Positions 1-64,000 of a stretch of 64,000 nt of DNA are shown piece after piece. Numbering within the stretch: position 1 is the first letter of the stretch; each line of letters opens with the position of its first letter. The translations under genes were made by a program, and so were the position numbers. The notes under the pieces are model-generated. The model saw only the letters and a program-made list of their open reading frames with translations, made no database searches and was not told where the DNA came from. Origin of the DNA: Thermodesulfovibrionia bacterium (lineage in GTDB: Bacteria > Nitrospirota > Thermodesulfovibrionia > UBA6902); NCBI GenBank assembly GCA_020053105.1, contig JAGVNU010000070.1, positions 30,428-94,427 of the forward strand, read 5' to 3'.

Positions 1-243
1 TTTAAATCGTCGTTAATTCTTGTCGCATGCGCCGTCATAATAAACCTCTTTGTAGCATTCAAATTACATCCGGACATTATAAGGGTAAAACAGGAGATCC
101 ATTCCTTTGAGGGCCGGACCGATGATGCGCCTGCAAGAAAAGAATTCAGGAAATTGCATGCGATAAGCGCGTCACTTAACCTCCTGCTTCTCGCAGACGG
201 TATTACCCTTCTTTTCATCAGCAGCGTTTTGAAAAAACAGTAA
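1..243 (+). CDS. C-terminal part of a DUF4149-like membrane protein (partial)
   Basis: Frame 1 is open from the left edge to a TAA at 241-243 and encodes the last 80 residues of a protein whose start lies outside the window. It shows two hydrophobic stretches, one at each end (around VACAVIINLFVAF and SASLNLLLLADGITLLFI), with a polar middle containing EIHSFEGRTDD and EFRKLHA. This layout is like the C-terminal half of DUF4149 (TMEM205-like) membrane proteins. Function is unknown. It ends 50 bases before recN on the same strand, so the two may be co-transcribed. The family assignment is from memory of the motif pattern and is moderately sure. Confidence 0.6.
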   Translation, partial: FKSSLILVACAVIINLFVAFKLHPDIIRVKQEIHSFEGRTDDAPARKEFRKLHAISASLNLLLLADGITLLFISSVLKKQ

Positions 244-292
244 TCTTATACAAAAACCCCTCCAAAATTTGCTACTATATCCCTCAACTACC

Positions 293-1987
293 ATGCTCCG
301 AGAACTCCATATCAAAAACTTCTCCATTATCGATAATGCCACTATAGAGTTTCAGGAAGGTTTTAATGTCATCACCGGAGAGACAGGGGCCGGGAAATCC
401 ATAGTCATTGACGCCCTGTGCCTCACCCTTGGCGAAAGGGCCGCGGGTGAGCTCGTCAGAAGCGGGGAAACAGAAGCGGTTGTCGAGGCATTCTTTGACA
501 TCCAGCCAAAGCTGCTTCCCCGGTCAACGCTTCAGTTCCTTGAGGACAACGGCATGGATGTCAGTGACGGTCTCATCCTCAAGAGGATTATCACTTCGCA
601 GGGCAGAAGCAGGGCCTACATAAACGGTTCTATGGTGACTGTGCAGGCCCTCTCCGATATCAGCAGAAAAATCATTGACGTCCACGGCCAGTACGAACAC
701 CAGTCTCTGCTTTCTCCTGACATTCAGATGGATATGCTCGATGCATATGGCGGGCTTCTGGAAGACAGGCAGGAGGTCGCGAAACTTCATGAGTCGCAGC
801 TCGCGTTAAAACAACAGATAAGCGGGCTTGTTCAAAAAGACAGGGAACGCGCCCACAGGCTGGATATATTGAAGCACCAGATAAGTGAAATTGAAGCAGC
901 AGGTTTAAGGCCGGGTGAAGAAGAGGAGCTATCTGAAGAGCTGAAAATCCTGAGCAGCTCCGGCCGTCTCTCGGAACTCGTCAACCAGGCCCATGAATCT
1001 CTTTATGCCTCGGAGACGGCCTGCATTACAAACCTTGCAAAAATCCTGAACAGCCTGAAAGAGATCCGCAGCATCGATGCCCGCGCAGATGACGCCTTAA
1101 AGTCAGTTGAGAGCGCCCTCCCCCTGCTTGAGGAAACCGCGTACTTCCTCAGGGACTATAAAGATGATATTGACTTCAGCGCTGAAAGGCTTGAAACAGT
1201 ACAGGAAAGGCTTGAGCTGATAAAGGGTCTCAAGAGAAAATACGGGGCTGATGTTCAGGCGATTATTGATTATAAGGAAGGGGCCGTCACTGAGTTTGAA
1301 GAACTTCAGTATTCGGAGGAAAAATTAGAATCACTGAAGACAGAGTTGGCGGCAATGAAAAACACATTGACTGAACTGGCGAATGGACTTTCTGACAAAA
1401 GAAAGTCTGTTGCAAAAAAGATCGAGGCCAGGGTAGTAGCTGAACTTGCGGAGTTGTCCATGCCCGGGACAAAATTTTCAATCATGATGACCCGGCAACA
1501 GGGAGACGATACTGCAGACGGTTTCAGGGCCACGCATCGCGGCGTGGACAACATTGAATTCCTGATCTCCCCGAACATCGGAGAAGAGCTGAAGCCGGTA
1601 TCAAAAACAGCCTCGGGCGGAGAGTTGTCAAGGATAATGCTGGCGCTCAAAGGCATACTGGCTAAAGGGGACAACATCCCGGTGCTTATCTTTGATGAGA
1701 TCGACGCGGGCATCGGCGGCAAGGCAGCCGAAACAGTAGGACAAAAGCTTCACAGCCTTGCATCACGCCATCAGATAATCACCATAACCCACCTTCCTCA
1801 AATCGCATCATACGCAGAAACTCACCTTAAAATTGAAAAGAAGGTCAAAGACAAAAGGACCATAGTTCAAGTAAGCAGGATTGAAAAAGATGAACGGACC
1901 CAAGAGGTGGCCCGCATGTTAAGCGGCGGGACATCGGAGGTGTCACTTAAGCACGCGAGGGAACTGCTTAAGAAGGGCCGTAGATAA
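293..1987 (+). CDS. recN: DNA repair protein RecN
   Basis: RecN is an SMC-like ATPase that acts early in recombinational repair of double-strand breaks. The ATG at 293 (MLRELHIKNFSI) is the family's usual N-terminus, although the frame is open a little further upstream. The Walker A motif GETGAGKS is at residues 29-36, a long coiled-coil region fills the middle, and the C-terminal half has the ABC signature SGGELSR and Walker B LIFDEIDAGIGG followed by the TITHLPQIA switch. At 564 residues it has normal family length. A repair gene here fits with the NHEJ genes at 38-46 kb, but there is no direct link. Confidence 0.95.
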   Translation: MLRELHIKNFSIIDNATIEFQEGFNVITGETGAGKSIVIDALCLTLGERAAGELVRSGETEAVVEAFFDIQPKLLPRSTLQFLEDNGMDVSDGLILKRIITSQGRSRAYINGSMVTVQALSDISRKIIDVHGQYEHQSLLSPDIQMDMLDAYGGLLEDRQEVAKLHESQLALKQQISGLVQKDRERAHRLDILKHQISEIEAAGLRPGEEEELSEELKILSSSGRLSELVNQAHESLYASETACITNLAKILNSLKEIRSIDARADDALKSVESALPLLEETAYFLRDYKDDIDFSAERLETVQERLELIKGLKRKYGADVQAIIDYKEGAVTEFEELQYSEEKLESLKTELAAMKNTLTELANGLSDKRKSVAKKIEARVVAELAELSMPGTKFSIMMTRQQGDDTADGFRATHRGVDNIEFLISPNIGEELKPVSKTASGGELSRIMLALKGILAKGDNIPVLIFDEIDAGIGGKAAETVGQKLHSLASRHQIITITHLPQIASYAETHLKIEKKVKDKRTIVQVSRIEKDERTQEVARMLSGGTSEVSLKHARELLKKGRR

Positions 1988-2080
1988 CGTATTAACTGGG
2001 TGTAAATAAAAGAAATAAATTGACAAGCCCTTAAATATATGATACCTTCCTATAAAGGTTGTTTCTGTTTATCTTTCTAA

Positions 2081-2104
2081 CTTATAAACTTTCTTATAAA
2101 CTTT
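2081..2104 (+). repeat. Exact 12-bp tandem repeat upstream of the hydrogenase operon
   Basis: CTTATAAACTTT occurs twice in direct succession (2081-2092 and 2093-2104), 24 bases before the hydrogenase small-subunit ATG and just upstream of its strong Shine-Dalgarno. A TTGACA lies further upstream at 2020-2025, without a well-spaced -10. The repeat could be a regulator site or a leader element. No function is proven. Confidence 0.4.
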
Positions 2105-2128
2105 TCAGAGAAAGGGGGAGGTGAATTC

Positions 2129-3226
2129 ATGAAATACCAGTCTGACGATCCGTTGCATGATGTGCCTGACTTTATGGAGTCACTGGAGAAAAAAGGGATT
2201 TCCCGCAGAGACTTCATGAAATGGTGCACCGGTATGGCTGCCCTGCTGTCCTTACCAGCTTCGTTTATCCCCAAAATCGCCGAGGCCGTAATGGCCCAAA
2301 AACCGTATCTTGTATGGCTTGAGTACCAGGACTGCGCAGGTGACTCAGAGGCCCTTCTAAGGGCATCAAAACCAACTGTAGGACAGATAGTACTCGATAT
2401 CTTCTCAGTCGATTATCATGAGACGATAATGGCGCCGGCAGGATTTCAGGCAGAGAAGTCTCTTATGGATGTTGTTAAAAACCACAAAGGACAATACTTC
2501 GTTGTGGTAGAGGGGGCGATACCTCTCAAGGACAATGGTGTTTACTGCTGTATAGGCGGCAGATCAGCTATTGATATTGCACGCGAAGTCTGCGGCAATG
2601 CACTGGCAACTATTGCCGTCGGCACATGCGCGACACACGGAGGAATTCCTGCAGCACTTCCAAATCCAACCGGAGCGGTAGGTGTTAAAGAAGCTATCCC
2701 AAACGCTACAGTAATAAATCTGCCGGGGTGTCCTCTGAATGTAGAAAACCTTACCGCCTGTATAGTCCATTATCTGACTTTGGGCAGGCTTCCCCAGACC
2801 GATAAACTCGGCCGTCCGCTCTTTGCGTATGGCAAGAGAATACACGACAACTGTGAAAGAAGGGGACATTTTGACGCCGGGCAGTTTGTCAGAAAGTGGG
2901 GCGACGAAGCACACAGGCAGGGATGGTGCCTTTATGAAATGGGCTGCAAGGGCCCGGAGACCTTTCACAACTGTCCAACTGTTAAATATAACGAAGGCAC
3001 AAGCTGGCCTGTCCAGGCAGGGCATGGATGCATCGGATGTTCCGAGCCGCATTTCTGGGACACGATGACACCGTTCTACAGAAGGCTGCCGAATGTGCCT
3101 GGTTTCGGTGTAGAAAAGACGGCTGACAAGGTCGGAGTCGGCCTCGCCGCAGCAACAGCCGCAGGTCTTGCTGTTCACGCAGTCGGCAGGGCAATGTCAT
3201 CCAAGAAAGAAGATAAAGAAAAATAA
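2129..3226 (+). CDS. [NiFe] hydrogenase small subunit, group 1, Tat-exported
   Basis: Electron-transfer subunit of a membrane-bound, periplasm-facing uptake hydrogenase; it passes electrons from the active site through three Fe-S clusters. The Tat motif RRDFMKW is at residues 26-32, followed by a hydrophobic segment. Proximal-cluster residues include DCAGD (C69), GTCATHGG and PGCP; the distal/medial ligands are HDNC and the C-terminal run ending CIGCSEPHFWD. The position that normally holds the second proximal cysteine (CxxC) is Asp72. This recalls the three-Cys/one-Asp proximal cluster described in the actinobacterial-type hydrogenase of Ralstonia eutropha. A C-terminal hydrophobic helix (about residues 330-350) should anchor it. 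The start is ATG after GGGGGAGGTG. The large subunit starts 22 bases after its stop. Confidence 0.95.
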   Translation: MKYQSDDPLHDVPDFMESLEKKGISRRDFMKWCTGMAALLSLPASFIPKIAEAVMAQKPYLVWLEYQDCAGDSEALLRASKPTVGQIVLDIFSVDYHETIMAPAGFQAEKSLMDVVKNHKGQYFVVVEGAIPLKDNGVYCCIGGRSAIDIAREVCGNALATIAVGTCATHGGIPAALPNPTGAVGVKEAIPNATVINLPGCPLNVENLTACIVHYLTLGRLPQTDKLGRPLFAYGKRIHDNCERRGHFDAGQFVRKWGDEAHRQGWCLYEMGCKGPETFHNCPTVKYNEGTSWPVQAGHGCIGCSEPHFWDTMTPFYRRLPNVPGFGVEKTADKVGVGLAAATAAGLAVHAVGRAMSSKKEDKEK

Positions 3227-3248
3227 ATAATAAAAGGAGGTGGTAGCT

Positions 3249-4961
3249 TTGGCAAAGAAATTAGTAATTGACCCGATCACACGGATTGAAGGACATCTCA
3301 GGATTGAGGCCCAGGTTGAAAACGGCAAGGTCGTTGACGCATGGAGTTCCAGCACCATGTTCAGGGGGATCGAGCTCATCTTGAAAGGCAGAGACCCAAG
3401 AGACGCGTGGGCGTTTACGCAGCGCATATGAGGCGTCTGAACAACGGTGCACGCAACCGCCTCGGTGAGAGCGGTCGAAGACGCTTTAGGCATTACAATT
3501 CCTGATAACGCGAGGATAATCAGAAACCTTATTTCAGGGATACAGTACGTACAGGACCATGTGATCCACTTCTATCATCTCCACGCCCTTGACTGGGTGG
3601 ATATAGTAAGCGCGTTAAGCGCGGACCCTGCCAAGACCTCTGCGCTGGCCCAGTCCATATCGGACTGGCCCAAATCAAGCGCTGATTATTTCAAGGGCAT
3701 AAAAGACAAGCTCAAGGAATTTGTGGACAGGGGCCAGCTCGGTCCTTTCGCTAACGCATACTGGGGACACCCGGCATACAAACTGCCTCCGGAAGCCAAT
3801 CTCATGGCTGTGGCCCATTATCTCGAGGCGCTTGAATGGCAGAGGGAAGTCATCAAGATTCAGGCCCTGCTGGGCGCAAAGAACCCCCATGCCCAGACGT
3901 ATATAGTAGGCGGAATGTCTATTCCTGTTGATCCTGAAAGCCAGAACGCCCTTAACGCCGGAAGCATTGCCTTTATGCAGGGACTTGCGAAAACTGCCCT
4001 GGACTTTGTTGAACACGTTTACATCCCGGACATAATCGCCGTTGCCCCGTTCTATCTGGACTGGGCAGGTCACGGAGCAGGGGTAGGGAATTTCCTCTGT
4101 TACGGAGAGTTCCCGAACGACACAGTCAGCAACACGGAAAACCTGTGGCTGCCGCGAGGGATCATTCTCAATAAGGACCTGTCAACAGTACATAAGGTGG
4201 ACCATCAAAAGGTCACTGAATACGTAACCCGCTCCTGGTATAACTATTCCGGCGGAGACGACAAAGCCATGCACCCATGGGACGGCGAGACCAACTACAA
4301 GTATACCGGCCCGCAGCCTCCGTATGAGTATCTGAATACAGATGAAAAGTATTCATGGCTTAAGGCCCCCCGTTACGACGACAAGGCAATGGAAGTCGGA
4401 CCTCTTGCAAGGATGCTCGTTGCCTACGCCTCCGGGCATAAAGAAGTCCAGGACACGGTAAATTATGTCCTTAAGACACTCGGAGTCGGACCAGCGGTCC
4501 TCTTCTCAACCCTGGGAAGGATAGCGGCAAGGGGCGTCGAGACACTGATCACCGCCAAGAAGCTCCCCGAATGGATCAACCAGCTTGCCACAAATATGAA
4601 AAACGGGGACATGAAGATCCACAGCGGTGAGAAATGGGACCCGTCCACCTGGCCTGCAGAAGCAAAGGGCTATGGTCTTCACGAGGCGCCAAGGGGCTCG
4701 CTAGGCCACTGGGTAAAGATCAAGGACCAGAAGATAGAGAATTTCCAGATCGTAGTCCCCGGCACTTGGAACGGTTCTCCGAGAGACGCCAAAAACCAGA
4801 GAGGCCCTTACGAGGAAGCCCTGATCGGCACCCCGGTCGCTAATCCGGAGCAGCCGGTTGAGATACTCAGGACCATACACTCATTCGACCCCTGCATGGC
4901 GTGTGCCGTTCATGTGGTTGATACCGATGGAAATGAGCTTATCCGGATAAAGGTGAAATAA
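3249..4961 (+). CDS. [NiFe] hydrogenase large subunit with two in-frame UGA codons (UxxU motif)
   Basis: Catalytic subunit. The reading frame is open except for UGA at 3429-3431 and 3438-3440. Translated through, the region is [19 protein letters not shown], against the family's RICGVC motif, so the UGAs fall exactly on the two N-terminal nickel-ligand cysteines (residues 61 and 64). The C-terminal DPCMACAVH motif keeps both cysteines (549 and 552, codons TGC and TGT); the usual protease cut after H555 would release 15 residues. UGA is an ordinary stop elsewhere in the window. The start is TTG at 3249, seven bases after AAGGAGGT; the upstream GTG at 3240 overlaps the Shine-Dalgarno. Length is 570 residues if both UGAs are read. 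Selenocysteine is the best reading; a Cys-less dead gene or sequence error is less likely because both UGAs hit the two motif positions and everything else is intact. Confidence 0.9.
3430..3463 (+). promoter_or_regulatory. Candidate SECIS hairpin A, for the first UGA
   Basis: CGGT at 3445-3448 pairs with ACCG at 3456-3459 around a 7-nt loop that begins with G. Directly outside it GAGG (3430-3433) pairs with CCTC (3460-3463), leaving the second UGA in a 5' bulge. The loop starts 17 nt after the first UGA, inside the 16-37 nt range described for bacterial SECIS elements. The pairing was read by eye; no energy was calculated. Confidence 0.45.
3468..3487 (+). promoter_or_regulatory. Candidate SECIS hairpin B, for the second UGA
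   Basis: AGAGCG (3468-3473) pairs with CGCTTT (3482-3487), six pairs including one G-U, around the loop GTCGAAGA. The loop opens with GU and lies 33 nt after the second UGA, which fits the described bacterial SECIS consensus of a G among the first two loop bases and a 16-37 nt spacing. It does not clash with hairpin A. It lies within coding sequence, as bacterial SECIS elements do. Confidence 0.5.
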
Positions 4962-4975
4962 GAAAGGGAGGGAAT

Positions 4976-5638
4976 ATGAAGAACGAGAGAGAGAAAGTCT
5001 ATGTATGGGAATTCCCGGTCAGGTTTACCCACTGGATAAATGCGCTCTGTCTGCTTGCCCTTTCGGTCACCGGCTTCTACATCGCCAGTCCGTTTATCTA
5101 TGCCCAGGATTCAACTGAGTACATAATGGGATGGATGAGGTTTGTTCATTTTGCCTCAGCATACGCTTTCGTGATGAGCATCATCATCAGGCTTTACTGG
5201 TCGCGGGCAGGAAACAAGTATGCCTGTCTCTGCAGCTGGATTCCCTTGTCCGCTAAAAGAATCGGCGAATTGATAGAAGACCTCAAGGTCTACCTGCTGA
5301 TAAGCAAACGGTCCAAAAGTCATGTCGGACACTCAGCCTTTGGGGGCCTGACATACCTGCTGCTGCTGGGGGTATTTATCTTCGAGATAATTTCCGGATT
5401 TGCCCTGTACTCTGTAAACCATTCAGGCGCTGTCTGGACACTTCTCGGCGGATGGCTCACCGGCATAATGTATCTTCAGACCATAAGGCTGTGGCACCAC
5501 CTGTTCATGTACGTCATAATAGCGTTCACACTGGTGCATGTCTATATTTCCCAGTTTTCCGAGTCCCTTGAGGAGACCGGCCTCATTACGTCGATCTTCA
5601 CCGGGTATAAGTTCATCCCCGAAAAAGATTTGGAATAA
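4976..5638 (+). CDS. Ni/Fe-hydrogenase b-type cytochrome subunit
   Basis: Di-haem cytochrome b that anchors the hydrogenase and passes electrons to the quinone pool. The 220-residue protein starts with the family signature VYVWEFPVRFTHWINAL and has four hydrophobic segments; histidines that could ligate haem are in RFTHW, the FVHFAS region and the C-terminal LWHHLFMY and LVHVY segments. It begins 14 bases after the large-subunit stop behind AGGGAGGG, so it is the third gene of the same operon. Its presence makes this a respiratory, membrane-bound uptake enzyme and not a soluble one. Confidence 0.93.
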   Translation: MKNEREKVYVWEFPVRFTHWINALCLLALSVTGFYIASPFIYAQDSTEYIMGWMRFVHFASAYAFVMSIIIRLYWSRAGNKYACLCSWIPLSAKRIGELIEDLKVYLLISKRSKSHVGHSAFGGLTYLLLLGVFIFEIISGFALYSVNHSGAVWTLLGGWLTGIMYLQTIRLWHHLFMYVIIAFTLVHVYISQFSESLEETGLITSIFTGYKFIPEKDLE

Positions 5639-5667
5639 AGCTGAGAAACACTGTTTACCGATTCAGT

Positions 5668-5705
5668 GCCCCGGAACGCAAAAAGTTTTCCGGGGCTTTC
5701 TTTTT
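5668..5705 (+). terminator. Rho-independent terminator after the hydrogenase operon
   Basis: GCCCCGGAA (5668-5676) pairs perfectly with TTCCGGGGC (5688-5696) and is followed by TTTCTTTTT. It lies 30 bases after the cytochrome b stop, closing the small-large-cytochrome b operon. Confidence 0.85.
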
Positions 5706-5877
5706 GTGCGCTGCTGATCTCCGCACTTTTCTCCTGGTTGCCCTTTTACACAATCGTGTCGTATGATATTTCTTGATGGTTACAGAAGGGCATTGTTGTC
5801 TAAAAAGATAATATGTATTGGACATAATACTCACGTAAAACAGCATGCCCATTAAATGAAATTAAAAGGACGATAAA

Positions 5878-7053
5878 ATGGTACACCTGAGACGACAACT
5901 GCCATACAGGCCTACTGAGAGAATGAATGTTGTAAGCTACCCGATAAGGGACATCGTTATGGAGGCAAAGCGCGAAGAGGCAAAGGGCAAGAAGATGATC
6001 TACCTCAATATCGGAGACCCGCCCCAGTACGGCTTCCCGTCATTTAACATTATAGCAGAGCGTGTGAAGAGCGCGCTCGATGAAAACTGGAAAGGTTACG
6101 CTCCTTCTGAAGGCGACGAGCAGTTAAGAAAGACCGTGGCCAAGATCGAAAAGTGCAGGCCCGAAGACGTATTTGCCGTAGCAGGCCTCACTGAGGGTAT
6201 AGACTTCTTCTTCCATGCGTTCATAGGTTTCGGGGAGAAGGTGCTGTTGCCCAACCCTGTATACCCGCTCTACTTAAGCAAGGCAAAACAGTTCGAAGGT
6301 GAAAGCGCCTTCTACAGACACACCGCTGACGGACAGATAGACACGGGGTATCTTGCAAAGAAGATAGAGGGCGCAAAGGCAATGGTCATTATCAATCCAA
6401 ATAATCCGCTGGGGTCCGTCTATTCAGAAAAGAACCTGGCGGAAGTAGTGGCTCTCTGCGCCGAGCACGATGTCCCCATATTTTACGACGGTTCCTACGA
6501 TCAGCTCATACTGGAAGGCAAGCCTGTGGACTTCAGAAAGATAGCAAGGGACAAGGTGCCGTTCATATACGGAAGCTCGCTTTCAAAGGACTTCAGCTAT
6601 CCTGGGGCAAGGATAGGATGGGTTGCATTTCACGGTGAAAGATGGTCGGAGGTCAAGAACGCCTTCTTCCTGTTGTGCAATCAGCGGCTCTCTGTGAATT
6701 GGGAATACCAGAAGGCCGCGGCTGCTGCAATAGCAGACCCTTCATACCCGGCTTATCTCAGGTATATGAAGAAAAAGCTCCTGGAAAGGAGAAACACATT
6801 CGTACAGATGGCAGAGAAGCTGCCGCTCTCGTTCCCTGTCCCCAAAGGCGCTTTCTATGCATTTATAAAAATAGAAACCAAGAAGTGGAAGAAGGACATT
6901 GAATTCGTGCGCGCAGCGCTTCAGGAAGGGGTCGTCTTTGTCCCCGGCTCCGGGTTTGGAAGGCAGGAGGACGGAGTGTACTTCAGGACCACGTTCCTGC
7001 CCGAACCTGAGATCATTGAGGAGGCCTTCGCAAAGATCAAACGGATACTGTAG
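5878..7053 (+). CDS. Aminotransferase, class I/II (PLP-dependent)
   Basis: Fold type I aminotransferase of about 391 residues, in the alanine/aspartate aminotransferase group. Visible motifs are the substrate region LNIGDPPQYGFP, NPNNPLG, the aspartate of IFYDGSYDQL, the PLP-binding lysine in GSSLSKDFSYPGARIGW, and the late arginine in YFRTTFL. The ATG at 5878 follows AAAGGACG; an internal ATG (MNVVSYPIRD) is less likely because it lacks such a site. Substrate cannot be told; a pyruvate/alanine or aromatic role is possible. It follows the hydrogenase operon but is separated by a terminator, so it is probably unrelated. Confidence 0.88.
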   Translation: MVHLRRQLPYRPTERMNVVSYPIRDIVMEAKREEAKGKKMIYLNIGDPPQYGFPSFNIIAERVKSALDENWKGYAPSEGDEQLRKTVAKIEKCRPEDVFAVAGLTEGIDFFFHAFIGFGEKVLLPNPVYPLYLSKAKQFEGESAFYRHTADGQIDTGYLAKKIEGAKAMVIINPNNPLGSVYSEKNLAEVVALCAEHDVPIFYDGSYDQLILEGKPVDFRKIARDKVPFIYGSSLSKDFSYPGARIGWVAFHGERWSEVKNAFFLLCNQRLSVNWEYQKAAAAAIADPSYPAYLRYMKKKLLERRNTFVQMAEKLPLSFPVPKGAFYAFIKIETKKWKKDIEFVRAALQEGVVFVPGSGFGRQEDGVYFRTTFLPEPEIIEEAFAKIKRIL

Positions 7054-7186
7054 TCCGCTGTTGCCGGGTGAAGAACTATTGATCTTTGGCTCTGTAGCAC
7101 TGATCTCTTCCTGAATTTTCGGCTTGTGCTGCTTATGATATCAGCAGAAATTTAAATGACATTTCATATCTGAGGGGATGAATTAT

Positions 7187-7381
7187 ATGAAGGTGCGTGA
7201 TATCATAAAGTCAATTGAATCAGATGGCTGGTATCTTGTGGTCACGAAAGGAAGTCATAGACAATATAAACATTCAATAAAGACAGGCAGGGTAACAATT
7301 GCCGGACATCCCAATGATGATTTAGCGGCTGGCACTTTAAATAGTATTTTGAAACAAGCGATGTTGAAGGAGGTAAAATAG
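7187..7381 (+). CDS. hicA: HicA-family toxin (mRNA interferase)
   Basis: Small YcfA/HicA protein with a dsRNA-binding-like fold that cleaves mRNA when free of its antitoxin. It has the family pattern MKVRDIIKSIESDGW..TKGSHRQYKH, with the catalytic histidine in GSHR, and VTIAGHPNDDLAAGTL. Two ATGs are possible (7178 and 7187); the GAGGGG at 7172-7177 sits at proper distance only from 7187, so that start is preferred. It precedes hicB by two bases, the usual order. Confidence 0.88.
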   Translation: MKVRDIIKSIESDGWYLVVTKGSHRQYKHSIKTGRVTIAGHPNDDLAAGTLNSILKQAMLKEVK

Positions 7382-7383
7382 CT

Positions 7384-7596
7384 ATGCACCGTTTTCTTAT
7401 AGTCATTGAAAAAGCTAATGGTAACTATTCATCATATTCACCGGATTTGCCGGGATGTATTGCTACAGGAGCTTCACGCGAGGAAACAGAACTAAATATG
7501 CATGAGGCGATTAAAATGCATATTCAGGGACTAATTGAAGACAATCTGCCAATTCCGGAATCCACTTCTTTTGCCGAATATTTGGCAGTCCCTTAA
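7384..7596 (+). CDS. hicB: HicB-family antitoxin
   Basis: Seventy-residue antitoxin with the HicB partial RNase H-like fold: YSSYSPDLPGCIATGASREET is the family core, followed by a helical segment ending PIPESTSFAEYLAVP. There is no added DNA-binding domain, so it is the short HicB form. It starts two bases after hicA, so the pair is translated together. It should neutralise HicA and repress the pair. Confidence 0.88.
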   Translation: MHRFLIVIEKANGNYSSYSPDLPGCIATGASREETELNMHEAIKMHIQGLIEDNLPIPESTSFAEYLAVP

Positions 7597-7783
7597 GAGA
7601 TCCAAAAAACTTCGTGTATACTTACCCTCTGTTGTGATATGGTCCTGCCACGCCTTTGGTCTCTGTTGCCCTCCAGGCTTTCCGCGTTTTTTCCCCAGGT
7701 GATCGTCCCAATGTTGCATGATTTTAAAAATCTGATACTATTCTATTAAAGATATATAAAATCCCGGCAGATGAGGAGGGAAA

Positions 7784-8308
7784 ATGAATATCCTGAAAAC
7801 CCTTTCAAAAACAATACTACTATTTTCACTCTTAACATCCATCTATTCCTGCGCGTCTGAAAGATATCTCAGAACAGACCGGGCCGGACCCGAAGAACTT
7901 GCCGGGACATACACCCTCCTTCTGCACGGCGCAAGACACATGGATGACGTTGCAAACGTGGCAATTCTCGATATAGAAGGCGACCCTTATACCTTTGAGA
8001 TATACGCCCCTGAATTTGATTACACTGTAAAGAAAGGCGTGCCCGCTAAAGAAGCCCTTGATGAAGCACAGGCGCATGTCAGATACTACCGTGATTTCAG
8101 CAGGTCCCGGTTGAGCAAAATTATCGATAAGGCCGGCAATACCATCGGCTATGAATTGAGACCTTTATATCATGCGTTTCAACTTGGGCAATCGGATGTC
8201 CTCTATATAGACCATATGGTGAAAGATAGCAAGGTCATTACTACAATCAGGATAAAAGGTCATATACTGGAGAGGGACCGTGAGTTAATCAGGGGAAGGT
8301 CTGATTAA
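7784..8308 (+). CDS. Putative lipoprotein of unknown function
   Basis: The 174-residue product has a positively charged N-terminus, a hydrophobic stretch and a cysteine at IYSCASE, a weak lipobox, so it is probably a secreted lipoprotein. The mature part has mixed charge with strand-rich segments (YTFEIYAPEFDYTV, IRIKGHIL), and the family is not recognised. AGGAGGG precedes the ATG. It lies 77 bases upstream of the hydrogenase maturation protease on the same strand, which may be coincidental. Confidence 0.6.
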   Translation: MNILKTLSKTILLFSLLTSIYSCASERYLRTDRAGPEELAGTYTLLLHGARHMDDVANVAILDIEGDPYTFEIYAPEFDYTVKKGVPAKEALDEAQAHVRYYRDFSRSRLSKIIDKAGNTIGYELRPLYHAFQLGQSDVLYIDHMVKDSKVITTIRIKGHILERDRELIRGRSD

Positions 8309-8385
8309 TTGATATTGCAGAACATGCTGAAACACCTCATATCGTGATTCATGTATAATAGCTGCATGAAAAAAGGAGGCAGCTA

Positions 8386-8877
8386 TTGAACATCGCAGTC
8401 TTTGGAATAGGCAATATCCTTCTGTCCGACGACGGGGTCGGTGTTCACGCCGTGAATAAACTGAGCAGTGAATATCAGTTTCCCGGTAATGTTGAGATAA
8501 TCGACGGCGGCACCAAGGGACTTGATCTCCTGCCGCTTTTTGAAAACAGGGACAGGGTGCTGATAATTGACGCGGCAAATTTCAAAAAAGGACCCGGCAC
8601 AATAGACATGGTAGAAGGCGACAGTATCCCCTCCTTCCTGAGCTCCAAACTTTCCGTGCATCAGATCGGACTTCCGGATATGCTCTTTGCGGCCAAACTG
8701 ATGGATATCATGCCTGCCGGCATATGTCTCATCGGTATCCAGCCTTTATCAATGGAGACCTCCGCAGAGATGTCTGGTCTCATCAGCGGCAAAATGGGGG
8801 CGCTGATCAGCAGGGTGCTTGAGAAATTAAAAGAATGGGGAGTGGAGGCAGTCCCGGTCAGGGCGTCTATACTTTAA
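8386..8877 (+). CDS. Hydrogenase maturation protease (HybD/HyaD family)
   Basis: Nickel-dependent endopeptidase that removes the C-terminal tail of a [NiFe] large subunit after metal insertion. The N-terminus AVFGIGNILLSDDGVGVHAV carries the conserved GxGNxLxxDDGxG pattern; the acidic residue in FGIGNILLSDD, a further Asp in IIDAAN and the histidine in SVHQIGLPD fit the three metal ligands of the family. It starts at TTG (8386), seven bases after AAGGAGG, like the TTG start of the large subunit. It should process the 3.2-5.0 kb hydrogenase, whose tail after DPCMACAVH is the expected substrate. Confidence 0.9.
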   Translation: MNIAVFGIGNILLSDDGVGVHAVNKLSSEYQFPGNVEIIDGGTKGLDLLPLFENRDRVLIIDAANFKKGPGTIDMVEGDSIPSFLSSKLSVHQIGLPDMLFAAKLMDIMPAGICLIGIQPLSMETSAEMSGLISGKMGALISRVLEKLKEWGVEAVPVRASIL

Positions 8878-8905
8878 TACTGCACTGACCCGATACATTT
8901 GAGTA

Positions 8906-9160
8906 TTACAATTTCCCTTTGCGTCTCATTTCATCCTTGAAAAGCTCATCCAGGATAATATCAACCTGTTCACGGGTTATCCATTCTTTATCCAGTAATA
9001 TTTCCATCAGGAACCTGTGGGCGCGGTGACTGAGGTCATCGTCAACCTGATCGCTTATGGCTTCCATTAACTGGACCTTTGTTATAAAACCGAGCTCTAC
9101 CGCGATCTGGCCGGAACGGGGGCGGTATTCCTTTTTTAGTCCGTTGTAATCCTTTGTCAT
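8906..9160 (-). CDS. Small hypothetical protein with an MshEN-like stretch
   Basis: About 84 residues. ATG at 9160 with AAGGAG upstream is a better start than the upstream in-frame one at 9220, which has no visible ribosome-binding site. The middle reads GQIAVELGFITKVQLMEAI, similar in pattern to the LGxxLVExGxIT..QL..AL helices at the N-termini of type II secretion ATPases (MshEN domain), with more acidic helices after it. Function is not known. It converges with the protease gene. Confidence 0.6.
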   Translation of the reverse strand: MTKDYNGLKKEYRPRSGQIAVELGFITKVQLMEAISDQVDDDLSHRAHRFLMEILLDKEWITREQVDIILDELFKDEMRRKGKL

Positions 9161-9246
9161 GTCCACTCCTTCCTTGCTGATTAGCAGAAATAATTTATAC
9201 CTTTTGGTCCGGCTTGTCAATGATCCATAAATGCCGAATCTGCAGA

Positions 9247-9264
9247 GGCATGGCGCGCCATGCC
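9247..9264. repeat. Palindromic REP-like element before the A/V-ATPase operon
   Basis: GGCATGGCGCGCCATGCC is a perfect 18-bp palindrome followed by CCTAC. Similar GC-rich palindromes flanked by GTAGG or CCTAC occur at 11554-11617 and 15287-15310, so the three look like members of one dispersed repeat family. Confidence 0.6.
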
Positions 9265-9344
9265 CCTACGAAAGGCACGGATAAAAAGTCTAATAGATTT
9301 ATTAAGCCCCTTGTATTCCGCCTGGTTGCTGATACAATTTAACT

Positions 9345-9656
9345 ATGAAAGAGGACCTTCTCAGCGAGGTTGTCGAGGTCGAAAGAGAACTCGCAGACAA
9401 TCTTGAAACTGAAGATATCAGGGCCAGGGAGATGATTGATAATCTGAGACGGAGCTCTGAACTGCAAATATCAAAAGAACAGAAACGGCTTGAGGAGACC
9501 CTTAACCAGGCGTTGGCCGACTCGGTCAAACGGGCTGAAAAAAGGGCCGCAGACATCCTGGCGAAAGCTGATGCAACCGCCTCAAGACTTGAAAGGACAA
9601 GCGATGAAGTCTTAACCGGGACCATAAGAAAACATATCGCAAGGATTCTGCCATGA
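9345..9656 (+). CDS. A/V-type ATPase peripheral-stalk subunit (H/G-like)
   Basis: The 103-residue protein is almost wholly charged helix (LETEDIRAREMIDNLRRSSELQISKEQKRLEE), a coiled coil such as the G/H subunit that pairs with subunit E in the peripheral stalk. It overlaps the start of the subunit I gene by four bases (ATGA), which sets it as the first gene of the operon. Sequence alone is low-complexity, so the call leans on position. Confidence 0.75.
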   Translation: MKEDLLSEVVEVERELADNLETEDIRAREMIDNLRRSSELQISKEQKRLEETLNQALADSVKRAEKRAADILAKADATASRLERTSDEVLTGTIRKHIARILP

Positions 9657-11542
9657 TAGTGAGGATGTCAAAGGTCGAGGTAGCAGGGCCGCGGGAGCTG
9701 CTTGAAAAGGTGCTGTCTCTTTTGCGCGATACGGGCATCCTTGAGATTGAGCCGACTTCCATAGGGTTCATAAAAAAAATGGACCGGGCATATATAGACA
9801 GTTATTTACCTGACAAAAACAGCCTTTCGGAAAAGCTGTTTCTCGAAGACTTCAAGGAGAGGATCGACGAACTGCTGTCATATCTCCCAAGGATTGTGAT
9901 CAGGGGCGGATACTTTCAGCCGCAGGCCATTATTGATACTATCAACGAAACACTACAGAAACATCTGCTGATATGCAGAGGACTATACAGGAAGAAAGAG
10001 GAATTGCAGAAAGAGCTGACTGAACTCAGCCGATACAATATTTTTCTTGACGCTGTCGAGCCCCTCCTCGCTGGACTTAAAGAGAGTTCAAACCTCGATT
10101 TTATAGGTCTCACCTTAAAAGACCCTGACGCGGAAGATCTCCTGAGAAGGGCATTGACCCACCTGGCAGGTGAGAGATACGAACTCATGACATCAAACGC
10201 GCCGGATGGTACGCGGGCAGGGTTGATAACAGTGCATAAAAATATGTCGGACAGAATAAAACGCGCGCTCAGTGATAAAAATATTCCGGAAATGAAGTTC
10301 CCTTCCACTTTCGGCGGCCTCACCTTTGTCGAGAAAATCGGTTTTCTCAAAAAGAGGACCACGGAAATATCCGATGAACTCGATATGATCAACATGCAGC
10401 TTGACAGCTTTTCCATGAAGTGGGGGACCATCTATCAGAGAGTCAAAGAGTGGATAGATGAACGGCTCTCGCTTTTCAGGGCCACAGCCTCTGTGTTTGT
10501 GACGCGGATGTGTTTTTTTATATACGGCTGGACCGCGTCTGATGATGTCATGAAACTCAGGGAGCAGCTGAATGATAATTTTAAAGGCAAGGTCGTGCTT
10601 GACGAACTGGACATAGAAGAAGAAGACCTTGACAGGATGCCCGTTATCCTGAAAAACCCGGCCTACTTTAAACCCTTTGAACTCTTCACCCGGATACTCC
10701 CCTTGCCTAGATATACGTCTTATGACCCGACGCCGTTTATCGCGATATTCTTCCCCGTGTTCTTCGGGATGATCTTAGGTGACGCGGGATACGGCCTGTT
10801 CATTATCATGGTTTCTTTTATCATCTTCAGAAAATTCAGGGCAAAAAGAAATGTCGCGGACGCATGCAGGATACTCATGGCTGCCTCATTGTATTGCATA
10901 TTCTTCGGAATACTCTACGGGGAGTTTTTCGGGGAATTCGGACACACTCTCTTCGGACTTGAGCCGGTATTTATTGAAAGACGCACAGCGGTCATACCGA
11001 TGCTGTACTTCGCGGTATCGGTCGGCGTTGTCCATGTCCTCATCGGGAGTTTTCTGGGATTCATAACCGCGGTTCACAGGAAGACAGGGAAAGAGGCCGT
11101 TCTGAAACTTATGCATATACTTTTAATTATCGCGATATTGTCCCTTGTGGCTTCCCTGTTCGGGCTCTTCCCGGCGCTGATGACAAAACCCGTTATACTT
11201 GCGATCCTTATCATTACCCCTGTTCTGCTGTTTACAGGCGGCCTCCTTGCCCCGCTGGAGGTCATAAAGAGCATAGGCAACATCATCTCATACGCGAGGA
11301 TAATGGCGATCGGGCTCACCTCCGTACTCCTGGCTTACGTGGCCAACCACCTTGCGGGTATGACCGGAGATATAATAATCGGGACAGTAGTGGCCGGCCT
11401 TCTGCACCTTCTGAACATCATCATAGGCATCTTTTCTCCTACGATACATTCATTGAGGCTGCACTATGTTGAGTTCTTTAATAAATTTATTGAGGCAGGG
11501 GGGAGGAAGTTTGAGCCGTTCAAGAAAGAAAAAAGAATATAG
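9653..11542 (+). CDS. ntpI: A/V-type ATPase membrane subunit I (a-subunit)
   Basis: The 629-residue protein has the expected two halves: an N-terminal cytoplasmic part with coiled-coil arms (to about residue 350) and a C-terminal membrane part with seven or eight hydrophobic helices. Conserved family stretches include PFIAIFFPVFFGMILGDAGYG, the ILYGEFFGE region and SYARIMAIGL, which holds the essential arginine facing the K ring, followed by HLLNIIIGIFSPTIHSLRLHYVEFF. It forms the ion half-channels and binds the peripheral stalks. It overlaps the upstream H-like gene by four bases. Confidence 0.95.
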   Translation: MIVRMSKVEVAGPRELLEKVLSLLRDTGILEIEPTSIGFIKKMDRAYIDSYLPDKNSLSEKLFLEDFKERIDELLSYLPRIVIRGGYFQPQAIIDTINETLQKHLLICRGLYRKKEELQKELTELSRYNIFLDAVEPLLAGLKESSNLDFIGLTLKDPDAEDLLRRALTHLAGERYELMTSNAPDGTRAGLITVHKNMSDRIKRALSDKNIPEMKFPSTFGGLTFVEKIGFLKKRTTEISDELDMINMQLDSFSMKWGTIYQRVKEWIDERLSLFRATASVFVTRMCFFIYGWTASDDVMKLREQLNDNFKGKVVLDELDIEEEDLDRMPVILKNPAYFKPFELFTRILPLPRYTSYDPTPFIAIFFPVFFGMILGDAGYGLFIIMVSFIIFRKFRAKRNVADACRILMAASLYCIFFGILYGEFFGEFGHTLFGLEPVFIERRTAVIPMLYFAVSVGVVHVLIGSFLGFITAVHRKTGKEAVLKLMHILLIIAILSLVASLFGLFPALMTKPVILAILIITPVLLFTGGLLAPLEVIKSIGNIISYARIMAIGLTSVLLAYVANHLAGMTGDIIIGTVVAGLLHLLNIIIGIFSPTIHSLRLHYVEFFNKFIEAGGRKFEPFKKEKRI

Positions 11543-11553
11543 ATAATTCAATA

Positions 11554-11617
11554 TGTAGGGGCGGGGTCTTCCCGCCCTCACAACCAGAAATAGGGACGGG
11601 ATAACCCCGCCCCTACA
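11554..11617. repeat. GC-rich inverted repeat between the subunit I and K genes
   Basis: TGTAGGGGCGGGGT (11554-11567) is the exact inverse complement of ACCCCGCCCCTACA (11604-11617), with further partly paired GC runs inside. It occupies most of the 92-base gap between ntpI and ntpK and belongs to the REP-like family seen at 9247 and 15287. It could adjust the amount of the K-ring message relative to its neighbours. Confidence 0.7.
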
Positions 11618-11634
11618 GGTAAAGGAGGGGAAAG

Positions 11635-11856
11635 ATGAATCTGGAAAAGGTGCTGACGGCCTTTGCAGCAGCGCTTGCCATGGGACTGCCCGCGCTTGCA
11701 ACAGCATGGGCACAGTCAAAAATAGGCGCCGCAGGAGCAGGCACACTAGCTGAAAAACCGGAATTGAGCGCCACTATCATCGTACTTGTCGCAATCCCTG
11801 AAACCATGGTGATACTAGGCTTTGTAGTGGCATCCATGATCCTCTTCGGGGTTTAA
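11635..11856 (+). CDS. ntpK: A/V-type ATPase proteolipid subunit K (rotor ring)
   Basis: The 73-residue protein is two hydrophobic helices joined by a short polar loop, so it is the small single-hairpin form rather than the duplicated four-helix NtpK of Enterococcus. The ion-carrying glutamate is in the second helix (AIPETMVILGF). A glutamine (WAQSK) in helix 1 and the threonine after the glutamate recall Na+-type ligands, but the ion cannot be decided by eye. AAAGGAGGGG precedes the ATG, stronger than for its neighbours, which suits a multicopy subunit. Confidence 0.92.
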   Translation: MNLEKVLTAFAAALAMGLPALATAWAQSKIGAAGAGTLAEKPELSATIIVLVAIPETMVILGFVVASMILFGV

Positions 11857-11860
11857 GCGC

Positions 11861-12451
11861 ATGGGCCATGAAGAATTGATCGCCTCTCTGCGGAAAGAGG
11901 GGGAAGAAAAGGTCCGGACCATCAGGGACGCGGCTGAAATTGAGGCTGAGAATATCAGGGCTGAGACTGCGGGAAAGATCAAACGGCTGCGGGAGGAATT
12001 CAGAAAGAAAGAGGCCCGGCTGACAAAGATACAGGAGGATGATGTCCTCTTCTCAGCTGAGAAAAAGGCGCGGATCATCATGCTTTCAGCGGAGAAGTCG
12101 CTTTCGGAACGGCTTTTCAAGCTGTCACTGACCTGTCTTCATGAGCTGAGGAGAGGTGGTTATGAAAACATCTTTTCGGCCCTTGTGAAAGAAATTCCCC
12201 GGGCCAAATGGGAAGAAGTGCGGGTACACTCTGCGGATGCGGGTATGGCCCGGAGATATTTCCCTGGGTCCGTGATAGTTTCGGACGATGATGTATCCGG
12301 AGGTTTTGAGGCTGCCATGGAAAGCGGAAGGCGGCATATTATAAATACCTTTGAAAAAAGACTGGAGAGGGCCTGGGAAGAGATACTGCCTTTTTTAGTT
12401 ATTGACACTTATAAGGAAGCGTCACGATATGGAATTCCTTCAGGAGATTAG
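11861..12451 (+). CDS. ntpE: A/V-type ATPase subunit E (peripheral stalk)
   Basis: The 196-residue protein has an N-terminal charged helix (EELIASLRKEGEEKVRTIRDAAEIE) that would form the coiled coil with the H/G subunit and a C-terminal globular domain (VIVSDDDVSGGFEAAMESGRR, which matches the family pattern GG....DG) that caps the A/B head. It starts four bases after the K stop and overlaps the start of subunit C. Length is normal for bacterial E subunits. Confidence 0.88.
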   Translation: MGHEELIASLRKEGEEKVRTIRDAAEIEAENIRAETAGKIKRLREEFRKKEARLTKIQEDDVLFSAEKKARIIMLSAEKSLSERLFKLSLTCLHELRRGGYENIFSALVKEIPRAKWEEVRVHSADAGMARRYFPGSVIVSDDDVSGGFEAAMESGRRHIINTFEKRLERAWEEILPFLVIDTYKEASRYGIPSGD

Positions 12452-13364
12452 TGACAGCGGATATCCGGCGGAATATCTGCTGGCCAGGATACACGGCAGA
12501 AGATTGTCCCTGCTGAGCGATTGGGACACGGTAATGTCCGGCGCCGATACAGCGGAATATCCTGCGTCATCCCCGTCCGGCATACGGGAGAGGCACCTGA
12601 AAGAACCAGCATGGGCGTACCGTCAGATGAATAACGGGCTGAGGAACATTTTCCGGCCGTACTTGATGTATTCAGAATTAAATACCCTCCTTACCTGTTT
12701 GCGGTATAAAGCCGGGAAAGGGACCGGCCCGGAGAGAGGTCGTCTCCTGTATTTCAGTCTTCTTTCAAAAGGTATAAAAGACGAGCTGAAAACCGATACA
12801 GATGTTCCCTCAGTTCTTGATATTCTGGGGAAGAAAGTGTCTTTTATTCATGGCCATTGCGACGTTAAACAGTTATTTTTAAAAGACGGTTTCAAGGGGG
12901 CGGAACAGGGAACCACAAGCGCCCTGTTTAAGCACATATTTAATATGGACATTCATCCGCTGATAAAACGCTTCTTCATTTTTATAGCAGACGCAAGAAA
13001 TATCATCACGCTTCACAAACACCTGAGATGGGAGACAACTTCCGGTCCCTTTTTCATTGATGGCGGTGATATCAAAAAAACAGTCCTCAATAAAATACTG
13101 CTTTCATATGATACGGACGCACTTGACTCTCTCGTATTTAAGCAGACAGGACTGCGCATTGAAGGACCAGACGCGGCCCGTGTAGAAAACGGCCTTCAAA
13201 GACGCCTGACTGGAAACATAAAGAAGTGGGAAAGGGAATGTCCGGATGCCGGACTGGTTCTTGATTACCTCTGGAGATGCGCCATGGAGGCAAAGAACCT
13301 CAGCATAATTTATCACGGCCGGGAAATCGACAGGGGTATCCTGAAAGAGGAGCTTGTATATTGA
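12429..13364 (+). CDS. ntpC: A/V-type ATPase subunit C (rotor-ring adaptor)
   Basis: Subunit C couples the central stalk to the K ring. The protein is helical, about 311 residues, and diverged, with SGYPAEYLLARIHGRR at the N-terminus and a C-terminal WRCAMEAKNLSIIYHGREI that matches the family's YxxxKExExxNLRxI pattern. ATG at 12429, after AAGGAAG, is preferred over the upstream frame start at 12402, which lies deeper inside ntpE. It overlaps subunit F at TTGA. Confidence 0.82.
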   Translation: MEFLQEISDSGYPAEYLLARIHGRRLSLLSDWDTVMSGADTAEYPASSPSGIRERHLKEPAWAYRQMNNGLRNIFRPYLMYSELNTLLTCLRYKAGKGTGPERGRLLYFSLLSKGIKDELKTDTDVPSVLDILGKKVSFIHGHCDVKQLFLKDGFKGAEQGTTSALFKHIFNMDIHPLIKRFFIFIADARNIITLHKHLRWETTSGPFFIDGGDIKKTVLNKILLSYDTDALDSLVFKQTGLRIEGPDAARVENGLQRRLTGNIKKWERECPDAGLVLDYLWRCAMEAKNLSIIYHGREIDRGILKEELVY

Positions 13365-13681
13365 AAAAAATTGCCTTCATAACCCCGGGAGATGCAGAGT
13401 TCGGTTTCAGGCTCACCGGTACAGACCAGTATATTGCGGACAAAGGGAATTTCATGAACGTGCTGAAAGGCACGGCAGCAGACCCTGATACAGGACTCAT
13501 CATTATTGACGAACGGTTGATAAACAGTGAGAACGAGGCATTGATGAAGGACATTGAGCGGTCCTGGCACGGCATATTATTGGTCCTCCCATCACCGGAG
13601 CGTGCAGGCGCTGAGATCGAAGATTACGCTTCGAGGCTGATCAGGCGGGCCATAGGGTATCACGTGAGGTTGAATATATGA
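13361..13681 (+). CDS. ntpF: A/V-type ATPase subunit F (central stalk)
   Basis: The 106-residue product starts KKIAFITPGDAEFGFRLTG, matching the family pattern IAxIGDxDTxxGFRLxG, and has LIIIDERLI in the middle, the usual VTE..A equivalent. TTG at 13361 overlaps the TGA of subunit C and has AGAGGAG upstream; the frame is open further 5' but that part lies inside ntpC. It overlaps subunit A by four bases. Confidence 0.85.
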   Translation: MKKIAFITPGDAEFGFRLTGTDQYIADKGNFMNVLKGTAADPDTGLIIIDERLINSENEALMKDIERSWHGILLVLPSPERAGAEIEDYASRLIRRAIGYHVRLNI

Positions 13682-15288
13682 CAGGAAATATAACCGGCAT
13701 ATCCGGGCCTACAGTGAGCGTTGCTTTAAAAGGACTACGGCTTTATGAACGGGTATATGTCGGTAATGCCATGCTTACAGGCGAGGTTGTCAAAATTGAG
13801 TCTGACAGGGCCGTTGTCCAGGTATATGAAAATACTCACGGCCTGTCCCCTGATGAGCCCGTAAGGGCTACCGGCATGCCCCTTGCCGTCAGCCTGGGGC
13901 CGGGGCTCCTGTCCGGGATATTCGACGGACTTCAGAGGCCGCTGGAGAAATTGAGGGACGAATCAGGGCCCTTCATAAAGACAGGGAAAGAAATATACGC
14001 GCTTGACCGGTCCCGTCAGTGGAGGTTTCATCCCTTAAAGAAAAAAGGTGATGATATATCCCCCGGAGAAATAATCGGACATGTAAATGAAGGGCGCTTC
14101 AGTCATTTTATCACCTGCGGAAATGATATCAGTGGGACACTTTCATGGGTGGCTGACGGCGAGATAAATATTGAGGGCACTGCAGGGGCGCTTACAGCCG
14201 GTAAAGAGATTCCGCTTTATCACGAGTGGCCTGTAAGAGTTCCCAGACCCTACAGAAAAAAGATAGCTACCAGCCGGCCGCTCATCACAGGCCAGCGGGC
14301 CATAGATTTTCTTTTTCCGTTTACAAAGGGAGGGACCGCGATCCTCCCCGGGGGATTCGGCACAGGCAAGACCATTCTTGAACAGTCAATAGCAAAATTT
14401 GCTGACGTCGATATCGTCGTGTACGCGGGATGCGGCGAGCGGGGAAATGAGATGGCCGAGATGATTGAGGAGTTTGAAATGCTCAGGGACCCGTGGACCG
14501 GAAGCAGGCTGATGGAAAGGACCGTCCTTGTCATTAACACATCAAATATGCCTGTTGCAGCCAGAGAGGCATCCATATATACGGCTGTCACCATGGCCGA
14601 ATACTACAGGGACATGGGCTACCATGTGCTTCTCCTCGCTGACAGCATATCCAGATGGGCCGAGGCCTTGAGAGAGATATCCTCTTCCCTTGAGGAAATG
14701 CCCGGTGAAGAGGGATACCCGACATACCTCTCTTCACGCCTGTCAGGTTTTATTGAAAGGGCAGGTGTCGTTGAGACTTACAGCGGAAAGACCGGTTCCC
14801 TCAGCATGGTGCTGTCAGTGTCACCTCCCGGCGGTGACTTTACGGAACCTGTCACGCAATCCTGTCTGAGGACCACAGGCACATTCCTCATGCTTGATAC
14901 CTCTCTTGCCCACAGGAGACACTTCCCGGCAATCAACTGGTTTCAGAGCTACTCCCTCTACGCGGGAGAGCTTTCAGCACATTACAAAGAAAAAGTCTCT
15001 CCTGAATGGGAAGACGTTCAGAAGGGATGCAGGGAGATACTACGGAAAGAAGAGACCCTCAGAGAGGTTGTAGAGATCGTCGGCATCGAAGGCATTCACG
15101 ACCAGGACCGGCTGCTCCTTCACACAGCAGAGATGATCAGATCAACTTTTCTCTGCCAGAATGCGTATACCGATGACGCCTTCTCCCCTCTTGAAAAGAC
15201 ACTCTCGGCAGTGAAGAAGATCCTGGATTTCCATAAAGAAGCTGGAGAGAGGCTTAAGCAGGGAACGCCGCTGAATGAAATATTGTAG
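13678..15288 (+). CDS. ntpA: A/V-type ATPase catalytic subunit A
   Basis: The catalytic head subunit. The P-loop GGFGTGKT, followed by [12 protein letters not shown] with the catalytic glutamate, and the [18 protein letters not shown] region are all present. At 536 residues it is somewhat short compared with the common 580-600, mostly in the N-terminal and non-homologous regions, but nothing essential appears missing. It overlaps ntpF by four bases at its start; its TAG stop lies in the palindrome at 15287-15310, and subunit B follows 29 bases later. Confidence 0.95.
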
Positions 15289-15310
15289 GTGCACGGCACG
15301 CCGTGCACCT
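15287..15310. repeat. Palindromic REP-like element between the A and B subunit genes
   Basis: AGGTGCACGG (15287-15296) pairs perfectly with CCGTGCACCT (15301-15310) around CACG, and the preceding bases give GTAGG. The ntpA stop codon overlaps the left arm. It resembles the elements at 9247 and 11554. It could act as an RNA processing or stability site within the polycistronic message. Confidence 0.65.
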
Positions 15311-15317
15311 GAGTTAA

Positions 15318-16685
15318 ATGAATATGAGACTATCAGAACACAGATATAAAACCATATCTTCCATAGCAGGCCCGCTGCTGTTTGTTCAGGGGGTATTCAG
15401 CGCCAGGATAGGAGAGGTAGTGAAAGTCCTCACCCCTGATAATAGACAGATAGACGGTGAAGTCCTGCAGATCACCGGGGACACCGCGCTGATTGAGGTC
15501 TTTGCCGAAACGCGCGGGCTGGACATTGAAAAGACCTCCGTCGTTTTCACTGATTCTGTAAGAAGGGCCCCCCTTTCTCCTGAGATTATCGGACGGGTCT
15601 TTAACGGCTCCTTTATACCTGTTGACGGCCTCCCGATGTATATCGCCGAAAAGCTGGCGCCCATTACCGGCCTTCCCATGAATCCAGCTGCGCGGGCCAG
15701 GCCGGAAGAGTTCATTGAGACAGGCCTTTCAGTTATTGACGGGCTGAACACACTCGTCAAAGGGCAGAAACTCCCGGTCTTTTCCTGCTCGGGCCTGCCT
15801 TCAAAGGAAGTAGTCGCGGCGATATTGAGAAACGCAAGGGTGATTAAGGAGACCGCTATTCCGCAAGGAAACGAGACGATTGCCGCAAGCGGTGACTTCA
15901 TTGTAATATTCGCTGCCCTTGGACTGACATTCCGCGAATACTCCTATTATATGAACACGCTTAAAGACATGAAGTCAGGTTTTGTCGCCTTTGTAAATAT
16001 GGCGGATGAACCGGCTATGGAGCGGCTGCTCGCGCCAAGGTTCGCGCTTACCGCTGCCGAATATCTCGCCTTTGATAACGGGATGGATGTCCTTGTAATA
16101 ATCACCGACATGACGAATTATTGTGACGCCCTGCGCGAGGTGTCCACGGCAAGGGAAGAACTCCCGGGCAGGAGGGGCTATCCGGGCTTCATGTATTCCG
16201 ACCTTGCCTCTCTCTATGAACGCGCGGGGCGAATACGCGGCATGAAAGGCTCCATCACCATGCTCCCAGTCCTCACTATGCCTGAAGACGACATTACGCA
16301 TCCAATCCCCGACCTGACCGGCTACATTACAGAGGGGCAGATTGTCCTGAGCCGTGAGCTTCACCAGAAAGGCATATTCCCGCCGGTTGATGTGCTCCCT
16401 AGTCTTTCAAGGCTCATGCAGAGGGGCATAGGCAAGGGACATACGAGGGAAGACCATAGGAAGATATCCAACCTGCTGTATAAATATTACGCCAGGGGGA
16501 GAGACCTGAGGAGGCTTGAAGCAATAGTCGGGAGAGACGGGATGTCAGAGAAAGACCGGCTTATGCTTGACTTCACGGACCAATTCGAAAGAGAATTTGT
16601 AAATCAGGAATCGGCAAGACGAAACATTAATGAGACACTCGATACTGGAATTGACCTTTTAAAACGTTTTTCACTTGAAACATGA
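15318..16685 (+). CDS. ntpB: A/V-type ATPase regulatory subunit B
   Basis: Non-catalytic head subunit. It lacks the P-loop ([16 protein letters not shown] in place of GxGKT), as expected for B, and has the conserved [20 protein letters not shown] region, [25 protein letters not shown] and [24 protein letters not shown], which includes the arginine that reaches into the catalytic site. Length (455) is typical. It overlaps ntpD by four bases (ATGA). Confidence 0.95.
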
Positions 16686-17296
16686 TCATTCATCCGACCA
16701 GAACAAACCTCCTGCTCCTCAAAGAGAAGGCCATGTCTGTTACAAACAGTGCCGGAATTCTGAAAGCAAGGAGACAGGCGCTTATCAGGGAATTCTTCAA
16801 TACTACACTGCCGTTTCTCAGGACCAGAAAAGACATAGTTGAAATATACGGGAAGGCACTTGAAGAACTGGGGTTAAGCCTCGGGCACATGGGCAGAAGC
16901 GCGGTGGAGTCAGTGACCTTCACCTCGGCAAGGCACATCAGAGTCGATATTATTGAAAAGGCCATCTGGGGACTTAAGTATAAAGACGTTGTCACACATG
17001 AACCCGCCGTCAGAAACCCCGACGCAAGGGGCTATGACTTTACCTCAACTACTCCTCACCTTGAGGAAGGCATATACCGCTTTGAAAAAATCCTTGAGTC
17101 CATGCTTGAGATCGCTGCCTATGAGAGTAAGTTAAAGAGGCTGAGCGATGAGATCATGCGGATTACACGAAAAATAAAAGTGCTCGAAGAAAGGATACTG
17201 CCTGACCTGAAACACCAGATCAAAACCATTTCGCAGTACATCAGTGAGAGGGAAAGGGAGGCGTATTTCAGGCTGAAGAAGTTTAAGGGGAATTAA
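16682..17296 (+). CDS. ntpD: A/V-type ATPase subunit D (central rotor shaft)
   Basis: The 204-residue protein begins [18 protein letters not shown], matching the family PTRMELLRLKxRLxLA, and ends with a long helix [30 protein letters not shown], the C-terminal arm of the rotating antiparallel coiled coil. It is the last gene of the operon H-I-K-E-C-F-A-B-D. No clear terminator is seen before the converging PIN gene. Confidence 0.93.
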
Positions 17297-17319
17297 TTTT
17301 GTGAATACTTAAATTTTCC

Positions 17320-17739
17320 TCAAAATCTTCTTAAGAATTCTGAAGCGCTTATAATCCTGACTGACTTGTACTTGCCCACGTCCAGCAAATCCCTGTCTCC
17401 GCTAATAACGAACTTCGCAGACGCCGAGACTGCACAGGCAATAAACTTGTTGTCATCCGGGTCCCTGCAAATGCGTACCTTCTCAGTAATCTCTATGATC
17501 TCAAAGAAAGGCAGGACCTCCTCCTCAATGAGCATCTTGATCTCTTGTCCTGTCAGGGAAAACTTCGGATATCCAAGCACGGTCCTGAACTCTCCAAAGG
17601 TCTCTCTTGAGAACACGGGAATAATATTGTCCTTCTTCCAGAGATCAACCAACCGTGAAAGTTCGCCTTTAAACAGCAGGGCTGATACGAGCACATTAGT
17701 GTCAAGGACAACCGTTAATGTTTTTTCTTTCTTGCCCAC
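17320..17739 (-). CDS. PIN-domain toxin
   Basis: Probable ribonuclease of the 'putative toxin component, PIN family' group. The acidic active site is visible: VVLDTNVLVSALL at the N-terminus (D), the FGEFRTVLG glutamate, and RDPDDNKFIACAV plus VISGDRDLL near the C-terminus. Length (about 139) is normal. It overlaps the AbrB-like antitoxin gene by 25 bases, so the start could be a downstream codon. It converges with the ATPase operon and is probably an inserted toxin-antitoxin module. Confidence 0.85.
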   Translation of the reverse strand: MGKKEKTLTVVLDTNVLVSALLFKGELSRLVDLWKKDNIIPVFSRETFGEFRTVLGYPKFSLTGQEIKMLIEEEVLPFFEIIEITEKVRICRDPDDNKFIACAVSASAKFVISGDRDLLDVGKYKSVRIISASEFLRRF

Positions 17740-17954
17740 TTGACCGCCTCAGTCACGTCGCTTTCAGTAACGCCGAGCTTTTCAAGTTTGTTTCTTACCC
17801 CTTCAAGAGTCATGTCAACATGGGTCATCTTGACCGGCATGAGGATTATCTTTCTTTCCTTGACGGTAACATCGAAATAATCCGTATCGGGGAATTCTTT
17901 AACGACCTCTTTGGGCAATGTTAACTGGTTTTTAGATGTTTTCTTAGCAAGCAT
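17715..17954 (-). CDS. AbrB-family antitoxin
   Basis: The 79-residue protein starts with the swapped-hairpin AbrB pattern (SKNQLTLPKEVVKEFPDTDYFDVTVKERKIILMPV), a DNA-binding barrel used by many antitoxins; the C-terminal tail EGVRNKLEKLGVTESDVTEAVKWARKKK would bind the toxin. It precedes and overlaps the PIN gene, the usual antitoxin-first order. AAGGAGGTAAGG lies just upstream of its ATG. Confidence 0.85.
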   Translation of the reverse strand: MLAKKTSKNQLTLPKEVVKEFPDTDYFDVTVKERKIILMPVKMTHVDMTLEGVRNKLEKLGVTESDVTEAVKWARKKKH

Positions 17955-18035
17955 GATTCCTTACCTCCTTACAATAAGGATATCTTATTTTCTTGGTAAG
18001 ATGCAATTAAGAAAATCTCACAGATAGTGAAATCA

Positions 18036-21000
18036 CTATACCATGCCTCCGGCAAAGTGGTCCGCCAACAACTCCGCCTGCTTCAGGACGGTATCAATGG
18101 CCTTTTGCTGCTTGTCGGGCGGATAGCCGTATTTGTTCAATGTCCTTTTTACAATCACCATCAGCCTGGCCCTCGCGCTTTCGCGTATTGTCCAATCAAT
18201 GGTCGCGTTGGCCTTTACCTTCTCCGCAATTTCTCGTGCAATCAATTTGAGCTGCTCATCACCCAATACCTGGACCGCGCTGTCATTTACCTCAAGCGCG
18301 TCATAGAAAGCCAATTCTTCCTCTGACATGCCAAGCTTGACACCTCTCTGGTCTGCAGCCTTAATTTCTCTGGCAAGCTCAATCAATTCCTGAATGATCT
18401 CCGCAGTTGATAGCAAATTGTTCTGATACTTCCTGAGGGCAGTTTCAAGCATTTCAAGCAAGGCCTTACTTTTTACCAAATTGGTTTTTGCACGGCTCCG
18501 GATTTCATCATTGAGAATTTTCTTCAGCAATTCAAGGGCAAGGTTCTGATGCTTCATCCCCTTTATCTCTAATAGAAATTCCTCTGACAGAATAGACAGT
18601 TCAGGTTTCTTTATCCCTGCCGCATCGAAGATGTCTATCACCTTGTCCGAACTCAACGCCTCATCAACTATCTGCTTTATTGCTGTTTCAATATCTCTGT
18701 CCGTCCTGCCTGTGCCGTCGCAGGTGAACTTTACAAGCCTTGCCTTTACTGCCTGAAAGAAGGCGACTTCATCCTTTATCGCCATTGCCTCTTCGTGCGG
18801 TATGGACAGTGCAAACGCCTTGCTCAGCAACGTCACTTCATTGATGAAACGGTTCTTGCCGTCTGCCAAACCTAAGATGTGTTCCTCAGCCTGCAGGATG
18901 ATTGAGAGCTTGTCTTTCGGCGGCGCTGTAAAGAACCGTCTGTAATTAAATCCTGTTCCTGGATAATTGCCGTAATAAGCTGTCGGTTCAGCTACCATAA
19001 TAGCTTCTTTGGTTTTACTTTCTTCAAAGAACAACTGGCGCACTACTTCCAGCTTCTCCATCATTGCTTCTATTGCTTTCCCCTGTGTTTCCGCAGGGTC
19101 GCCTTTGCCGCCTGAATCAGAATAGAAAGCCAATGCCTTTTTGAGGTCAGATGCGATACCCAGATAATCTACAACCAGTCCGCCCGGCTTATCTTTAAAG
19201 ACCCTGTTCACCCTTGCTATGGCCTGCATTAAGGTATGTCCCCTCATCGGCTTATCAATATACATTGTGTGTAAGCAAGGCGCGTCAAAACCTGTCAGCC
19301 ACATATCCCGGACAATAACCAGCTTCATCGGGTCTGCAGGGTCTTTCATTCTATCGGATAAAGCCTTGCGCTCCGCCTTGGTGGTGTGCTGCCTCTGCAT
19401 GACCGGACCGTCAGAACTGGATGCGGTCATAACGACTTTGATCGCACCTTTGGTCAAATCCTCATTATGCCATTCAGGTCTCAGCTTGATAATCTCATTG
19501 TAGAGATCAACCGCAATCCTTCGGCTCATGGCCACGATCATTCCCTTGCCGTCAATAACATCCTGCCGCTGTTCAAAGTGTGTAACGATGTCCTTTGCCA
19601 GGTTTTGTATTCTCTTCTCATTTCCTACGATAGCTTCGAGTTTTGTCCATTTGGCCTTGGCCCGCTGCTTGTCGCTCAGTTCCTCGTCTGCTTCCAGTTC
19701 CTTGTCGAACTCCGCAATCAAGCGTCTGCCTTCTTCATCCAGATTTACCTTGGCCAAACGGCTCTCGTAGTAAATCTTGACCGTAGCCCCATCGGCAACT
19801 GATTGCGCAATGTCGTATATATCAACATACTGTCCGAATATTGCGGGGGTATTTATGTCCGTGCCTTCAATCGGCGTGCCTGTGAAACCAATGTATGTCG
19901 CATTCGGCAAGGCGTCTCTCATGTATTTTGCAAAGCCGTAGGCAATGCGTTTGCCGATTACCTCTTTGGTCTCATTGTCCTTTTCATCAATCAATTTTGC
20001 TTCAAAGCCGTATTGGGTCCGGTGTGCTTCATCAGCAATTACAACTATGTTAGTTCTATCTGAAAGCCGGTCATATTCCGCCGAGCCTTCATCGGGTAAA
20101 AACTTTTGAATGGTGGTGAATACAATGCCGCCTGATGCAACCTTTAACAGCTCTTTCAAATGCTCCCGGTCTTTTGCCTGGACCGGCTCCTGCCTGAGCA
20201 ACTGTTTTGAAGATGCGAAGGTATCAAACAACTGATCGTCCAGATCATTGCGGTCAGTGATAACTACAACGGTAGGATTATTGAGGCTCAACACCAGCTT
20301 GCCTGTGTAGAAAACCATTGAAATGGATTTGCCGCTTCCCTGTGTATGCCACACAACTCCGCCCTTGCGGTTTCCGTCTGCGGAGGCGGCTTTCAATGTG
20401 TTTTCTACAGCCTTGTTGACTGCATAGTATTGGTGATAGGCAGCCAGCTTCTTAATGGTTTCAACCTGCGAAATACCTGTCTTCGGGTCTTCCTTCTTTG
20501 ACTTCTCAAATACTATGAAATTGCGCACAAGATCTAACAGAGTGGCCGGGTTCAGCATTCCATTTATAAGGGTTTCTAATTGCGGGGCAAAACGTGAAGC
20601 CTCGGTCCTTCCGTCGGCAGACTTCCATGACATATACCGGCTGAACTCAGACGAGATACTTCCTGCCCTGCACTCCATGCCGTCTGAAATAACACAAAAG
20701 GCGTTGAATGTAAACAGGCTTGGAATGGTGGCTTTGTAGGTTTGTATCTGGTCAAAGGCCTTCCTGATGGTCGCGTTTTCATCCGCCGCGTTTTTCAACT
20801 CGATCAGCACAAGAGGGATGCCGTTTACAAATAGTAATATATCTGGCCGCTTGTTCTGGTTGTTCTCCACTACGGTGTACTGATTAACTGCTAGGAATTC
20901 GTTGTTGAGAGGATTGTCGAAATCTATCAGACTTACCTCATAGCTTCTCTCATAGCCATCTTGCTGATATGGTACTTTTATTTTCTCAATTAAAAACTGG

Positions 21001-21269
21001 TGAAAGGTTTCGTTGTTATGCAAAAGGTCAGGCGAATAAATACGTAGAACTTTTTGAAGAGCCAGTTCCTGTGCGTCTGCTGGAATATCAGGATTTAATT
21101 TGTGAATGGCAGATCTGAGTCTGCCCGCGAGAATTATATCGGCGTAAGATTGTCTTTCTGAGAATAGCCCGTCACAGGAGATATCCGGGCCATGAATGTA
21201 TTGATAGCCGAGTCTCTCCAACTCCTCGATGGTGTACCGTTCTATCTCGCTTTCGGTTATCTTGCTCAT
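18036..21269 (-). CDS. hsdR: Type I restriction enzyme, motor/nuclease subunit HsdR
   Basis: The 1077-residue subunit translocates DNA and cuts at a distance when the site is unmethylated. N-terminal PD-(D/E)xK nuclease: [20 protein letters not shown]. Helicase motor: P-loop [17 protein letters not shown] (motif II), FTGTP (motif III), and a late [12 protein letters not shown] region (motif VI). The C-terminal part is helical for binding HsdM. It overlaps the four-helix-bundle gene by four bases and is last in the minus-strand order hsdM-hsdS-bundle-hsdR. Confidence 0.95.
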
Positions 21270-21859
21270 CTTGTTCTTCTGGCCTGACTTCGCGCTTTAT
21301 AGAGCCTTTCCGTGAAGCCGCCCTCAGTGAGAAATTGTTGTTCGAGTCGCTTAAGTTGACGCCCAAGGAGAAAACTGGCTTGATTGATCAGGCAAATCAG
21401 GGTATTCGCTGCAACCTCAGGTGAAGCCTGCGAAATGCCGTAAGGGTCTGACACGTACGACAGATCAGACTGGTCCGACTTTTTGTCTGACTGATACTTT
21501 CTCCTGATCGCAAGAGCCTCCGAAGAATCCTTCCCCCAAATGCGCAAGCCCTTCTGACGGAGAAAGGCCTGATAATCCAGCAGCAACTCTTCAAGGCTTG
21601 CGCGGGCAACTCCGGTCAGTTTGAGTTCAGTCTTTTTCGAGGTTGCAGAGGCCATGCTCCCCTCGGCAATGTTCTGTACTCCGCTCCGCGCTGCCTGCAC
21701 CATCTGGTCATGCGTGCGCGACCGCCTGTCAATAAAGCGGTCACAAAACACAACCGTAGCATCATAGACGAACTCAGCAGTCTGGTATGATTTCAGGTTA
21801 CGGTATCCGCCGTGCGGCGGGATTAAAGCGGTCTTTGAATTTTCATTCTTGTTGTTCAT
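21266..21859 (-). CDS. Four-helix-bundle (S23/Avd-like) protein inside the type I RM locus
   Basis: The 197-residue protein has the pattern of the four-helix-bundle family related to the 23S-rRNA intervening-sequence protein: [43 protein letters not shown] and [20 protein letters not shown]. It has the extended 'suffix domain' form with a C-terminal basic tail. Its role is not established; relatives bind nucleic acid or accompany reverse transcriptases, but none is seen here. It lies between hsdS and hsdR with a four-base overlap with hsdR, so it is part of the transcript. Confidence 0.8.
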
Positions 21860-21890
21860 GTTGTCCCCTTCTTATTTATTCACCTGCTAA

Positions 21891-22922
21891 TCAGCCCTTT
21901 TTCACCCTCACCTCACCGCTCATCAGCTTGGGTAATAGTGTATCACGCAAGCGGGTGAGGGTGCTAATCTGTAAATTATTTTGTTTGAGTTTTTCAAAGA
22001 GAATAGCACAGTAAGTATTGTACTGCTTTAATTTATCAAATGGCGCTATTTTGATTTCAGTAGAAAGGGCAAGGTCTCTATTGAGTCCGGGGACGGCTGA
22101 GTCTGAATTCATATCCTCAAAATTCAAAGTCTTCAACAAAAAATATTCATAGAAAAGTCCTTTTGAATTAACTTTTGATTTAATGAAGTAGGTGGTATCA
22201 ATCGGGAAGAAGTTTTCAAAGAGATAGATCACCTTACCAAGAGTACCCTTCCTCCCAATAACAATGCCTGGCCCTTCAACCATAAACTCTGAATGATAGC
22301 CGACAATGCCACTCGACCCAACAACGGGGAATCCGCTTCCTGACCTTATTTCTTCTTTTAAAGCTTTACCGTATATCAGCTCTATCACATCCCCTAACTT
22401 CCCAGTCTCCCACCCCTCCTCCACAAACCACTGCCTGAACAGCGTCTCCGCCAATGCCTCCAGTGTTTTGTTCTGACGTTGCAGGAGGTCTATCTTGTCA
22501 TCCAAGCTGCTGAGGATTGAGGCGATGGATTTTTGTTCTTCAATTTCAGGAATACGCACTGTTTCAGTATGCACGTCATTACGATTAATTCCGGGAACAG
22601 CACTCTTGTCACTATACTTTTCAAAATCAAAAACCGTCAACAAGTAATAAATAAACTTTGGGGCATTACCTTTAAAGTCTTGAACGTATAGCGTAGTATT
22701 TAGTGGCCAATAATCACCAGTTGAATAAAATACTTGCCCGACGGTACCGTATCGTCCAGTAATTACACCTGGCCCTTTAGCCATCGGTTCTATGTGATAA
22801 TCTGTAATTCCTGATGATGATAAAATTGGAATATCGCCTCTCTTTCTTAATTGAGTCGGCAAATCATAACCCCTCTTGAGGTTAACAACATCTCCCAATT
22901 TACATTCCTTCCACTCACCCAT
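21891..22922 (-). CDS. hsdS: Type I restriction specificity subunit HsdS
   Basis: Recognises the bipartite DNA site. Two target-recognition domains are visible, each opening with a similar sequence ([20 protein letters not shown] near the start; [18 protein letters not shown] at about residue 180), each followed by the conserved helix (FRQWFVEEG between them; [15 protein letters not shown] at the end). Total length about 343 is on the short side of 400. The start at 22922 has AAAGGCGG at proper distance; the ATG at 22928 sits directly on it. It overlaps the end of hsdM. Confidence 0.92.
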
Positions 22923-24516
22923 TAACATCCGCCTTTAAATTGATCTTAGCAAGATTAGCTTTAATTCGTTTATTCAACTCCGCCTCTTCGGCTATCTGCT
23001 TCTCAAACTCCGATTTCAAGGAATTAAACCTCTCCGCAAAATTAAAATCATCCTCATCATCCGGCAAGCCTATATACCTGCCGGGGGTCAATACATAATT
23101 CAACGCCTTCACTTCATCCAGCGTCGCTGATTTGCAGAAGCCCTGCACATCTTTATATTCACCTTCTCCTGTGCGCCAGTTATGGTAGGTGCCCGCAATC
23201 AGTGCAATATCTTCATCGGACATATCCCTGTTCCTGCGGTTGATCAGATAGCCCATGTTGCGGGAGTCTATGAACAATATCTTGCCATGTCGTTTTTGCT
23301 TGTTTCGGCTTAGAAACCAGAGACACGCGGGTATTTGTGTATTCAGAAATAACTTGGTGGGCAGGTTTACGATGCAGTCTATCAGATCATTCTCCACCAT
23401 TGACTTGCGTATCTCACCTTCGTTGCTGGTCTTGGTCGTCAGCGAACCTTTCGCCAATACAAAGCCTGCCTGTCCGGTAGGCGCGAGGTGATAGAGGAAG
23501 TGCTGTATCCATGCATAGTTTGCATTATTAGGAGGCGGCGGGAGTTTTTGACCCAGCACACTCCAGCGCGCGTCATCCCGGAGCATCTCCCCGCTCCAGT
23601 CACTGTCATTAAACGGCGGATTGGCGATGATGTAATCCGCCTTCAGGTCTTTGTGCATGTCATTCAGAAAAGAACCTTCGTTGTTCCACTTTACGTTACT
23701 GCTGTCGATATGACGGATGGCAAGGTTCATCTTTGCCAGACGCCATGTGGTCTGATTGCTCTCCTGTCCGTAAATTGAAATACGGTCTGCCGGATTGAGG
23801 GACAACCCGTTGCCTTTTTTCTTGTAGTAATCCCGGTGGGCCTCAACGAACTTTTCACTCTGCACAAACATCCCGCCTGAGCCACAGCACGGATCAAAGA
23901 CCCGTCCTTCGTATGGCTCCAGCATCTCAACCAAAAGCTTTACAACACTGCCTGGAGTGTAGAACTGTCCGCCCTTTTTCCCTTCCGCCAAGGCAAATTC
24001 GCCAAGGAAGTATTCAAACACCCTGCCCAGGAGGTCTTTACTTCTGGCTGCCTTAGTACCCAATTCAGCGCTGGCAACAAGGTCAATCAAACCGCCCAAA
24101 CTCTGCTTGTCCAGCTTCTCCTGCGCGTACACCTTCGGCAGCACACCGCGCAATGAAGTGTTGTCCTTCTCAATCGCATCCATCGCATCATCAACATCCT
24201 TGCCGATAGTGGGTAGTTTTGCCCGCCCCTGCAACCAGCCCCAGCGCGATGACGGCGGCACGTAGAAAACCTTTTCAGCAGTGTATTCATTCTTATCTTC
24301 GGGATCGGCGTTTTTATATTCGCCTTTGCCCTCTTTCAGTCTTTGATAGAGTTCTTCAAAGGCATCGGAGATGTATTTAAGAAAGATTAAGCCCAATACA
24401 ATATGCTTGTATTCGGCAGCGTCCATATTCTTCCGCAGCTTGTCCGCAGCCTTCCAAAGCTTCTTCTCTAACGGTTCATCATTTTGGGCCTTCTTCTCTT
24501 TAACAATTCGGGCCAT
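22915..24516 (-). CDS. hsdM: Type I restriction-modification methyltransferase HsdM
   Basis: N6-adenine methyltransferase. Motif I is [13 protein letters not shown] and the catalytic motif IV is [12 protein letters not shown]; the helical N-terminal domain begins [36 protein letters not shown]. Length 533 is normal. It is first of the locus; a TATAAT on the minus strand at 24585-24590 could be its promoter's -10, but no good -35 is seen. The gene is divergent from hypC. Confidence 0.95.
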
Positions 24517-24702
24517 TAGTCATTCTCCTGTGTTAATTAAAAGGGCTGCATTATTATTACTCCCGCCCGTCCACCGATTGCACTATTATATACCAGCCGT
24601 GGGAAAGTGGGAACAGAAGAAGTTACTTATATATAATAGCGATTATTTTTGAATCACTGTAAAATATACCTGTCACTGAAAGCGCCATAACGGAGGTCCC
24701 AA

Positions 24703-24948
24703 ATGTGTGTCGGCGTTCCCATGCAGCTGGTCGAGATAAACTATCCTGCCGGTGTTGCAGAAGCCAAGGGTGTAACAAGGGCAATAGGCCTGCAGCTGAT
24801 TCCTGAAGATTCCCTTCAGATCGGGGATCATGTCATAGTGCACGTGGGATTTGCCATAGAGAAAGTAGATAAGCAGCGCGCCGATGAGATATGGGAGGCG
24901 CTTGACGAGGTCCTCCGCATGATGGACGAGGAAGATAAAAGTGCATGA
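24703..24948 (+). CDS. hypC: Hydrogenase assembly chaperone HypC
   Basis: Small OB-fold chaperone that with HypD carries the iron with its CN and CO ligands to the large-subunit precursor. The N-terminal MCVGVP holds the catalytic Cys2 that is exposed after removal of Met; GDHVIVHVGFAIEKVD is the conserved family stretch. The 81-residue length is normal. CGGAGGT precedes the ATG. It overlaps hypA by eight bases. Confidence 0.95.
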   Translation: MCVGVPMQLVEINYPAGVAEAKGVTRAIGLQLIPEDSLQIGDHVIVHVGFAIEKVDKQRADEIWEALDEVLRMMDEEDKSA

Positions 24949-25291
24949 AGTGTCTATTGCGCTTGGGATGGTCGATGAACTTTTCAGGATAGCAAAAGAT
25001 AATCATGCAAAAAAGATCACGCTGGTCAAACTGAAAATAGGGAAAATGTCGGGCATTGTAACAGACTCTTTAAAGTTTGCCTTTGATGCAGTCAAGCTTG
25101 AGCACCATCTCCTGTCCGGGGCTGAGATTCTAATAGAGGAAGTCCCGCTGGTGTATGAATGCAATGACTGTCACGCTTCATTTAATGCGGAAGATATTTA
25201 TTTCCCCGCCTGCTCTGAGTGCGGCTCCCGTAATTTAAAACTTGTATCAGGGGAAGAGCAGAATATAGAAAGCGTGGAAGTGGAGACATGA
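24941..25291 (+). CDS. hypA: Hydrogenase nickel-incorporation protein HypA
   Basis: Delivers nickel to the large subunit together with HypB. It starts at GTG (24941) giving MHEVSIA, the family N-terminus with His2 as nickel ligand; the zinc site is formed by YECNDCHASF and PACSECGSRN (two CxxC). Overlap with hypC by eight bases implies translational coupling. The 140-base gap to hypB holds AT-rich repetitive sequence (25292-25431). Confidence 0.94.
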   Translation: MHEVSIALGMVDELFRIAKDNHAKKITLVKLKIGKMSGIVTDSLKFAFDAVKLEHHLLSGAEILIEEVPLVYECNDCHASFNAEDIYFPACSECGSRNLKLVSGEEQNIESVEVET

Positions 25292-25431
25292 AAAATTCAA
25301 AACCCAAATTCCAAAATACAAATAAATCCCAATTACCAAATATTCAGACAAAGTTTGGGGCATTCGAGCCTGGAGCTTATTTGTTTTTTGGTGCTTGGTG
25401 CTTGGAACCTGTATCCGGATAGGAGTTAAAT
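25292..25431. repeat. Low-complexity spacer between hypA and hypB, probably a dispersed repeat
   Basis: The spacer has repeated CAAATTCCAAAATAC-like units on its left and the direct repeat GGTGCTTGGTGCTTGG on its right, roughly inverse of each other in character (CCAAAAT versus TTTTTTGGTGC). This resembles short dispersed repeats seen between genes in many environmental genomes. It separates two genes that are normally coupled. Confidence 0.4.
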
Positions 25432-26154
25432 ATGTGTGATGTGTGCGGATGTCATGATCATAGCCATAATCATGGCCATGAAACCAGAACTGTAGATGTT
25501 AACCAGAGTCTGCTGAAGGCCAATGAAGATGCTGCCGTCAGTAACAGGAAGCATTTTGATGAATTGGGAATACTTGCGATAAATCTTATCAGCTCTCCCG
25601 GATCAGGGAAAACCACGCTGCTGGAAAAAACTATCGAGGCCCTCAAAGATGAAATAAGCATCGGTGTGCTTGAGGGTGACATAGAGACCGACCTGGACGC
25701 GGAAAGGATCAGGGCCAAGGGCGTTCCTGCGGTACAGCTTACAACAGGGGGCGCGTGTCACCTTGACTCCTCCCAGATCCACAGAGGCTTTCACTCGCTG
25801 AAACATCAGTTAAACGGGAAGAAACTCGATGTCCTTTTTATCGAAAACGTGGGCAACCTGGTATGTCCTTCCTTCTTTGACCTCGGAGAGCATATACGTG
25901 TCGTTCTCATCTCTGTTCCTGAAGGTCATGACAAGCCCGTGAAATATCCGAAGGCCATAAGGACCTCTCAATTGCTTATCATTTCAAAGTCCGACCTTGT
26001 GCAGCACTTTGACTTCAATCTCGATAAAATTAAAAAAGACGCATTGTCGCTGAATCCTTCTCTGAATATTATCGTGACCTCGGCAAAGACAGGCGAGGGG
26101 ATGGAAGAGTGGATTAAATTTTTAACAAATCTGAAAAAAAACAGAAAGAATTAA
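25432..26154 (+). CDS. hypB: Hydrogenase nickel-incorporation GTPase HypB
   Basis: GTP-dependent nickel carrier. The N-terminus MCDVCGCHDHSHNHGH is the CxxCGC high-affinity nickel motif plus a short His stretch that could store metal. The P-loop SSPGSGKTTL is followed by EGDIETDLDAERI, QLTTGGACHLD, FIENVGNLVCPS and ISKSDLV (NKxD-like). At 240 residues it is of normal length. It lies 140 bases after hypA, separated by the repetitive spacer. Confidence 0.95.
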   Translation: MCDVCGCHDHSHNHGHETRTVDVNQSLLKANEDAAVSNRKHFDELGILAINLISSPGSGKTTLLEKTIEALKDEISIGVLEGDIETDLDAERIRAKGVPAVQLTTGGACHLDSSQIHRGFHSLKHQLNGKKLDVLFIENVGNLVCPSFFDLGEHIRVVLISVPEGHDKPVKYPKAIRTSQLLIISKSDLVQHFDFNLDKIKKDALSLNPSLNIIVTSAKTGEGMEEWIKFLTNLKKNRKN

Positions 26155-26408
26155 TCTTTATTGCATCAAAGCGGCAGTGCTCTGCACGCTTCCCGCCGGC
26201 ACCTGCTTTATGACTCCATCCGACATATATCAGATGTTCTTCAAAGCAATTCTGACGTAAGTCCTCCAACTCATCCGGAACGACCACTGTAATCTCATTT
26301 TACTATCCATGTAACTACAGTTCACGGGTAAAGTTCCGATAAGAGTATCGAGTGATTACAGGAAAAGTAACGTTCTCAATAATTTTAGCGCAGAGGTATC
26401 CAGGTTTT

Positions 26409-29345
26409 ATGAAAAGCGGAGTGAAAGCGGTTGCTCTTGCGGTCGTGATATTGGCAATCTCTTTCTTGCCGATTCCTTCAGCAGCAGGGAATGATAACGC
26501 ATTAAATGATAAGTCATCTGGACAGGTAGATAAAAAAATTACGACAGCGCCTCCTGTCTCCGATGCCTTAAACCGATCAAGAGAGATGATAAACCAGGGC
26601 AAATATGGAGAAGCGCTGACTGTTCTTTCTCCCTATATTTCAGACCCCGTCAAATATCCCCATGCAGTCTCCGACTATATTTCTATTCTCGTATGGGACG
26701 GGAGACCGGATGAAGCAATTAATAAATATGAAAAGTTGCCCCCGGGATTTCCAAGCCCGGCATACTTGTTACGCAATGTCGCAAAAGCTTACTACGACAA
26801 AAAGGAATATTCAAAGGCATATTCATTATACTCTGCCGCATATGAACAAGCCCCTTCAGACCAAGAGGCCCAAAAGGGTATCGTTCTGAGCCTTATTCAA
26901 TCAGGTGATCTTGAAAAGGCATCCGGCCATCTTAATAATTTCTCATCGAAAAATCCGGATTCATTTTCCCTGTCCGGACTGAAGGTGGATCTCCTGTCTG
27001 CTCAAGGCAAATTTATGGAAGCGCTCGAAATGGTCCGCTCGATTTCACAAAAGGAGGGAAAGGGTCCCGGGCATATTTATAAGTTGAGGCATGATTTTAT
27101 TGCTTCTTTATCTTATGAGGCGCGGAGGACCCTGATTGGCGCGCTTAAAAAACCGGTGGAGGAAGGGGACAACGCAGCGCTGCCGGACTACATTTTGCTT
27201 CTGACGACTGATAGAGATTATGAGACGGTTGTAAAAACTATTGAGACCACGGAAGCCTATATCTCTCAGTACCCGGACTATATTCTCAACTGGATTGCCT
27301 GGTCATATTTCCAGACAAATAATACTGAAAAGGCAAAACTCTACTATAAAAAAATACTTGCCGCAACGCCTGATTCTGTAAGCGCAGACCTTGGTCTTGC
27401 CTATTGCCTCGCAAAAGAAAAACAGACCGCTGAGGCAGGCGATATCATTGCCGGACTTCTGTCAAAAGATCCTGAGAATACGGAAATCATGTTTGGTCAG
27501 GCCTATGTTTATGAGAAGTCAGGAAGGTTCTGGGATGCTATTGAAGTATATGACAGGCTCCTGAAAATAAACCGCCGGAATGCAGCTGCAGGAAGATTAA
27601 GAATCGTGGCCATGTCCGATCTGGGAGCAAGCTCTCATGCCTTTGAAATTGCTGCGAAGGAACTTCCCGGGGATGTAATACTTCTTGAACTCATCGAAGG
27701 TGATATGGCGGCGGACCGGATTAACTGGAAGGAATTCCCTGAAGCTATAGACATGCTGAAGCCGCTTGCAGAGGACAAGAAAAATCTCAGGGCCAGATAT
27801 GACTATGTAGCTGCGCGTGTTGAAAATGAAGACATGAAAGAGGCTGTACGGGTTTACGAGGAACTGGTTGAAGAGGGGGCGCCGGTATCTGCATGGCTAA
27901 TGGAAAATATTGCCGGGGCATATCTATATCTCGAACAGCCATACAAGGCGCTGGAACTATATAGCCGTTCGCTGGAGATCAGCCCATCGTTCAACAACAG
28001 GATCGGCAAATTCTATACGCTCCAGGAAATCAGAAAGTGGAAGGACGCAACGCAATATCTGGATGATCTTGACAGGGACACGCCTGGGGCTTTACGCGCC
28101 GGAAAGGACCTGTCGCCTAACTGGGACAAGATGGAGATAGCCCAGGGCAGAGGATGGCTTTTACTTTACGAGGATAGGCTGCAGGAAGCAGAGGAATATT
28201 TCAGTCAGATGCATGAAAAGGCCCCCAGGGACACGGGTTTCAGAACAGGATTGTCCCATGCATACTTGTGGCGCGGCTGGCCCCGCAAGGCCTTGCGTGA
28301 GTTTCAGATAACGGAAACAATTGATCCGAAGGAAGTTAAGGTCAAAATAGGGAAGGCTTCAAATTTGAATCAACTTGCATTCAGGGAACAGGCGCGGGAG
28401 GATGCCGCTGCCCTGCTTAAAAAATATCCCAGGAACAAGCAGGTGCTGGCCCTGGAAAGGGAACTGAAGCTGGAGGAAATGCGTGAAATTGCCACAGACA
28501 TCACTTTTGCGGGAGATGATGACGGCTTTCAGGAAGTATCTGCAAGGGCCGGATTTACCCAGCCGGTTACTCTTTATACAGACATCTATGGTTTTGGCTA
28601 CTGGAAGAGGTCTTCGGATAATAAGGAGGACCTTGCGACTTATTTTCGCAGGGCAGGACTTGGCGCAGAACATATATTCAACAGCGACTGGAGCGGGAAA
28701 CAGGAGTTTTCCATGAACTATGATGACGGAAAAGATTTCGGCTCTTTCACCCGGCTGACTTACACCCCTGATGATTACTGGACAATCGGGCTTTCATATG
28801 ATTCATTCATGACCGATGTCCCGACACGTGCGCGGGTATTTGAGATTGATGCTGATAAAGCAGAGGCGAATGTTGCTTACAGGGAGAGTGAATGGCGCAG
28901 TTACAGCCTCTCATTTTCACATTCAAATTTTTCCGATGATAATAGAAGATGCCAGGGCATGCTCGGATACGAGCAGAACCTGTGGTCAAGGGACAACTGG
29001 AGAGAACGGATTTTCATTGACCTTTACACGTCCTTTAATTCACTGGAAGACGCCCCATATTTTAATCCTGATAATGACTTGAGCATCTCGGTTACTCACA
29101 TGACGGAACATACGGTGAGACGCATGTACGGCAAGGCATTTGTATACAGGCTTTATCTGTCTGCCGGGGCATATAAGCAGGCGGGCTTCTCCACCCAGCC
29201 GGCCGGCGCCGCAAGGTATGAACATGACATCAATTTGTCCGACACACACTCACTCCTTTACAGCGCAAGTGTAGGAAGTCAGACCTATGACGGTGAAGCA
29301 GTCACCTCTTACGGTTTTGATCTTAAGTGGAGGTTATTATTCTAA
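26409..29345 (+). CDS. pgaA: PgaA-like outer-membrane exporter of poly-N-acetylglucosamine
   Basis: About 978 residues. The ATG at 26409 gives MKSGVKAVALAVVILAISFLPIPSAAG, a signal peptide; the upstream GTG start at 26352 adds non-signal sequence. After it a long TPR region (many repeats of the type A..LY..A....P....A..G, to about residue 690) and a C-terminal strand-rich barrel (EFSMNYDDGKDFGSFTRLTY and later) ending WRLLF, an aromatic C-terminus usual for outer-membrane barrels. It is the first gene of pgaABCD and overlaps pgaB by one base. Confidence 0.9.
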   Translation: MKSGVKAVALAVVILAISFLPIPSAAGNDNALNDKSSGQVDKKITTAPPVSDALNRSREMINQGKYGEALTVLSPYISDPVKYPHAVSDYISILVWDGRPDEAINKYEKLPPGFPSPAYLLRNVAKAYYDKKEYSKAYSLYSAAYEQAPSDQEAQKGIVLSLIQSGDLEKASGHLNNFSSKNPDSFSLSGLKVDLLSAQGKFMEALEMVRSISQKEGKGPGHIYKLRHDFIASLSYEARRTLIGALKKPVEEGDNAALPDYILLLTTDRDYETVVKTIETTEAYISQYPDYILNWIAWSYFQTNNTEKAKLYYKKILAATPDSVSADLGLAYCLAKEKQTAEAGDIIAGLLSKDPENTEIMFGQAYVYEKSGRFWDAIEVYDRLLKINRRNAAAGRLRIVAMSDLGASSHAFEIAAKELPGDVILLELIEGDMAADRINWKEFPEAIDMLKPLAEDKKNLRARYDYVAARVENEDMKEAVRVYEELVEEGAPVSAWLMENIAGAYLYLEQPYKALELYSRSLEISPSFNNRIGKFYTLQEIRKWKDATQYLDDLDRDTPGALRAGKDLSPNWDKMEIAQGRGWLLLYEDRLQEAEEYFSQMHEKAPRDTGFRTGLSHAYLWRGWPRKALREFQITETIDPKEVKVKIGKASNLNQLAFREQAREDAAALLKKYPRNKQVLALERELKLEEMREIATDITFAGDDDGFQEVSARAGFTQPVTLYTDIYGFGYWKRSSDNKEDLATYFRRAGLGAEHIFNSDWSGKQEFSMNYDDGKDFGSFTRLTYTPDDYWTIGLSYDSFMTDVPTRARVFEIDADKAEANVAYRESEWRSYSLSFSHSNFSDDNRRCQGMLGYEQNLWSRDNWRERIFIDLYTSFNSLEDAPYFNPDNDLSISVTHMTEHTVRRMYGKAFVYRLYLSAGAYKQAGFSTQPAGAARYEHDINLSDTHSLLYSASVGSQTYDGEAVTSYGFDLKWRLLF

Positions 29346-31270
29346 TGCTGAAACGTCTTCTTGTTATTTCAGTCGTCCTGGTCCTGTCTTTATTTCACTC
29401 TATCGTGAGCGCTGCAATGAAGCCCGGCGAATTTATTGTCCTTTGCTATCACGCAGTGCCTCTTACGGCCTTGCCGGGGGACTCATTCAGCATACCTCAG
29501 CAGAAGTTTGTTGAGCAGATGGAGTACCTGCGGACGCACGGATATCACCCCGTGTCGTTTGACGATATCCTGAGGGCCGGCAAGGGGGAGAGAGACCTCC
29601 CTGAAAAGGCAGTGCTTCTGACCTTTGACGATGGCTACATTTCATATCGCGACTTTGTCCTTCCAGTGCTCGAAGAACTCGGTTATCCATCTGTCCTGGC
29701 AATTGTAGGTAATTTTATAGAGTATTCTCGCCCTGCCGGACTGGCCGAACCCCTGATGAGCTGGGGGCAGATAAAAGAGGTGAGTTCACACAAACTCGTT
29801 GAGGTCGTATCTCATTCCTATGACCTGCACAAAGGGGTCAAATATAATCCGCAGGGGAATGAGGCCGCTGCTGCCGCCTCAGTCGCATATAATCCGGATA
29901 CCAGGACATATGAAACGGAAGAAAAATACAGGTCCCGTTTAGAAGCTGATTTTATTGCCCAGAAAAACCTGTTTAAAGAAAGGCTCGGCTTTGCCCCGAG
30001 GGCAATGGTCTGGCCTTATGGGAGGTTTAATCAGATAAGCGTGGAGATTGCAAAGAAAACAGGCATGTTATCTACTTTTACCATTGAAAGAGGTTTCTCC
30101 AGCATTGAATACCTTGATGCCCTTGACCGCAACATGGTCGAAAATATACAGATGGAGCGGTTTATCAGTATGCTGAATGACCCTCTTGGAGACAAACCGA
30201 TGATAAGGGCAATGCAAGTGGACCTTGATCTCATCTATGATCCCGACACGGACCGGATGGATGAAAACCTCGGCAAGCTTATAGACCGGCTCGCGGCAAT
30301 GGATGTAAATACAGTATTTCTGCAGGCCTTTGCCGATCCTGAAGGTACGGGAAACATAAAGAGCGTATATTTCCATAACAGCATCCTGCCCGTGCGCGCG
30401 GATTTCTTCAGCCATGCAGCTCACCAGATGGCTATTCGGAAAATGATGGTGTATGCCTGGATGCCGGTATTAAGTATTGAGCTTCCCGACAGCGAGATGA
30501 ACGAAAGGCTCAAGGTGCGTAAAAGAAAGGACGGGAAAATCGGCCCGGCCACTTCATGGTATAGAAGACTTAGCCCTTTCAGCAGTGAAACCTCTGGGCT
30601 GGTGCGGAAATTATATGAAGACCTCGCCTCTCATTCGCAGATACATGGAATCCTGTTTCAGGATGATGCATACCTGACGGATTACGAGGACTTTCATCCT
30701 GATGCAATAAACAGATATGCAGAACGCTTCGGCATTGATCCAGCCACGGCAGGCCTGGATAAAGATACCGGTTTTGCCGATGACTGGGCCCGCTATAAGA
30801 CAGAGGCCTTGATTGATTTCACAAACATTCTTAAACAGGGGGTAAGGAAATACCGGCCTGTTGCCAAGTTTGCAAGGAACCTGTATGGGATCGTTATGGA
30901 AGAGCCGGAGGCAGAGTCATGGCTTGCACAGGACTACGGACTCTTTTTAAAGAATTATGATCAGGTGGTTGTAATGGCGTACCCTCAGATGGAAGAAGTA
31001 AAAAGCCCGTCTGAATGGCTGAAAAATCTGGTTGGCAGGGCCAGGGTCATGCCGCAAGGCATAGAAAAGACTGTTTTTAAAATACAGACGTATGACTGGG
31101 AAAAGGAGGGATGGATAGATGACGGTATTCTCCTGGAGGAACTAAGAGACATATTGTCCTCGGGAGGAAGTCACCTGGCGTATTACCCCGATGACTACCG
31201 GGAAGACAAACCAGCGATTAGTAAAATCAAGCTGGAAATGTCCACCAAATCATATCCATTTATACCATGA
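29345..31270 (+). CDS. pgaB: Poly-beta-1,6-N-acetylglucosamine N-deacetylase PgaB
   Basis: Partially deacetylates PNAG in the periplasm before export. After an N-terminal signal segment (MLKRLLVISVVLVLSLFHSI) the polysaccharide-deacetylase domain shows CYHAV, LLTFDDGYISYRDF with the metal aspartates, and SHSYDLH. The C-terminal half (from about residue 290) is the GH13-like hydrolase domain of PgaB (FLQAFADPEGTG, FQDDAYLTDYEDF). ATG 29345 follows GGAGG; a longer frame from 29327 lies in pgaA. Confidence 0.92.
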   Translation: MLKRLLVISVVLVLSLFHSIVSAAMKPGEFIVLCYHAVPLTALPGDSFSIPQQKFVEQMEYLRTHGYHPVSFDDILRAGKGERDLPEKAVLLTFDDGYISYRDFVLPVLEELGYPSVLAIVGNFIEYSRPAGLAEPLMSWGQIKEVSSHKLVEVVSHSYDLHKGVKYNPQGNEAAAAASVAYNPDTRTYETEEKYRSRLEADFIAQKNLFKERLGFAPRAMVWPYGRFNQISVEIAKKTGMLSTFTIERGFSSIEYLDALDRNMVENIQMERFISMLNDPLGDKPMIRAMQVDLDLIYDPDTDRMDENLGKLIDRLAAMDVNTVFLQAFADPEGTGNIKSVYFHNSILPVRADFFSHAAHQMAIRKMMVYAWMPVLSIELPDSEMNERLKVRKRKDGKIGPATSWYRRLSPFSSETSGLVRKLYEDLASHSQIHGILFQDDAYLTDYEDFHPDAINRYAERFGIDPATAGLDKDTGFADDWARYKTEALIDFTNILKQGVRKYRPVAKFARNLYGIVMEEPEAESWLAQDYGLFLKNYDQVVVMAYPQMEEVKSPSEWLKNLVGRARVMPQGIEKTVFKIQTYDWEKEGWIDDGILLEELRDILSSGGSHLAYYPDDYREDKPAISKIKLEMSTKSYPFIP

Positions 31271-32544
31271 AATTGACACTCTTATCATTCATTCAGGCGT
31301 TATGCGATTTTGTTTACCTATATCCGCTCCTTATGAGTTTTGTGTGGATGATGGGCGCTATTATATTTTATCTCAGGCTGGAGCGAGGGAAGAAGATTCC
31401 ACCGGAAATGGATGAATACCCTTTGTTTTCCGTGCTGGTACCGTGCCATAACGAGAGGGACCAGATCGGGGACACCGTTGATTATCTGCTGGACCTTGAC
31501 TATCCGAACTATGAACTCATCCTTATTGATGACGGAAGCACTGATGAAACTCCCGCGAAGATACATGAGTTTTGTAAAAAGCATGAAAGGGTAAGAGGCG
31601 TATACCTGAAGCAGAACGGGGGTAAAGCTTCAGCGCTGAATGCGGGATGCCTTGTGTCCAGGGGGGACTTGATTCTTTCGATTGATGCCGATGCATTGCT
31701 TGATAAAAACTGTCTGAGATGGATGGCCTGGCATTTTATGAAATTCCCGAGAGTAGGCGCTATTACCGGCAACCCGAGGGTCATAAACCGCACAACGCTC
31801 CTCGGCAAGATACAGACCGGAGAATATTCGACAATAATAGGGTTCATAAAAAGGTCGCAGCGAATCCTTGGAAAGGTTTTGACGGTATCAGGGGTCGTGG
31901 CTGCATTCCGCAAGCAGGCGCTTGCATCTGTTGGTTTCTGGGACAATGATATGGTCACAGAAGACATAGATATCACATGGAAGCTTGAGAAAAAATTCTG
32001 GGATGTCCGTTATGAGCCCAGGGCCATTTGCTGGATATTTGTTCCGGAAACTCTGCGCGGTCTCTGGAAACAGCGTGTACGCTGGGCACAGGGCGGGGTG
32101 GAGGTACTGAAAAAGCATAACGATATCTGGCAGGACTGGAGACAGCGCAGATTGTGGCCGGTGTATATCGAATATGCCTGCAGCATACTCTGGGTGCTGG
32201 CCTTCTGGACACTCATTATCATGTGGGCCGAGCAGACTTTTTTGGGTGTTCTTATGCCTGTACGATTATTGCCGCCTATTCCGCCCCTGTGGACGGGGTC
32301 GATTCTCGCTTTGGTCTGCCTGATGCAATTTACTCTCAGCCTGCTAATAGACAGCCACTATGACAAGAGGATATTCAGGTATCTTTTCTGGGTCATCTGG
32401 TACCCCTTTATTTACTGGATGATCAATGCATTTGCGGTCGTGATAGCTGTTCCGAAAGCCCTTCTCAAGAAGAAAGGGACAAAGGCCGTCTGGGTAAGTC
32501 CTGATAGAGGGATAGAAAAAATATCTGCTGCGGGGGGGAAATAA
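31267..32544 (+). CDS. pgaC: Poly-beta-1,6-N-acetylglucosamine synthase PgaC
   Basis: Membrane GT2 processive glycosyltransferase that makes PNAG from UDP-GlcNAc. N-terminal helices, then PCHNERDQIGDTV, LIDDGSTDET (first Asp pair), LSIDADALLD (DxD), VTEDIDITWKL (TED) and QRVRWAQGG (QxxRW), the processive-synthase set, followed by C-terminal membrane helices. Length 425 is normal. It overlaps pgaB by four bases. Confidence 0.94.
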   Translation: MKLTLLSFIQALCDFVYLYPLLMSFVWMMGAIIFYLRLERGKKIPPEMDEYPLFSVLVPCHNERDQIGDTVDYLLDLDYPNYELILIDDGSTDETPAKIHEFCKKHERVRGVYLKQNGGKASALNAGCLVSRGDLILSIDADALLDKNCLRWMAWHFMKFPRVGAITGNPRVINRTTLLGKIQTGEYSTIIGFIKRSQRILGKVLTVSGVVAAFRKQALASVGFWDNDMVTEDIDITWKLEKKFWDVRYEPRAICWIFVPETLRGLWKQRVRWAQGGVEVLKKHNDIWQDWRQRRLWPVYIEYACSILWVLAFWTLIIMWAEQTFLGVLMPVRLLPPIPPLWTGSILALVCLMQFTLSLLIDSHYDKRIFRYLFWVIWYPFIYWMINAFAVVIAVPKALLKKKGTKAVWVSPDRGIEKISAAGGK

Positions 32545-32547
32545 GCC

Positions 32548-32976
32548 ATGCCTGAAATTGAAATCAGAGATAATCCGAAACTTAGGAGCTTATTCAGGAA
32601 TATTACGGAATTGACTTTTACGGGGTTTGTCTGGGGATTATGGGCGTACCTTTTACTGCCCATTGTGAACATTGCTATGTGGATTATCGGGTTACGCTTC
32701 ATTGAAGTATCTGTTATCGAGCAATTGGGATACAAAGAGATGACAGATCTCATAAGCAAAATGGGCTGGATAGTGCTCACCGTGTTCTTAACATTGCGTT
32801 TATGGGGTTTCTATAATTACAAAAGATTTGGAAAGAAATCCAGACGCATGAGTTCTCCGCCTGTTACCATTGAACAGCTCGCAGAGCATTTCAATATTCC
32901 TGCTGAACAGGTCAAGTACATGCAGTTACAGAAGGAGATTGTATGGGAGAATGCCGGCTTGCCTGAAACATCATAG
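32548..32976 (+). CDS. pgaD: PgaD-like accessory membrane protein
   Basis: The 142-residue protein has two hydrophobic segments (FTGFVWGLWAYLLLPIVNIAMWIIG and about 85-110) and follows pgaC by three bases. PgaD binds PgaC and responds to cyclic di-GMP in E. coli. The sequence is short and the family variable, so the call leans on position and membrane layout, with the WGLWAYLLLP stretch similar to PgaD. Confidence 0.85.
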   Translation: MPEIEIRDNPKLRSLFRNITELTFTGFVWGLWAYLLLPIVNIAMWIIGLRFIEVSVIEQLGYKEMTDLISKMGWIVLTVFLTLRLWGFYNYKRFGKKSRRMSSPPVTIEQLAEHFNIPAEQVKYMQLQKEIVWENAGLPETS

Positions 32977-33143
32977 AGATCTAAGCAACTTCCTCAAATT
33001 GCCTCTGACCCCCTGCCCTGCTGCTTCTTAATATGGTTTTTTACTGAAATTTGCTAAACTACGGTAACTAGAAAGTACGATGAATAAACATGCAGGAAAC
33101 CCTGCGTTTCAGCAAATTGCGTGGCCAGAGAGATATATAACAC

Positions 33144-34136
33144 ATGTCGAAAATTGAAATCGGACACGGCAGCGGCGGCAGGCTCACAAGAGATTTAATA
33201 AAGAACATATTTTTAAAATATATAAACAGCGAAGAGCTGAACCCCCTCGAAGACGCTGCAATAATTAATCTCAGGCATCCGCTGGCAGCCTTTACCACGG
33301 ACTCTTTTGTCATACGCCCCCTCTTCTTTCCCGGCGGAGATATCGGGAAGCTTTCAGTCTGCGGAACAGTTAACGACCTTGTTGTCAGCGGGGCTATGCC
33401 GCGGTATATTTCTCTCGGTTTTATCATTGAAGAAGGTTTTTCTATTGCCAGCCTTGAACTGATCGTAAAAAGCATCAGTGAGGCAGCCAAAGATGCAGGA
33501 ATCATAATAGTCACCGGCGACACAAAAGTCGTTGAAAAAAACAAATGTGACGGCATATATATCAATACCACAGGTGTCGGCGAAGTTGTGAAAGCCTTGC
33601 CTTTGAGCAATGTCTCTGACAGAGACGCCGTCATTATTACCGGCACGGTCGGAGACCACGGGACTTCTATAGCAATCGCAAGAGATGAGTTCAGCATAGA
33701 GGCCCCGGTCCAAAGCGATTGCGCCGCGTTAAATGGGCTGATCACCCCCCTCTTTGAAACCAACGGCATAAAATGGATGAGAGACCCGACCAGAGGCGGC
33801 GTTGCAACAGTGCTGGTGGAATTGTCCGAGTCACTCGGGTACGGGGTACAGGTTTTTGAAGACAGGGTGCCTGTTCGGGAGGATGTCCGGTTTATTTCCG
33901 ATATGCTCGGCTATGACCCGCTCTATCTGGCCAATGAAGGAAAGGCGATAATCATCACGTCAGGTGAAAGCGCCAATAAGGTCCTGGAGATACTGAAGAG
34001 ACATCCCCTGGGGAAAAACGCCGCGGTAATCGGCAAGGTCTCTTCCAAATTTAAAGGGGTGAGATTAATGACCAGGATCGGCGGAGAACGAATCCTCGAT
34101 ATGCTGGAAGAGGATATGCTGCCGAGGATTTGTTGA
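33144..34136 (+). CDS. hypE: Hydrogenase maturation protein HypE
   Basis: Converts the carbamoyl group delivered by HypF on its C-terminal cysteine to a cyanide ligand for iron. The N-terminus IEIGHGSGGRLTRDLI and the C-terminal DMLPRIC (Cys at the last position) are diagnostic; GDTKVVE, RDPTRGGVAT and IANEG-like NEGKAIII belong to the ATP-binding AIRS fold. It is not SelD, which it resembles in fold. It is separated from hypCAB by the pga operon; hypD and hypF are not in the window. Confidence 0.95.
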   Translation: MSKIEIGHGSGGRLTRDLIKNIFLKYINSEELNPLEDAAIINLRHPLAAFTTDSFVIRPLFFPGGDIGKLSVCGTVNDLVVSGAMPRYISLGFIIEEGFSIASLELIVKSISEAAKDAGIIIVTGDTKVVEKNKCDGIYINTTGVGEVVKALPLSNVSDRDAVIITGTVGDHGTSIAIARDEFSIEAPVQSDCAALNGLITPLFETNGIKWMRDPTRGGVATVLVELSESLGYGVQVFEDRVPVREDVRFISDMLGYDPLYLANEGKAIIITSGESANKVLEILKRHPLGKNAAVIGKVSSKFKGVRLMTRIGGERILDMLEEDMLPRIC

Positions 34137-34181
34137 ATACATAGCGATGATACCCTGCAACTGAAAGAAGTCTTCCTTTTC

Positions 34182-34580
34182 TCAAGCTACATTTAGAAAG
34201 CCCTTTACCGACTTCACAAACTGATTTGCATTGCTCACAGTCTCTTTTGCTTTTTCTATCGAAATCGGGGTGAAGGTTTTATAATCTGCTACCTGACGCA
34301 GCTCAAAAGCCTTATGGAAGTTCTTTGAGAGTTCTTTAGGGAAGATGTCTTTCTGTACAAATTCCGTATCGAAAAGACTGATGACCCCTGTATGTTTAGA
34401 CGGCACTTTGCCTTCTTTCTGCAAAAGCGCAAGCGCTGCGTAGAACATTGCATAATAAGCGCGGTTTACAATGCTCTGGGGACTGCGTTCTCCGTTTAGA
34501 AGAAAGTCGGCATCATAGAGAGCGGTCTGCGCCTGTTCTATACGGTATTTTATGAGGCTTATTATTTCTTCGTCCTTCAA
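34182..34580 (-). CDS. HEPN-domain protein (toxin partner of MNT)
   Basis: The 132-residue helical protein has the HEPN stretch ALYDADFLLNGERSPQSIVNRAYYAMFYAALALLQKEG. In MNT/HEPN modules the HEPN protein is a possible RNase whose activity is blocked by AMPylation from the MNT partner. The residue set (R....Y) is of this subtype. It overlaps the nucleotidyltransferase gene by four bases (toxin second). Confidence 0.85.
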   Translation of the reverse strand: MKDEEIISLIKYRIEQAQTALYDADFLLNGERSPQSIVNRAYYAMFYAALALLQKEGKVPSKHTGVISLFDTEFVQKDIFPKELSKNFHKAFELRQVADYKTFTPISIEKAKETVSNANQFVKSVKGFLNVA

Positions 34581-34897
34581 ATAGGAACTCCGTCTGTCTC
34601 AACGGCCTTTGCAAGAAGCGAATATCTTTCAGGGCTGTTTTCCCATTCATCTTTTGTAAAGACAACCGGGACTATCACGATGCCCTGCTCAAAGCCTGCC
34701 TCCCAGGCGCAATCACTCACGTAGTCAAATTCCTGTTCACCTGACGGTCCATTAATTACAACTAAAACGTCCATGTCGGAAAAAGGCCCTGCATCTCCAC
34801 GCGCCCTGGAGCCGAAAAGAATCAATTTATACAAGCTCACACGTTTCAATAATAAAGACTTGAAGCTGTCCAGAATCTTTTTCTCAATTATGTTCAT
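34577..34897 (-). CDS. Minimal nucleotidyltransferase (MNT antitoxin)
   Basis: The 106-residue protein has the polymerase-beta-type motif GSRARGDAGPFSDMDVLVVI, with the GS and the two metal aspartates (DMD), and a third Asp/Glu region downstream. MNT antitoxins transfer AMP to the HEPN partner. It comes first in the minus-strand pair and overlaps the HEPN gene by four bases. Confidence 0.87.
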   Translation of the reverse strand: MNIIEKKILDSFKSLLLKRVSLYKLILFGSRARGDAGPFSDMDVLVVINGPSGEQEFDYVSDCAWEAGFEQGIVIVPVVFTKDEWENSPERYSLLAKAVETDGVPI

Positions 34898-34998
34898 CTT
34901 GCCCTTCCATCAATCATGACAATTAATGCCCTGAGATATTTTACACAATCACCACTTTTATTTAATATGACGTCATAAGACGTTAAACCTCTTATCCT

Positions 34999-35760
34999 CT
35001 ATTGCGTCTTATGTTTTTCGATTTGTTCTGTCAAACGTATAATAAACGCTTTTTTATCGTCGCTGATATCTGCTTCTTTAAGCCATGATTCTATCTCATC
35101 AAACGACCATGTAATAGCAATGTCCTGTGATATGAGTTCTGCTAATTCAGCGGTGCACTCCGAAACCTCTAAATCCAGTAAAGTCCTTGAAATACATTCG
35201 AGATATTTCCCAATAACTTCGTCATTAACTTCCAATGATAAACCAAGAGCTTTTGTAGCAATTTCCAATGACCTTTTGTATTCGCCTTTTATAATTAGCG
35301 ATTCAGAAAGGCTTAAATAAGAATCTGCGTTATTCGGATTTAACTCTATCGCCTTGTTGAAATCGACTATGGCATTCTCAATTTGTCTAAGTTTGCAATA
35401 AACCGTCCCTCTGTTAATATAAGCGGTTGCGTGATCGGGGGCCAACTCTATTACCCTATTGAAATCACTTATTGCATTCTCATGTTGTTGAAGTCTGATA
35501 TAAGCATTCCCTCTGTTATTGTAAGCATTTGCATAGCTTGGATTTAACTCTATCGCATTGTTGTAATCAACTATGGCATCCTTATATTTTTGAAGTTTGC
35601 CATAAGCAATCCCTCTGTTATTGTAAGCTGTTGCATAGTGTGGATCTAACTCGATAGCCTTGTTATAATCAACGATGGCCTTCTCATATTTTTGAAGTCC
35701 CACATAAGCAATCCCTCTGTTATTGTAAGCACGTTCATCGTTGGGCTCTAACTCTATCAC
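34999..35760 (-). CDS. Tetratricopeptide-repeat protein, probable 3' part of a broken gene
   Basis: About 253 residues with at least five near-identical TPRs (YNNRGIAYGKLQKYKDAIVD and variants, spaced 34 residues) and a different C-terminal domain after residue 170. The only start is a GTG at 35760 placed inside a repeat (DKVIELEPNDERAY), which has no own beginning; reading this frame upstream gives FRISDNDKVIELEPND, which continues the frame of a truncated repeat, and the TIR-like gene stops eight bases upstream in another frame. It therefore looks like the 3' half of one TIR-TPR gene, or a broken remnant. Confidence 0.65.
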   Translation of the reverse strand: MIELEPNDERAYNNRGIAYVGLQKYEKAIVDYNKAIELDPHYATAYNNRGIAYGKLQKYKDAIVDYNNAIELNPSYANAYNNRGNAYIRLQQHENAISDFNRVIELAPDHATAYINRGTVYCKLRQIENAIVDFNKAIELNPNNADSYLSLSESLIIKGEYKRSLEIATKALGLSLEVNDEVIGKYLECISRTLLDLEVSECTAELAELISQDIAITWSFDEIESWLKEADISDDKKAFIIRLTEQIEKHKTQ

Positions 35761-35767
35761 TTTGTCA

Positions 35768-36175
35768 TTATCTGAGATCCGGAAGGTTTTTCTCTGAATA
35801 TTCGATATGGTTTAAGTCTCTAACATCAAAAGGCGCGTCTTCCAGATTTTGAGTAATGATGATCGCCTTCGTATGTGTAAGAGCATGGGCAAAACCGAGT
35901 TCATAGAATACGTTGGGATTTTTCCCTGTGGTGTCCACTATGAGATATTTTGCTTTTCTGATATTTTTGCAAATCCTGTTGCACCAGATCGAAAGATGTG
36001 TATATTGCTCATCTGCCCGGTCACAAACAAAATCCTTCCCCTGAATTCCCGTCACAGCCTGGCTAATTGCATCAAAAACTGAGGTAGAGTCCTTAAAAGG
36101 CATCATCACAAAGACATATTTATTATCCCTAATTGCCGGATGTGGACATTCAGCGCCGATTTTTGAACAAAGCAT
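35768..36175 (-). CDS. TIR/nucleoside-deoxyribosyltransferase-like protein (probable 5' part)
   Basis: The product (135 residues from ATG 36175 behind GAGGG; the frame also opens at TTG 36187) has the pattern FVMMPFKDS..., YLIVDTTGKNPNVFYELGFAHAL and IIITQNLEDAPFDVRDLNHIEY. This matches the nucleotide-binding fold shared by TIR-like and nucleoside 2-deoxyribosyltransferase-like domains, several of which are NAD-cleaving defence effectors. The glutamate of VFYELGFAHA is the likely catalytic residue. The protein ends soon after the domain and eight bases before the TPR frame, which suggests one fused gene split by a frameshift. Confidence 0.65.
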   Translation of the reverse strand: MLCSKIGAECPHPAIRDNKYVFVMMPFKDSTSVFDAISQAVTGIQGKDFVCDRADEQYTHLSIWCNRICKNIRKAKYLIVDTTGKNPNVFYELGFAHALTHTKAIIITQNLEDAPFDVRDLNHIEYSEKNLPDLR

Positions 36176-36390
36176 CTTGACCCTCAAATTATGCTTAATG
36201 GATTATTTTATTTAAAAGCCTCTTTAGTTCTGCCAATATCATAAGCAGTGCAAGGGGGAAATTCAAGAACTATTTGTACCAAGTCCCTCAGATCCTCAGT
36301 GTTGCGAGTCCGCAAACCAATTCCCCCTATTGAAATATTTCATCTCCGAATGTAATCTATTACAACTCATCTATACTTTAGGGGCATGGA

Positions 36391-36804
36391 ATGAACAGAA
36401 ACGATTTAAGAGAACTTTTTCTCATCAGGCTTAAAGAGGCAAAGGTATTATTGCAAAACAAGAATTACGACGGGGCATATTATCTTTGCGGCTATGCTAT
36501 TGAGTGTGGTCTTAAGGCATGTATTGCAAAGAAAACAAAGAGGCATGATTTCCCGGACAAGAATACAGTCAATGAAAGCTATACACATGATCTTACAAAG
36601 CTTGTCAAAGCAGCCGGTCTTGGCTTAGAATTAGATAAAGAAATAAAAAACGCTCCGGTATTTAAAACAAACTGGAGCATTGTCAGGGATTGGTCGGAAG
36701 CGAGTCGCTATAATAAATATACTGAAAAAGAGGCAAGTGACCTTTTATCAGCGGTCTCGGACAAAAAGCACGGGGTTATAAAATGGTTAAAACTGCATTG
36801 GTAG
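36391..36804 (+). CDS. HEPN-domain protein
   Basis: The 137-residue protein begins with the HEPN pattern FLIRLKEAKVLLQNKNYDGAYYLCGYAIECGLKACIAKK and ends in a further helix (EASDLLSAVSDKKHGVIKWLK). There is no nucleotidyltransferase partner. It overlaps the next gene by 22 bases, so the two form a pair of unusual type. It could be an RNase toxin or a structural HEPN. Confidence 0.75.
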   Translation: MNRNDLRELFLIRLKEAKVLLQNKNYDGAYYLCGYAIECGLKACIAKKTKRHDFPDKNTVNESYTHDLTKLVKAAGLGLELDKEIKNAPVFKTNWSIVRDWSEASRYNKYTEKEASDLLSAVSDKKHGVIKWLKLHW

Positions 36805-37169
36805 AAAAAGATATAGAAAAAGGCAAAAGATTAATAGAAGAACTGGACAAGACGACTTTCAGGGTCGATGCAGCTTTTTGGTTTTACGTCTCTGAGTCCG
36901 ACGAGTGGCGTCTGTTCATTGCATCTCCTTTTGTCGAACAAGAGGGGCCTAAAAAATCCTATAATTTTATTCAGTCAATCATTGAGAAGCTTTCTCAGCC
37001 TTCCTCCATCACTTTAACTGAAATTTCTGTTTTAAAATTAACCGACAATCTGATAAAAACATTGAGGACCGGAATTAAAACAGGACGCAGCATATCAGGT
37101 ATTCGCTTTACCGGTAATGTCATAAATAATACGTTCATTGAAGATGCCTACATTTACAGAATGGTTTAG
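36783..37169 (+). CDS. Unknown partner of the HEPN protein
   Basis: The 128-residue product is not recognised. It has mixed helix and strand (AAFWFYVSESDEWRLFIASPF, GRSISGIRFTGNVINNTFIEDAYIYRM) and no signal peptide or membrane segment. The ATG at 36783 lies inside the 3' end of the HEPN gene, which fits a translationally coupled antitoxin or second component. No ribosome-binding site of its own is obvious. Confidence 0.6.
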   Translation: MVKTALVEKDIEKGKRLIEELDKTTFRVDAAFWFYVSESDEWRLFIASPFVEQEGPKKSYNFIQSIIEKLSQPSSITLTEISVLKLTDNLIKTLRTGIKTGRSISGIRFTGNVINNTFIEDAYIYRMV

Positions 37170-37204
37170 TAATAGCAGAGACCTAAGATACATAATTACA
37201 CACT

Positions 37205-37237
37205 CAACATGAAGTGCCAAAATGGAACTTCATGTTG
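37205..37237. terminator. Long hairpin between convergent genes
   Basis: CAACATGAAGT (37205-37215) is the exact inverse complement of ACTTCATGTTG (37227-37237); inside the loop CCA/TGG could pair as well. It lies between the end of the HEPN-partner gene (+) and the end of the fatty acid desaturase gene (-). It has no T tract, so it may be a bidirectional terminator or simply a palindromic repeat. Confidence 0.5.
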
Positions 37238-37293
37238 TCGAATTCATCTTTAGCAAGTTGAAACATAACGACTCTGTGTTGACAGGACATCCG

Positions 37294-38322
37294 TTAGCGC
37301 ACAGGCTCTTTCAGTGACCTGAAACTAACAAGCTTCTGCTGCTTCTCATCCCACAAATTTAAAGAAAACGACTTGAGGCTTTTGCGGATGGTCAGGGGCT
37401 TGACGGTCTGCATAACGGGTGATGCATCGTAGCATTGTTGCAGCTTGTAGTTAGGGATTCGAGGCAGAACATGGTGGACATGATGAAAACCGATATTGCC
37501 GGAGAACCACTGAAGCGCCCTGGGCAGCTTGTAATAAGAGCTCCCTTTCAATGCAGCCTTCACCGGGTCCCACTTCTCATGACGGGACCAATACACTCCC
37601 TCGAACTCATGCTGAACGTAGAACAGCCATACACCGACGGCCCCGGCAAGCAGGATGACCGGGAGCTGAATCAGCAGATAAGTCCTGAAACCGATCGTCA
37701 GGCTGGCTGCTGAAATGATCATTAAAATGGCCAGATTCGTAAACACCGCGCTGAAGCGCTCATTCTTCCCTTCCCATTTGTGCAGGTATCTCTGGGTAAT
37801 CAAAAAAGAGTACCCGGGACCGATTCCGAGGAAAACAAAAGGATTGCGATAAAGCCGGTAGGCCAATTGTATCCTCCTGGAAGCTGCCCGATACTCTTCA
37901 ACAGTCAATGTCCAGATGTCACCGACGCCCCTGTGATCAAGGTCCGCGTAAGTGCCGTGATGCACGAGGTGATTGTGCTGCCAGTATGTAAATGGGGTAA
38001 AGGTCAATATGCCGGCCACATAACCAAGGACCTTATTGGCCCGGTGTGAGGCAAAAAATGAATGATGCGCACAGTCATGAAAGAAGATAAATATTCGCAT
38101 CAGGAAAAGGGACGCGATGATAATGAGCAAAGAAATCCATGCAAGTGGATAGTTTTGGTCCACCATGTAAACAAGGACAACCCACAATGCAATGTAGGGA
38201 ATAAAGGTGTTGATCATCTGCAGAATAGCCTGCCGCAGGTCCGGTTTGGCGTAAAGCGATAATTCTTTCCGCAAAGAATGTATTGTCAATTCATCAGGGA
38301 CTGCGCCTGTATCCGTAACCAT
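37294..38322 (-). CDS. Membrane fatty acid desaturase
   Basis: Di-iron, oxygen-dependent acyl desaturase of about 342 residues. The three histidine boxes are HDCAHH, HNLVHHG and HHVHH, in the usual spacing, with about four membrane helices between them. The C-terminal box sits before VLPRIPNYKL. It is expected to introduce double bonds into membrane lipids, which needs molecular oxygen. It is divergent from the ku operon. Confidence 0.9.
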   Translation of the reverse strand: MVTDTGAVPDELTIHSLRKELSLYAKPDLRQAILQMINTFIPYIALWVVLVYMVDQNYPLAWISLLIIIASLFLMRIFIFFHDCAHHSFFASHRANKVLGYVAGILTFTPFTYWQHNHLVHHGTYADLDHRGVGDIWTLTVEEYRAASRRIQLAYRLYRNPFVFLGIGPGYSFLITQRYLHKWEGKNERFSAVFTNLAILMIISAASLTIGFRTYLLIQLPVILLAGAVGVWLFYVQHEFEGVYWSRHEKWDPVKAALKGSSYYKLPRALQWFSGNIGFHHVHHVLPRIPNYKLQQCYDASPVMQTVKPLTIRKSLKSFSLNLWDEKQQKLVSFRSLKEPVR

Positions 38323-38423
38323 ATCGCGCCTTCATCGATTAATCAACTTATTTTTTTGTATCATGAAAAAGGTCTGTAGTCAATGGGGTGATAGTGAAAT
38401 GCTCCATCGATTTATACCCAAGC

Positions 38424-38451
38424 TTGACACCGGGACTTTGTGTGGTATATT
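38424..38451 (+). promoter_or_regulatory. Sigma-70-type promoter of the ku operon
   Basis: TTGACA (38424-38429) and TATATT (38446-38451) are separated by 16 bases and lie 68 bases before the ku ATG. Close to consensus and in the right place between divergent genes. Confidence 0.65.
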
Positions 38452-38518
38452 TTCCTTATAGGCCGATAAAAGGGCAAAACAAATTACCTGGTCTTAAAAG
38501 AACTGCGGAGGATTTTTA

Positions 38519-39289
38519 ATGTCGGGAAGGACACTTTGGAAAGGGTATATCCAATTCAGCGATTTCAATGTGCCCGTGAAGCTGCATACCGCGGTAAAGC
38601 AGGAACGGATACAGTTTCATCTTCTGCACAAGCGTGACCGTGTGAAATTGCACCAGCAGATGATCTGCGCGTATGAAAAAGTACCCGTGCCGCCGGAAGA
38701 ACAGGCCAAAGGGTTTGAATTAGAGGAGAGAAAATATATACTCGTCGATCCTGCGGAGCTTGAGCAGACCGACCCCGAAGACGGCCGGATGATCGAAGTA
38801 CACGAATTCGTAAAAGCCGGACAGATCGATCCCGTGTTCCTTGAACGCATGTACTACCTGGAGCCGGACACCACCGTAAAAGAATACAACGCGCTTGCCG
38901 GCGCATTGAAGGAAACAGGTACGGTAGGGATCTGCACCTGGACCATGAGAAAACGGTCCTATCTCGGCGCCCTGCAGATAAACGGGAAGGTCCTCTGCCT
39001 GAGTACCCTGCGGTATGCCGATGAAGTGATCGCAGTAAAATCTCTCGAATTGCAAAAAGCCCCCCTGTCTGAAAAAGAGCTGAAGATCGCAAGGGATTTG
39101 ATCAGTCAGTTGTCAGCCCCTTTTCAGCCGCAGAAATTCGAAAACGAACATCAGAAAAAGCTGCAGGCTTTGATCGATAAAAAAACCCGTGGAGAAAAGA
39201 TCGCGCTCCTGCGTCCGAAACATTTGAAACCCACAGCGCCGGACAAACTCCTTGAGGCGCTTAAGGCGAGCCTGGAGAAGGTAGCGTGA
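38519..39289 (+). CDS. ku: Ku protein (first copy), bacterial NHEJ
   Basis: Ku forms a ring on double-strand breaks and recruits LigD. It starts RTLWKGYIQFSDFNVPVKLHTA, the bacterial Ku signature, with HLLHKRDRVKLHQQMICAYEKVPV and later RDLISQLSAPFQPQKFENEHQKKL. Length 256 is normal for the minimal bacterial Ku. A second, dissimilar ku copy follows 51 bases downstream, after the hairpin at its stop. Strong SD GCGGAGGA. Confidence 0.94.
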   Translation: MSGRTLWKGYIQFSDFNVPVKLHTAVKQERIQFHLLHKRDRVKLHQQMICAYEKVPVPPEEQAKGFELEERKYILVDPAELEQTDPEDGRMIEVHEFVKAGQIDPVFLERMYYLEPDTTVKEYNALAGALKETGTVGICTWTMRKRSYLGALQINGKVLCLSTLRYADEVIAVKSLELQKAPLSEKELKIARDLISQLSAPFQPQKFENEHQKKLQALIDKKTRGEKIALLRPKHLKPTAPDKLLEALKASLEKVA

Positions 39290-39318
39290 AGGAGCAGGCC
39301 GCCGGGCCTGCTCCTTCA
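39287..39318 (+). terminator. Hairpin covering the stop of the first ku gene
   Basis: TGAAGGAGCAGGCC (39287-39300) pairs perfectly with GGCCTGCTCCTTCA (39305-39318) around GCCG, with the ku stop codon inside the left arm. It is followed by only a short T run (TTTT). It could be a terminator or attenuator that lowers expression of the second ku and ligD genes. Confidence 0.6.
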
Positions 39319-39340
39319 TTTTAAATGAGAGAGTGGAGTA

Positions 39341-40126
39341 ATGGCATTACAGGAAATATGGAATGGGACAATCAGTTTCAGCCTTGTTGCGATACCGGTA
39401 AAACTGGTCAGGGCGGTCGAGACCGGGAGGGTCTCTTTTCGCATGCTTCACAGCAAGGATTATTCTCCCCTCGCAAGAAAAATGTATTGTCCGAAAGAAG
39501 AAACGATAGTGCATGCGGATGAGATCGTCAGAGGATATGAGATTGCCCCTGACAACTACATCGTTATAACGGACAAGGAACTGGAATCAGTATCTCCGGA
39601 GAGAAGCCGCACGATCGAGATACTTGAGTTCATCGATATTAAGGAAGTAGACCCTGTGTATTATGATCACCCGTATTATCTTGTTCCTTCTAAAGGGGGC
39701 GAAAAGGCTTACCGTCTGCTTGTCGAGGTGATGGGGCAGACACACAAGGCCGGGCTCGCAAAGTTCGTGCTGCGCGAGCGTGAGTACCTCGTTGCCGTCA
39801 AGAGCTCGGATGGGGCGCTGACGCTGATCACGCTTCACTACAGCGGAGAGATACTTTCTGGAGAGAACCTCCTGCCGAAAGAAGAAAAGACCGGAACAGA
39901 AGAGAAAAGCCGCATGAAAAAAATCATCAAAGAAATGACCGCCGAGTTCCATCCGGACAAATACGCTGACGAACGCCGGAAGAAGATCACGAAGCTCCTG
40001 GAGAAGAAGGCAAAAGAAAAAGGTACTGTCGAGGCCCCTGAACTTGAGGAAGAAGGGGAAGAAGGGGTGGTCGATCTGGTCGCAGTGCTGGAGGAGAGCA
40101 TGCGAAAAGTGAAAGAGCACGGGTGA
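39341..40126 (+). CDS. ku: Ku protein (second copy)
   Basis: The 261-residue paralogue starts ALQEIWNGTISFSLVAIPVKLVRA and has RMLHSKDYSPLARKMYCPKE and KIIKEMTAEFHPDKYADERRKKI, typical of Ku; its C-terminal extension is acidic. It differs greatly from the first copy in sequence, so it is an old duplication or a second acquisition. Two Ku could form a heterodimer. It overlaps the LigD polymerase gene by four bases (GTGA). Confidence 0.93.
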   Translation: MALQEIWNGTISFSLVAIPVKLVRAVETGRVSFRMLHSKDYSPLARKMYCPKEETIVHADEIVRGYEIAPDNYIVITDKELESVSPERSRTIEILEFIDIKEVDPVYYDHPYYLVPSKGGEKAYRLLVEVMGQTHKAGLAKFVLREREYLVAVKSSDGALTLITLHYSGEILSGENLLPKEEKTGTEEKSRMKKIIKEMTAEFHPDKYADERRKKITKLLEKKAKEKGTVEAPELEEEGEEGVVDLVAVLEESMRKVKEHG

Positions 40127-41025
40127 GCAAAAAAATCGTTGAAACTGCCGGGAGAAAACTTTCTTTATCAAACCTGAAAAAAGACCTCTATCCTTCATAT
40201 GGTTTCACGAAGGCCCATGTCCTTGAGTACTACCGCCGGGCCGCAGACTTCATCCTGCCTCATTTGAAAGACCGGGCGCTGACCTTAAAGCGCTATCCGG
40301 ACGGAACGGAAAAAGATTTCTTTTTTGAGAAACGATGTCCTTCATATCGTCCAGCCTGGGTGAAGACAGCGGAGGTGCATCATAAAGAAGAGCGGATGAC
40401 GGTCTGCCTCGTCAATGATCTGGAGACGCTCATATGGGTAGAGAACCTTGCATCTCTTGAATTGCATGTGCCTCTTGCAAGGGCCGGTTCCCCTGAGACT
40501 CCTGATTCAATTGTCTTTGATCTTGATCCCGGAGATCAGGCAAACATTCTGGACTGCTCGAAGGTGGCGCTGATACTTCGTGACCTTCTTATGCAAATGC
40601 AGATTGAAAGCTATGCAAAGACATCGGGCAAAAAAGGGCTCCATGTATACGTCCCATTAAACCGTAAAGAGGCGACCTTTGTGGACACAAAGAGGTTTTC
40701 AAAGGCCGTGGCGGAAGTGCTTCAGCGCAACTATCCTGAACTGGTCACTGCAAAGATGGCGAAGGAACAGAGGACAAAAAAGGTCTTCATCAACTGGTCT
40801 CAGAACGACCCTTCAAAGACAATGATCTGCGTCTATTCCCTGCGCGCACGGGAAAAACCGGTTGTCTCATTTCCACTTGAATGGGAGGAGTTGGAAATTT
40901 TGGACAAGCAGGGCGATCCTGATAAAATGGTGCTCATGCATTCAGATGCTGTAAACAGGTTAGAAAAAAACGGCGACCTTTTCCGGGAGGTGCTTACCAA
41001 AAAACAGAAACTGCCTCATCTATGA
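40123..41025 (+). CDS. ligD: LigD polymerase domain protein (stand-alone)
   Basis: The 300-residue protein is the primase-polymerase domain of LigD (AEP superfamily): GRKLSLSNLKKDLYPSYGFTK at the start, SIVFDLDPGD with the metal-binding aspartates, SGKKGLHVYVPL with the catalytic histidine, and FINWSQNDPSKTMICVYSLR. It would fill gaps at broken ends. It starts at GTG 40123, overlapping ku. In many bacteria this domain is fused to the ligase; here the ligase is a separate gene at 44607. Confidence 0.94.
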   Translation: MSKKIVETAGRKLSLSNLKKDLYPSYGFTKAHVLEYYRRAADFILPHLKDRALTLKRYPDGTEKDFFFEKRCPSYRPAWVKTAEVHHKEERMTVCLVNDLETLIWVENLASLELHVPLARAGSPETPDSIVFDLDPGDQANILDCSKVALILRDLLMQMQIESYAKTSGKKGLHVYVPLNRKEATFVDTKRFSKAVAEVLQRNYPELVTAKMAKEQRTKKVFINWSQNDPSKTMICVYSLRAREKPVVSFPLEWEELEILDKQGDPDKMVLMHSDAVNRLEKNGDLFREVLTKKQKLPHL

Positions 41026-41037
41026 GGACGCAGGGTC

Positions 41038-41089
41038 ACCCATTTATTGGAAACGTGAATTACATATTGATAGTCCACGATAAATGGGT
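41038..41089. repeat. Inverted repeat in the gap after ligD-pol
   Basis: ACCCATTTAT (41038-41047) and ATAAATGGGT (41080-41089) are exact inverse complements separated by 32 bases. It lies 12 bases downstream of the ligD-pol stop and 133 bases upstream of the PAS-LuxR gene. Terminator or operator is possible; the long loop makes a terminator weak. Confidence 0.35.
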
Positions 41090-41222
41090 TCATTTTACAT
41101 GTAATTGATAATTACGAAATTATGTGATAGATAATTGTATATAATGATTGCTTTTAACATATGCGCATCATTCATGAGAGAGATATTTTCACTGAAATAT
41201 TATAGAAGCTCATAGAACATTC

Positions 41223-42428
41223 ATGAAAAAGACTAAAGGACAAGCAGATAAGCGTTTCATAGCCTTTGATAAAGAGATCAATGCAAATCGTGGAGCTAAA
41301 TGGGGGCGGCCTCAATCATCTTTCAGTGAGTTCTGCAGCATATTTGAATTCTCTCCAATATCTCTATGGGAAGCAGATTATTCAGGACTCAAACTACACC
41401 TGGATGACTTGAAGAATAAAGGAGTCGCTGACTTAAGAAAATACTTCATTAAATACCCGGAAGAAATTGTTTCACTTAGCCAGAAAATCAATATTCTTAA
41501 GGTGAACAAGGCGGCACTTAAATTATACAAGGCAAATAACGAACAAGAGTTTCTGGAATGCATGTCTCCTGTTTTCAATAAAGAGTCATACGACGTATTC
41601 AGGGAGAACCTGATTGCGCTGTCAGAAGGGAAACCCGACTTTTCGGGTGAATCCGTCATTCAAACACGGGAAAGAGAGATGAGGCACATATTAATAAAGG
41701 TCGTTGTCCCCCCAGAATATTCGGAGAGTCTGGCACACGTGTTTGTTTACATTATTGATATTTCAACCCAGAAGCAAATGGAGCAGGCCTTGAAAGAATC
41801 TGAAGCAAGATATAGGGCGATAGTTGAAAATGCATATGACGCTATCATTGTAGTTGACACAGACACAGGGATCGTTGTCGAGGTAAATAAAAAATCCGAG
41901 CAGCTTTTCGGCATGCTGGAAGAAGAAATCGTTGGAATGCACTTTACTCAACTCCACCCTGAAGAAGAAGCAGAGAATTACAGGACTATCTTCCAGAGTC
42001 ATGTTAAGCATGGACCCATGACAACTCCCGATATACTGATATGCAAGAAAAATGGCGACGAGATCCCGGTATCGGTCAGTTCAAGTGTCATTTACCTGGG
42101 AGGGAAAAAATATATTTCAGCCGTCTTCAGGCAAACAGAAAAAAACAGCGATGAGATCAGGAGCGGAACGGATCATCCCTCAAAACACGCTGAGATGAGG
42201 TCTCTCCCTCCCGGTAAAACAGATGCCCTTTCGGGCCGTGAACGTGAGATACTGTTTCTCATCGCCTCAGGCAATACAAACAGGCAGATCGCGCAAACGC
42301 TTAATATAAGTACTCATACTGTCAGAACTCACAGATCGAGACTTATGGAAAAACTCAATCTCCATAAGACAGCGGATGTTGTAAGATATGCCCTGAAATC
42401 AGGGCTGCTTGATTCAGAATCGATTTGA
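41223..42428 (+). CDS. PAS-domain LuxR-type transcription regulator
   Basis: The 401-residue protein has an N-terminal sensory part (residues 30-180, PAS-like with SEFCSIFEFSPISLWEAD), a PAS domain at about 190-310 (ALKESEARYRAIVENAYDAIIVV, GEDEIPVSVSS-like), and a C-terminal helix-turn-helix (LSGREREILFLIASGNTNRQIAQTLNISTHTVRTHR), the LuxR/FixJ form. It has no membrane helix, so it should sense a cytoplasmic signal. The next gene encodes a small secreted protein behind a perfect hairpin at 42582-42603, which is a candidate target. Confidence 0.88.
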   Translation: MKKTKGQADKRFIAFDKEINANRGAKWGRPQSSFSEFCSIFEFSPISLWEADYSGLKLHLDDLKNKGVADLRKYFIKYPEEIVSLSQKINILKVNKAALKLYKANNEQEFLECMSPVFNKESYDVFRENLIALSEGKPDFSGESVIQTREREMRHILIKVVVPPEYSESLAHVFVYIIDISTQKQMEQALKESEARYRAIVENAYDAIIVVDTDTGIVVEVNKKSEQLFGMLEEEIVGMHFTQLHPEEEAENYRTIFQSHVKHGPMTTPDILICKKNGDEIPVSVSSSVIYLGGKKYISAVFRQTEKNSDEIRSGTDHPSKHAEMRSLPPGKTDALSGREREILFLIASGNTNRQIAQTLNISTHTVRTHRSRLMEKLNLHKTADVVRYALKSGLLDSESI

Positions 42429-42581
42429 GGAATTCAGGCGACCTTCTGTAAAATTCAAGAACGGTCGTGACTGCAGAGATCCTTTTACCGCAAAACATCT
42501 ATTCTCTATGCTGATACCGCATTTGTCCTACAAAAATACATTCTAACGTCTACAAAATATCATGCGATTGTACGATGTTGT

Positions 42582-42603
42582 GTCTATCCATAATCAGATA
42601 GAC
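42582..42603. promoter_or_regulatory. Inverted repeat before the small secreted-protein gene
   Basis: GTCTATC (42582-42588) and GATAGAC (42597-42603) are exact inverse complements separated by eight bases, 27 bases upstream of the next ATG. Just upstream are two similar TCCTACAAAAAT/TCTACAAAATA motifs. It could bind a dimeric regulator, for example the adjacent LuxR-type protein, or form a leader hairpin. Confidence 0.4.
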
Positions 42604-42629
42604 TTTAATTATAGAAAGGGGGTGAAGAC

Positions 42630-43037
42630 ATGAGAACCGCTAAAACCATACTTGTATTAACATTAGTATCGCTGTTCCTGGTGACAGCAATTGCAGAAGC
42701 AAAACCCGGCGTATGTAAAAACGTTCTCACCGGAGTTCCAACTGCTATTGAAGGCATTGTGACAGCTGTAGGCACATACACCTCTCAGGATGGAATAACT
42801 ATAGCGACCGAAAATATGGGAGAAGTGACGGTTTACGGACTGGGGCCTGTAGGATATTGGAATCAGCAGCAGGTTGACAGGCCGAAAATTGGCGATGAAG
42901 TTTTCGTAGAGGCCTTGATCGTTGATTTTGACGGGATATTCAGGAATATCGCTGCCTCGTTTACGTATCTTCCGGACGGACCGACTATCGAATTAAGAGA
43001 TGCTGTAACAGGTTGTCCATTATGGACAGGAAGATAG
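42630..43037 (+). CDS. Small secreted protein of unknown function
   Basis: The 135-residue product has a signal peptide (AKTILVLTLVSLFLVTAIAEA) and a mature part of beta character (AIEGIVTAVGTYTSQDGITI, EVTVYGLGP, GDEVFVEALIVDF), like an OB-fold or similar small barrel. No family is recognised. Two cysteines (VCKNV, TGCPLW) could form a disulfide. AGGGGGTGA precedes the ATG. Confidence 0.65.
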   Translation: MRTAKTILVLTLVSLFLVTAIAEAKPGVCKNVLTGVPTAIEGIVTAVGTYTSQDGITIATENMGEVTVYGLGPVGYWNQQQVDRPKIGDEVFVEALIVDFDGIFRNIAASFTYLPDGPTIELRDAVTGCPLWTGR

Positions 43038-43147
43038 ATCATCAGGATAAAAGGGGAGTAACCCAGGGCGGCTGCCAATAAAAAAGTGGCTGCCCTTGAG
43101 CATCTTTTTTAACGCGATATAATTTGCCATAAAAAGGAGGTAATAAA

Positions 43148-43543
43148 ATGAAAAAGAGAATTTGGAGCAATAGTACGTTACTCCTGATACTTATACTGAC
43201 TGGCACACTTGTTGTCTCTATCGGAATCGCATTTGCTGCAGACCAGGAGCGTATGCAACAGCAAACACAAACCCAAATGCAGGAACAGGACCGGATATAT
43301 GGGAGTCAGCTCATGACTGAGCAGGAGCGCATAGAGCATCGTGCCAGAATGCGCGCTGCCACGAGTGCCGAAGAGCAAGAAAAAATTCGTAGCGAGCATC
43401 ACGAGCGTATGAAAGAGCGTGCCAGAGAGCAAGGCATAACTTTACCGGATGACCCACCGGTACGTGGCATGGGTGGCGGAATGGGTCGTGGTGGCGGAAT
43501 GGGGCCCGGTGGTGGAATGGGTCGTGGTGGCCGTAACCGTTAA
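43148..43543 (+). CDS. Secreted Q/E/R-rich protein with a Gly-rich tail
   Basis: The 131-residue protein has a signal peptide ending near IAFAADQ, a long polar helix rich in Gln, Glu and Arg (EQDRIYGSQLMTEQERIEH) and a C-terminal repeat of GMGGG/GRGGGMG. This looks like a family of short secreted proteins of unknown role seen in several Proteobacteria. It follows the previous secreted-protein gene by 110 bases. Confidence 0.65.
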   Translation: MKKRIWSNSTLLLILILTGTLVVSIGIAFAADQERMQQQTQTQMQEQDRIYGSQLMTEQERIEHRARMRAATSAEEQEKIRSEHHERMKERAREQGITLPDDPPVRGMGGGMGRGGGMGPGGGMGRGGRNR

Positions 43544-43570
43544 TTTATATCTTTTGCATACACAACATAC

Positions 43571-43602
43571 ATGAAGGATGCCATTTATATAGCATCCTTC
43601 AT
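43571..43602 (+). terminator. Terminator hairpin after the secreted-protein genes
   Basis: ATGAAGGATGC (43571-43581) pairs perfectly with GCATCCTTCAT (43592-43602), followed by TGTTGTTC. It lies 28 bases downstream of the stop. The T tract is weak. Confidence 0.6.
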
Positions 43603-43837
43603 TGTTGTTCTGCTGTAACTTACACTCCTGGCACTGAGACCATAATACGCTTTTTCAGTATTGTAGAGACTTATGCTTTTATGAAGTACTTAATAGGGCC
43701 GAAACATTGAGTCTCTTGTGAAGTGATATTAAACTTACATCAGAAACGAATATCTTCTTTTCGCGTGGAGAATTCTTTTGACACCCACATCTTCAGTCTG
43801 TTATCATTTAATCAAAAGTGTAATCACTGGAGGCGGA

Positions 43838-44086
43838 ATGGTCAGGACACAGATACAACTAACGGACGAACAGGCAAATAAGCTGAAAAAATTGGCGGCG
43901 TCCCGGCATCTGTCTGTCGCAGAGCTTATAAGGCAGGCTGTTGATGTGATGGTTAAATCAGGCGGCGCTGTGGATGTTGAGGAAAGGAGGGTAAGAGCTT
44001 TCAACATAGCAGGAAAATTCGGCTCCGGCAGGCACAATGTCTCAAAAGAGCATGACCGGTATCTTGCAGAGGCCTTCAGTAAATGA
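43838..44086 (+). CDS. Ribbon-helix-helix antitoxin
   Basis: The 82-residue protein has the RHH pattern VRTQIQLTDEQANKLKKLAASRHLSVAELIRQAVD, with a basic strand and two helices that bind DNA, and a C-terminal tail that would bind a PIN toxin. ATG 43838 follows GGAGG; the frame opens upstream at 43778 without a ribosome-binding site. It overlaps the PIN gene by four bases. Confidence 0.88.
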   Translation: MVRTQIQLTDEQANKLKKLAASRHLSVAELIRQAVDVMVKSGGAVDVEERRVRAFNIAGKFGSGRHNVSKEHDRYLAEAFSK

Positions 44087-44481
44087 ATATTTTTATTGAT
44101 ACGTCAGCCTTCTACGCCTTGTTGGACAGGGACGATTCCAACCATCAAAAGGCAAAAAAGAGATGGGTTGATTTACTCACTTCCGAAATCGTACTTATTT
44201 CCAATAACTATGTCCTCATTGAAAGTTTTGCCCTTATACAGCATCGCCTCGGTATGGAGGCAATAAGAGGATTTCAGGCAGACATCCTTCCTCTGATAAA
44301 TATCGAATTTATAAATTCCGGGATGCACAGGTCAGCAGTCAGCGCCCTGCTTGCCTCCTCAAGACGTAAGCTTAGCCTTGTTGATTGTGTCAGCTTCGAG
44401 ACTATGCGTAATCTGGGAATCAAGACTGTTTTTGCGTTTGACCCGCATTTTAAAGAACAGGGTTTTGATACTATTCCATAA
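44083..44481 (+). CDS. vapC: VapC-like PIN-domain toxin
   Basis: The 132-residue RNase begins IFIDTSAFYALLDRDDSNH (first acidic residue of the active site), with YVLIESFALI and a C-terminal LVDCVSFETM...TVFAFDPHFKEQG (the last acidic residues of the PIN set). It overlaps the RHH antitoxin gene by four bases (ATGA). It lies between two NHEJ genes, so it may have inserted there. Confidence 0.9.
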   Translation: MNIFIDTSAFYALLDRDDSNHQKAKKRWVDLLTSEIVLISNNYVLIESFALIQHRLGMEAIRGFQADILPLINIEFINSGMHRSAVSALLASSRRKLSLVDCVSFETMRNLGIKTVFAFDPHFKEQGFDTIP

Positions 44482-44606
44482 GTTATCCAAAATTATTCTG
44501 GCCCTCCGCTGACTACTACTGTCACTATCGCATATGATACAATTCTTCAAGAGACATATGAAGGCAGCCATGCTGTAAAAAAACAGATGGGGCCAGGGTC
44601 AATGCT

Positions 44607-46196
44607 ATGGGATTAAGAGAATACAAATCCAAACGGGAATTCGAGAAAACCCCTGAACCGAAACCGGAGGCGCGCCCTGAAGGGGAGCAGCTCATTTTTG
44701 TCGTTCATAAGCACGCGGCGCGAAACCTCCATTATGATCTCAGACTTGAGCTGGATGGTGTCCTGAAGAGCTGGGCTGTTCCGAAGGGCCCCTCAGTGGA
44801 CCCTTCCATAAAAAGGCTTGCCATGATGGTTGAGGACCACCCGTTTGATTATAAGGATTTTGAAGGCGTCATCCCTGAAGGTAATTACGGCGCCGGGGGC
44901 GTCATCATCTGGGACAGGGGTTTTTATCATCACCCTACTGCAACAGACAAAAAGGGAAGTGAGAAGCATCTGCGTGACGGATTAAAAAAGGGGGACCTGA
45001 AGTTTGTGCTTAATGGAGAAAAGCTTCAGGGCGAATTCGCCCTCGTGCGGATGCGGAAAGACGAGAAGTCATGGCTGCTCCTGAAGAAGAAAGACCGGTA
45101 TGCAGGTGACATATCCATTTTAAAGGAGAACCGTTCCGTAGTATCCGGCAAGACCCTGGAGGAGGTTTCCGAAGGCGGACCGGGTAAATCTTTCAAGCAA
45201 AAAAAACTCAAACAGATCCGTCTTCATGAAGCTCTGGAAGAGCAAGACCTGAAGGACGCGCCGGTTGGCCCGATGCCTCACAACATAAAACCGATGCTTG
45301 CGACCCTGGTCAAAAAACCGTTTGATCATCCGGACTGGATCTTTGAGATGAAATGGGACGGCTACCGGGCCATAGCCGAGATCAGGGACGGTGACGTTTC
45401 GCTTTATTCCCGCAACCGGATCTCACTCACTCAAAAGTTTCTCCCCGTTGCCGACTCGCTTCGGGACCTCGGATTTGATGCTGTTCTGGATGGAGAGATT
45501 GTTGTAGTGGATGATCAGGGGCGTCCGGATTTCCAGATGCTGCAGGATTACCGGAAATCCAGAAGCGGTCATCTGCTCTACTACGTCTTTGATCTCCTGC
45601 ACTTCAAGGGACATGATCTGACAAACCTGCCCCTGTTCAGGAGAAAAGATCTCCTGAAAAAAATCCTCCCGTCTTTACCGAAGATAAAATTCAGCGATCA
45701 TGTTTTGAAAGAAGGCGTCCTGTTCTTTAATGTCGTAAAGGAAAAAGGGCTTGAGGGGACCATCGCCAAACATTCTCAAAGCACATACGAGATGGGCAAA
45801 AGGAGCAGTCAGTGGTTGAAGGTGAAGGCACGTCTCACTCAGGAGGGCGTAATCGCGGGATTCACAGAACCGAGAGGCGGCAGGAAGCACTTCGGCAATC
45901 TTGTCTTAGGTGTGTATGAAGGCGACGAACTGATATACATCGGTCATTCGGGAGGCGGGTTCGGGGAGAAAGATCTAAAGGTAATGTACGATAAATTGAA
46001 GCCGCTGGTCCGGAAAGCATGCCCCTTTAAAATTGAGCCCGAGACCAATACCGCAGACACATGGGTAAAGCCGGAGCTGGTTTGCGAAGTCACCTTCACA
46101 GGCTGGACCAAAGACGGCATTATGAGACAACCCGTATTTTTACGGCTGCGTGAGGACAAAGACGCCCGCGAAGTGGTGCGCGAAAATTATTCATAA
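44607..46196 (+). CDS. ligD: LigD: 3'-phosphoesterase plus ATP-dependent DNA ligase
   Basis: NHEJ ligase of 529 residues. The N-terminal phosphoesterase domain (to about residue 190) has VVHKHAARNLHYDLRLELDG, with the His/Asp metal ligands, and PEGNYGAG. The ligase domain has the adenylation lysine in EMKWDGYRA, DGEIVV, and the C-terminal OB-fold with CEVTFTGWTKDG. There is no polymerase domain; that is the separate gene at 40123. The start ATG at 44607 gives GLREYKSKREFEKTPEP, the family N-terminus. Confidence 0.95.
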   Translation: MGLREYKSKREFEKTPEPKPEARPEGEQLIFVVHKHAARNLHYDLRLELDGVLKSWAVPKGPSVDPSIKRLAMMVEDHPFDYKDFEGVIPEGNYGAGGVIIWDRGFYHHPTATDKKGSEKHLRDGLKKGDLKFVLNGEKLQGEFALVRMRKDEKSWLLLKKKDRYAGDISILKENRSVVSGKTLEEVSEGGPGKSFKQKKLKQIRLHEALEEQDLKDAPVGPMPHNIKPMLATLVKKPFDHPDWIFEMKWDGYRAIAEIRDGDVSLYSRNRISLTQKFLPVADSLRDLGFDAVLDGEIVVVDDQGRPDFQMLQDYRKSRSGHLLYYVFDLLHFKGHDLTNLPLFRRKDLLKKILPSLPKIKFSDHVLKEGVLFFNVVKEKGLEGTIAKHSQSTYEMGKRSSQWLKVKARLTQEGVIAGFTEPRGGRKHFGNLVLGVYEGDELIYIGHSGGGFGEKDLKVMYDKLKPLVRKACPFKIEPETNTADTWVKPELVCEVTFTGWTKDGIMRQPVFLRLREDKDAREVVRENYS

Positions 46197-46225
46197 TATG
46201 GCCCCTGTTTTCCCGGACAGAGCTT

Positions 46226-47068
46226 TTATTTGTCCCTCTTCTCCGGCTCTTTACCCCACCGGTTAATAGAGTATGCCCCCGTATCTCCGGTGAAAGGCAG
46301 CATGAGCATGCTCGGCAAATTGTTCTTTTTCGGATCACGGAACTGGGACAACCCGATTGTCATCCCTTTATGCCCTGCGGAAGGTTGATCGCGGTATGTT
46401 CCGAAAAAGCGGTCCCACCAGGGGAAATTAAAACCGAAGTTGCTGTTGGTCTCCCTTATTATCACCGAGTGATGGACACGGTGCATATCAGGGGTGACGA
46501 CGAAGAGGCGAAGCGCCTTGTCAATATTAATAGGCAACTTCACATTGCCGTGATTAAACATCGAGGTCGCGTTAAGGGTCACTTCAAATATCAGCACAGC
46601 CAGGACTGGGGGGCCAATGGCCGCAACTGCGGAAAGTTTGATTATCATACTCACGATTATTTCAACCGGATGAAAACGCAAACCCGTAGTGACATCAAAA
46701 TCAAGGTCCGCATGGTGCATCATATGAAATTTCCACAAGGCAGGCAACACATGGACCATCACGTGCTGAAGATAAATTACAAAGTCAAGCGCCAGGACCC
46801 CCAGTCCGACAGACAGCCAGTACGGCAATTGAACATTGTTCAGCAAGCCCCAGTTGTTCTCCTGCCCGGCAACAGCCACCCCTATTGCAAGAACAGGAAA
46901 TATCAACCTCAGGAGAGCAGTGTCAATAACAACTATCCCCAGGTTGCTGAGCCATCGGGTCAGTTTAGACATGGTAAGAACACGGCGCGGCAGCAGGAGT
47001 TCCCATATTGCCATAACTGTCAGTACCCCGAAAAAGAACCCGAGCCTGATCAGCGCCTCATTTTCCAT
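46226..47068 (-). CDS. Sterol-desaturase/fatty acid hydroxylase family membrane protein
   Basis: Di-iron oxygenase-like protein of 280 residues with several hydrophobic helices and clustered histidines (QHVMVH, HMMHH, HPVE, DMHRVHHS), the pattern of the ERG3/hydroxylase superfamily. The FNFPWWDRFFGTYRDQP stretch is conserved in it. The substrate is not known: hydroxylation of lipids or hopanoids is possible. It is oxygen-dependent, as is the fatty acid desaturase at 37.3 kb. Confidence 0.85.
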   Translation of the reverse strand: MENEALIRLGFFFGVLTVMAIWELLLPRRVLTMSKLTRWLSNLGIVVIDTALLRLIFPVLAIGVAVAGQENNWGLLNNVQLPYWLSVGLGVLALDFVIYLQHVMVHVLPALWKFHMMHHADLDFDVTTGLRFHPVEIIVSMIIKLSAVAAIGPPVLAVLIFEVTLNATSMFNHGNVKLPINIDKALRLFVVTPDMHRVHHSVIIRETNSNFGFNFPWWDRFFGTYRDQPSAGHKGMTIGLSQFRDPKKNNLPSMLMLPFTGDTGAYSINRWGKEPEKRDK

Positions 47069-47204
47069 ATTATTGACCTCCGTAGTTCAATCTGTATTGT
47101 AATGACATTGTTTATACTCTTCTGAAAAACTATTCCTGTTTCCCCGGATTATACCACAACTTCCTGTACAGGAAGTTTCTCCACTTGATGTCAGTAATAT
47201 CAGT

Positions 47205-47906
47205 CTATCCGGGACGATAAAACAGGTTCTTAATAATCGCGCGTATTATCCTGTACCCTACTTTAGCTATTCCCAATGCGCTGCCCGTAATTTTTGATTT
47301 GCCTGTTCCTGCACGATAACTCACGGGCACCTCCTTTATCTTAAATCCGCACTTAACTGCCTTGGCCTGCATTTCAACCGTCCATCCCAGGTTATCAGAC
47401 ATATCCAGTTTTAATAATTTTTCAAACTTGATGGCCCTGAAAGGCCCGACATCGGTATATTTAAACCCATAAAACAATCTTATTAAAACGGTTGCAAGAA
47501 GATTACCGAAGCGTACCGGCGCACGCAAAGCGCCTTCCTGAACGTCTCCCATTACCCTGGAGCCGCATACAAGATCATAATCTTCATTAACAATCGGTTC
47601 GACAAGTTTAATTATCTCGTCAGGATGGTCGCTGTAATTTCCATCTGCAAATACAACAATATCAGTGCCCGCAGTCTTGAGATATTCCATCCCCTTAAGG
47701 CAGGGGAAGCCGTACCCCCTCCTTGATTCAAACAGCAGTGTGGCCCCGGACTCTCTTGCTATTGAAGGGGTTTTATCCGTGCTCCCGTTGTCTACAACAA
47801 CAACTTCATCCACCAGGTCTTTGGGTATGTCATTTAAAACAAGCGGCAGTGTTTGCTCCTCGTTTAACACAGGGATTATCACTGTTATTGTTTTATCAGA
47901 TAACAT
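47205..47906 (-). CDS. Glycosyltransferase family 2 (dolichyl-phosphate mannose synthase-like)
   Basis: The 233-residue GT2 enzyme has TVIIPVLNEEQTLPLVL, VVDNGSTDKTPSIA, FADGNYSDHPDEI (DxD-like), and SYRAGTGKSKITG near the end. It has no long membrane domain, so it probably makes a lipid-phosphate-linked sugar. That product would suit the GT39-like membrane protein at 49.8-51.8 kb, which uses such donors. Confidence 0.88.
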   Translation of the reverse strand: MLSDKTITVIIPVLNEEQTLPLVLNDIPKDLVDEVVVVDNGSTDKTPSIARESGATLLFESRRGYGFPCLKGMEYLKTAGTDIVVFADGNYSDHPDEIIKLVEPIVNEDYDLVCGSRVMGDVQEGALRAPVRFGNLLATVLIRLFYGFKYTDVGPFRAIKFEKLLKLDMSDNLGWTVEMQAKAVKCGFKIKEVPVSYRAGTGKSKITGSALGIAKVGYRIIRAIIKNLFYRPG

Positions 47907-48084
47907 GATTCTCTTCTTATTGTATTGTTGAAAGGGGCTGAGGAGACTACTGCCTCCCCGATATATTTATTGCATTATTACTGTATTACCCTCTATATGA
48001 TAGCACATTGTCCGGCCTGAACCTGCAGTCACAGGATACATTAATAAGTTAATCAGATTTTAAACTGGGATTTGTTACGAGATG

Positions 48085-49533
48085 TTAAACCCGGGATGAA
48101 GCAAAATGTGCCTTCATCTTGTTGATGCCGAATGTGAGATAATTTTTAAATGCCTTCGGCGAATCACACTGTGAAATTATCTTTTTGATGTAGCGGGGTC
48201 TGGCGTATAAATACCAGAAGGATTTCTTTTTCAGTTCTGTAAGCTCGTCCGCGGAAAGGTGATAGGTCCTCACGACTGAATTAAAGTGGTCATAAATATG
48301 ATCATAAGCGCCTTCAAGGATAAGGCCGTCTCTTTTTGCTATCTCATAATAGGTTGTCCCGGGGAATGGGTAAGGCAGTATTACCTCAAAGAAATCACCG
48401 TCAATCTCCCTGGCAAAATCAAAGGTCTGCATTATGGTCCCCCTTGTGTCCCATGGCATCCCGATCAAAAAAGTCACGAATGTCTTGAGCTTGTGCTTCT
48501 TTGCCAGCCTGAGGGCCTCCCTTGACTGCTCAAGGGTTATCCCCTTTTTCGTCATATCGAGTATGTACTGGCTGCCGCTCTCTACACCGAAGGACACGAG
48601 CCAGCAGCCCGCTTTTTTCATCCATACAAGCCTTTCATCATCCACTGTATTTGCCCTGCTGTTTGCGACCCACTGTATATCGAGCTTTCTGGAGATTATT
48701 TCCCTGCATACGCTTATGACCCATTCCTTGTCCCAGGTGAACGTATCGGCCCTGAAAAAGAAATTTCTGATGCCATAATCATTTACGCAATGCTCAAGCT
48801 CATCAACCACATTCTTTGGCGAACGAAGCCTCAAATCAGCGCCTGCAACAACCCTGCTGAGACAATAGATGCACTTGGCCGGACACCCCCTGCTCGACTG
48901 GATGGTTGTCAGGATTTCCCCTGTATCCGGCCTGACGTATTTACTCTGGTCCAGAAGATGTCTGGAGGGAAAAGGCAGTCTGTCGAGGTCATCAATGAAC
49001 GGTCTCCTGGGTGTTTTTACTATCTTCCCGTTATCTCTGTAACAGATGCCTCTTACGTCCTTCAGTTCCCTGCCCTGCGCTATCTCAAGCATTGTCAGTT
49101 CCGGTTCGCCGATAATGGCGATATCGAGGTGTTCGCACATCTCAAGCCTCTCCACCGGGCTGATTGTGGTATCGCCGCCTTTTGCAACGGTGATTATATC
49201 AGGATTGATCTCTTTGGCGATCTTGCAGGCGAGCAGGTCTTCTTTTACTGAAGTAATCGTCGTGTAGATAACAAGCATGGATGGGGCGAAGTCCCTGATG
49301 TCGTCTTCAACTTCCTGCCAGCTCCCGTTTTCAACAGGGTAGTCCCTCATCTTGCATTCGAAATCATTCTCTTCGAGGATGGCAGACATGTATGCCAGAT
49401 CCAGGGGCGGGCGCGGCGCATTTGAAACGCCTTTTAAGGAGACCTGACAGCGGTCATCCCTGTAAAAAAGGCCCGTTGGAGGAACAATAAATAACGCCCT
49501 TCGGTTTATTATTTTATTTTTGTTGGTTGCCAT
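48085..49533 (-). CDS. B12-binding radical SAM protein
   Basis: The 482-residue protein has an N-terminal cobalamin-binding-type domain (YMSAILEENDFECKMRDYP, MLVIYTTITSVKEDL, TVAKGGDTTISP) and a radical SAM domain with the cluster motif CPAKCIYC. A further IGMPWDTRGTI stretch is typical of the family. Relatives modify lipids, hopanoids or cell-envelope components. Its genomic neighbourhood of glycosyltransferases supports an envelope role, but the substrate cannot be told. Confidence 0.88.
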   Translation of the reverse strand: MATNKNKIINRRALFIVPPTGLFYRDDRCQVSLKGVSNAPRPPLDLAYMSAILEENDFECKMRDYPVENGSWQEVEDDIRDFAPSMLVIYTTITSVKEDLLACKIAKEINPDIITVAKGGDTTISPVERLEMCEHLDIAIIGEPELTMLEIAQGRELKDVRGICYRDNGKIVKTPRRPFIDDLDRLPFPSRHLLDQSKYVRPDTGEILTTIQSSRGCPAKCIYCLSRVVAGADLRLRSPKNVVDELEHCVNDYGIRNFFFRADTFTWDKEWVISVCREIISRKLDIQWVANSRANTVDDERLVWMKKAGCWLVSFGVESGSQYILDMTKKGITLEQSREALRLAKKHKLKTFVTFLIGMPWDTRGTIMQTFDFAREIDGDFFEVILPYPFPGTTYYEIAKRDGLILEGAYDHIYDHFNSVVRTYHLSADELTELKKKSFWYLYARPRYIKKIISQCDSPKAFKNYLTFGINKMKAHFASSRV

Positions 49534-49653
49534 GAAAATTACCGCTCTAATTATCTGTAAATAATACCTTCAAAGTCAACGCCTTAATTGATGTATTTGA
49601 AATATCTATATAATATTACAGAGGATGAATGCACTTTCATCTAAATTATATCA

Positions 49654-49827
49654 CTAATACCCTGTGTAAGAAATAGAGCCAAGGACCCGCCGGAACTCCT
49701 TCCACCATCTCATATTAAATTCCAGAAAGTCCCCCCTTTCAGGAACGGAAAAATATATTACCGCCAGAACAACTACAGTAATAATATAAAGAACAAAAAA
49801 TATGTTTTCCCTGTTTTCCGCCTTCAT
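49654..49827 (-). CDS. Small single-span membrane protein (57 residues)
   Basis: A short frame from ATG 49827 to TAG 49654-49656 encodes one hydrophobic segment (FFVLYIITVVVLAVIYF) after a charged MKAENREN and before a basic tail (NMRWWKEFRRVLG). It begins 11 bases after the stop of the GT39-like gene on the same strand, so it is likely a small member of that operon. No database match is known to me; codon-level plausibility and position are the only support. Confidence 0.5.
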   Translation of the reverse strand: MKAENRENIFFVLYIITVVVLAVIYFSVPERGDFLEFNMRWWKEFRRVLGSISYTGY

Positions 49828-49837
49828 CCTTCAGCCT

Positions 49838-51838
49838 TCATCCCTTTTTATATTTCACGATCCTGTAGTTCTCATCAGAATACATAATCTCAAATTTCTC
49901 TTTCATATTACCCATCCAGCTAAGAGAATAAAATAGCCGTCTTTCTTTCTCGACCCATTGATCTTCAGTTGACCCTTTTTTAATTAATATATACCCTGCA
50001 TTATCATTCTCCAGTTTTTCCAGCCATTCTTCGTAAGTGTCGGATTTAATGTAGACGACTTTGTTTGAAAACCCTGCGTTCCACAAAGGGGCAAGAAAGA
50101 AAGGCCTGGATATATCTATCCCGCTGTCTGCAAAGGTATATGCCAGGGTGTCTCCTTCCGCTATATTGTTCTCTATCCATATCCAGTACCCGTATTCATC
50201 CCTGACCTTCGTATCAATATTAGACGGCTTATGACGGGACAATGTGCGCTCGCCGGCAGGCAGGGCGATAAACTCCCTGATTTTATCCGGCGTGATGCAG
50301 GGTGAATTTGCGGTCAGCATTGTATATCCCGCAAGCAGCAGAGCTGTTATTCTCAATACATTTTCCCTTTTATTAAAATACTCAAACACGAACCCGAAAG
50401 ACAGGGCGCCAAGGCCGACAATGAAAATGACATACCTCGTGGTCCAGTTTCTCGGATGTATCATGAATGTTAGAAGAAGTATTGTGCCTGCAAACAGAAA
50501 TCTGTATTTCTTCTTTATCAGCGCGTGAACAAAAGCAAGAATAATTGATGGCAAAAACAGGATAAACCATATCGGGCCAAACCCGCTGAGCCTTGAATCA
50601 TACAGATAATACCCGACCCGTTCCATCCATACGTATAACGGCCTTGTCAGATAATTCAGTGAATTAATAATATCCGGGGCCGGCTCAACCCAGTCACTTT
50701 TCAGACCCTTTAACAGATGGATATTGAAAATGGAAACATCCATGTAATATACGGGGTTGCCGTAGATTATCCAGTTCCTCATATACCAGTAACCGCCGGT
50801 CAGAATAGCCGGAACAATAAAGCATGCCAGGTAGGCCTTCAGGCTGTCTTTCAGAGTATATGGGCTCCCCGCAGATGCAGTGTTGAGTTTTACAGTCTCC
50901 TGAATGAAGATCGCGCCCAGAATAACAATAATGAATACCGGGCCCGTCGGCTTTGAGCCAAGTAAAAGTCCCGCAGCCAGTCCCGATAGCAAAAGCGGAA
51001 TTCCTCTCTTTTTAAAAGGCAGACTTGAATCAGTTCCGGCAATATGGCTTTCTACGTCATCATACATTAAGAAATTCACTGCAATGAGCAGCAGCACGGA
51101 CACGGCGCCGTCCACATAGTTTACTGTTGACTGTAACATCAGTATTGGCGTGAAGAAAAAAAGCAGGGCACAATATATCGCGTATTTCTCTGCTATTTTC
51201 AGTTTGACTGCCATGCTGTATATGGACAGGACCCCTGCAACCGTAAACACGCACTGTCCCAAATCCACGATAATGTCATTTTTCAGGAATATGACATTCC
51301 AGAGGAAAAAAAGGTTGATGTTTTTCGGGAAGATATTTATATACTGCTGAATAGATGAAGGGGTCCGGGTTTCTCCAATTGACCCGCTCTGCATGATCTG
51401 GCCCACAATGGGCAGATGATAATAGAGCGCGTCCCACGAGTAAGAAGGGAAAAGATACCCCAGAAATATCATCCATCCGGACGATAACAGAAAGAGACTG
51501 AAGATACATAACAGTATTCTGTCCTTTGCAATGATGCTGGAGATACGTAACGTCTCAAACTTTATCTCATTATACGCGCCGGTACTGGCGTCTTTCCGTA
51601 AAGCTATGCTCAGAATACCTGCGGATATAGCAGCATTGAGCAGGAAGAGTGGTAATGGATAGAGACTTTTAAATACGATTCCCAGCAACATCTCTGTTGC
51701 TATGATCTGGGTAAGGCATAAAACAAACGTCCCTGTTAGCCTGTCTGCAAACAAAAGGCAGTCCCTCTTCCCGTACAGAAAGATATACCACGAGGTAAAC
51801 AGGAGGAGGTTTACTGATATATAAGCTGTGATTTCCAA
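49838..51838 (-). CDS. GT39-like membrane glycosyltransferase or related polytopic protein
   Basis: The 666-residue protein has about ten hydrophobic helices and a C-terminal soluble part. The first lumenal loop has GYLFPSYSWDALYYHLPIVG, where the acidic residue matches the catalytic loop of GT-C family enzymes (Asp after the first helix), and PSSIQQYINIFPKN. These use polyprenyl-phosphate sugar donors, fitting the GT2 at 47.2 kb. The start is TTG at 51838, overlapping the stop of the TPR gene (TAATTG). Confidence 0.75.
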   Translation of the reverse strand: MEITAYISVNLLLFTSWYIFLYGKRDCLLFADRLTGTFVLCLTQIIATEMLLGIVFKSLYPLPLFLLNAAISAGILSIALRKDASTGAYNEIKFETLRISSIIAKDRILLCIFSLFLLSSGWMIFLGYLFPSYSWDALYYHLPIVGQIMQSGSIGETRTPSSIQQYINIFPKNINLFFLWNVIFLKNDIIVDLGQCVFTVAGVLSIYSMAVKLKIAEKYAIYCALLFFFTPILMLQSTVNYVDGAVSVLLLIAVNFLMYDDVESHIAGTDSSLPFKKRGIPLLLSGLAAGLLLGSKPTGPVFIIVILGAIFIQETVKLNTASAGSPYTLKDSLKAYLACFIVPAILTGGYWYMRNWIIYGNPVYYMDVSIFNIHLLKGLKSDWVEPAPDIINSLNYLTRPLYVWMERVGYYLYDSRLSGFGPIWFILFLPSIILAFVHALIKKKYRFLFAGTILLLTFMIHPRNWTTRYVIFIVGLGALSFGFVFEYFNKRENVLRITALLLAGYTMLTANSPCITPDKIREFIALPAGERTLSRHKPSNIDTKVRDEYGYWIWIENNIAEGDTLAYTFADSGIDISRPFFLAPLWNAGFSNKVVYIKSDTYEEWLEKLENDNAGYILIKKGSTEDQWVEKERRLFYSLSWMGNMKEKFEIMYSDENYRIVKYKKG

Positions 51839-52450
51839 TTAGTCCAGGCAGTTCCAGAACCTTCTGAAACTGCAGTCCGTCATTTCATGATACCGTCGGA
51901 TCTGATCTTGCGCCATGTCTTTCTTTCCCATTTTTTCATATACAACTCCGATGTCCCATAATGCGTATCGATGGGCCGGATCGGTCTCAAGGACCTTCAG
52001 GTATTCCGAAAGCGCCTCTTCATAAAGGCCCTTCTCCTTGTATATAAAGCCAAGGTCATAGTGTACATACGCATTCTCCGGATCTATTTTGAGCGCTTTT
52101 TGATATTGGGCCATTGCCTTTTCATAATCTTTTTTCTCCCTGTACACATAACCAAGATCATAGTTTGCATGGGGATGAGCAGGGAACATATCCAGCAGTT
52201 TCCTGTAAACATGCTCTGCGCTGTCAAAAGCGCCCTTCTCCTTATACATCAATCCAAGCTGATAATAAGCGTAAGCATTTTGGGGGTCAACTTCAACAGC
52301 TTTCGTAAAGCAATCAATGGCCTTGTCCTGAGATCCAAGCGTCTGATAGAAAACAGCGGTCAGGGTATATCTGTTATTGAATATGTACAGAGATAATACT
52401 GCCAGTAGTATTATTGCCGGCAGGAATAAATATTTTTTCCCAAGTTTCAT
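51839..52450 (-). CDS. TPR protein with an N-terminal membrane anchor
   Basis: About 203 residues from ATG 52450: an N-terminal hydrophobic helix (KYLFLPAIILLAVLSLYIF), then four TPRs (AIDCFTKAVEVDPQNAYAYY and so on). The frame also opens at GTG 52486, which lies in the loop of the perfect hairpin at 52465-52500 with AAAGGTG in its left arm, so two starts are possible: a terminator followed by a leader-poor start at 52450, or a start under hairpin control at 52486. It ends one base before the GT39-like start. Confidence 0.78.
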   Translation of the reverse strand: MKLGKKYLFLPAIILLAVLSLYIFNNRYTLTAVFYQTLGSQDKAIDCFTKAVEVDPQNAYAYYQLGLMYKEKGAFDSAEHVYRKLLDMFPAHPHANYDLGYVYREKKDYEKAMAQYQKALKIDPENAYVHYDLGFIYKEKGLYEEALSEYLKVLETDPAHRYALWDIGVVYEKMGKKDMAQDQIRRYHEMTDCSFRRFWNCLD

Positions 52451-52464
52451 ATATAAAAAGAAGA

Positions 52465-52500
52465 AAAGGTGCTTTCTTCTTTTCACAAGAAAGCACCTTT
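52465..52500 (-). terminator. Perfect 14-bp hairpin with T tract, between the OMP gene and TPR gene
   Basis: AAAGGTGCTTTCTT (minus strand 52500-52487) pairs perfectly with AAGAAAGCACCTTT around GTGAAAAG, and the minus strand continues TCTTCTTTTTAT, giving a typical Rho-independent terminator for the outer-membrane gene ending at 52528. The left arm contains an SD-like AAAGGTG and the loop a GTG that is in frame with the TPR gene. Confidence 0.75.
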
Positions 52501-52527
52501 AATTTACTATTAATTAGAGACCGCCGA

Positions 52528-53562
52528 TTAGTGTGAGTAGGCCAGCGCAATACTTAACGTCTCGCCGATTGAAGAGTTACTTGATTTGAATGCTCCGAAG
52601 TTCCAGTCTTTAAATGGTCCGGTACCATCCAGCGTCCAGTCATATGAAGCAACAATCTGCATGTTCTTGGCAACAGTAAAGGCCAATGCAAGCCCGGCAG
52701 TTATAGAGTCTTTTTCAAGCCCCAATGTATCCAGGATCATCACGGTCTTTCCAGTCTCATCGGACATGCCGTCTGGCGCATAATATGTTACAAAATCTTC
52801 TGAAACTCTTGCATTTCCAATAGACTTGTCCCAGTCAAGCTTTCCCCTTATCGACAGCCAGGGAGTTGCATTGTAACCGCCGCTGAGGGAAACTATTACA
52901 GTGTCAGACGGCTTAAAAGAAACATACGCTTCAGAATCATCCTGAAGCACATTCGCAAACCTGTACTTGTATCCAGCGTCAAGAACGGCGTATCCCCAAC
53001 TGAAACCGCGACCGTATTTCAATTTTAACAAGGCATCGTATTGACCGTCTCCCAAGCTTTGAAAATCAACGGGAATGTCATAGTCATATGCCTCGGGAAT
53101 CTTAATGTCGAGTTGGACAGACATCGGCCCTCCGGCTACATTGTCGCTTATTTTCTGTCTTAAGCCAAGAATAATATCACCAACCCCGCTGACTTCATCA
53201 GTATCCTCTGTGTTATTTAAGATATCATTTGATCTGACGTATTCAAATCCACCTGAGAAGATGGCTGTAAGATCATCTTTAAGCCCGTACTCCACGTAAT
53301 ACGACAGCTTTGAAGCGGTAAATTCTTCTTCTTCATTTCTGTACGGTTTTTCATGGGTAGCTTTAACATCAGTAGACTTGGAAAAACCCTCAACCGTCTC
53401 ATGCTTTTCTATAGTAGTAAATTTCTCTATGGTCTTGTAATGGCTTAACGTCAGTTGATTATACGAATGGCCCTTGGCCTGTGTCCAGGCAGCGATAGCA
53501 TTACTTGAGATAAAAATACATCCTGCTAATAACAAAGACATCAAAACAATTTTTCTTCTCAT
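52528..53562 (-). CDS. Outer-membrane beta-barrel-like protein
   Basis: The 344-residue protein has a signal peptide (RRKIVLMSLLLAGCIFISSNAIA) and many alternating amphipathic strands (SKLSYYVEYGLKDDLTAIFSGG, WGYAVLDAGYKYRF, ITAGLALAFTVAKNMQIVASYDWTL) ending in IALAYSH, as in outer-membrane barrels. There is no closer family call. SD AAAGGAG. It is followed by the terminator at 52465 and preceded by the membrane GT2 gene; a role in secreting or sensing a glycan is possible. Confidence 0.72.
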   Translation of the reverse strand: MRRKIVLMSLLLAGCIFISSNAIAAWTQAKGHSYNQLTLSHYKTIEKFTTIEKHETVEGFSKSTDVKATHEKPYRNEEEEFTASKLSYYVEYGLKDDLTAIFSGGFEYVRSNDILNNTEDTDEVSGVGDIILGLRQKISDNVAGGPMSVQLDIKIPEAYDYDIPVDFQSLGDGQYDALLKLKYGRGFSWGYAVLDAGYKYRFANVLQDDSEAYVSFKPSDTVIVSLSGGYNATPWLSIRGKLDWDKSIGNARVSEDFVTYYAPDGMSDETGKTVMILDTLGLEKDSITAGLALAFTVAKNMQIVASYDWTLDGTGPFKDWNFGAFKSSNSSIGETLSIALAYSH

Positions 53563-53633
53563 AAGCCATACTCCTTTTGATTAAATATTTATTATTTAAA
53601 AAATAATATTATTCCGACAATCGTAATCGTCCG

Positions 53634-55154
53634 TTATGCAGCAACAATGTCTTCAGTCTTGCCTTTGGAAAAGAAATTTCGCACCCATCTATGTGAGGCT
53701 ATGGCACTCAATACTACTTGAAAAATCGACAAAAAAGCAACATAAAAATAGCCCATCTGAAACATCATGAGAAACGGAATTGATATGTAAATTCTGTTGA
53801 TAAACGCAAAGTAAATATTAAATGTGAAATAGACACCCAGGAGCAGTTCCATCAATACAAGAAGGTTTATTTCCCCCTTGTATTTTTTCCCGAGCCAAAT
53901 ATCTTTTTTCTTCTCTATATTGTACTTGGGGGTCCTTTTGAATTCTGTCTTTCTATTGAATATTGCGCCCAGCACGGCTTTTGAGTTATTTACTGAAAGT
54001 CCTATGCCGAGCGACATCAGCGCGGGCAGATACATTATCCTCGATTTCCAGTCCTTATATGCCTCTTTCTGCGAACATATATAAAAGAAAGATATCCCGA
54101 CCGTGGCAAAAAGAAGAAACGGCACATCCGCCACCAGCATCCTGAACCAACCTATATTGATCCTCGCGACCATGGACGGATAGATCAATACCGAGAGCAC
54201 CAGCATGAGCAGGTACGATATGTTATTTGTAAGGTGAAAGAACGCCTCTACCTTCACCTTCAGCGGAAGATCGCTCTTTAAAATGGCAGGGAGTAATTTT
54301 TTTGCGGTCTGTATCGAACCCTTGGCCCAGCGGTGCTGCTGGCTCTTGAACCCGTTGATCTCGACCGGAATTTCAGAAGGGGTAAGTTCATCTTTCAGGT
54401 ATATGAATTTCCACCCCTTGAGCTGCGATCTGTAGCTTAAATCCAGGTCTTCAGTCAGGGTATCATTCTGCCATCCACCAGCTGATGTTATCGCTTCTTT
54501 CCGCCAGACCCCTGCCGTGCCGTTAAAATTAAAAAACCTCCCGGACCAGTTCCTGGCCGTATGTTCGATAACAAAATGTCCGTCAAGCATTATGGCCTGC
54601 ACCCTGGTAATAAAAGAATAGCTCCCGTTCAAATGGGCCCACCTTGTCTGCACCATGCCGACAGATTTATCGGCAAAAAAATGTATTGTTTTTTTAAGGA
54701 TATCTTTCTGGGGAATAAAATCAGCATCAAACACAAAAATGAATTCCCCTTTGGCATAATTAAGCCCGTTCTGCAAAGCGCCGCCTTTATAGCCCTCTCT
54801 GTTTTCACGGTATATACAGCTTATATCAAAACCTTTGGCCCTGAATTCCTCGACACAATTCCTGGTTATTTCTTTAGTCTCGTCCGTAGAATCATCCAGC
54901 ACCTGGATCTCGAGCAGCTCTGCGGGATAATCAATTTCGCAGGACGCTGCTATCAGACGTCTTACAACATACATTTCATTATATACGGGAAGCTGCACAG
55001 TGACACGCGGCAACTTATCTAACTTATGCCTGAGTACCGGTTTATCTTTCTGGTGCTTGTAATAAAGATAGACCATGTAATACCGGTGAGAGGCATAAAT
55101 AAAAACAGTAATCAAGATAAAAAAATATACTACCAGAAACAGATACAGCAGCAT
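53634..55154 (-). CDS. Membrane GT2 glycosyltransferase (cellulose-synthase-like)
   Basis: The 506-residue protein has an N-terminal helix, then VQLPVYNEMYVVRRLI, LDDSTDET, FVFDADFIP (DxD), TEDLDLSYRS (TED) and QQHRWAKGS (QxxRW), the processive GT2 set, followed by four or five helices. The four motifs make this a polymerising or long-chain GT2. The nearest functional relatives are beta-glucan and similar synthases; the product is unknown. It is first of the minus-strand set. Confidence 0.88.
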   Translation of the reverse strand: MLLYLFLVVYFFILITVFIYASHRYYMVYLYYKHQKDKPVLRHKLDKLPRVTVQLPVYNEMYVVRRLIAASCEIDYPAELLEIQVLDDSTDETKEITRNCVEEFRAKGFDISCIYRENREGYKGGALQNGLNYAKGEFIFVFDADFIPQKDILKKTIHFFADKSVGMVQTRWAHLNGSYSFITRVQAIMLDGHFVIEHTARNWSGRFFNFNGTAGVWRKEAITSAGGWQNDTLTEDLDLSYRSQLKGWKFIYLKDELTPSEIPVEINGFKSQQHRWAKGSIQTAKKLLPAILKSDLPLKVKVEAFFHLTNNISYLLMLVLSVLIYPSMVARINIGWFRMLVADVPFLLFATVGISFFYICSQKEAYKDWKSRIMYLPALMSLGIGLSVNNSKAVLGAIFNRKTEFKRTPKYNIEKKKDIWLGKKYKGEINLLVLMELLLGVYFTFNIYFAFINRIYISIPFLMMFQMGYFYVAFLSIFQVVLSAIASHRWVRNFFSKGKTEDIVAA

Positions 55155-55419
55155 ATTGAATTTTCCTTCTATTTAATTTAGAAAAATTAATAAATAAGAA
55201 CTTGGTCGAGGGATTATAGCATACAATTATTCCCCGGAACAATTAGAAATTTTTATAGCCCAATTATTAACAATAAATTTTTTTCTGAAACCGGCTTGCC
55301 CCCGCCTATGCATCCGGCATTCTTCGCGATTAATGCACTTTCATATTTATGGTCTTCCCCCTTCTTATTGCCGGCAGAAATGTCTTGCTTTTCCTGTAAG
55401 AAAGAACATATTATTAGTT

Positions 55420-55758
55420 ATGTCGCAAACAAGCGCTAATTCCAGCGTTGAAACCCATCTTAACTGGACAACCATCTTAAAGGCTTTGGCAGATGAAAAC
55501 CGCCTTCAGATTATCCATGAGCTGTTGAAACAGGAAGCCTCTGTTCAGGACTTATCAAATACTCTCAGAATAAAGACGTATAATATTTCAAAACATTTAA
55601 AAATACTGGAGACCACCGGTTTAGTCCGGAAAAGAAAAGAAGGCGTCCATAGAATTTACCATATTACGGAGAACCTGAAGTCCCATCTGTCTTCAGACAA
55701 CCAGGTCCTGGACCTGGGATGCTGCAAGTTCATATTTGACGGCAGCGCAAAAGAATAG
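55420..55758 (+). CDS. ArsR-family transcription regulator
   Basis: The 112-residue protein has a winged helix (ILKALADENRLQIIHELLKQEASVQDLSNTLRIKTYNISKHLKIL...) typical of ArsR regulators, and a C-terminal tail with LDLGCCKFIFD. The CC pair could be a metal- or redox-sensing site. ATG 55420 is preferred over the upstream frame start at 55333, which adds a segment that does not look like ArsR. The gene is convergent with the GH13 gene; the target is unknown. Confidence 0.82.
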   Translation: MSQTSANSSVETHLNWTTILKALADENRLQIIHELLKQEASVQDLSNTLRIKTYNISKHLKILETTGLVRKRKEGVHRIYHITENLKSHLSSDNQVLDLGCCKFIFDGSAKE

Positions 55759-55775
55759 CTCCGGTCCCCGCTGAA

Positions 55776-57089
55776 TCAATCCTCACGAATTTGTCTTGCC
55801 CCGTCCCGTTTTGTTACATATACAAGCCCCTGTCCGGGATTTAATTCATAATGAAAGGGTTCCGGAATAAATTCCAACGGATATTCGGGAGATACGTCCT
55901 GAAGGGGCGCCCCGGCAAGGACAAATTCATTGAGGCTCTCCGCATAAAAATGCTGTTTACCATGGATGTCCTTGTTAATGATAATCAGCGCCTCATCATC
56001 CGTACGCGTAGAGGCCTTCCATAAGATAAGAATATCCGGATTATTATTCTGCAGTATCTCCGTGGGCGCATCTTCCTGAAAAACACTGTGCGCCTTTTTG
56101 ATATTATTGACCTTTTTTATGAAACTCGTGATATCAACATCGGTTTTCTCCCAGTCATCAGGCCTTGAATGCACTACATGCGTACTCCTGCGAAAACCTA
56201 ACTCATATCCCATAAGCATCATGACCCCCGCTGAATACAGCGCCGCAAGCAGATAACGCTGTTTCACTCCGGCGATATTTCCTCTGAAGTCTTCCATGAG
56301 CCTTGGCGTATCATGGCTGTCAGGGAAACTGATGGAATCCGACACATCTCTGGTCAGATCATACTGCGCCATCAGCCAGTGACCTTTGAGGTCCCACCAC
56401 TTGGAACTGTTAAATACATAATCGAAACCCGCCCTTGCCGTTGTCCTGGTCTGGTCAGCGGTACATCCCAGTGTCTCGGCAAAAAAGAGAACACCGGGAC
56501 TGTTCTTTTTCGTCTCCCTTATAAGCCTCTTCCAGAATTTGCCCGGCAGCTGATAGGCGGCATCACATCTGAAGCCTTTAAAGCCGAGGGTGATAAGGAA
56601 ATCAACTATCTTTTTTATAAACTGATAGAGGCCTTCGGGGTCCTTTGTTCCTTCGTAATTATATTTGGCAAGATCGCCCCACACAACCTTTTTCCCGTCA
56701 TCGCCATAACAGAAAGGATGCGCCACTTCACCTCTTTCCCAGGAGAACCATTCAGGGTGTTTTCTTGTGATCTCTGAATCAAAGGCGCAGTGGTTGACCA
56801 CCAGGTCGATCATGACACTGAGCCCGCACTTTTGGGCCTCTGCAATCATATTCCTCACCTGGTCCGCAGGACTTTTTTTGCTGTTTACATCCGTCAACAG
56901 GGGATTGAAACTGAAATAATCCGAAATCGAGTATAAACTGCCTGAATAGCCCGGCCGCTGTATCGGGTTCACAAAGACCCAGTTGAAGCACATTTCAGAT
57001 GCCCGTCTGAAATGCTCCCCCCAGAGGGAGAACCTTCCGGCAAGAAGGGGGAATATATTGTAGATGATCATCTCCTGAGGCTTTTTCAT
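55776..57089 (-). CDS. GH13 alpha-amylase-family enzyme, GlgE-like
   Basis: The 437-residue (beta/alpha)8 enzyme has the GH13 set: IDLVVNHC, GFRCDAAYQ (nucleophile Asp), FFAETLG (acid/base Glu) and FPDSHDTPR (transition-state Asp). The order and the short length resemble the core of GlgE-type maltosyltransferases without its N-terminal domain, but hydrolase activity cannot be excluded. It lies 9 bases upstream, in minus-strand order, from the end of the rhodanese gene, so the two may be co-transcribed. Confidence 0.8.
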   Translation of the reverse strand: MKKPQEMIIYNIFPLLAGRFSLWGEHFRRASEMCFNWVFVNPIQRPGYSGSLYSISDYFSFNPLLTDVNSKKSPADQVRNMIAEAQKCGLSVMIDLVVNHCAFDSEITRKHPEWFSWERGEVAHPFCYGDDGKKVVWGDLAKYNYEGTKDPEGLYQFIKKIVDFLITLGFKGFRCDAAYQLPGKFWKRLIRETKKNSPGVLFFAETLGCTADQTRTTARAGFDYVFNSSKWWDLKGHWLMAQYDLTRDVSDSISFPDSHDTPRLMEDFRGNIAGVKQRYLLAALYSAGVMMLMGYELGFRRSTHVVHSRPDDWEKTDVDITSFIKKVNNIKKAHSVFQEDAPTEILQNNNPDILILWKASTRTDDEALIIINKDIHGKQHFYAESLNEFVLAGAPLQDVSPEYPLEFIPEPFHYELNPGQGLVYVTKRDGARQIRED

Positions 57090-57098
57090 TGAATGCCC

Positions 57099-57449
57099 CT
57101 ACAGTTCCTCGACCGGCAGTCCATTATCCATCCACTCTACTATCCCGCCTTCGTAGACCTTCACATTCGGGACGTTCAGCATTTTCAGGGCAGATGCTAC
57201 TTTTTTGGATGCAACGCAGGTCTTTTCCTTGCAGTATACAATGATCTCTTTATACTTGAGCAGGTCCTTCCTTCTGTCCACTACTTCAGTATATGGGATT
57301 GTTGTTGCGCCCCTGATCCTGTACCTGTTCCCGCCGTACGTTCCGATTGTATCGACCAGCACAAAATCAGCCTTCCGCTCAAAACGCTCCAAAAGCTCAT
57401 CCTTGTCCACACATTCCAGCGATATGTTGAACGCGATCTGATATGACAT
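57099..57449 (-). CDS. Rhodanese-like protein
   Basis: A single rhodanese domain of 116 residues, with a likely persulfide cysteine in VYCKEKTCVASKKVA (the CxxxxC loop) and ADFVLVDTI..ATTIPYTEV. ATG 57449 with AAGGAG is the start; the frame opens further at 57485. It is divergent from the ferredoxin-molybdopterin fusion, with only 106 bases between, so they may share regulation; a sulfur-transfer role with it is possible. Confidence 0.87.
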   Translation of the reverse strand: MSYQIAFNISLECVDKDELLERFERKADFVLVDTIGTYGGNRYRIRGATTIPYTEVVDRRKDLLKYKEIIVYCKEKTCVASKKVASALKMLNVPNVKVYEGGIVEWMDNGLPVEEL

Positions 57450-57499
57450 TATTGCTCTCCTTCTATAGTGTTCTGAAAATAACATTTTATATATAACCT

Positions 57500-57516
57500 G
57501 TCAATTAATAATTGAC
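57500..57516. promoter_or_regulatory. Palindrome between the rhodanese and molybdopterin genes
   Basis: GTCAATTA (57500-57507) and TAATTGAC (57509-57516) are exact inverse complements around a single A. The position, between divergent genes and 40 bases before the fusion gene's ATG, fits an operator of a dimeric regulator. A T/A-rich stretch follows. Confidence 0.55.
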
Positions 57517-57555
57517 GTATTTTATTTTATAAGCGATATCCGTTAAATTAAAGCC

Positions 57556-60500
57556 ATGGCAAGACAGAACAGGAGATACGCGATGTTAATCAATCTGGAC
57601 AGATGCGTCGGCTGCTTTGCCTGTCAGGTGAACTGCAAGGCCGAGTATGATGTCCCCTTCGGTACCTTCCGGTGCAAAGTGGAAACTTACCACTCAGGCA
57701 GCTATCCGGAACTTCGCAAGTTCTTCCTTCCGCGCCTGTGCAATCACTGCGCCTCCGCACCCTGCATGGATGCATGTGAAGAACAGGCGCTGTTCAGAAA
57801 TCAGGATGGGATCGTCCTGCTTGATGACAGTAAATGCACCGCCTGTCAGAAGTGCTATGAAAAATGCCCTTATAACGCGATAGGGACAAGACAGGACAGC
57901 GGGGCCGCGGAAAAATGCGATTTCTGTTATGGCAGGAGGATTAGTAAAGGCCTGCTGCCCGTCTGCGTACAGAGCTGCATGGGAAAGGCCATGGTCTTCG
58001 GTGACATCAACGATAAAAAAAGCGATATATCACTCGCGCTGGAAAATAAAAATGTCAAAGCCCTTAATCCTGATCTCGGGACTAACCCGCTGGTTTTCTA
58101 CACATACAGCGGCCCGTTGGAAGGCTCGCCTCTGAATGATTATAAGGTTGAGAACATTCCTCATGCGCGCCGTACTTCAGGGAAACAGCAGACCGCGGGA
58201 CCTGACATTTCTTCTCAACTGGTTTATACATCGGACGCCATGTGTCCATCCGAATGCGGGATATCAGTGCTGGTTGAAGACGGAATCGCAAAAAAGATCT
58301 ACGGGAACCCGCACACGCTTGTTAATAACGGGACCTTTTGCGCAAAAGGCGCCTCCGGACTCCAGCTCACATACTCCCCTCACAGGATAAAGACCCCGTT
58401 AATGCGGTCAGGTGAAAGGGGTGAAGATAAATGGGACCCGATAACATGGAAAGAGGCCGCTGATTTCATCGCCGCTAAAATGATCGCCATAAAAAAGAAA
58501 TACGGCCCCGAATCGGTCTTTATGGATTGCGGGGACGTGACCGACAGAGAGGCTTATTACCGGCTGTTCCATGCCTTCGGCACCCCCAACACATTCAATC
58601 ACGGCAGTATCTGTGACCCCAACAGGAAATGGGGGCAGGGAATTATGCTGGGCGATGAAAGGCCCCTTCCTGACATTCAGAGACCGGTCCTTTTAAGAAA
58701 CGAGGATGGTGAATTATATCTTAATAGTAAACACGACATTAAACTTCTCCTCAATATCGGGGCCAACCCGTTTGTCGCAACACGCTTCAACTACATGTCC
58801 AAAGGAATCCCTGCCGCCAGAGAAGAAAACGGATGCGTATACATTGTTGTTGACCCGGCTTACACCAATTCCGCCGCGCACGCTGATATATGGCTGCCTG
58901 CAAGGCCAGGATCAGATGCCGCGCTGCTTGCTGCAATGCTTAACTTTATTATTAGCAACGATTCAAAGGAACTTCAGTATATGGACCACGGCTTTATTGA
59001 GAAATACACTATTGGCTGGCAGGAATTTAAAGACACCTTCCTTGAATACACAAAAAAGGAAGACCCGGCCAATGACCTGAATTACTTCACCCTGGAATGG
59101 GCAGAGGAGAAGACCGGAATTTCACCGGACAATATAAAAAAGATATCCCATTTATTCGGCATCACCAAACCAGCTGCAATGGAGATCGGCATACACGGCT
59201 CCTCCCACCATACAAACGGTGATGTAACATCCATACTCATGTCGGCGCTATGTCTGATAACAGGTAACGTTGATGTTCCGGGCGGTCTTGTCTTTATCGA
59301 CAGTCAGAAACCGAAGAAGGGCGTTAAAACAGTCGGAAAAGAATTTCTGGATAAAACGGTAAGCAGGGAAATAAGCGGCAGGCAGGTTACAGGAAAGCTG
59401 TCGGAACTGAACAAGGACACATTCGGCGACTATCCTGCTTCATGGAAGGGGGTGCTGACTGATCTCCCTGAAAAAATAAAAGGAGGCGTGAGGATAAAAT
59501 ACGGGCCATTCCGGGATTACCGTTATCCGGTCAAGGCCTTTGTAACAAGGGCGGGTAATCCGGTCATAACCGCAGGCAATACTTCCGCGTGGAAAGAGGC
59601 GCTGACTGCAAAAGATGGTGATGATTACCGCCTTGAACTCATGGTTTTTATTGATACCCACATCAGTGAAACAGGTAAATACGCGGACATCGTGCTGCCT
59701 GAAGCAGGTTACCTTGAAAGGATGGGGGTCAGCGATGTTTATACAATGAGCCCGGAGATCGCCCTCAGGGACCAGGTCATTAAACCATTGCATCAGTCCA
59801 GGACCCCTTATGAATTCATGATCACTCTTTCCGAAGCGCTGATACATAACAGTGACCCTGATATTAAGGCTGAAGATTTCCGGCTTAAATATATTGATGA
59901 AGAGGCATTCATAAATGAGATACTGTCTGATGCGCCCGGGTTTTATAATGTCGGGGAACCCCTACCCTACCCCGACTTTCCAGAGGGTTGTCTGATCAGG
60001 GGCATTCCGGATAATCCTGACGCTGCCTGGGGGAATAAAATCTTAAAACATGGTGAACCGCTTACTGCGGTCTGGCTCAGAAAACACAATGGGGTAGCCG
60101 TGTGGCCTGCCAGTTATTTCAGGTACAAAAATTCAACAGCTGCTCCCTCGGGAAAATACCCGAAGACAGTATCAAAAAAATTCGAATTCAAATTCAGCTA
60201 TACTGAAAATATCAACAAGACCTTCGGAACAGACCTGCCAGCGACCTTTTACTGGGCAGAGAGCAGGTGGAATCCCGGCAATACTCTATATAAAAATACA
60301 TATCCCGAATATCCCTTTCAGTTAATAAGCGGCAGGGTCCATCATGCCATGACCATGACTACGGTCTGCCCGTACCTTGCCGAGACGAATACGGAATGCA
60401 TGGAACCATTAAACGATCAGTTCGATTATACAATACCGGAGAGTTCGGCTGTTCCCAATAAGACCGGCCTGCAGGACAATAGAGAGAATTCATTCGGCCC

Positions 60501-60825
60501 TCGCAGCGTGTCTATTCCCGTCCTTGCCGTAAACAGGGTAGAGGGCAAGAATTTGGGCCTGAAGACCGGAGACCTGGTAACTCTCGAAAACCCTCTGGGC
60601 AGCAAAATCAGGGGAAAGGTCTTTTTGACTGACGAGATAATGCCGGGTACCATCAAGACCGCGTTCGGCCCTGGAGGGCAAAAGGCCTCAGGCATCGGTT
60701 TCATGAATCAAACATCTGAATATACTCCGAATATTAATGAGCTCCATGATCCCGGGAACATCTCATTATATACAGGGTCACCGGGATTCGGGGACATCAG
60801 GGTGAGGTTGATAAAGACGGGCTAA
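57556..60825 (+). CDS. Ferredoxin-molybdopterin oxidoreductase fusion
   Basis: One 1089-residue protein with two parts. Residues 1-200 are an NrfC/PsrB-type electron-transfer unit with four cysteine clusters (C17-C27, C62-C74, C94-C104, C121/124/137/141), enough for four [4Fe-4S]. Residues 220-1089 are a molybdopterin oxidoreductase: N-terminal DAMCPSECG...TFCAKG, where the first of the four usual FS0 cysteines is Asp227; SICDPN with the possible Mo ligand C353; and a C-terminal MoCo-binding domain. There is no Tat signal, so it is probably cytoplasmic. The two subunits are normally separate genes. A polysulfide/thiosulfate/arsenate-type reduction is possible; the substrate is not known. Confidence 0.88.
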   Translation: MARQNRRYAMLINLDRCVGCFACQVNCKAEYDVPFGTFRCKVETYHSGSYPELRKFFLPRLCNHCASAPCMDACEEQALFRNQDGIVLLDDSKCTACQKCYEKCPYNAIGTRQDSGAAEKCDFCYGRRISKGLLPVCVQSCMGKAMVFGDINDKKSDISLALENKNVKALNPDLGTNPLVFYTYSGPLEGSPLNDYKVENIPHARRTSGKQQTAGPDISSQLVYTSDAMCPSECGISVLVEDGIAKKIYGNPHTLVNNGTFCAKGASGLQLTYSPHRIKTPLMRSGERGEDKWDPITWKEAADFIAAKMIAIKKKYGPESVFMDCGDVTDREAYYRLFHAFGTPNTFNHGSICDPNRKWGQGIMLGDERPLPDIQRPVLLRNEDGELYLNSKHDIKLLLNIGANPFVATRFNYMSKGIPAAREENGCVYIVVDPAYTNSAAHADIWLPARPGSDAALLAAMLNFIISNDSKELQYMDHGFIEKYTIGWQEFKDTFLEYTKKEDPANDLNYFTLEWAEEKTGISPDNIKKISHLFGITKPAAMEIGIHGSSHHTNGDVTSILMSALCLITGNVDVPGGLVFIDSQKPKKGVKTVGKEFLDKTVSREISGRQVTGKLSELNKDTFGDYPASWKGVLTDLPEKIKGGVRIKYGPFRDYRYPVKAFVTRAGNPVITAGNTSAWKEALTAKDGDDYRLELMVFIDTHISETGKYADIVLPEAGYLERMGVSDVYTMSPEIALRDQVIKPLHQSRTPYEFMITLSEALIHNSDPDIKAEDFRLKYIDEEAFINEILSDAPGFYNVGEPLPYPDFPEGCLIRGIPDNPDAAWGNKILKHGEPLTAVWLRKHNGVAVWPASYFRYKNSTAAPSGKYPKTVSKKFEFKFSYTENINKTFGTDLPATFYWAESRWNPGNTLYKNTYPEYPFQLISGRVHHAMTMTTVCPYLAETNTECMEPLNDQFDYTIPESSAVPNKTGLQDNRENSFGPRSVSIPVLAVNRVEGKNLGLKTGDLVTLENPLGSKIRGKVFLTDEIMPGTIKTAFGPGGQKASGIGFMNQTSEYTPNINELHDPGNISLYTGSPGFGDIRVRLIKTG

Positions 60826-60858
60826 GATGAGGGAAGGGTTCACTCAGATGCACGCTCC

Positions 60859-61335
60859 TCACTCCACCACCCAGACAGCGCAGTTTTTCGCTTCATGGAT
60901 AAGCTGACTGGAAATGCTGCCGAAAAGGAACTCTTCTGTTTTCGATTTATGATGCCGTCCTACAACTACCGTACAACAGCCGATGTCGCACTGAAATGAC
61001 AGGATCATATCAGACAGCGACTTGGCGTCGCCGATGCATAATTTAACATCAACTTTATCCTCCTGAAAACCGGACTGAATCAGTACCTGCCTGTACTTAT
61101 CGAGCAGTCCGCTCATCTCTTTTTTCTTGTCATTTATCCATGAAACCCGCTCCTGCTCACTCCTGAAAAAATCCTCCTCCGGCTCCTGAACTATGCTTAA
61201 AAGCGTAATCTTAAACCCGGGGAAACCGCCTAAAAATTCACCGACATAAAGTATGGCGCGCTTTGAATCCTGCGTATCGTCTATGGCAATCAAAAGATGT
61301 TTGTCACGGGCTCCGCTGTTTGCTTCAATATTCAT
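60859..61335 (-). CDS. Universal stress protein UspA family
   Basis: The 158-residue protein has LLIAIDDTQDSKRAILYVGEFL at the N-terminus and TVVVGRHHKSKTEEFLFGSISSQLI with the GxxGS-like ATP-binding motif (diverged: GRHHKS..FGSIS) at the end. It binds nucleotide; the role is stress survival. SD AAAGGAG. It ends downstream of the kinase-like gene's order on the minus strand, so they may be co-transcribed. Confidence 0.87.
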   Translation of the reverse strand: MNIEANSGARDKHLLIAIDDTQDSKRAILYVGEFLGGFPGFKITLLSIVQEPEEDFFRSEQERVSWINDKKKEMSGLLDKYRQVLIQSGFQEDKVDVKLCIGDAKSLSDMILSFQCDIGCCTVVVGRHHKSKTEEFLFGSISSQLIHEAKNCAVWVVE

Positions 61336-61356
61336 AATGACTCCTTTGATAATTGT

Positions 61357-62346
61357 TTATTTTAATATGCTAAACGCTTCTTTCAGATCGGCAAGCAGCT
61401 CTGCCGTATTTAAATAATATACAGAGGCGCCTGCCGAAAAGTGCAGAAGTACCCTGTTTAAAGGTTCCGGGATATACGGGTAGACCTTCCGGAGATTTGC
61501 CACGCGGTAATTAAATACAATATTCAAATCATCTGAGTCGAGCCCGCTTAATGTATCCGGGGCATTATGCGACAGGTTGTGTGTTGTAACGTCGCCCCTG
61601 CCTGTTATATAGATGAGTATATTGCCGAGCCCGAACATGTCATAGCTGAATTTATTGGCCCTGTGGCGGTAATTGTAATCAAAATCAATCCACCGGTATC
61701 GTCCTGTGGCATTATCTTTCAGCAGATGGTCCCGGCGGAGGTCGCCGTGTTTTTCTCCGTGGGCGTGGAGAAAAGCGATGGCCTCGACAGCAGTAATAAA
61801 CTCCGAGAGCAGCCCGGGATAATGGTTGAAAAAATAATCTTCATGACTTGCGCCCAGAGTCAATGTAATATCCTCAAGTGACTTTCCGTGAATGAAGTCC
61901 ATAATCCTCAGAGGATTGCCCGCAGCGTCCATGAATGTCTCCCCCTGCATAAAGTCGGGTCTGCCCCGGACTATATTCAATATCCTCGCCTCTTTGAGAG
62001 GGCTTCGCACACACTCAAAGACCAGACTCCCTATCCTGCCTGTAAACGTCTCCCAGAAAGTCCATTTTAAAATCTTGATCCTGCCGGTTTTAAGGTCAAT
62101 GGCGCGTTTGACCCAGAATTTTTGCTGGTCCTCAATCCCGAATCTGCCTTCACGTTCGTTATTGCGCACCAAATACGGCACACCCCCAAGCACAACTACG
62201 TCATCATAATCCACCTGGAAAAAATCCGAAGTATCTTTAATCCGGACCCTGCCAGGCACACGCTCCGGCGGGACCCACAGCCGGACCATCTCCAGCAGTT
62301 CCTCCTCTGTGTACAGGGAAGTTTTATCAGACGCTTTTTTTCCCAT
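61357..62346 (-). CDS. Protein-kinase-like protein
   Basis: About 329 residues from ATG 62346 (AAGGG upstream); the longer frame from 62439 adds an unlikely Cys-rich segment. The C-terminal half has LHAHGEKHGDLRRDHLLK (catalytic loop: HGD in place of HRD) and WIDFDYNYRHR (DFD in place of DFG), and the N-terminal part has a candidate Lys region (FWVKRAIDLKTGRIKILKW). This suits the bacterial small-molecule or lipopolysaccharide-kinase type rather than a canonical Ser/Thr kinase. The target is unknown. Confidence 0.75.
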   Translation of the reverse strand: MGKKASDKTSLYTEEELLEMVRLWVPPERVPGRVRIKDTSDFFQVDYDDVVVLGGVPYLVRNNEREGRFGIEDQQKFWVKRAIDLKTGRIKILKWTFWETFTGRIGSLVFECVRSPLKEARILNIVRGRPDFMQGETFMDAAGNPLRIMDFIHGKSLEDITLTLGASHEDYFFNHYPGLLSEFITAVEAIAFLHAHGEKHGDLRRDHLLKDNATGRYRWIDFDYNYRHRANKFSYDMFGLGNILIYITGRGDVTTHNLSHNAPDTLSGLDSDDLNIVFNYRVANLRKVYPYIPEPLNRVLLHFSAGASVYYLNTAELLADLKEAFSILK

Positions 62347-62580
62347 GGTTACCCTTGCATTAAAAATTATATCAGGTCTGCAACAATTTACCCGCTTGCC
62401 GGCTGCCAAAAGCAGGCGCTTCAGGGACGGGCATGACAATTAACGCGGCTTTATTAATAAACTCCTTAGCAACCCGCTAATAGTTTATCGGAGATGAATG
62501 CGACATTCTTAATGCAGTGAGTGATTAAGAACTTCATTGACCCTTCGCCGGCCTCGGTGTCACCCATTTCGTTGGTGCTC

Positions 62581-63153
62581 TTATTTCTTTTCCTCTTTTA
62601 TCTTCTTACCCGCACTCCATGCATTACCCAGGCAGTCGCCGATTGACCAATATCGGTTGTCAGGCATTGTCAAAAGAAATGGGTTAATTTTCTTGATGTC
62701 CGGCTTGCCGTCGGTCAAATATTTATCTTCTGTATATATATTTATGATTTCAGCGATAAAGAAAGAATTCGTTGGAAGATCGACTGTCTGAACAACTTTA
62801 CATTCAATGGAAAGAGGACATTCATTTATCAAAGGGGCAGACTTGAGTTCGCCATAATATACTTCAAAGAGATCGGATTTATCTGTCCTTTTTCCTGACA
62901 CGAGCCCTGCATAGTCTGTTATCTCAACCATGTCTGATGAGGGAAGATTCACGCTGAACTCCCCTGTGTCACAAATAGCTTCATTAGAGGCATGGATCTT
63001 ATTAACGCAGATGCCGAGCATTGCAGGCTTGAAGTTCACCCGTGTCAACCAGTCCAAGGCCATAAAATTTACTTTACCCTTAAGATGTGTGCCGAGAATG
63101 GTTTGTGTCCAGGGCAAGCAGAATAAGTTCTTCTGATCAAATATAATTTTCAT
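62581..63153 (-). CDS. Flavin reductase-like FMN-binding protein
   Basis: The 190-residue protein has the split-barrel fold of the flavin reductase-like family: FMALDWLTRVNFKPAMLGICVN and SNEAICDTGEFSVNLPSSDM, which match the family's GxANxxTxxSxxPPxVxVxxx and xTxxxixxsxxFxVNxL pattern. It may bind FMN and act with a flavin-dependent partner. SD TAGGAG. Confidence 0.82.
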   Translation of the reverse strand: MKIIFDQKNLFCLPWTQTILGTHLKGKVNFMALDWLTRVNFKPAMLGICVNKIHASNEAICDTGEFSVNLPSSDMVEITDYAGLVSGKRTDKSDLFEVYYGELKSAPLINECPLSIECKVVQTVDLPTNSFFIAEIINIYTEDKYLTDGKPDIKKINPFLLTMPDNRYWSIGDCLGNAWSAGKKIKEEKK

Positions 63154-63226
63154 ATGTTTTTCTCCTAAAGTTCGGCTCGGTGTCAGGGCTTGGTCATCAA
63201 ATGGTTATGTTCTCGCGGCCATAAGT

Positions 63227-63652
63227 TTATGTGTTCTTTTCAATCTTGTCTTTCATTTTCGCATCGAATTTTGCCTTGTCGATAACGAACCTCTCATGTT
63301 TCCCTTTGGAAACTAAATCCACGCTATCATAGACCTCAACTTCAAATAACAACCTGCGCCTGTCAACTTCCACCAGTTTCACTCTTGCAATAACTTCCAA
63401 TCCCGGAGGTGTCGCAGCAATATGACTTACATCAATGTGAGTACCAACGGTCTGCTCTTCCGGCCAGTTGATGTGAGGGTTAATCGCTTGAATGCACGCC
63501 CACTCAATAAGCCCGACCATGTACCCGGTGGCAAAGACTTCGGGCATTGTCTGAAATTCCTCAGATTCAGGGTAAAGAGCTGCAACTATTTTCGAGTTGG
63601 ATATTCGAAACCTGAATTCATGCTCAATTCCCGGTTTTAATGATTCTTTCAT
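63227..63652 (-). CDS. Hotdog-fold thioesterase (fluoroacetyl-CoA thioesterase-like)
   Basis: The 141-residue protein has the hotdog-fold pattern of the FlK-like family: LKPGIEHEFRFRISNSK, MVGLIEWACIQAINP (the Glu of the catalytic set), GTHIDVSHIAATPPG (the His) and a C-terminal KHERFVIDK. ATG 63652 has AAGGA upstream; the frame also opens at TTG 63658. A general acyl-CoA hydrolase is likely. Confidence 0.82.
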   Translation of the reverse strand: MKESLKPGIEHEFRFRISNSKIVAALYPESEEFQTMPEVFATGYMVGLIEWACIQAINPHINWPEEQTVGTHIDVSHIAATPPGLEVIARVKLVEVDRRRLLFEVEVYDSVDLVSKGKHERFVIDKAKFDAKMKDKIEKNT

Positions 63653-63702
63653 TTTCAATCCTTCTCCGCAAAAGAAAATAATCAGAGAAATAATCAGGGA
63701 CC

Positions 63703-63740
63703 CATCCCGTATTTCTAGTTGTTTTTCTAAATATGGGATG
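63703..63740. repeat. Stem-loop near the right edge
   Basis: CATCCCGTATTT (63703-63714) pairs with AAATATGGGATG (63729-63740) with one G-T pair. A further GGGATGTATCCC lies at its right. Such GGGAT/ATCCC palindromes are typical of insertion-related repeats (REP or IS ends). It lies between the thioesterase gene and the foreign-looking methyltransferase fragment. Confidence 0.4.
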
Positions 63741-63798
63741 TATCCCCATATTTCCCATAAGGGTTAAGCCTCCTTTTGTCTTTTCTTCTGCCAACGCA

Positions 63799-64000
63799 TC
63801 ACCGCGGCATCAGCGCGAACACACCCCAGCCCAGGTATTCACGCGTGTAAGCGGCGTAGCGCTCGGGTTCCGAGGTCAGTTTGGCTCGAACATCTTTCGC
63901 TAACTCGTCGTCGGGATTGGCTTCAAGCCATCGGCGCATGGTGAGCCATTTGGCCGCCTCGTATCTGTCCCAGCCGTCTTGGTCAGCCAGAACCATTTCA
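63799..64000 (-). CDS. C-terminal part of a probable SAM-dependent methyltransferase (partial)
   Basis: The frame is open from the right edge; the stop is at 63799. The visible 66 residues contain WDRYEAAKWLTMRRWLEANPDDELA and a late YTREYLGWGVFALMPR. The pattern WDRYEAA..W...RWLEANPDD resembles the C-terminal part of class I SAM methyltransferases, but the SAM-binding part is outside the window. The base composition is richer in GC than most of the window, so it may be of foreign origin. Confidence 0.5.
   Translation of the reverse strand, partial: EMVLADQDGWDRYEAAKWLTMRRWLEANPDDELAKDVRAKLTSEPERYAAYTREYLGWGVFALMPR

What the first reader, a model, noticed from the sequence alone, without database searches (positions are those of the whole stretch)
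3429..3440. Both N-terminal nickel-ligand cysteines of a [NiFe] hydrogenase are in-frame UGA (possible UxxU double-selenocysteine motif)
Seen: the large subunit reads through [23 protein letters not shown] in one frame, and the motif expected there is RICGVC. Two UGAs that hit exactly the two cysteine positions, with intact flanks and an intact cysteine C-terminal motif (DPCMAC), are hard to explain by chance or error. Known: [NiFeSe] hydrogenases carry one selenocysteine, in the C-terminal motif (DPUxxC). I do not know of a case with both N-terminal ligands as selenocysteine. One of these positions is terminal and one bridges Ni and Fe, so the electronics of the active site would differ greatly from known enzymes.
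Basis: partly seen in the sequence, partly recalled or inferred. Interest (0 to 1): 0.97.

Follow-up and report, generated by a model that had tools for sequence, protein, structure and literature searches.

The report
Nickel hydrogenase with twin selenocysteine ligands
In a likely Nitrospirota bacterium, the gene for a hydrogen-splitting nickel enzyme has UGA codons at both front-end positions where relatives have nickel-binding cysteines, a pattern shared by dozens of related genes together with an RNA hairpin just behind it, so the cell is predicted to insert selenium twice and would make a nickel-iron site of a kind not yet described.

Summary
Confirmed, and stronger than reported. The 570-residue group-1 [NiFe] hydrogenase large subunit (3249-4961) reads RI-UGA-GV-UGA-TTVHA; both UGAs fall on the N-terminal Ni-ligand cysteines, and the C-terminal DPCMAC is intact. 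Of 140 distinct related genes read (UGA-bearing ones preferentially), 82 are UGA/UGA, 21 Cys/UGA, 37 Cys/Cys, 0 UGA/Cys; none has another in-frame UGA. A hairpin inside the gene fits the published bacterial SECIS model in 76 of 81 UGA/UGA genes of this family (5.7 expected from synonymous recoding) and 1 of 34 Cys/Cys genes; in a sister sequence type it covaries. Its loop lies 23 and 32 nt behind the two UGAs (published range 16-37), so one SECIS probably serves both. The genome has selA, selB and a canonical tRNA-Sec; selD is missing from this 83%-complete assembly but present in 30 of 30 relatives tested. UGA is also an ordinary stop here. Known [NiFeSe] hydrogenases carry Sec in the C-terminal motif; six searches of an open-licence library showed no report of N-terminal Sec ligands. 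Selenium itself is untested. Main rival: SelB-dependent cysteine insertion by selC* tRNA-Cys, seen in several relatives but not in this genome.

The parts
2129..3226 (+). [NiFe] hydrogenase small subunit, twin-arginine type N-terminus (SRRDFMK); proximal-cluster motif CAGD (C69 2333-2335, D72 2342-2344)
   Evidence: TIGR00391 458.1 bits over cut-off 179.5; PDB matches; motif in relatives
3249..4961 (+). [NiFe] hydrogenase large subunit, 570 aa when both UGAs are read through (TTG start; AGGAGG at 3235-3240)
   Evidence: closest solved relative 3myr_B, 734.7 bits
3429..3431 (+). UGA 1 = residue 61, first N-terminal Ni-ligand position (predicted Sec)
   Evidence: aligned with C61 of 3myr_B
3438..3440 (+). 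UGA 2 = residue 64, second N-terminal Ni-ligand position (predicted Sec)
   Evidence: aligned with C64 of 3myr_B
3456..3475 (+). SECIS-like hairpin inside the gene: ACCGCCUC-GGU-GAG-(A)-GCGGU, loop GGU 3464-3466, 23 nt behind UGA 2 and 32 nt behind UGA 1
   Evidence: covariation in the sister sequence type
3447..3449 (+). GTG (residue 67) from which a mechanical gene call starts (504 aa), losing the whole N-terminal ligand motif
4893..4904 (+). C-terminal ligand motif C-M-A-C (C549, C552), ordinary Cys codons
4976..5638 (+). b-type cytochrome subunit of the hydrogenase (membrane anchor)
   Evidence: TIGR02125 153.8 bits over cut-off 121.5
8386..8877 (+). HyaD/HybD-type hydrogenase maturation protease
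   Evidence: TIGR00072 141.9 bits over cut-off 47.45; TIGR00140 150.4 bits, just under its cut-off 151.8

Best explanation
The gene at 3249-4961 encodes a group-1 [NiFe] hydrogenase large subunit in which both N-terminal nickel-ligand positions (by alignment) are UGA codons, and both are predicted to be read as selenocysteine by SelB under a single SECIS-like hairpin just downstream, so that nickel would be held by two selenolates and two thiolates. Shown: the codons and their conservation; the hairpin and its link to the UGA state; selA, selB and tRNA-Sec in the genome; the small subunit, cytochrome b and maturation protease genes nearby. Inferred: the ribosome meets two UGAs nine bases apart; SelB-Sec-tRNA tethered to the hairpin is placed at each in turn; the full-length precursor receives Ni-Fe(CN)2CO and is trimmed by the protease; the mature enzyme oxidises H2 outside the membrane and passes electrons through the small subunit and cytochrome b to quinone. 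By known structures (recalled) position 61 is a terminal Ni ligand and 64 bridges Ni and Fe, so one selenium would sit in the Ni-Fe bridge. Likely benefit: softer, more easily re-reduced ligands that protect an anaerobe's uptake enzyme from irreversible oxidation.
For: Codons: two TGAs at the exact positions, in 22 of 22 close orthologues among 41 relatives and in 82 of 140 distinct genes read; 21 Cys/UGA, 37 Cys/Cys, 0 UGA/Cys; no other in-frame TGA. Every TGA-bearing place among 295 genomes of the phylum at E 1e-60 or better was read, so the missing UGA/Cys is not a sampling gap there. Hairpin: 81 of 81 UU genes of this family fold one with G in the first two loop bases, 76 of 81 with MFE at or below -7.5, against 5.7 of 81 from synonymous recoding; Cys/Cys genes 1 of 34 (0.7 expected); sister Hyb-type Cys/UGA genes 17 of 17 (2.1 expected). 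Covariation in 25 sequences: 95.3% of cells paired, 18 double-change cells, score 0.330 against 0.111 shuffled (0 of 500) and at most 0.062 slid. Published model (passages of PMC13188914): spacing 16-37 nt, G in first two loop positions, MFE at or below -7.5. Codon choice is narrowed at several codons between 60 and 74 in UU genes: residue 73 is GTG in 57 of 57, residue 66 ACG in 55 of 57. Machinery: tRNA-Sec with UCA anticodon and G discriminator, selB 358.1 bits, selA 619.5 bits, selD in 30 of 30 relatives, selB in 52 of 56 UU genomes. UGA is a normal stop in 14 of 36 long window frames. Single Cys-to-Sec swaps at each of the four positions (61, 64, 546, 549) of E. coli Hyd-2 gave enzyme that was active, though less than native (passages of PMC11212049).
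Against: No protein or selenium data. selD was not found over its cut-off in this assembly (best 63.7 bits; 83% complete). selB is also present in 17 of 24 Cys/Cys genomes, so the link to the machinery is loose. For the window's own type the hairpin is near-invariant: pair counts over all 54 rows show no covariation, and its MFE is low but not extreme against recoded copies (p 0.058). In the covarying set, the number of pairs with a double change and the number of pair types are not above shuffles (69 and 469 of 500 as high). Seven of 30 relatives carry selC*-like tRNA-Cys. Of those 30 genomes (25 UU, 4 CU, 1 CC) only 23 have a whole canonical tRNA-Sec; in G149 (UU) it is cut in the anticodon loop, and in G207 and G262 (UU) and G295 (CU) none was found in two searches, the first of which scored only part of its candidates.
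Confidence: 0.88

Rival explanations
1. SelB-dependent cysteine insertion: the UGAs and hairpin are real, but a selC*-type tRNA-Cys delivers Cys at one or both, so the enzyme is an ordinary [NiFe] enzyme made by recoding.
For: selC* tRNA-Cys is reported from Nitrospirae (PMC7609411 passages). ARAGORN calls tRNA-Cys(GCA) among the tRNA-Sec model hits of 7 of 30 relatives (G149, G308, G272, G301, G067, G237, G253); six of them end in U before CCA, the seventh is called without its 3' end. In G149 the tRNA-Sec found is cut while selC* is whole.
Against: In this genome all 11 hits of the tRNA-Sec model were looked at: one canonical tRNA-Sec (UCA anticodon, G discriminator) and ten in Leu, Ser, Gly, Tyr and Trp tRNAs, none Cys (the search scored 150 of 252 candidates and the assembly is 83% complete). 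23 of the 30 relatives have a canonical tRNA-Sec. Cys codons are used at both positions by 37 of the 140 genes read, so UGA for Cys would bring no obvious gain.
Confidence: 0.07
2. No read-through: the UGAs end translation, and a C-terminal protein from a GTG behind them (residue 67 or 73) is made, as public gene calls have it.
For: 93 of the best 120 database records are 498-505 aa long and start at residue 67 or 73.
Against: The residues before the UGAs are conserved as protein, the fragment lacks both N-terminal Ni ligands, and the hairpin and UGAs are kept over the whole clade.
Confidence: 0.03
3. Pseudogene, sequencing error, or a changed genetic code in which UGA is a sense codon.
For: None found beyond the UGAs.
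Against: Same codons in assemblies of many species; no other in-frame TGA in the 140 genes; UGA is an ordinary stop in 14 of 36 long window frames.
Confidence: 0.01

Closest known systems
[NiFeSe] hydrogenases (Desulfovibrio HysA; archaeal VhuU/FrhA)
   Same: Selenocysteine as a ligand of Ni in a [NiFe] hydrogenase large subunit; UGA decoding
   Different: There Sec replaces the first Cys of the C-terminal motif (UxxC in the review tables); here the C-terminal motif is Cys/Cys and Sec is predicted at both N-terminal ligands. Our protein is below the NCBIfam cut-offs for NiFeSe large subunits (586.7 of 600; 425.1 of 780)
Group-1 uptake hydrogenases with b-type cytochrome (E. coli Hyd-1, A. vinosum 3myr; one 74%-identical relative is named 'group If' by its source)
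   Same: Large-subunit sequence over its whole length, small subunit and cytochrome b genes, maturation protease, four-ligand Ni site
   Different: RICGVC there, RI-U-GV-U here; Asp in place of the fourth proximal-cluster Cys, which many Cys relatives share
E. coli Hyd-2 with laboratory-made single Sec at 61, 64, 546 or 549 (PMC11212049, passages)
   Same: Sec at the same two ligand positions, active enzyme
   Different: Engineered, one at a time; here predicted natural and both at once
UxxU selenoproteins (Prx-like oxidoreductase, putative mercuric reductase, FmdB-type; review tables)
   Same: Two UGAs nine bases apart predicted as Sec
   Different: Thiol-redox or small metal-binding proteins, not a catalytic Ni-Fe site

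Membership tests
Group-1 [NiFe] hydrogenase | Large subunit profile with N-terminal and C-terminal ligand motifs | tested here: met
   Strong similarity over the whole length; L1 is RI-U-GV-U with U for C, L2 is DPCMAC
Group-1 [NiFe] hydrogenase | Partner small subunit with Fe-S clusters and export signal | tested here: met
   TIGR00391 458.1 bits over cut-off 179.5; SRRDFMK in the sequence
HydDB group 1f | HydDB classification | not tested
   Only a source's name for one relative (P0111)
[NiFeSe] hydrogenase | Sec in the C-terminal motif (DPUxxC) | tested here: not met
   C549 and C552 are TGC and TGT; none of 140 genes has a TGA beyond the two N-terminal positions
Bacterial selenoprotein | In-frame UGA conserved among homologues and aligned with Cys in others | tested here: met
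   82 UU, 21 CU, 37 CC of 140; 27 of 27 full-length database relatives fetched are CGVC
Bacterial selenoprotein | bSECIS within spacing and energy limits | tested here: met
Bacterial selenoprotein | selA, selB, selC, selD in the genome | tested here: inconclusive
   A, B, C found; D not in this incomplete assembly, present in 30 of 30 relatives
Bacterial selenoprotein | Selenium in the protein | not testable with these tools
   Needs protein
selC* tRNA-Cys recoding | selC*-type tRNA-Cys in the genome | tested here: not met
   None of the 11 tRNA-Sec model hits of the window's genome is a tRNA-Cys; 150 of 252 candidates scored, genome 83% complete

The most novel reading that the evidence does not exclude
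A natural class of hydrogenases whose nickel has two selenium and two sulfur ligands, with one selenium in the Ni-Fe bridge, written by two UGAs served by one SECIS. It forms an ordered series Cys-Cys, Cys-Sec, Sec-Sec in at least two hydrogenase families, and the second (bridging) position is always the one that becomes selenium first.
Probability: 0.82. Interest if true: 0.95.

Novelty: new variant of a known kind. Interest (0 to 1): 0.92.

Why it matters
In the reviews I could read, selenium ligands in hydrogenase large subunits are given for one C-terminal position only. A natural doubly selenium-ligated Ni-Fe site, with selenium probably in the metal bridge, would give bioinorganic chemists a site that the paper I read made only one selenium at a time, and would test directly what selenium does for oxidation resistance and catalytic bias. 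It would also show one SECIS serving two UGAs in a respiratory enzyme. Public records of this family mostly cut the protein off after the UGAs (93 of the best 120), so a family of uptake hydrogenases widespread in the Nitrospirota genomes searched, and found in some Chloroflexota, is recorded without half of its active-site motif.

Tried and rejected
Changed genetic code: rejected, UGA ends 14 of 36 long frames. Pseudogene or error: rejected. A single shared hairpin register for all UU genes: rejected; there are two main registers with nearly the same apical sequence, and pair counts with the window's register over all 54 rows show no covariation, while the other register does on its 25 rows. 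Proximal-cluster change (CxGD/CxGN) as a partner of selenium: rejected, Cys relatives share it. Strict co-occurrence with selB as proof: weak, 17 of 24 Cys/Cys genomes also have selB. A group I or II intron in the split tRNA-Sec genes: no Rfam match up to E 0.01 other than tRNA-Sec itself. A distant Chloroflexota hydrogenase with '1 TGA' (G485, L272): only its ordinary stop. Rfam on the window: nothing at gathering threshold; ARAGORN on the window: nothing. The first folding script printed only N through a key error and was redone. No structure was predicted.

Literature: six library searches looked for N-terminal or double Sec in hydrogenases; no listed title or abstract start reports it. Only open-licence full texts are held; Evans 2021 (PNAS) is not held. 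For PMC13188914, PMC9312934, PMC11212049, PMC10779653, PMC1794560, PMC7609411, PMC9723677, PMC9751293 and PMC9469722 I saw passages found by search terms; of the rest, search listings. Terminal and bridging roles of positions 61 and 64 are recalled, from no call.

Full report
WHAT IS THERE. The window begins with a hydrogenase operon: a small subunit with a twin-arginine type start (2129-3226), a large subunit (3249-4961), a b-type cytochrome (4976-5638) and, further on, a maturation protease (8386-8877). The large subunit has an AGGAGG at 3235-3240, a TTG start at 3249 and a TAA stop. It is open for 570 residues except for TGA at 3429-3431 and 3438-3440 (residues 61 and 64). Read through, the motif is [19 protein letters not shown] where relatives have RICGVC; the C-terminal DPCMAC has ordinary Cys codons. 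Its best solved relative is chain 3myr_B (734.7 bits), with which residues 61 and 64 align with C61 and C64 without a gap before them. For E. coli Hyd-2 the nickel-coordinating cysteines are given as 61, 64, 546 and 549 (passages of PMC11212049).

CONSERVATION. Counting the window, 57 orthologues have TGA/TGA and 24 Cys/Cys; a paralogue on L050 has Cys/TGA. In 41 relatives of the window's genome, 22 (itself included) hold a close orthologue covering these positions, all with two TGAs; one of these, in G068, is split into two distant pieces. A search with the L050 paralogue in 295 genomes of the phylum gave 120 with a match at E 1e-60 or better. I then read all its TGA-bearing places but only some of the others, so the shares below are not natural frequencies. 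In total 140 distinct genes (27 of 167 rows dropped as identical or contained): in the window's family 81 UU, 4 CU, 34 CC (one of them, L179, distant); in the Hyb-type sister family 17 CU, 3 CC, 1 UU; none UC. In-frame TGA counts are two in 82, one in 21, none in 37, so no TGA lies elsewhere, the C-terminal ligands included; the motif FDPCxAC/SC was read in 136, and in the other four the script met a later FDP or a cut end. In a second phylum (that of G107, by its title Chloroflexota) 42 of 301 genomes have a match at E 1e-100 or better; of 31 distinct loci read, 2 are UU, 1 CU, 28 CC, 0 UC (three of them repeat earlier loci, and a few of the CC are distant).

EVOLUTION. On a tree of 139 genes with the two ligand residues removed (one gene, L179, left out because its motif did not match), the three states need 10 changes; starred branches alone force 6 for UU (quick tree, SH-aLRT only). 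Cys proteins up to 79% identical to the window's exist, and in a 108-row tree UU and CC need at least 9 changes, 5 of them forced. Sulfur and selenium forms thus seem to interchange repeatedly. Cys/UGA occurs and UGA/Cys was not seen: position 64 seems to take selenium first. Two genomes (G295, G226) hold both a CU and a CC copy of the window's family.

THE HAIRPIN. In UU genes, synonymous choice is narrowed at several codons between 60 and 74 and not beyond, for example GTG at 73 in 57 of 57 and ACG at 66 in 55 of 57; codon 65 in between stays free. Folding excess against synonymous recodings is strongest at offset 24-26 from UGA 1 (mean z -2.1 to -2.4 in UU, -0.5 to -0.9 in CC); lesser dips of about -1.2 lie at -24 and +12 (the scan used every third UU row). 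Over all 57 UU rows that stretch has mean z -2.2, with p under 0.05 in 68% of rows, against -0.85 and 17% in CC. The window's form is ACCGCCUC-GGU-GAG-A-GCGGU (3456-3475); a sister form has a 6-7 bp stem with loop CGUGA or CGUGC. In the sister form, 25 sequences give 95.3% paired cells, 18 cells with changes on both sides, score 0.330 against 0.111 shuffled (0 of 500 as high) and at most 0.062 for slid partners. The number of pairs with a double change (3) and of pair types (5) is not above shuffles (69 and 469 of 500 as high). With the window's register over all 54 rows there is no covariation. The published bacterial SECIS model asks for a loop of 3-9 nt, a stem of 4-16 bp, a G in the first two loop positions, 16-37 nt from UGA, and MFE at or below -7.5 (figure legend in PMC13188914). 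81 of 81 UU genes of the window's family have such a loop and stem: 78 with the loop 23 and 32 nt, 3 with 24 and 33 nt, behind UGA 2 and UGA 1. With the energy limit 76 of 81 pass against 5.7 expected, 1 of 34 CC (0.7 expected), 2 of 4 CU (0.0), and in the sister family 17 of 17 CU (2.1 expected), 1 of 1 UU and 0 of 3 CC. One hairpin therefore satisfies the distance rule for both UGAs.

THE MACHINERY. The window's genome (83.39% complete, 0.06% contaminated) has tRNA-Sec (74.3 bits; UCA anticodon, G before CCA), selB (358.1 bits) and selA (619.5 bits), all on contig C8. selD is not over its cut-off there, but is present in 30 of 30 relatives tested, each with one in-frame TGA of its own, a same-genus genome included. 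Of these 30 genomes (25 UU, 4 CU, 1 CC), 23 have a whole canonical tRNA-Sec. Of the other seven, G053 has one cut by a contig end and G066 one running into masked bases; in G149 and G326 it is cut in the anticodon loop; and in G207, G262 and G295 none was found. selB is over its cut-off in 52 of 56 UU genomes and 17 of 24 CC genomes of the 80 loci. UGA is also used as a stop in 14 of 36 window frames of 220 residues or more.

RIVALS. Some Nitrospirae carry selC*-type tRNA-Cys, which SelB may deliver (PMC7609411 passages). I found tRNA-Cys(GCA) of that shape in 7 of 30 relatives. In the window's genome all 11 hits of the tRNA-Sec model were looked at and none is a tRNA-Cys, though that search scored 150 of 252 candidates. 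Such a tRNA could put Cys at UGA in some species; it does not explain why UGA and hairpin are kept when Cys codons work in close kin. Termination, error and code change are dealt with above.

WHAT IT WOULD DO. Inferred: an H2-uptake enzyme on the outer face of the membrane that feeds electrons to quinone, with Ni held by U61, U64, C549 and C552. By recalled structures, U61 would be terminal and U64 would bridge Ni and Fe. Single Sec at each of the four positions of Hyd-2 left active enzyme, at lower levels than native, with the markedly different voltammetry reported at 546 (PMC11212049 passages). N-terminal Sec is thus tolerated, and its benefit is more likely protection or reactivation than bias. 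UC may be absent for chemistry (bridge selenium comes first) or for decoding (UGA 2 is nearer the hairpin); I cannot separate these.

NOVELTY. The 2022 and 2026 prokaryotic selenoproteome reviews give UxxC for hydrogenase alpha subunits, and UxxU only for other proteins, in the passages I saw. No listed title or abstract start in six searches describes N-terminal Sec ligands. The library is open-licence only. Of the best 120 public protein records, 93 are 498-505 aa long and start at residue 67 or 73, behind the UGAs; the 27 full-length ones are all Cys/Cys, which explains how the family could be missed.

Noticed in passing
L050:2062-3762; L096-L105, L107, L109-L113: A Hyb-type [NiFe] large subunit (beside HybA- and HybB-like genes in L050, by eye) with Cys at the first and UGA at the second N-terminal ligand, with its own SECIS-like hairpin, in many members an 8-bp stem with the loop 18 nt behind the UGA; one member (L095) has both UGA.
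   Followed up: yes
L125 with L132 (G295); L128 with L134 (G226): Single genomes holding a Cys/UGA and a Cys/Cys copy of the same hydrogenase family, as if selenium and sulfur isozymes.
   Followed up: partly
L235:1501-1541 (minus), L237:1501-1541, L229:1501-1568: tRNA-Sec genes cut in the anticodon loop (G149, G326); in G326 both halves share CTTCAAAT on different contigs, which looks like an element inserted in selC; no intron family matches.
   Followed up: partly
L202, L206, L207, L208, L212, L214, L215: selC*-like tRNA-Cys(GCA) genes, most of them in genomes that also have tRNA-Sec and the UGA/UGA hydrogenase.
   Followed up: partly
window 3426-3428 and relatives: The codon just before UGA 1 is ATA in 78 of 82 UU genes, far from the mixed Ile codons at other sites; not explained.
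   Followed up: partly
window 2333-2344: The small subunit has CxGD where solved relatives have CxGC at the proximal cluster; Asp or Asn is common in relatives of both states.
   Followed up: yes
30 relatives: SelD carries one in-frame TGA in every one of 30 genomes, i.e. is probably a selenoprotein itself.
   Followed up: no
G068:C1:248056-249258 and 668751-669329: The orthologue in one single-contig genome is split into two distant pieces.
   Followed up: no
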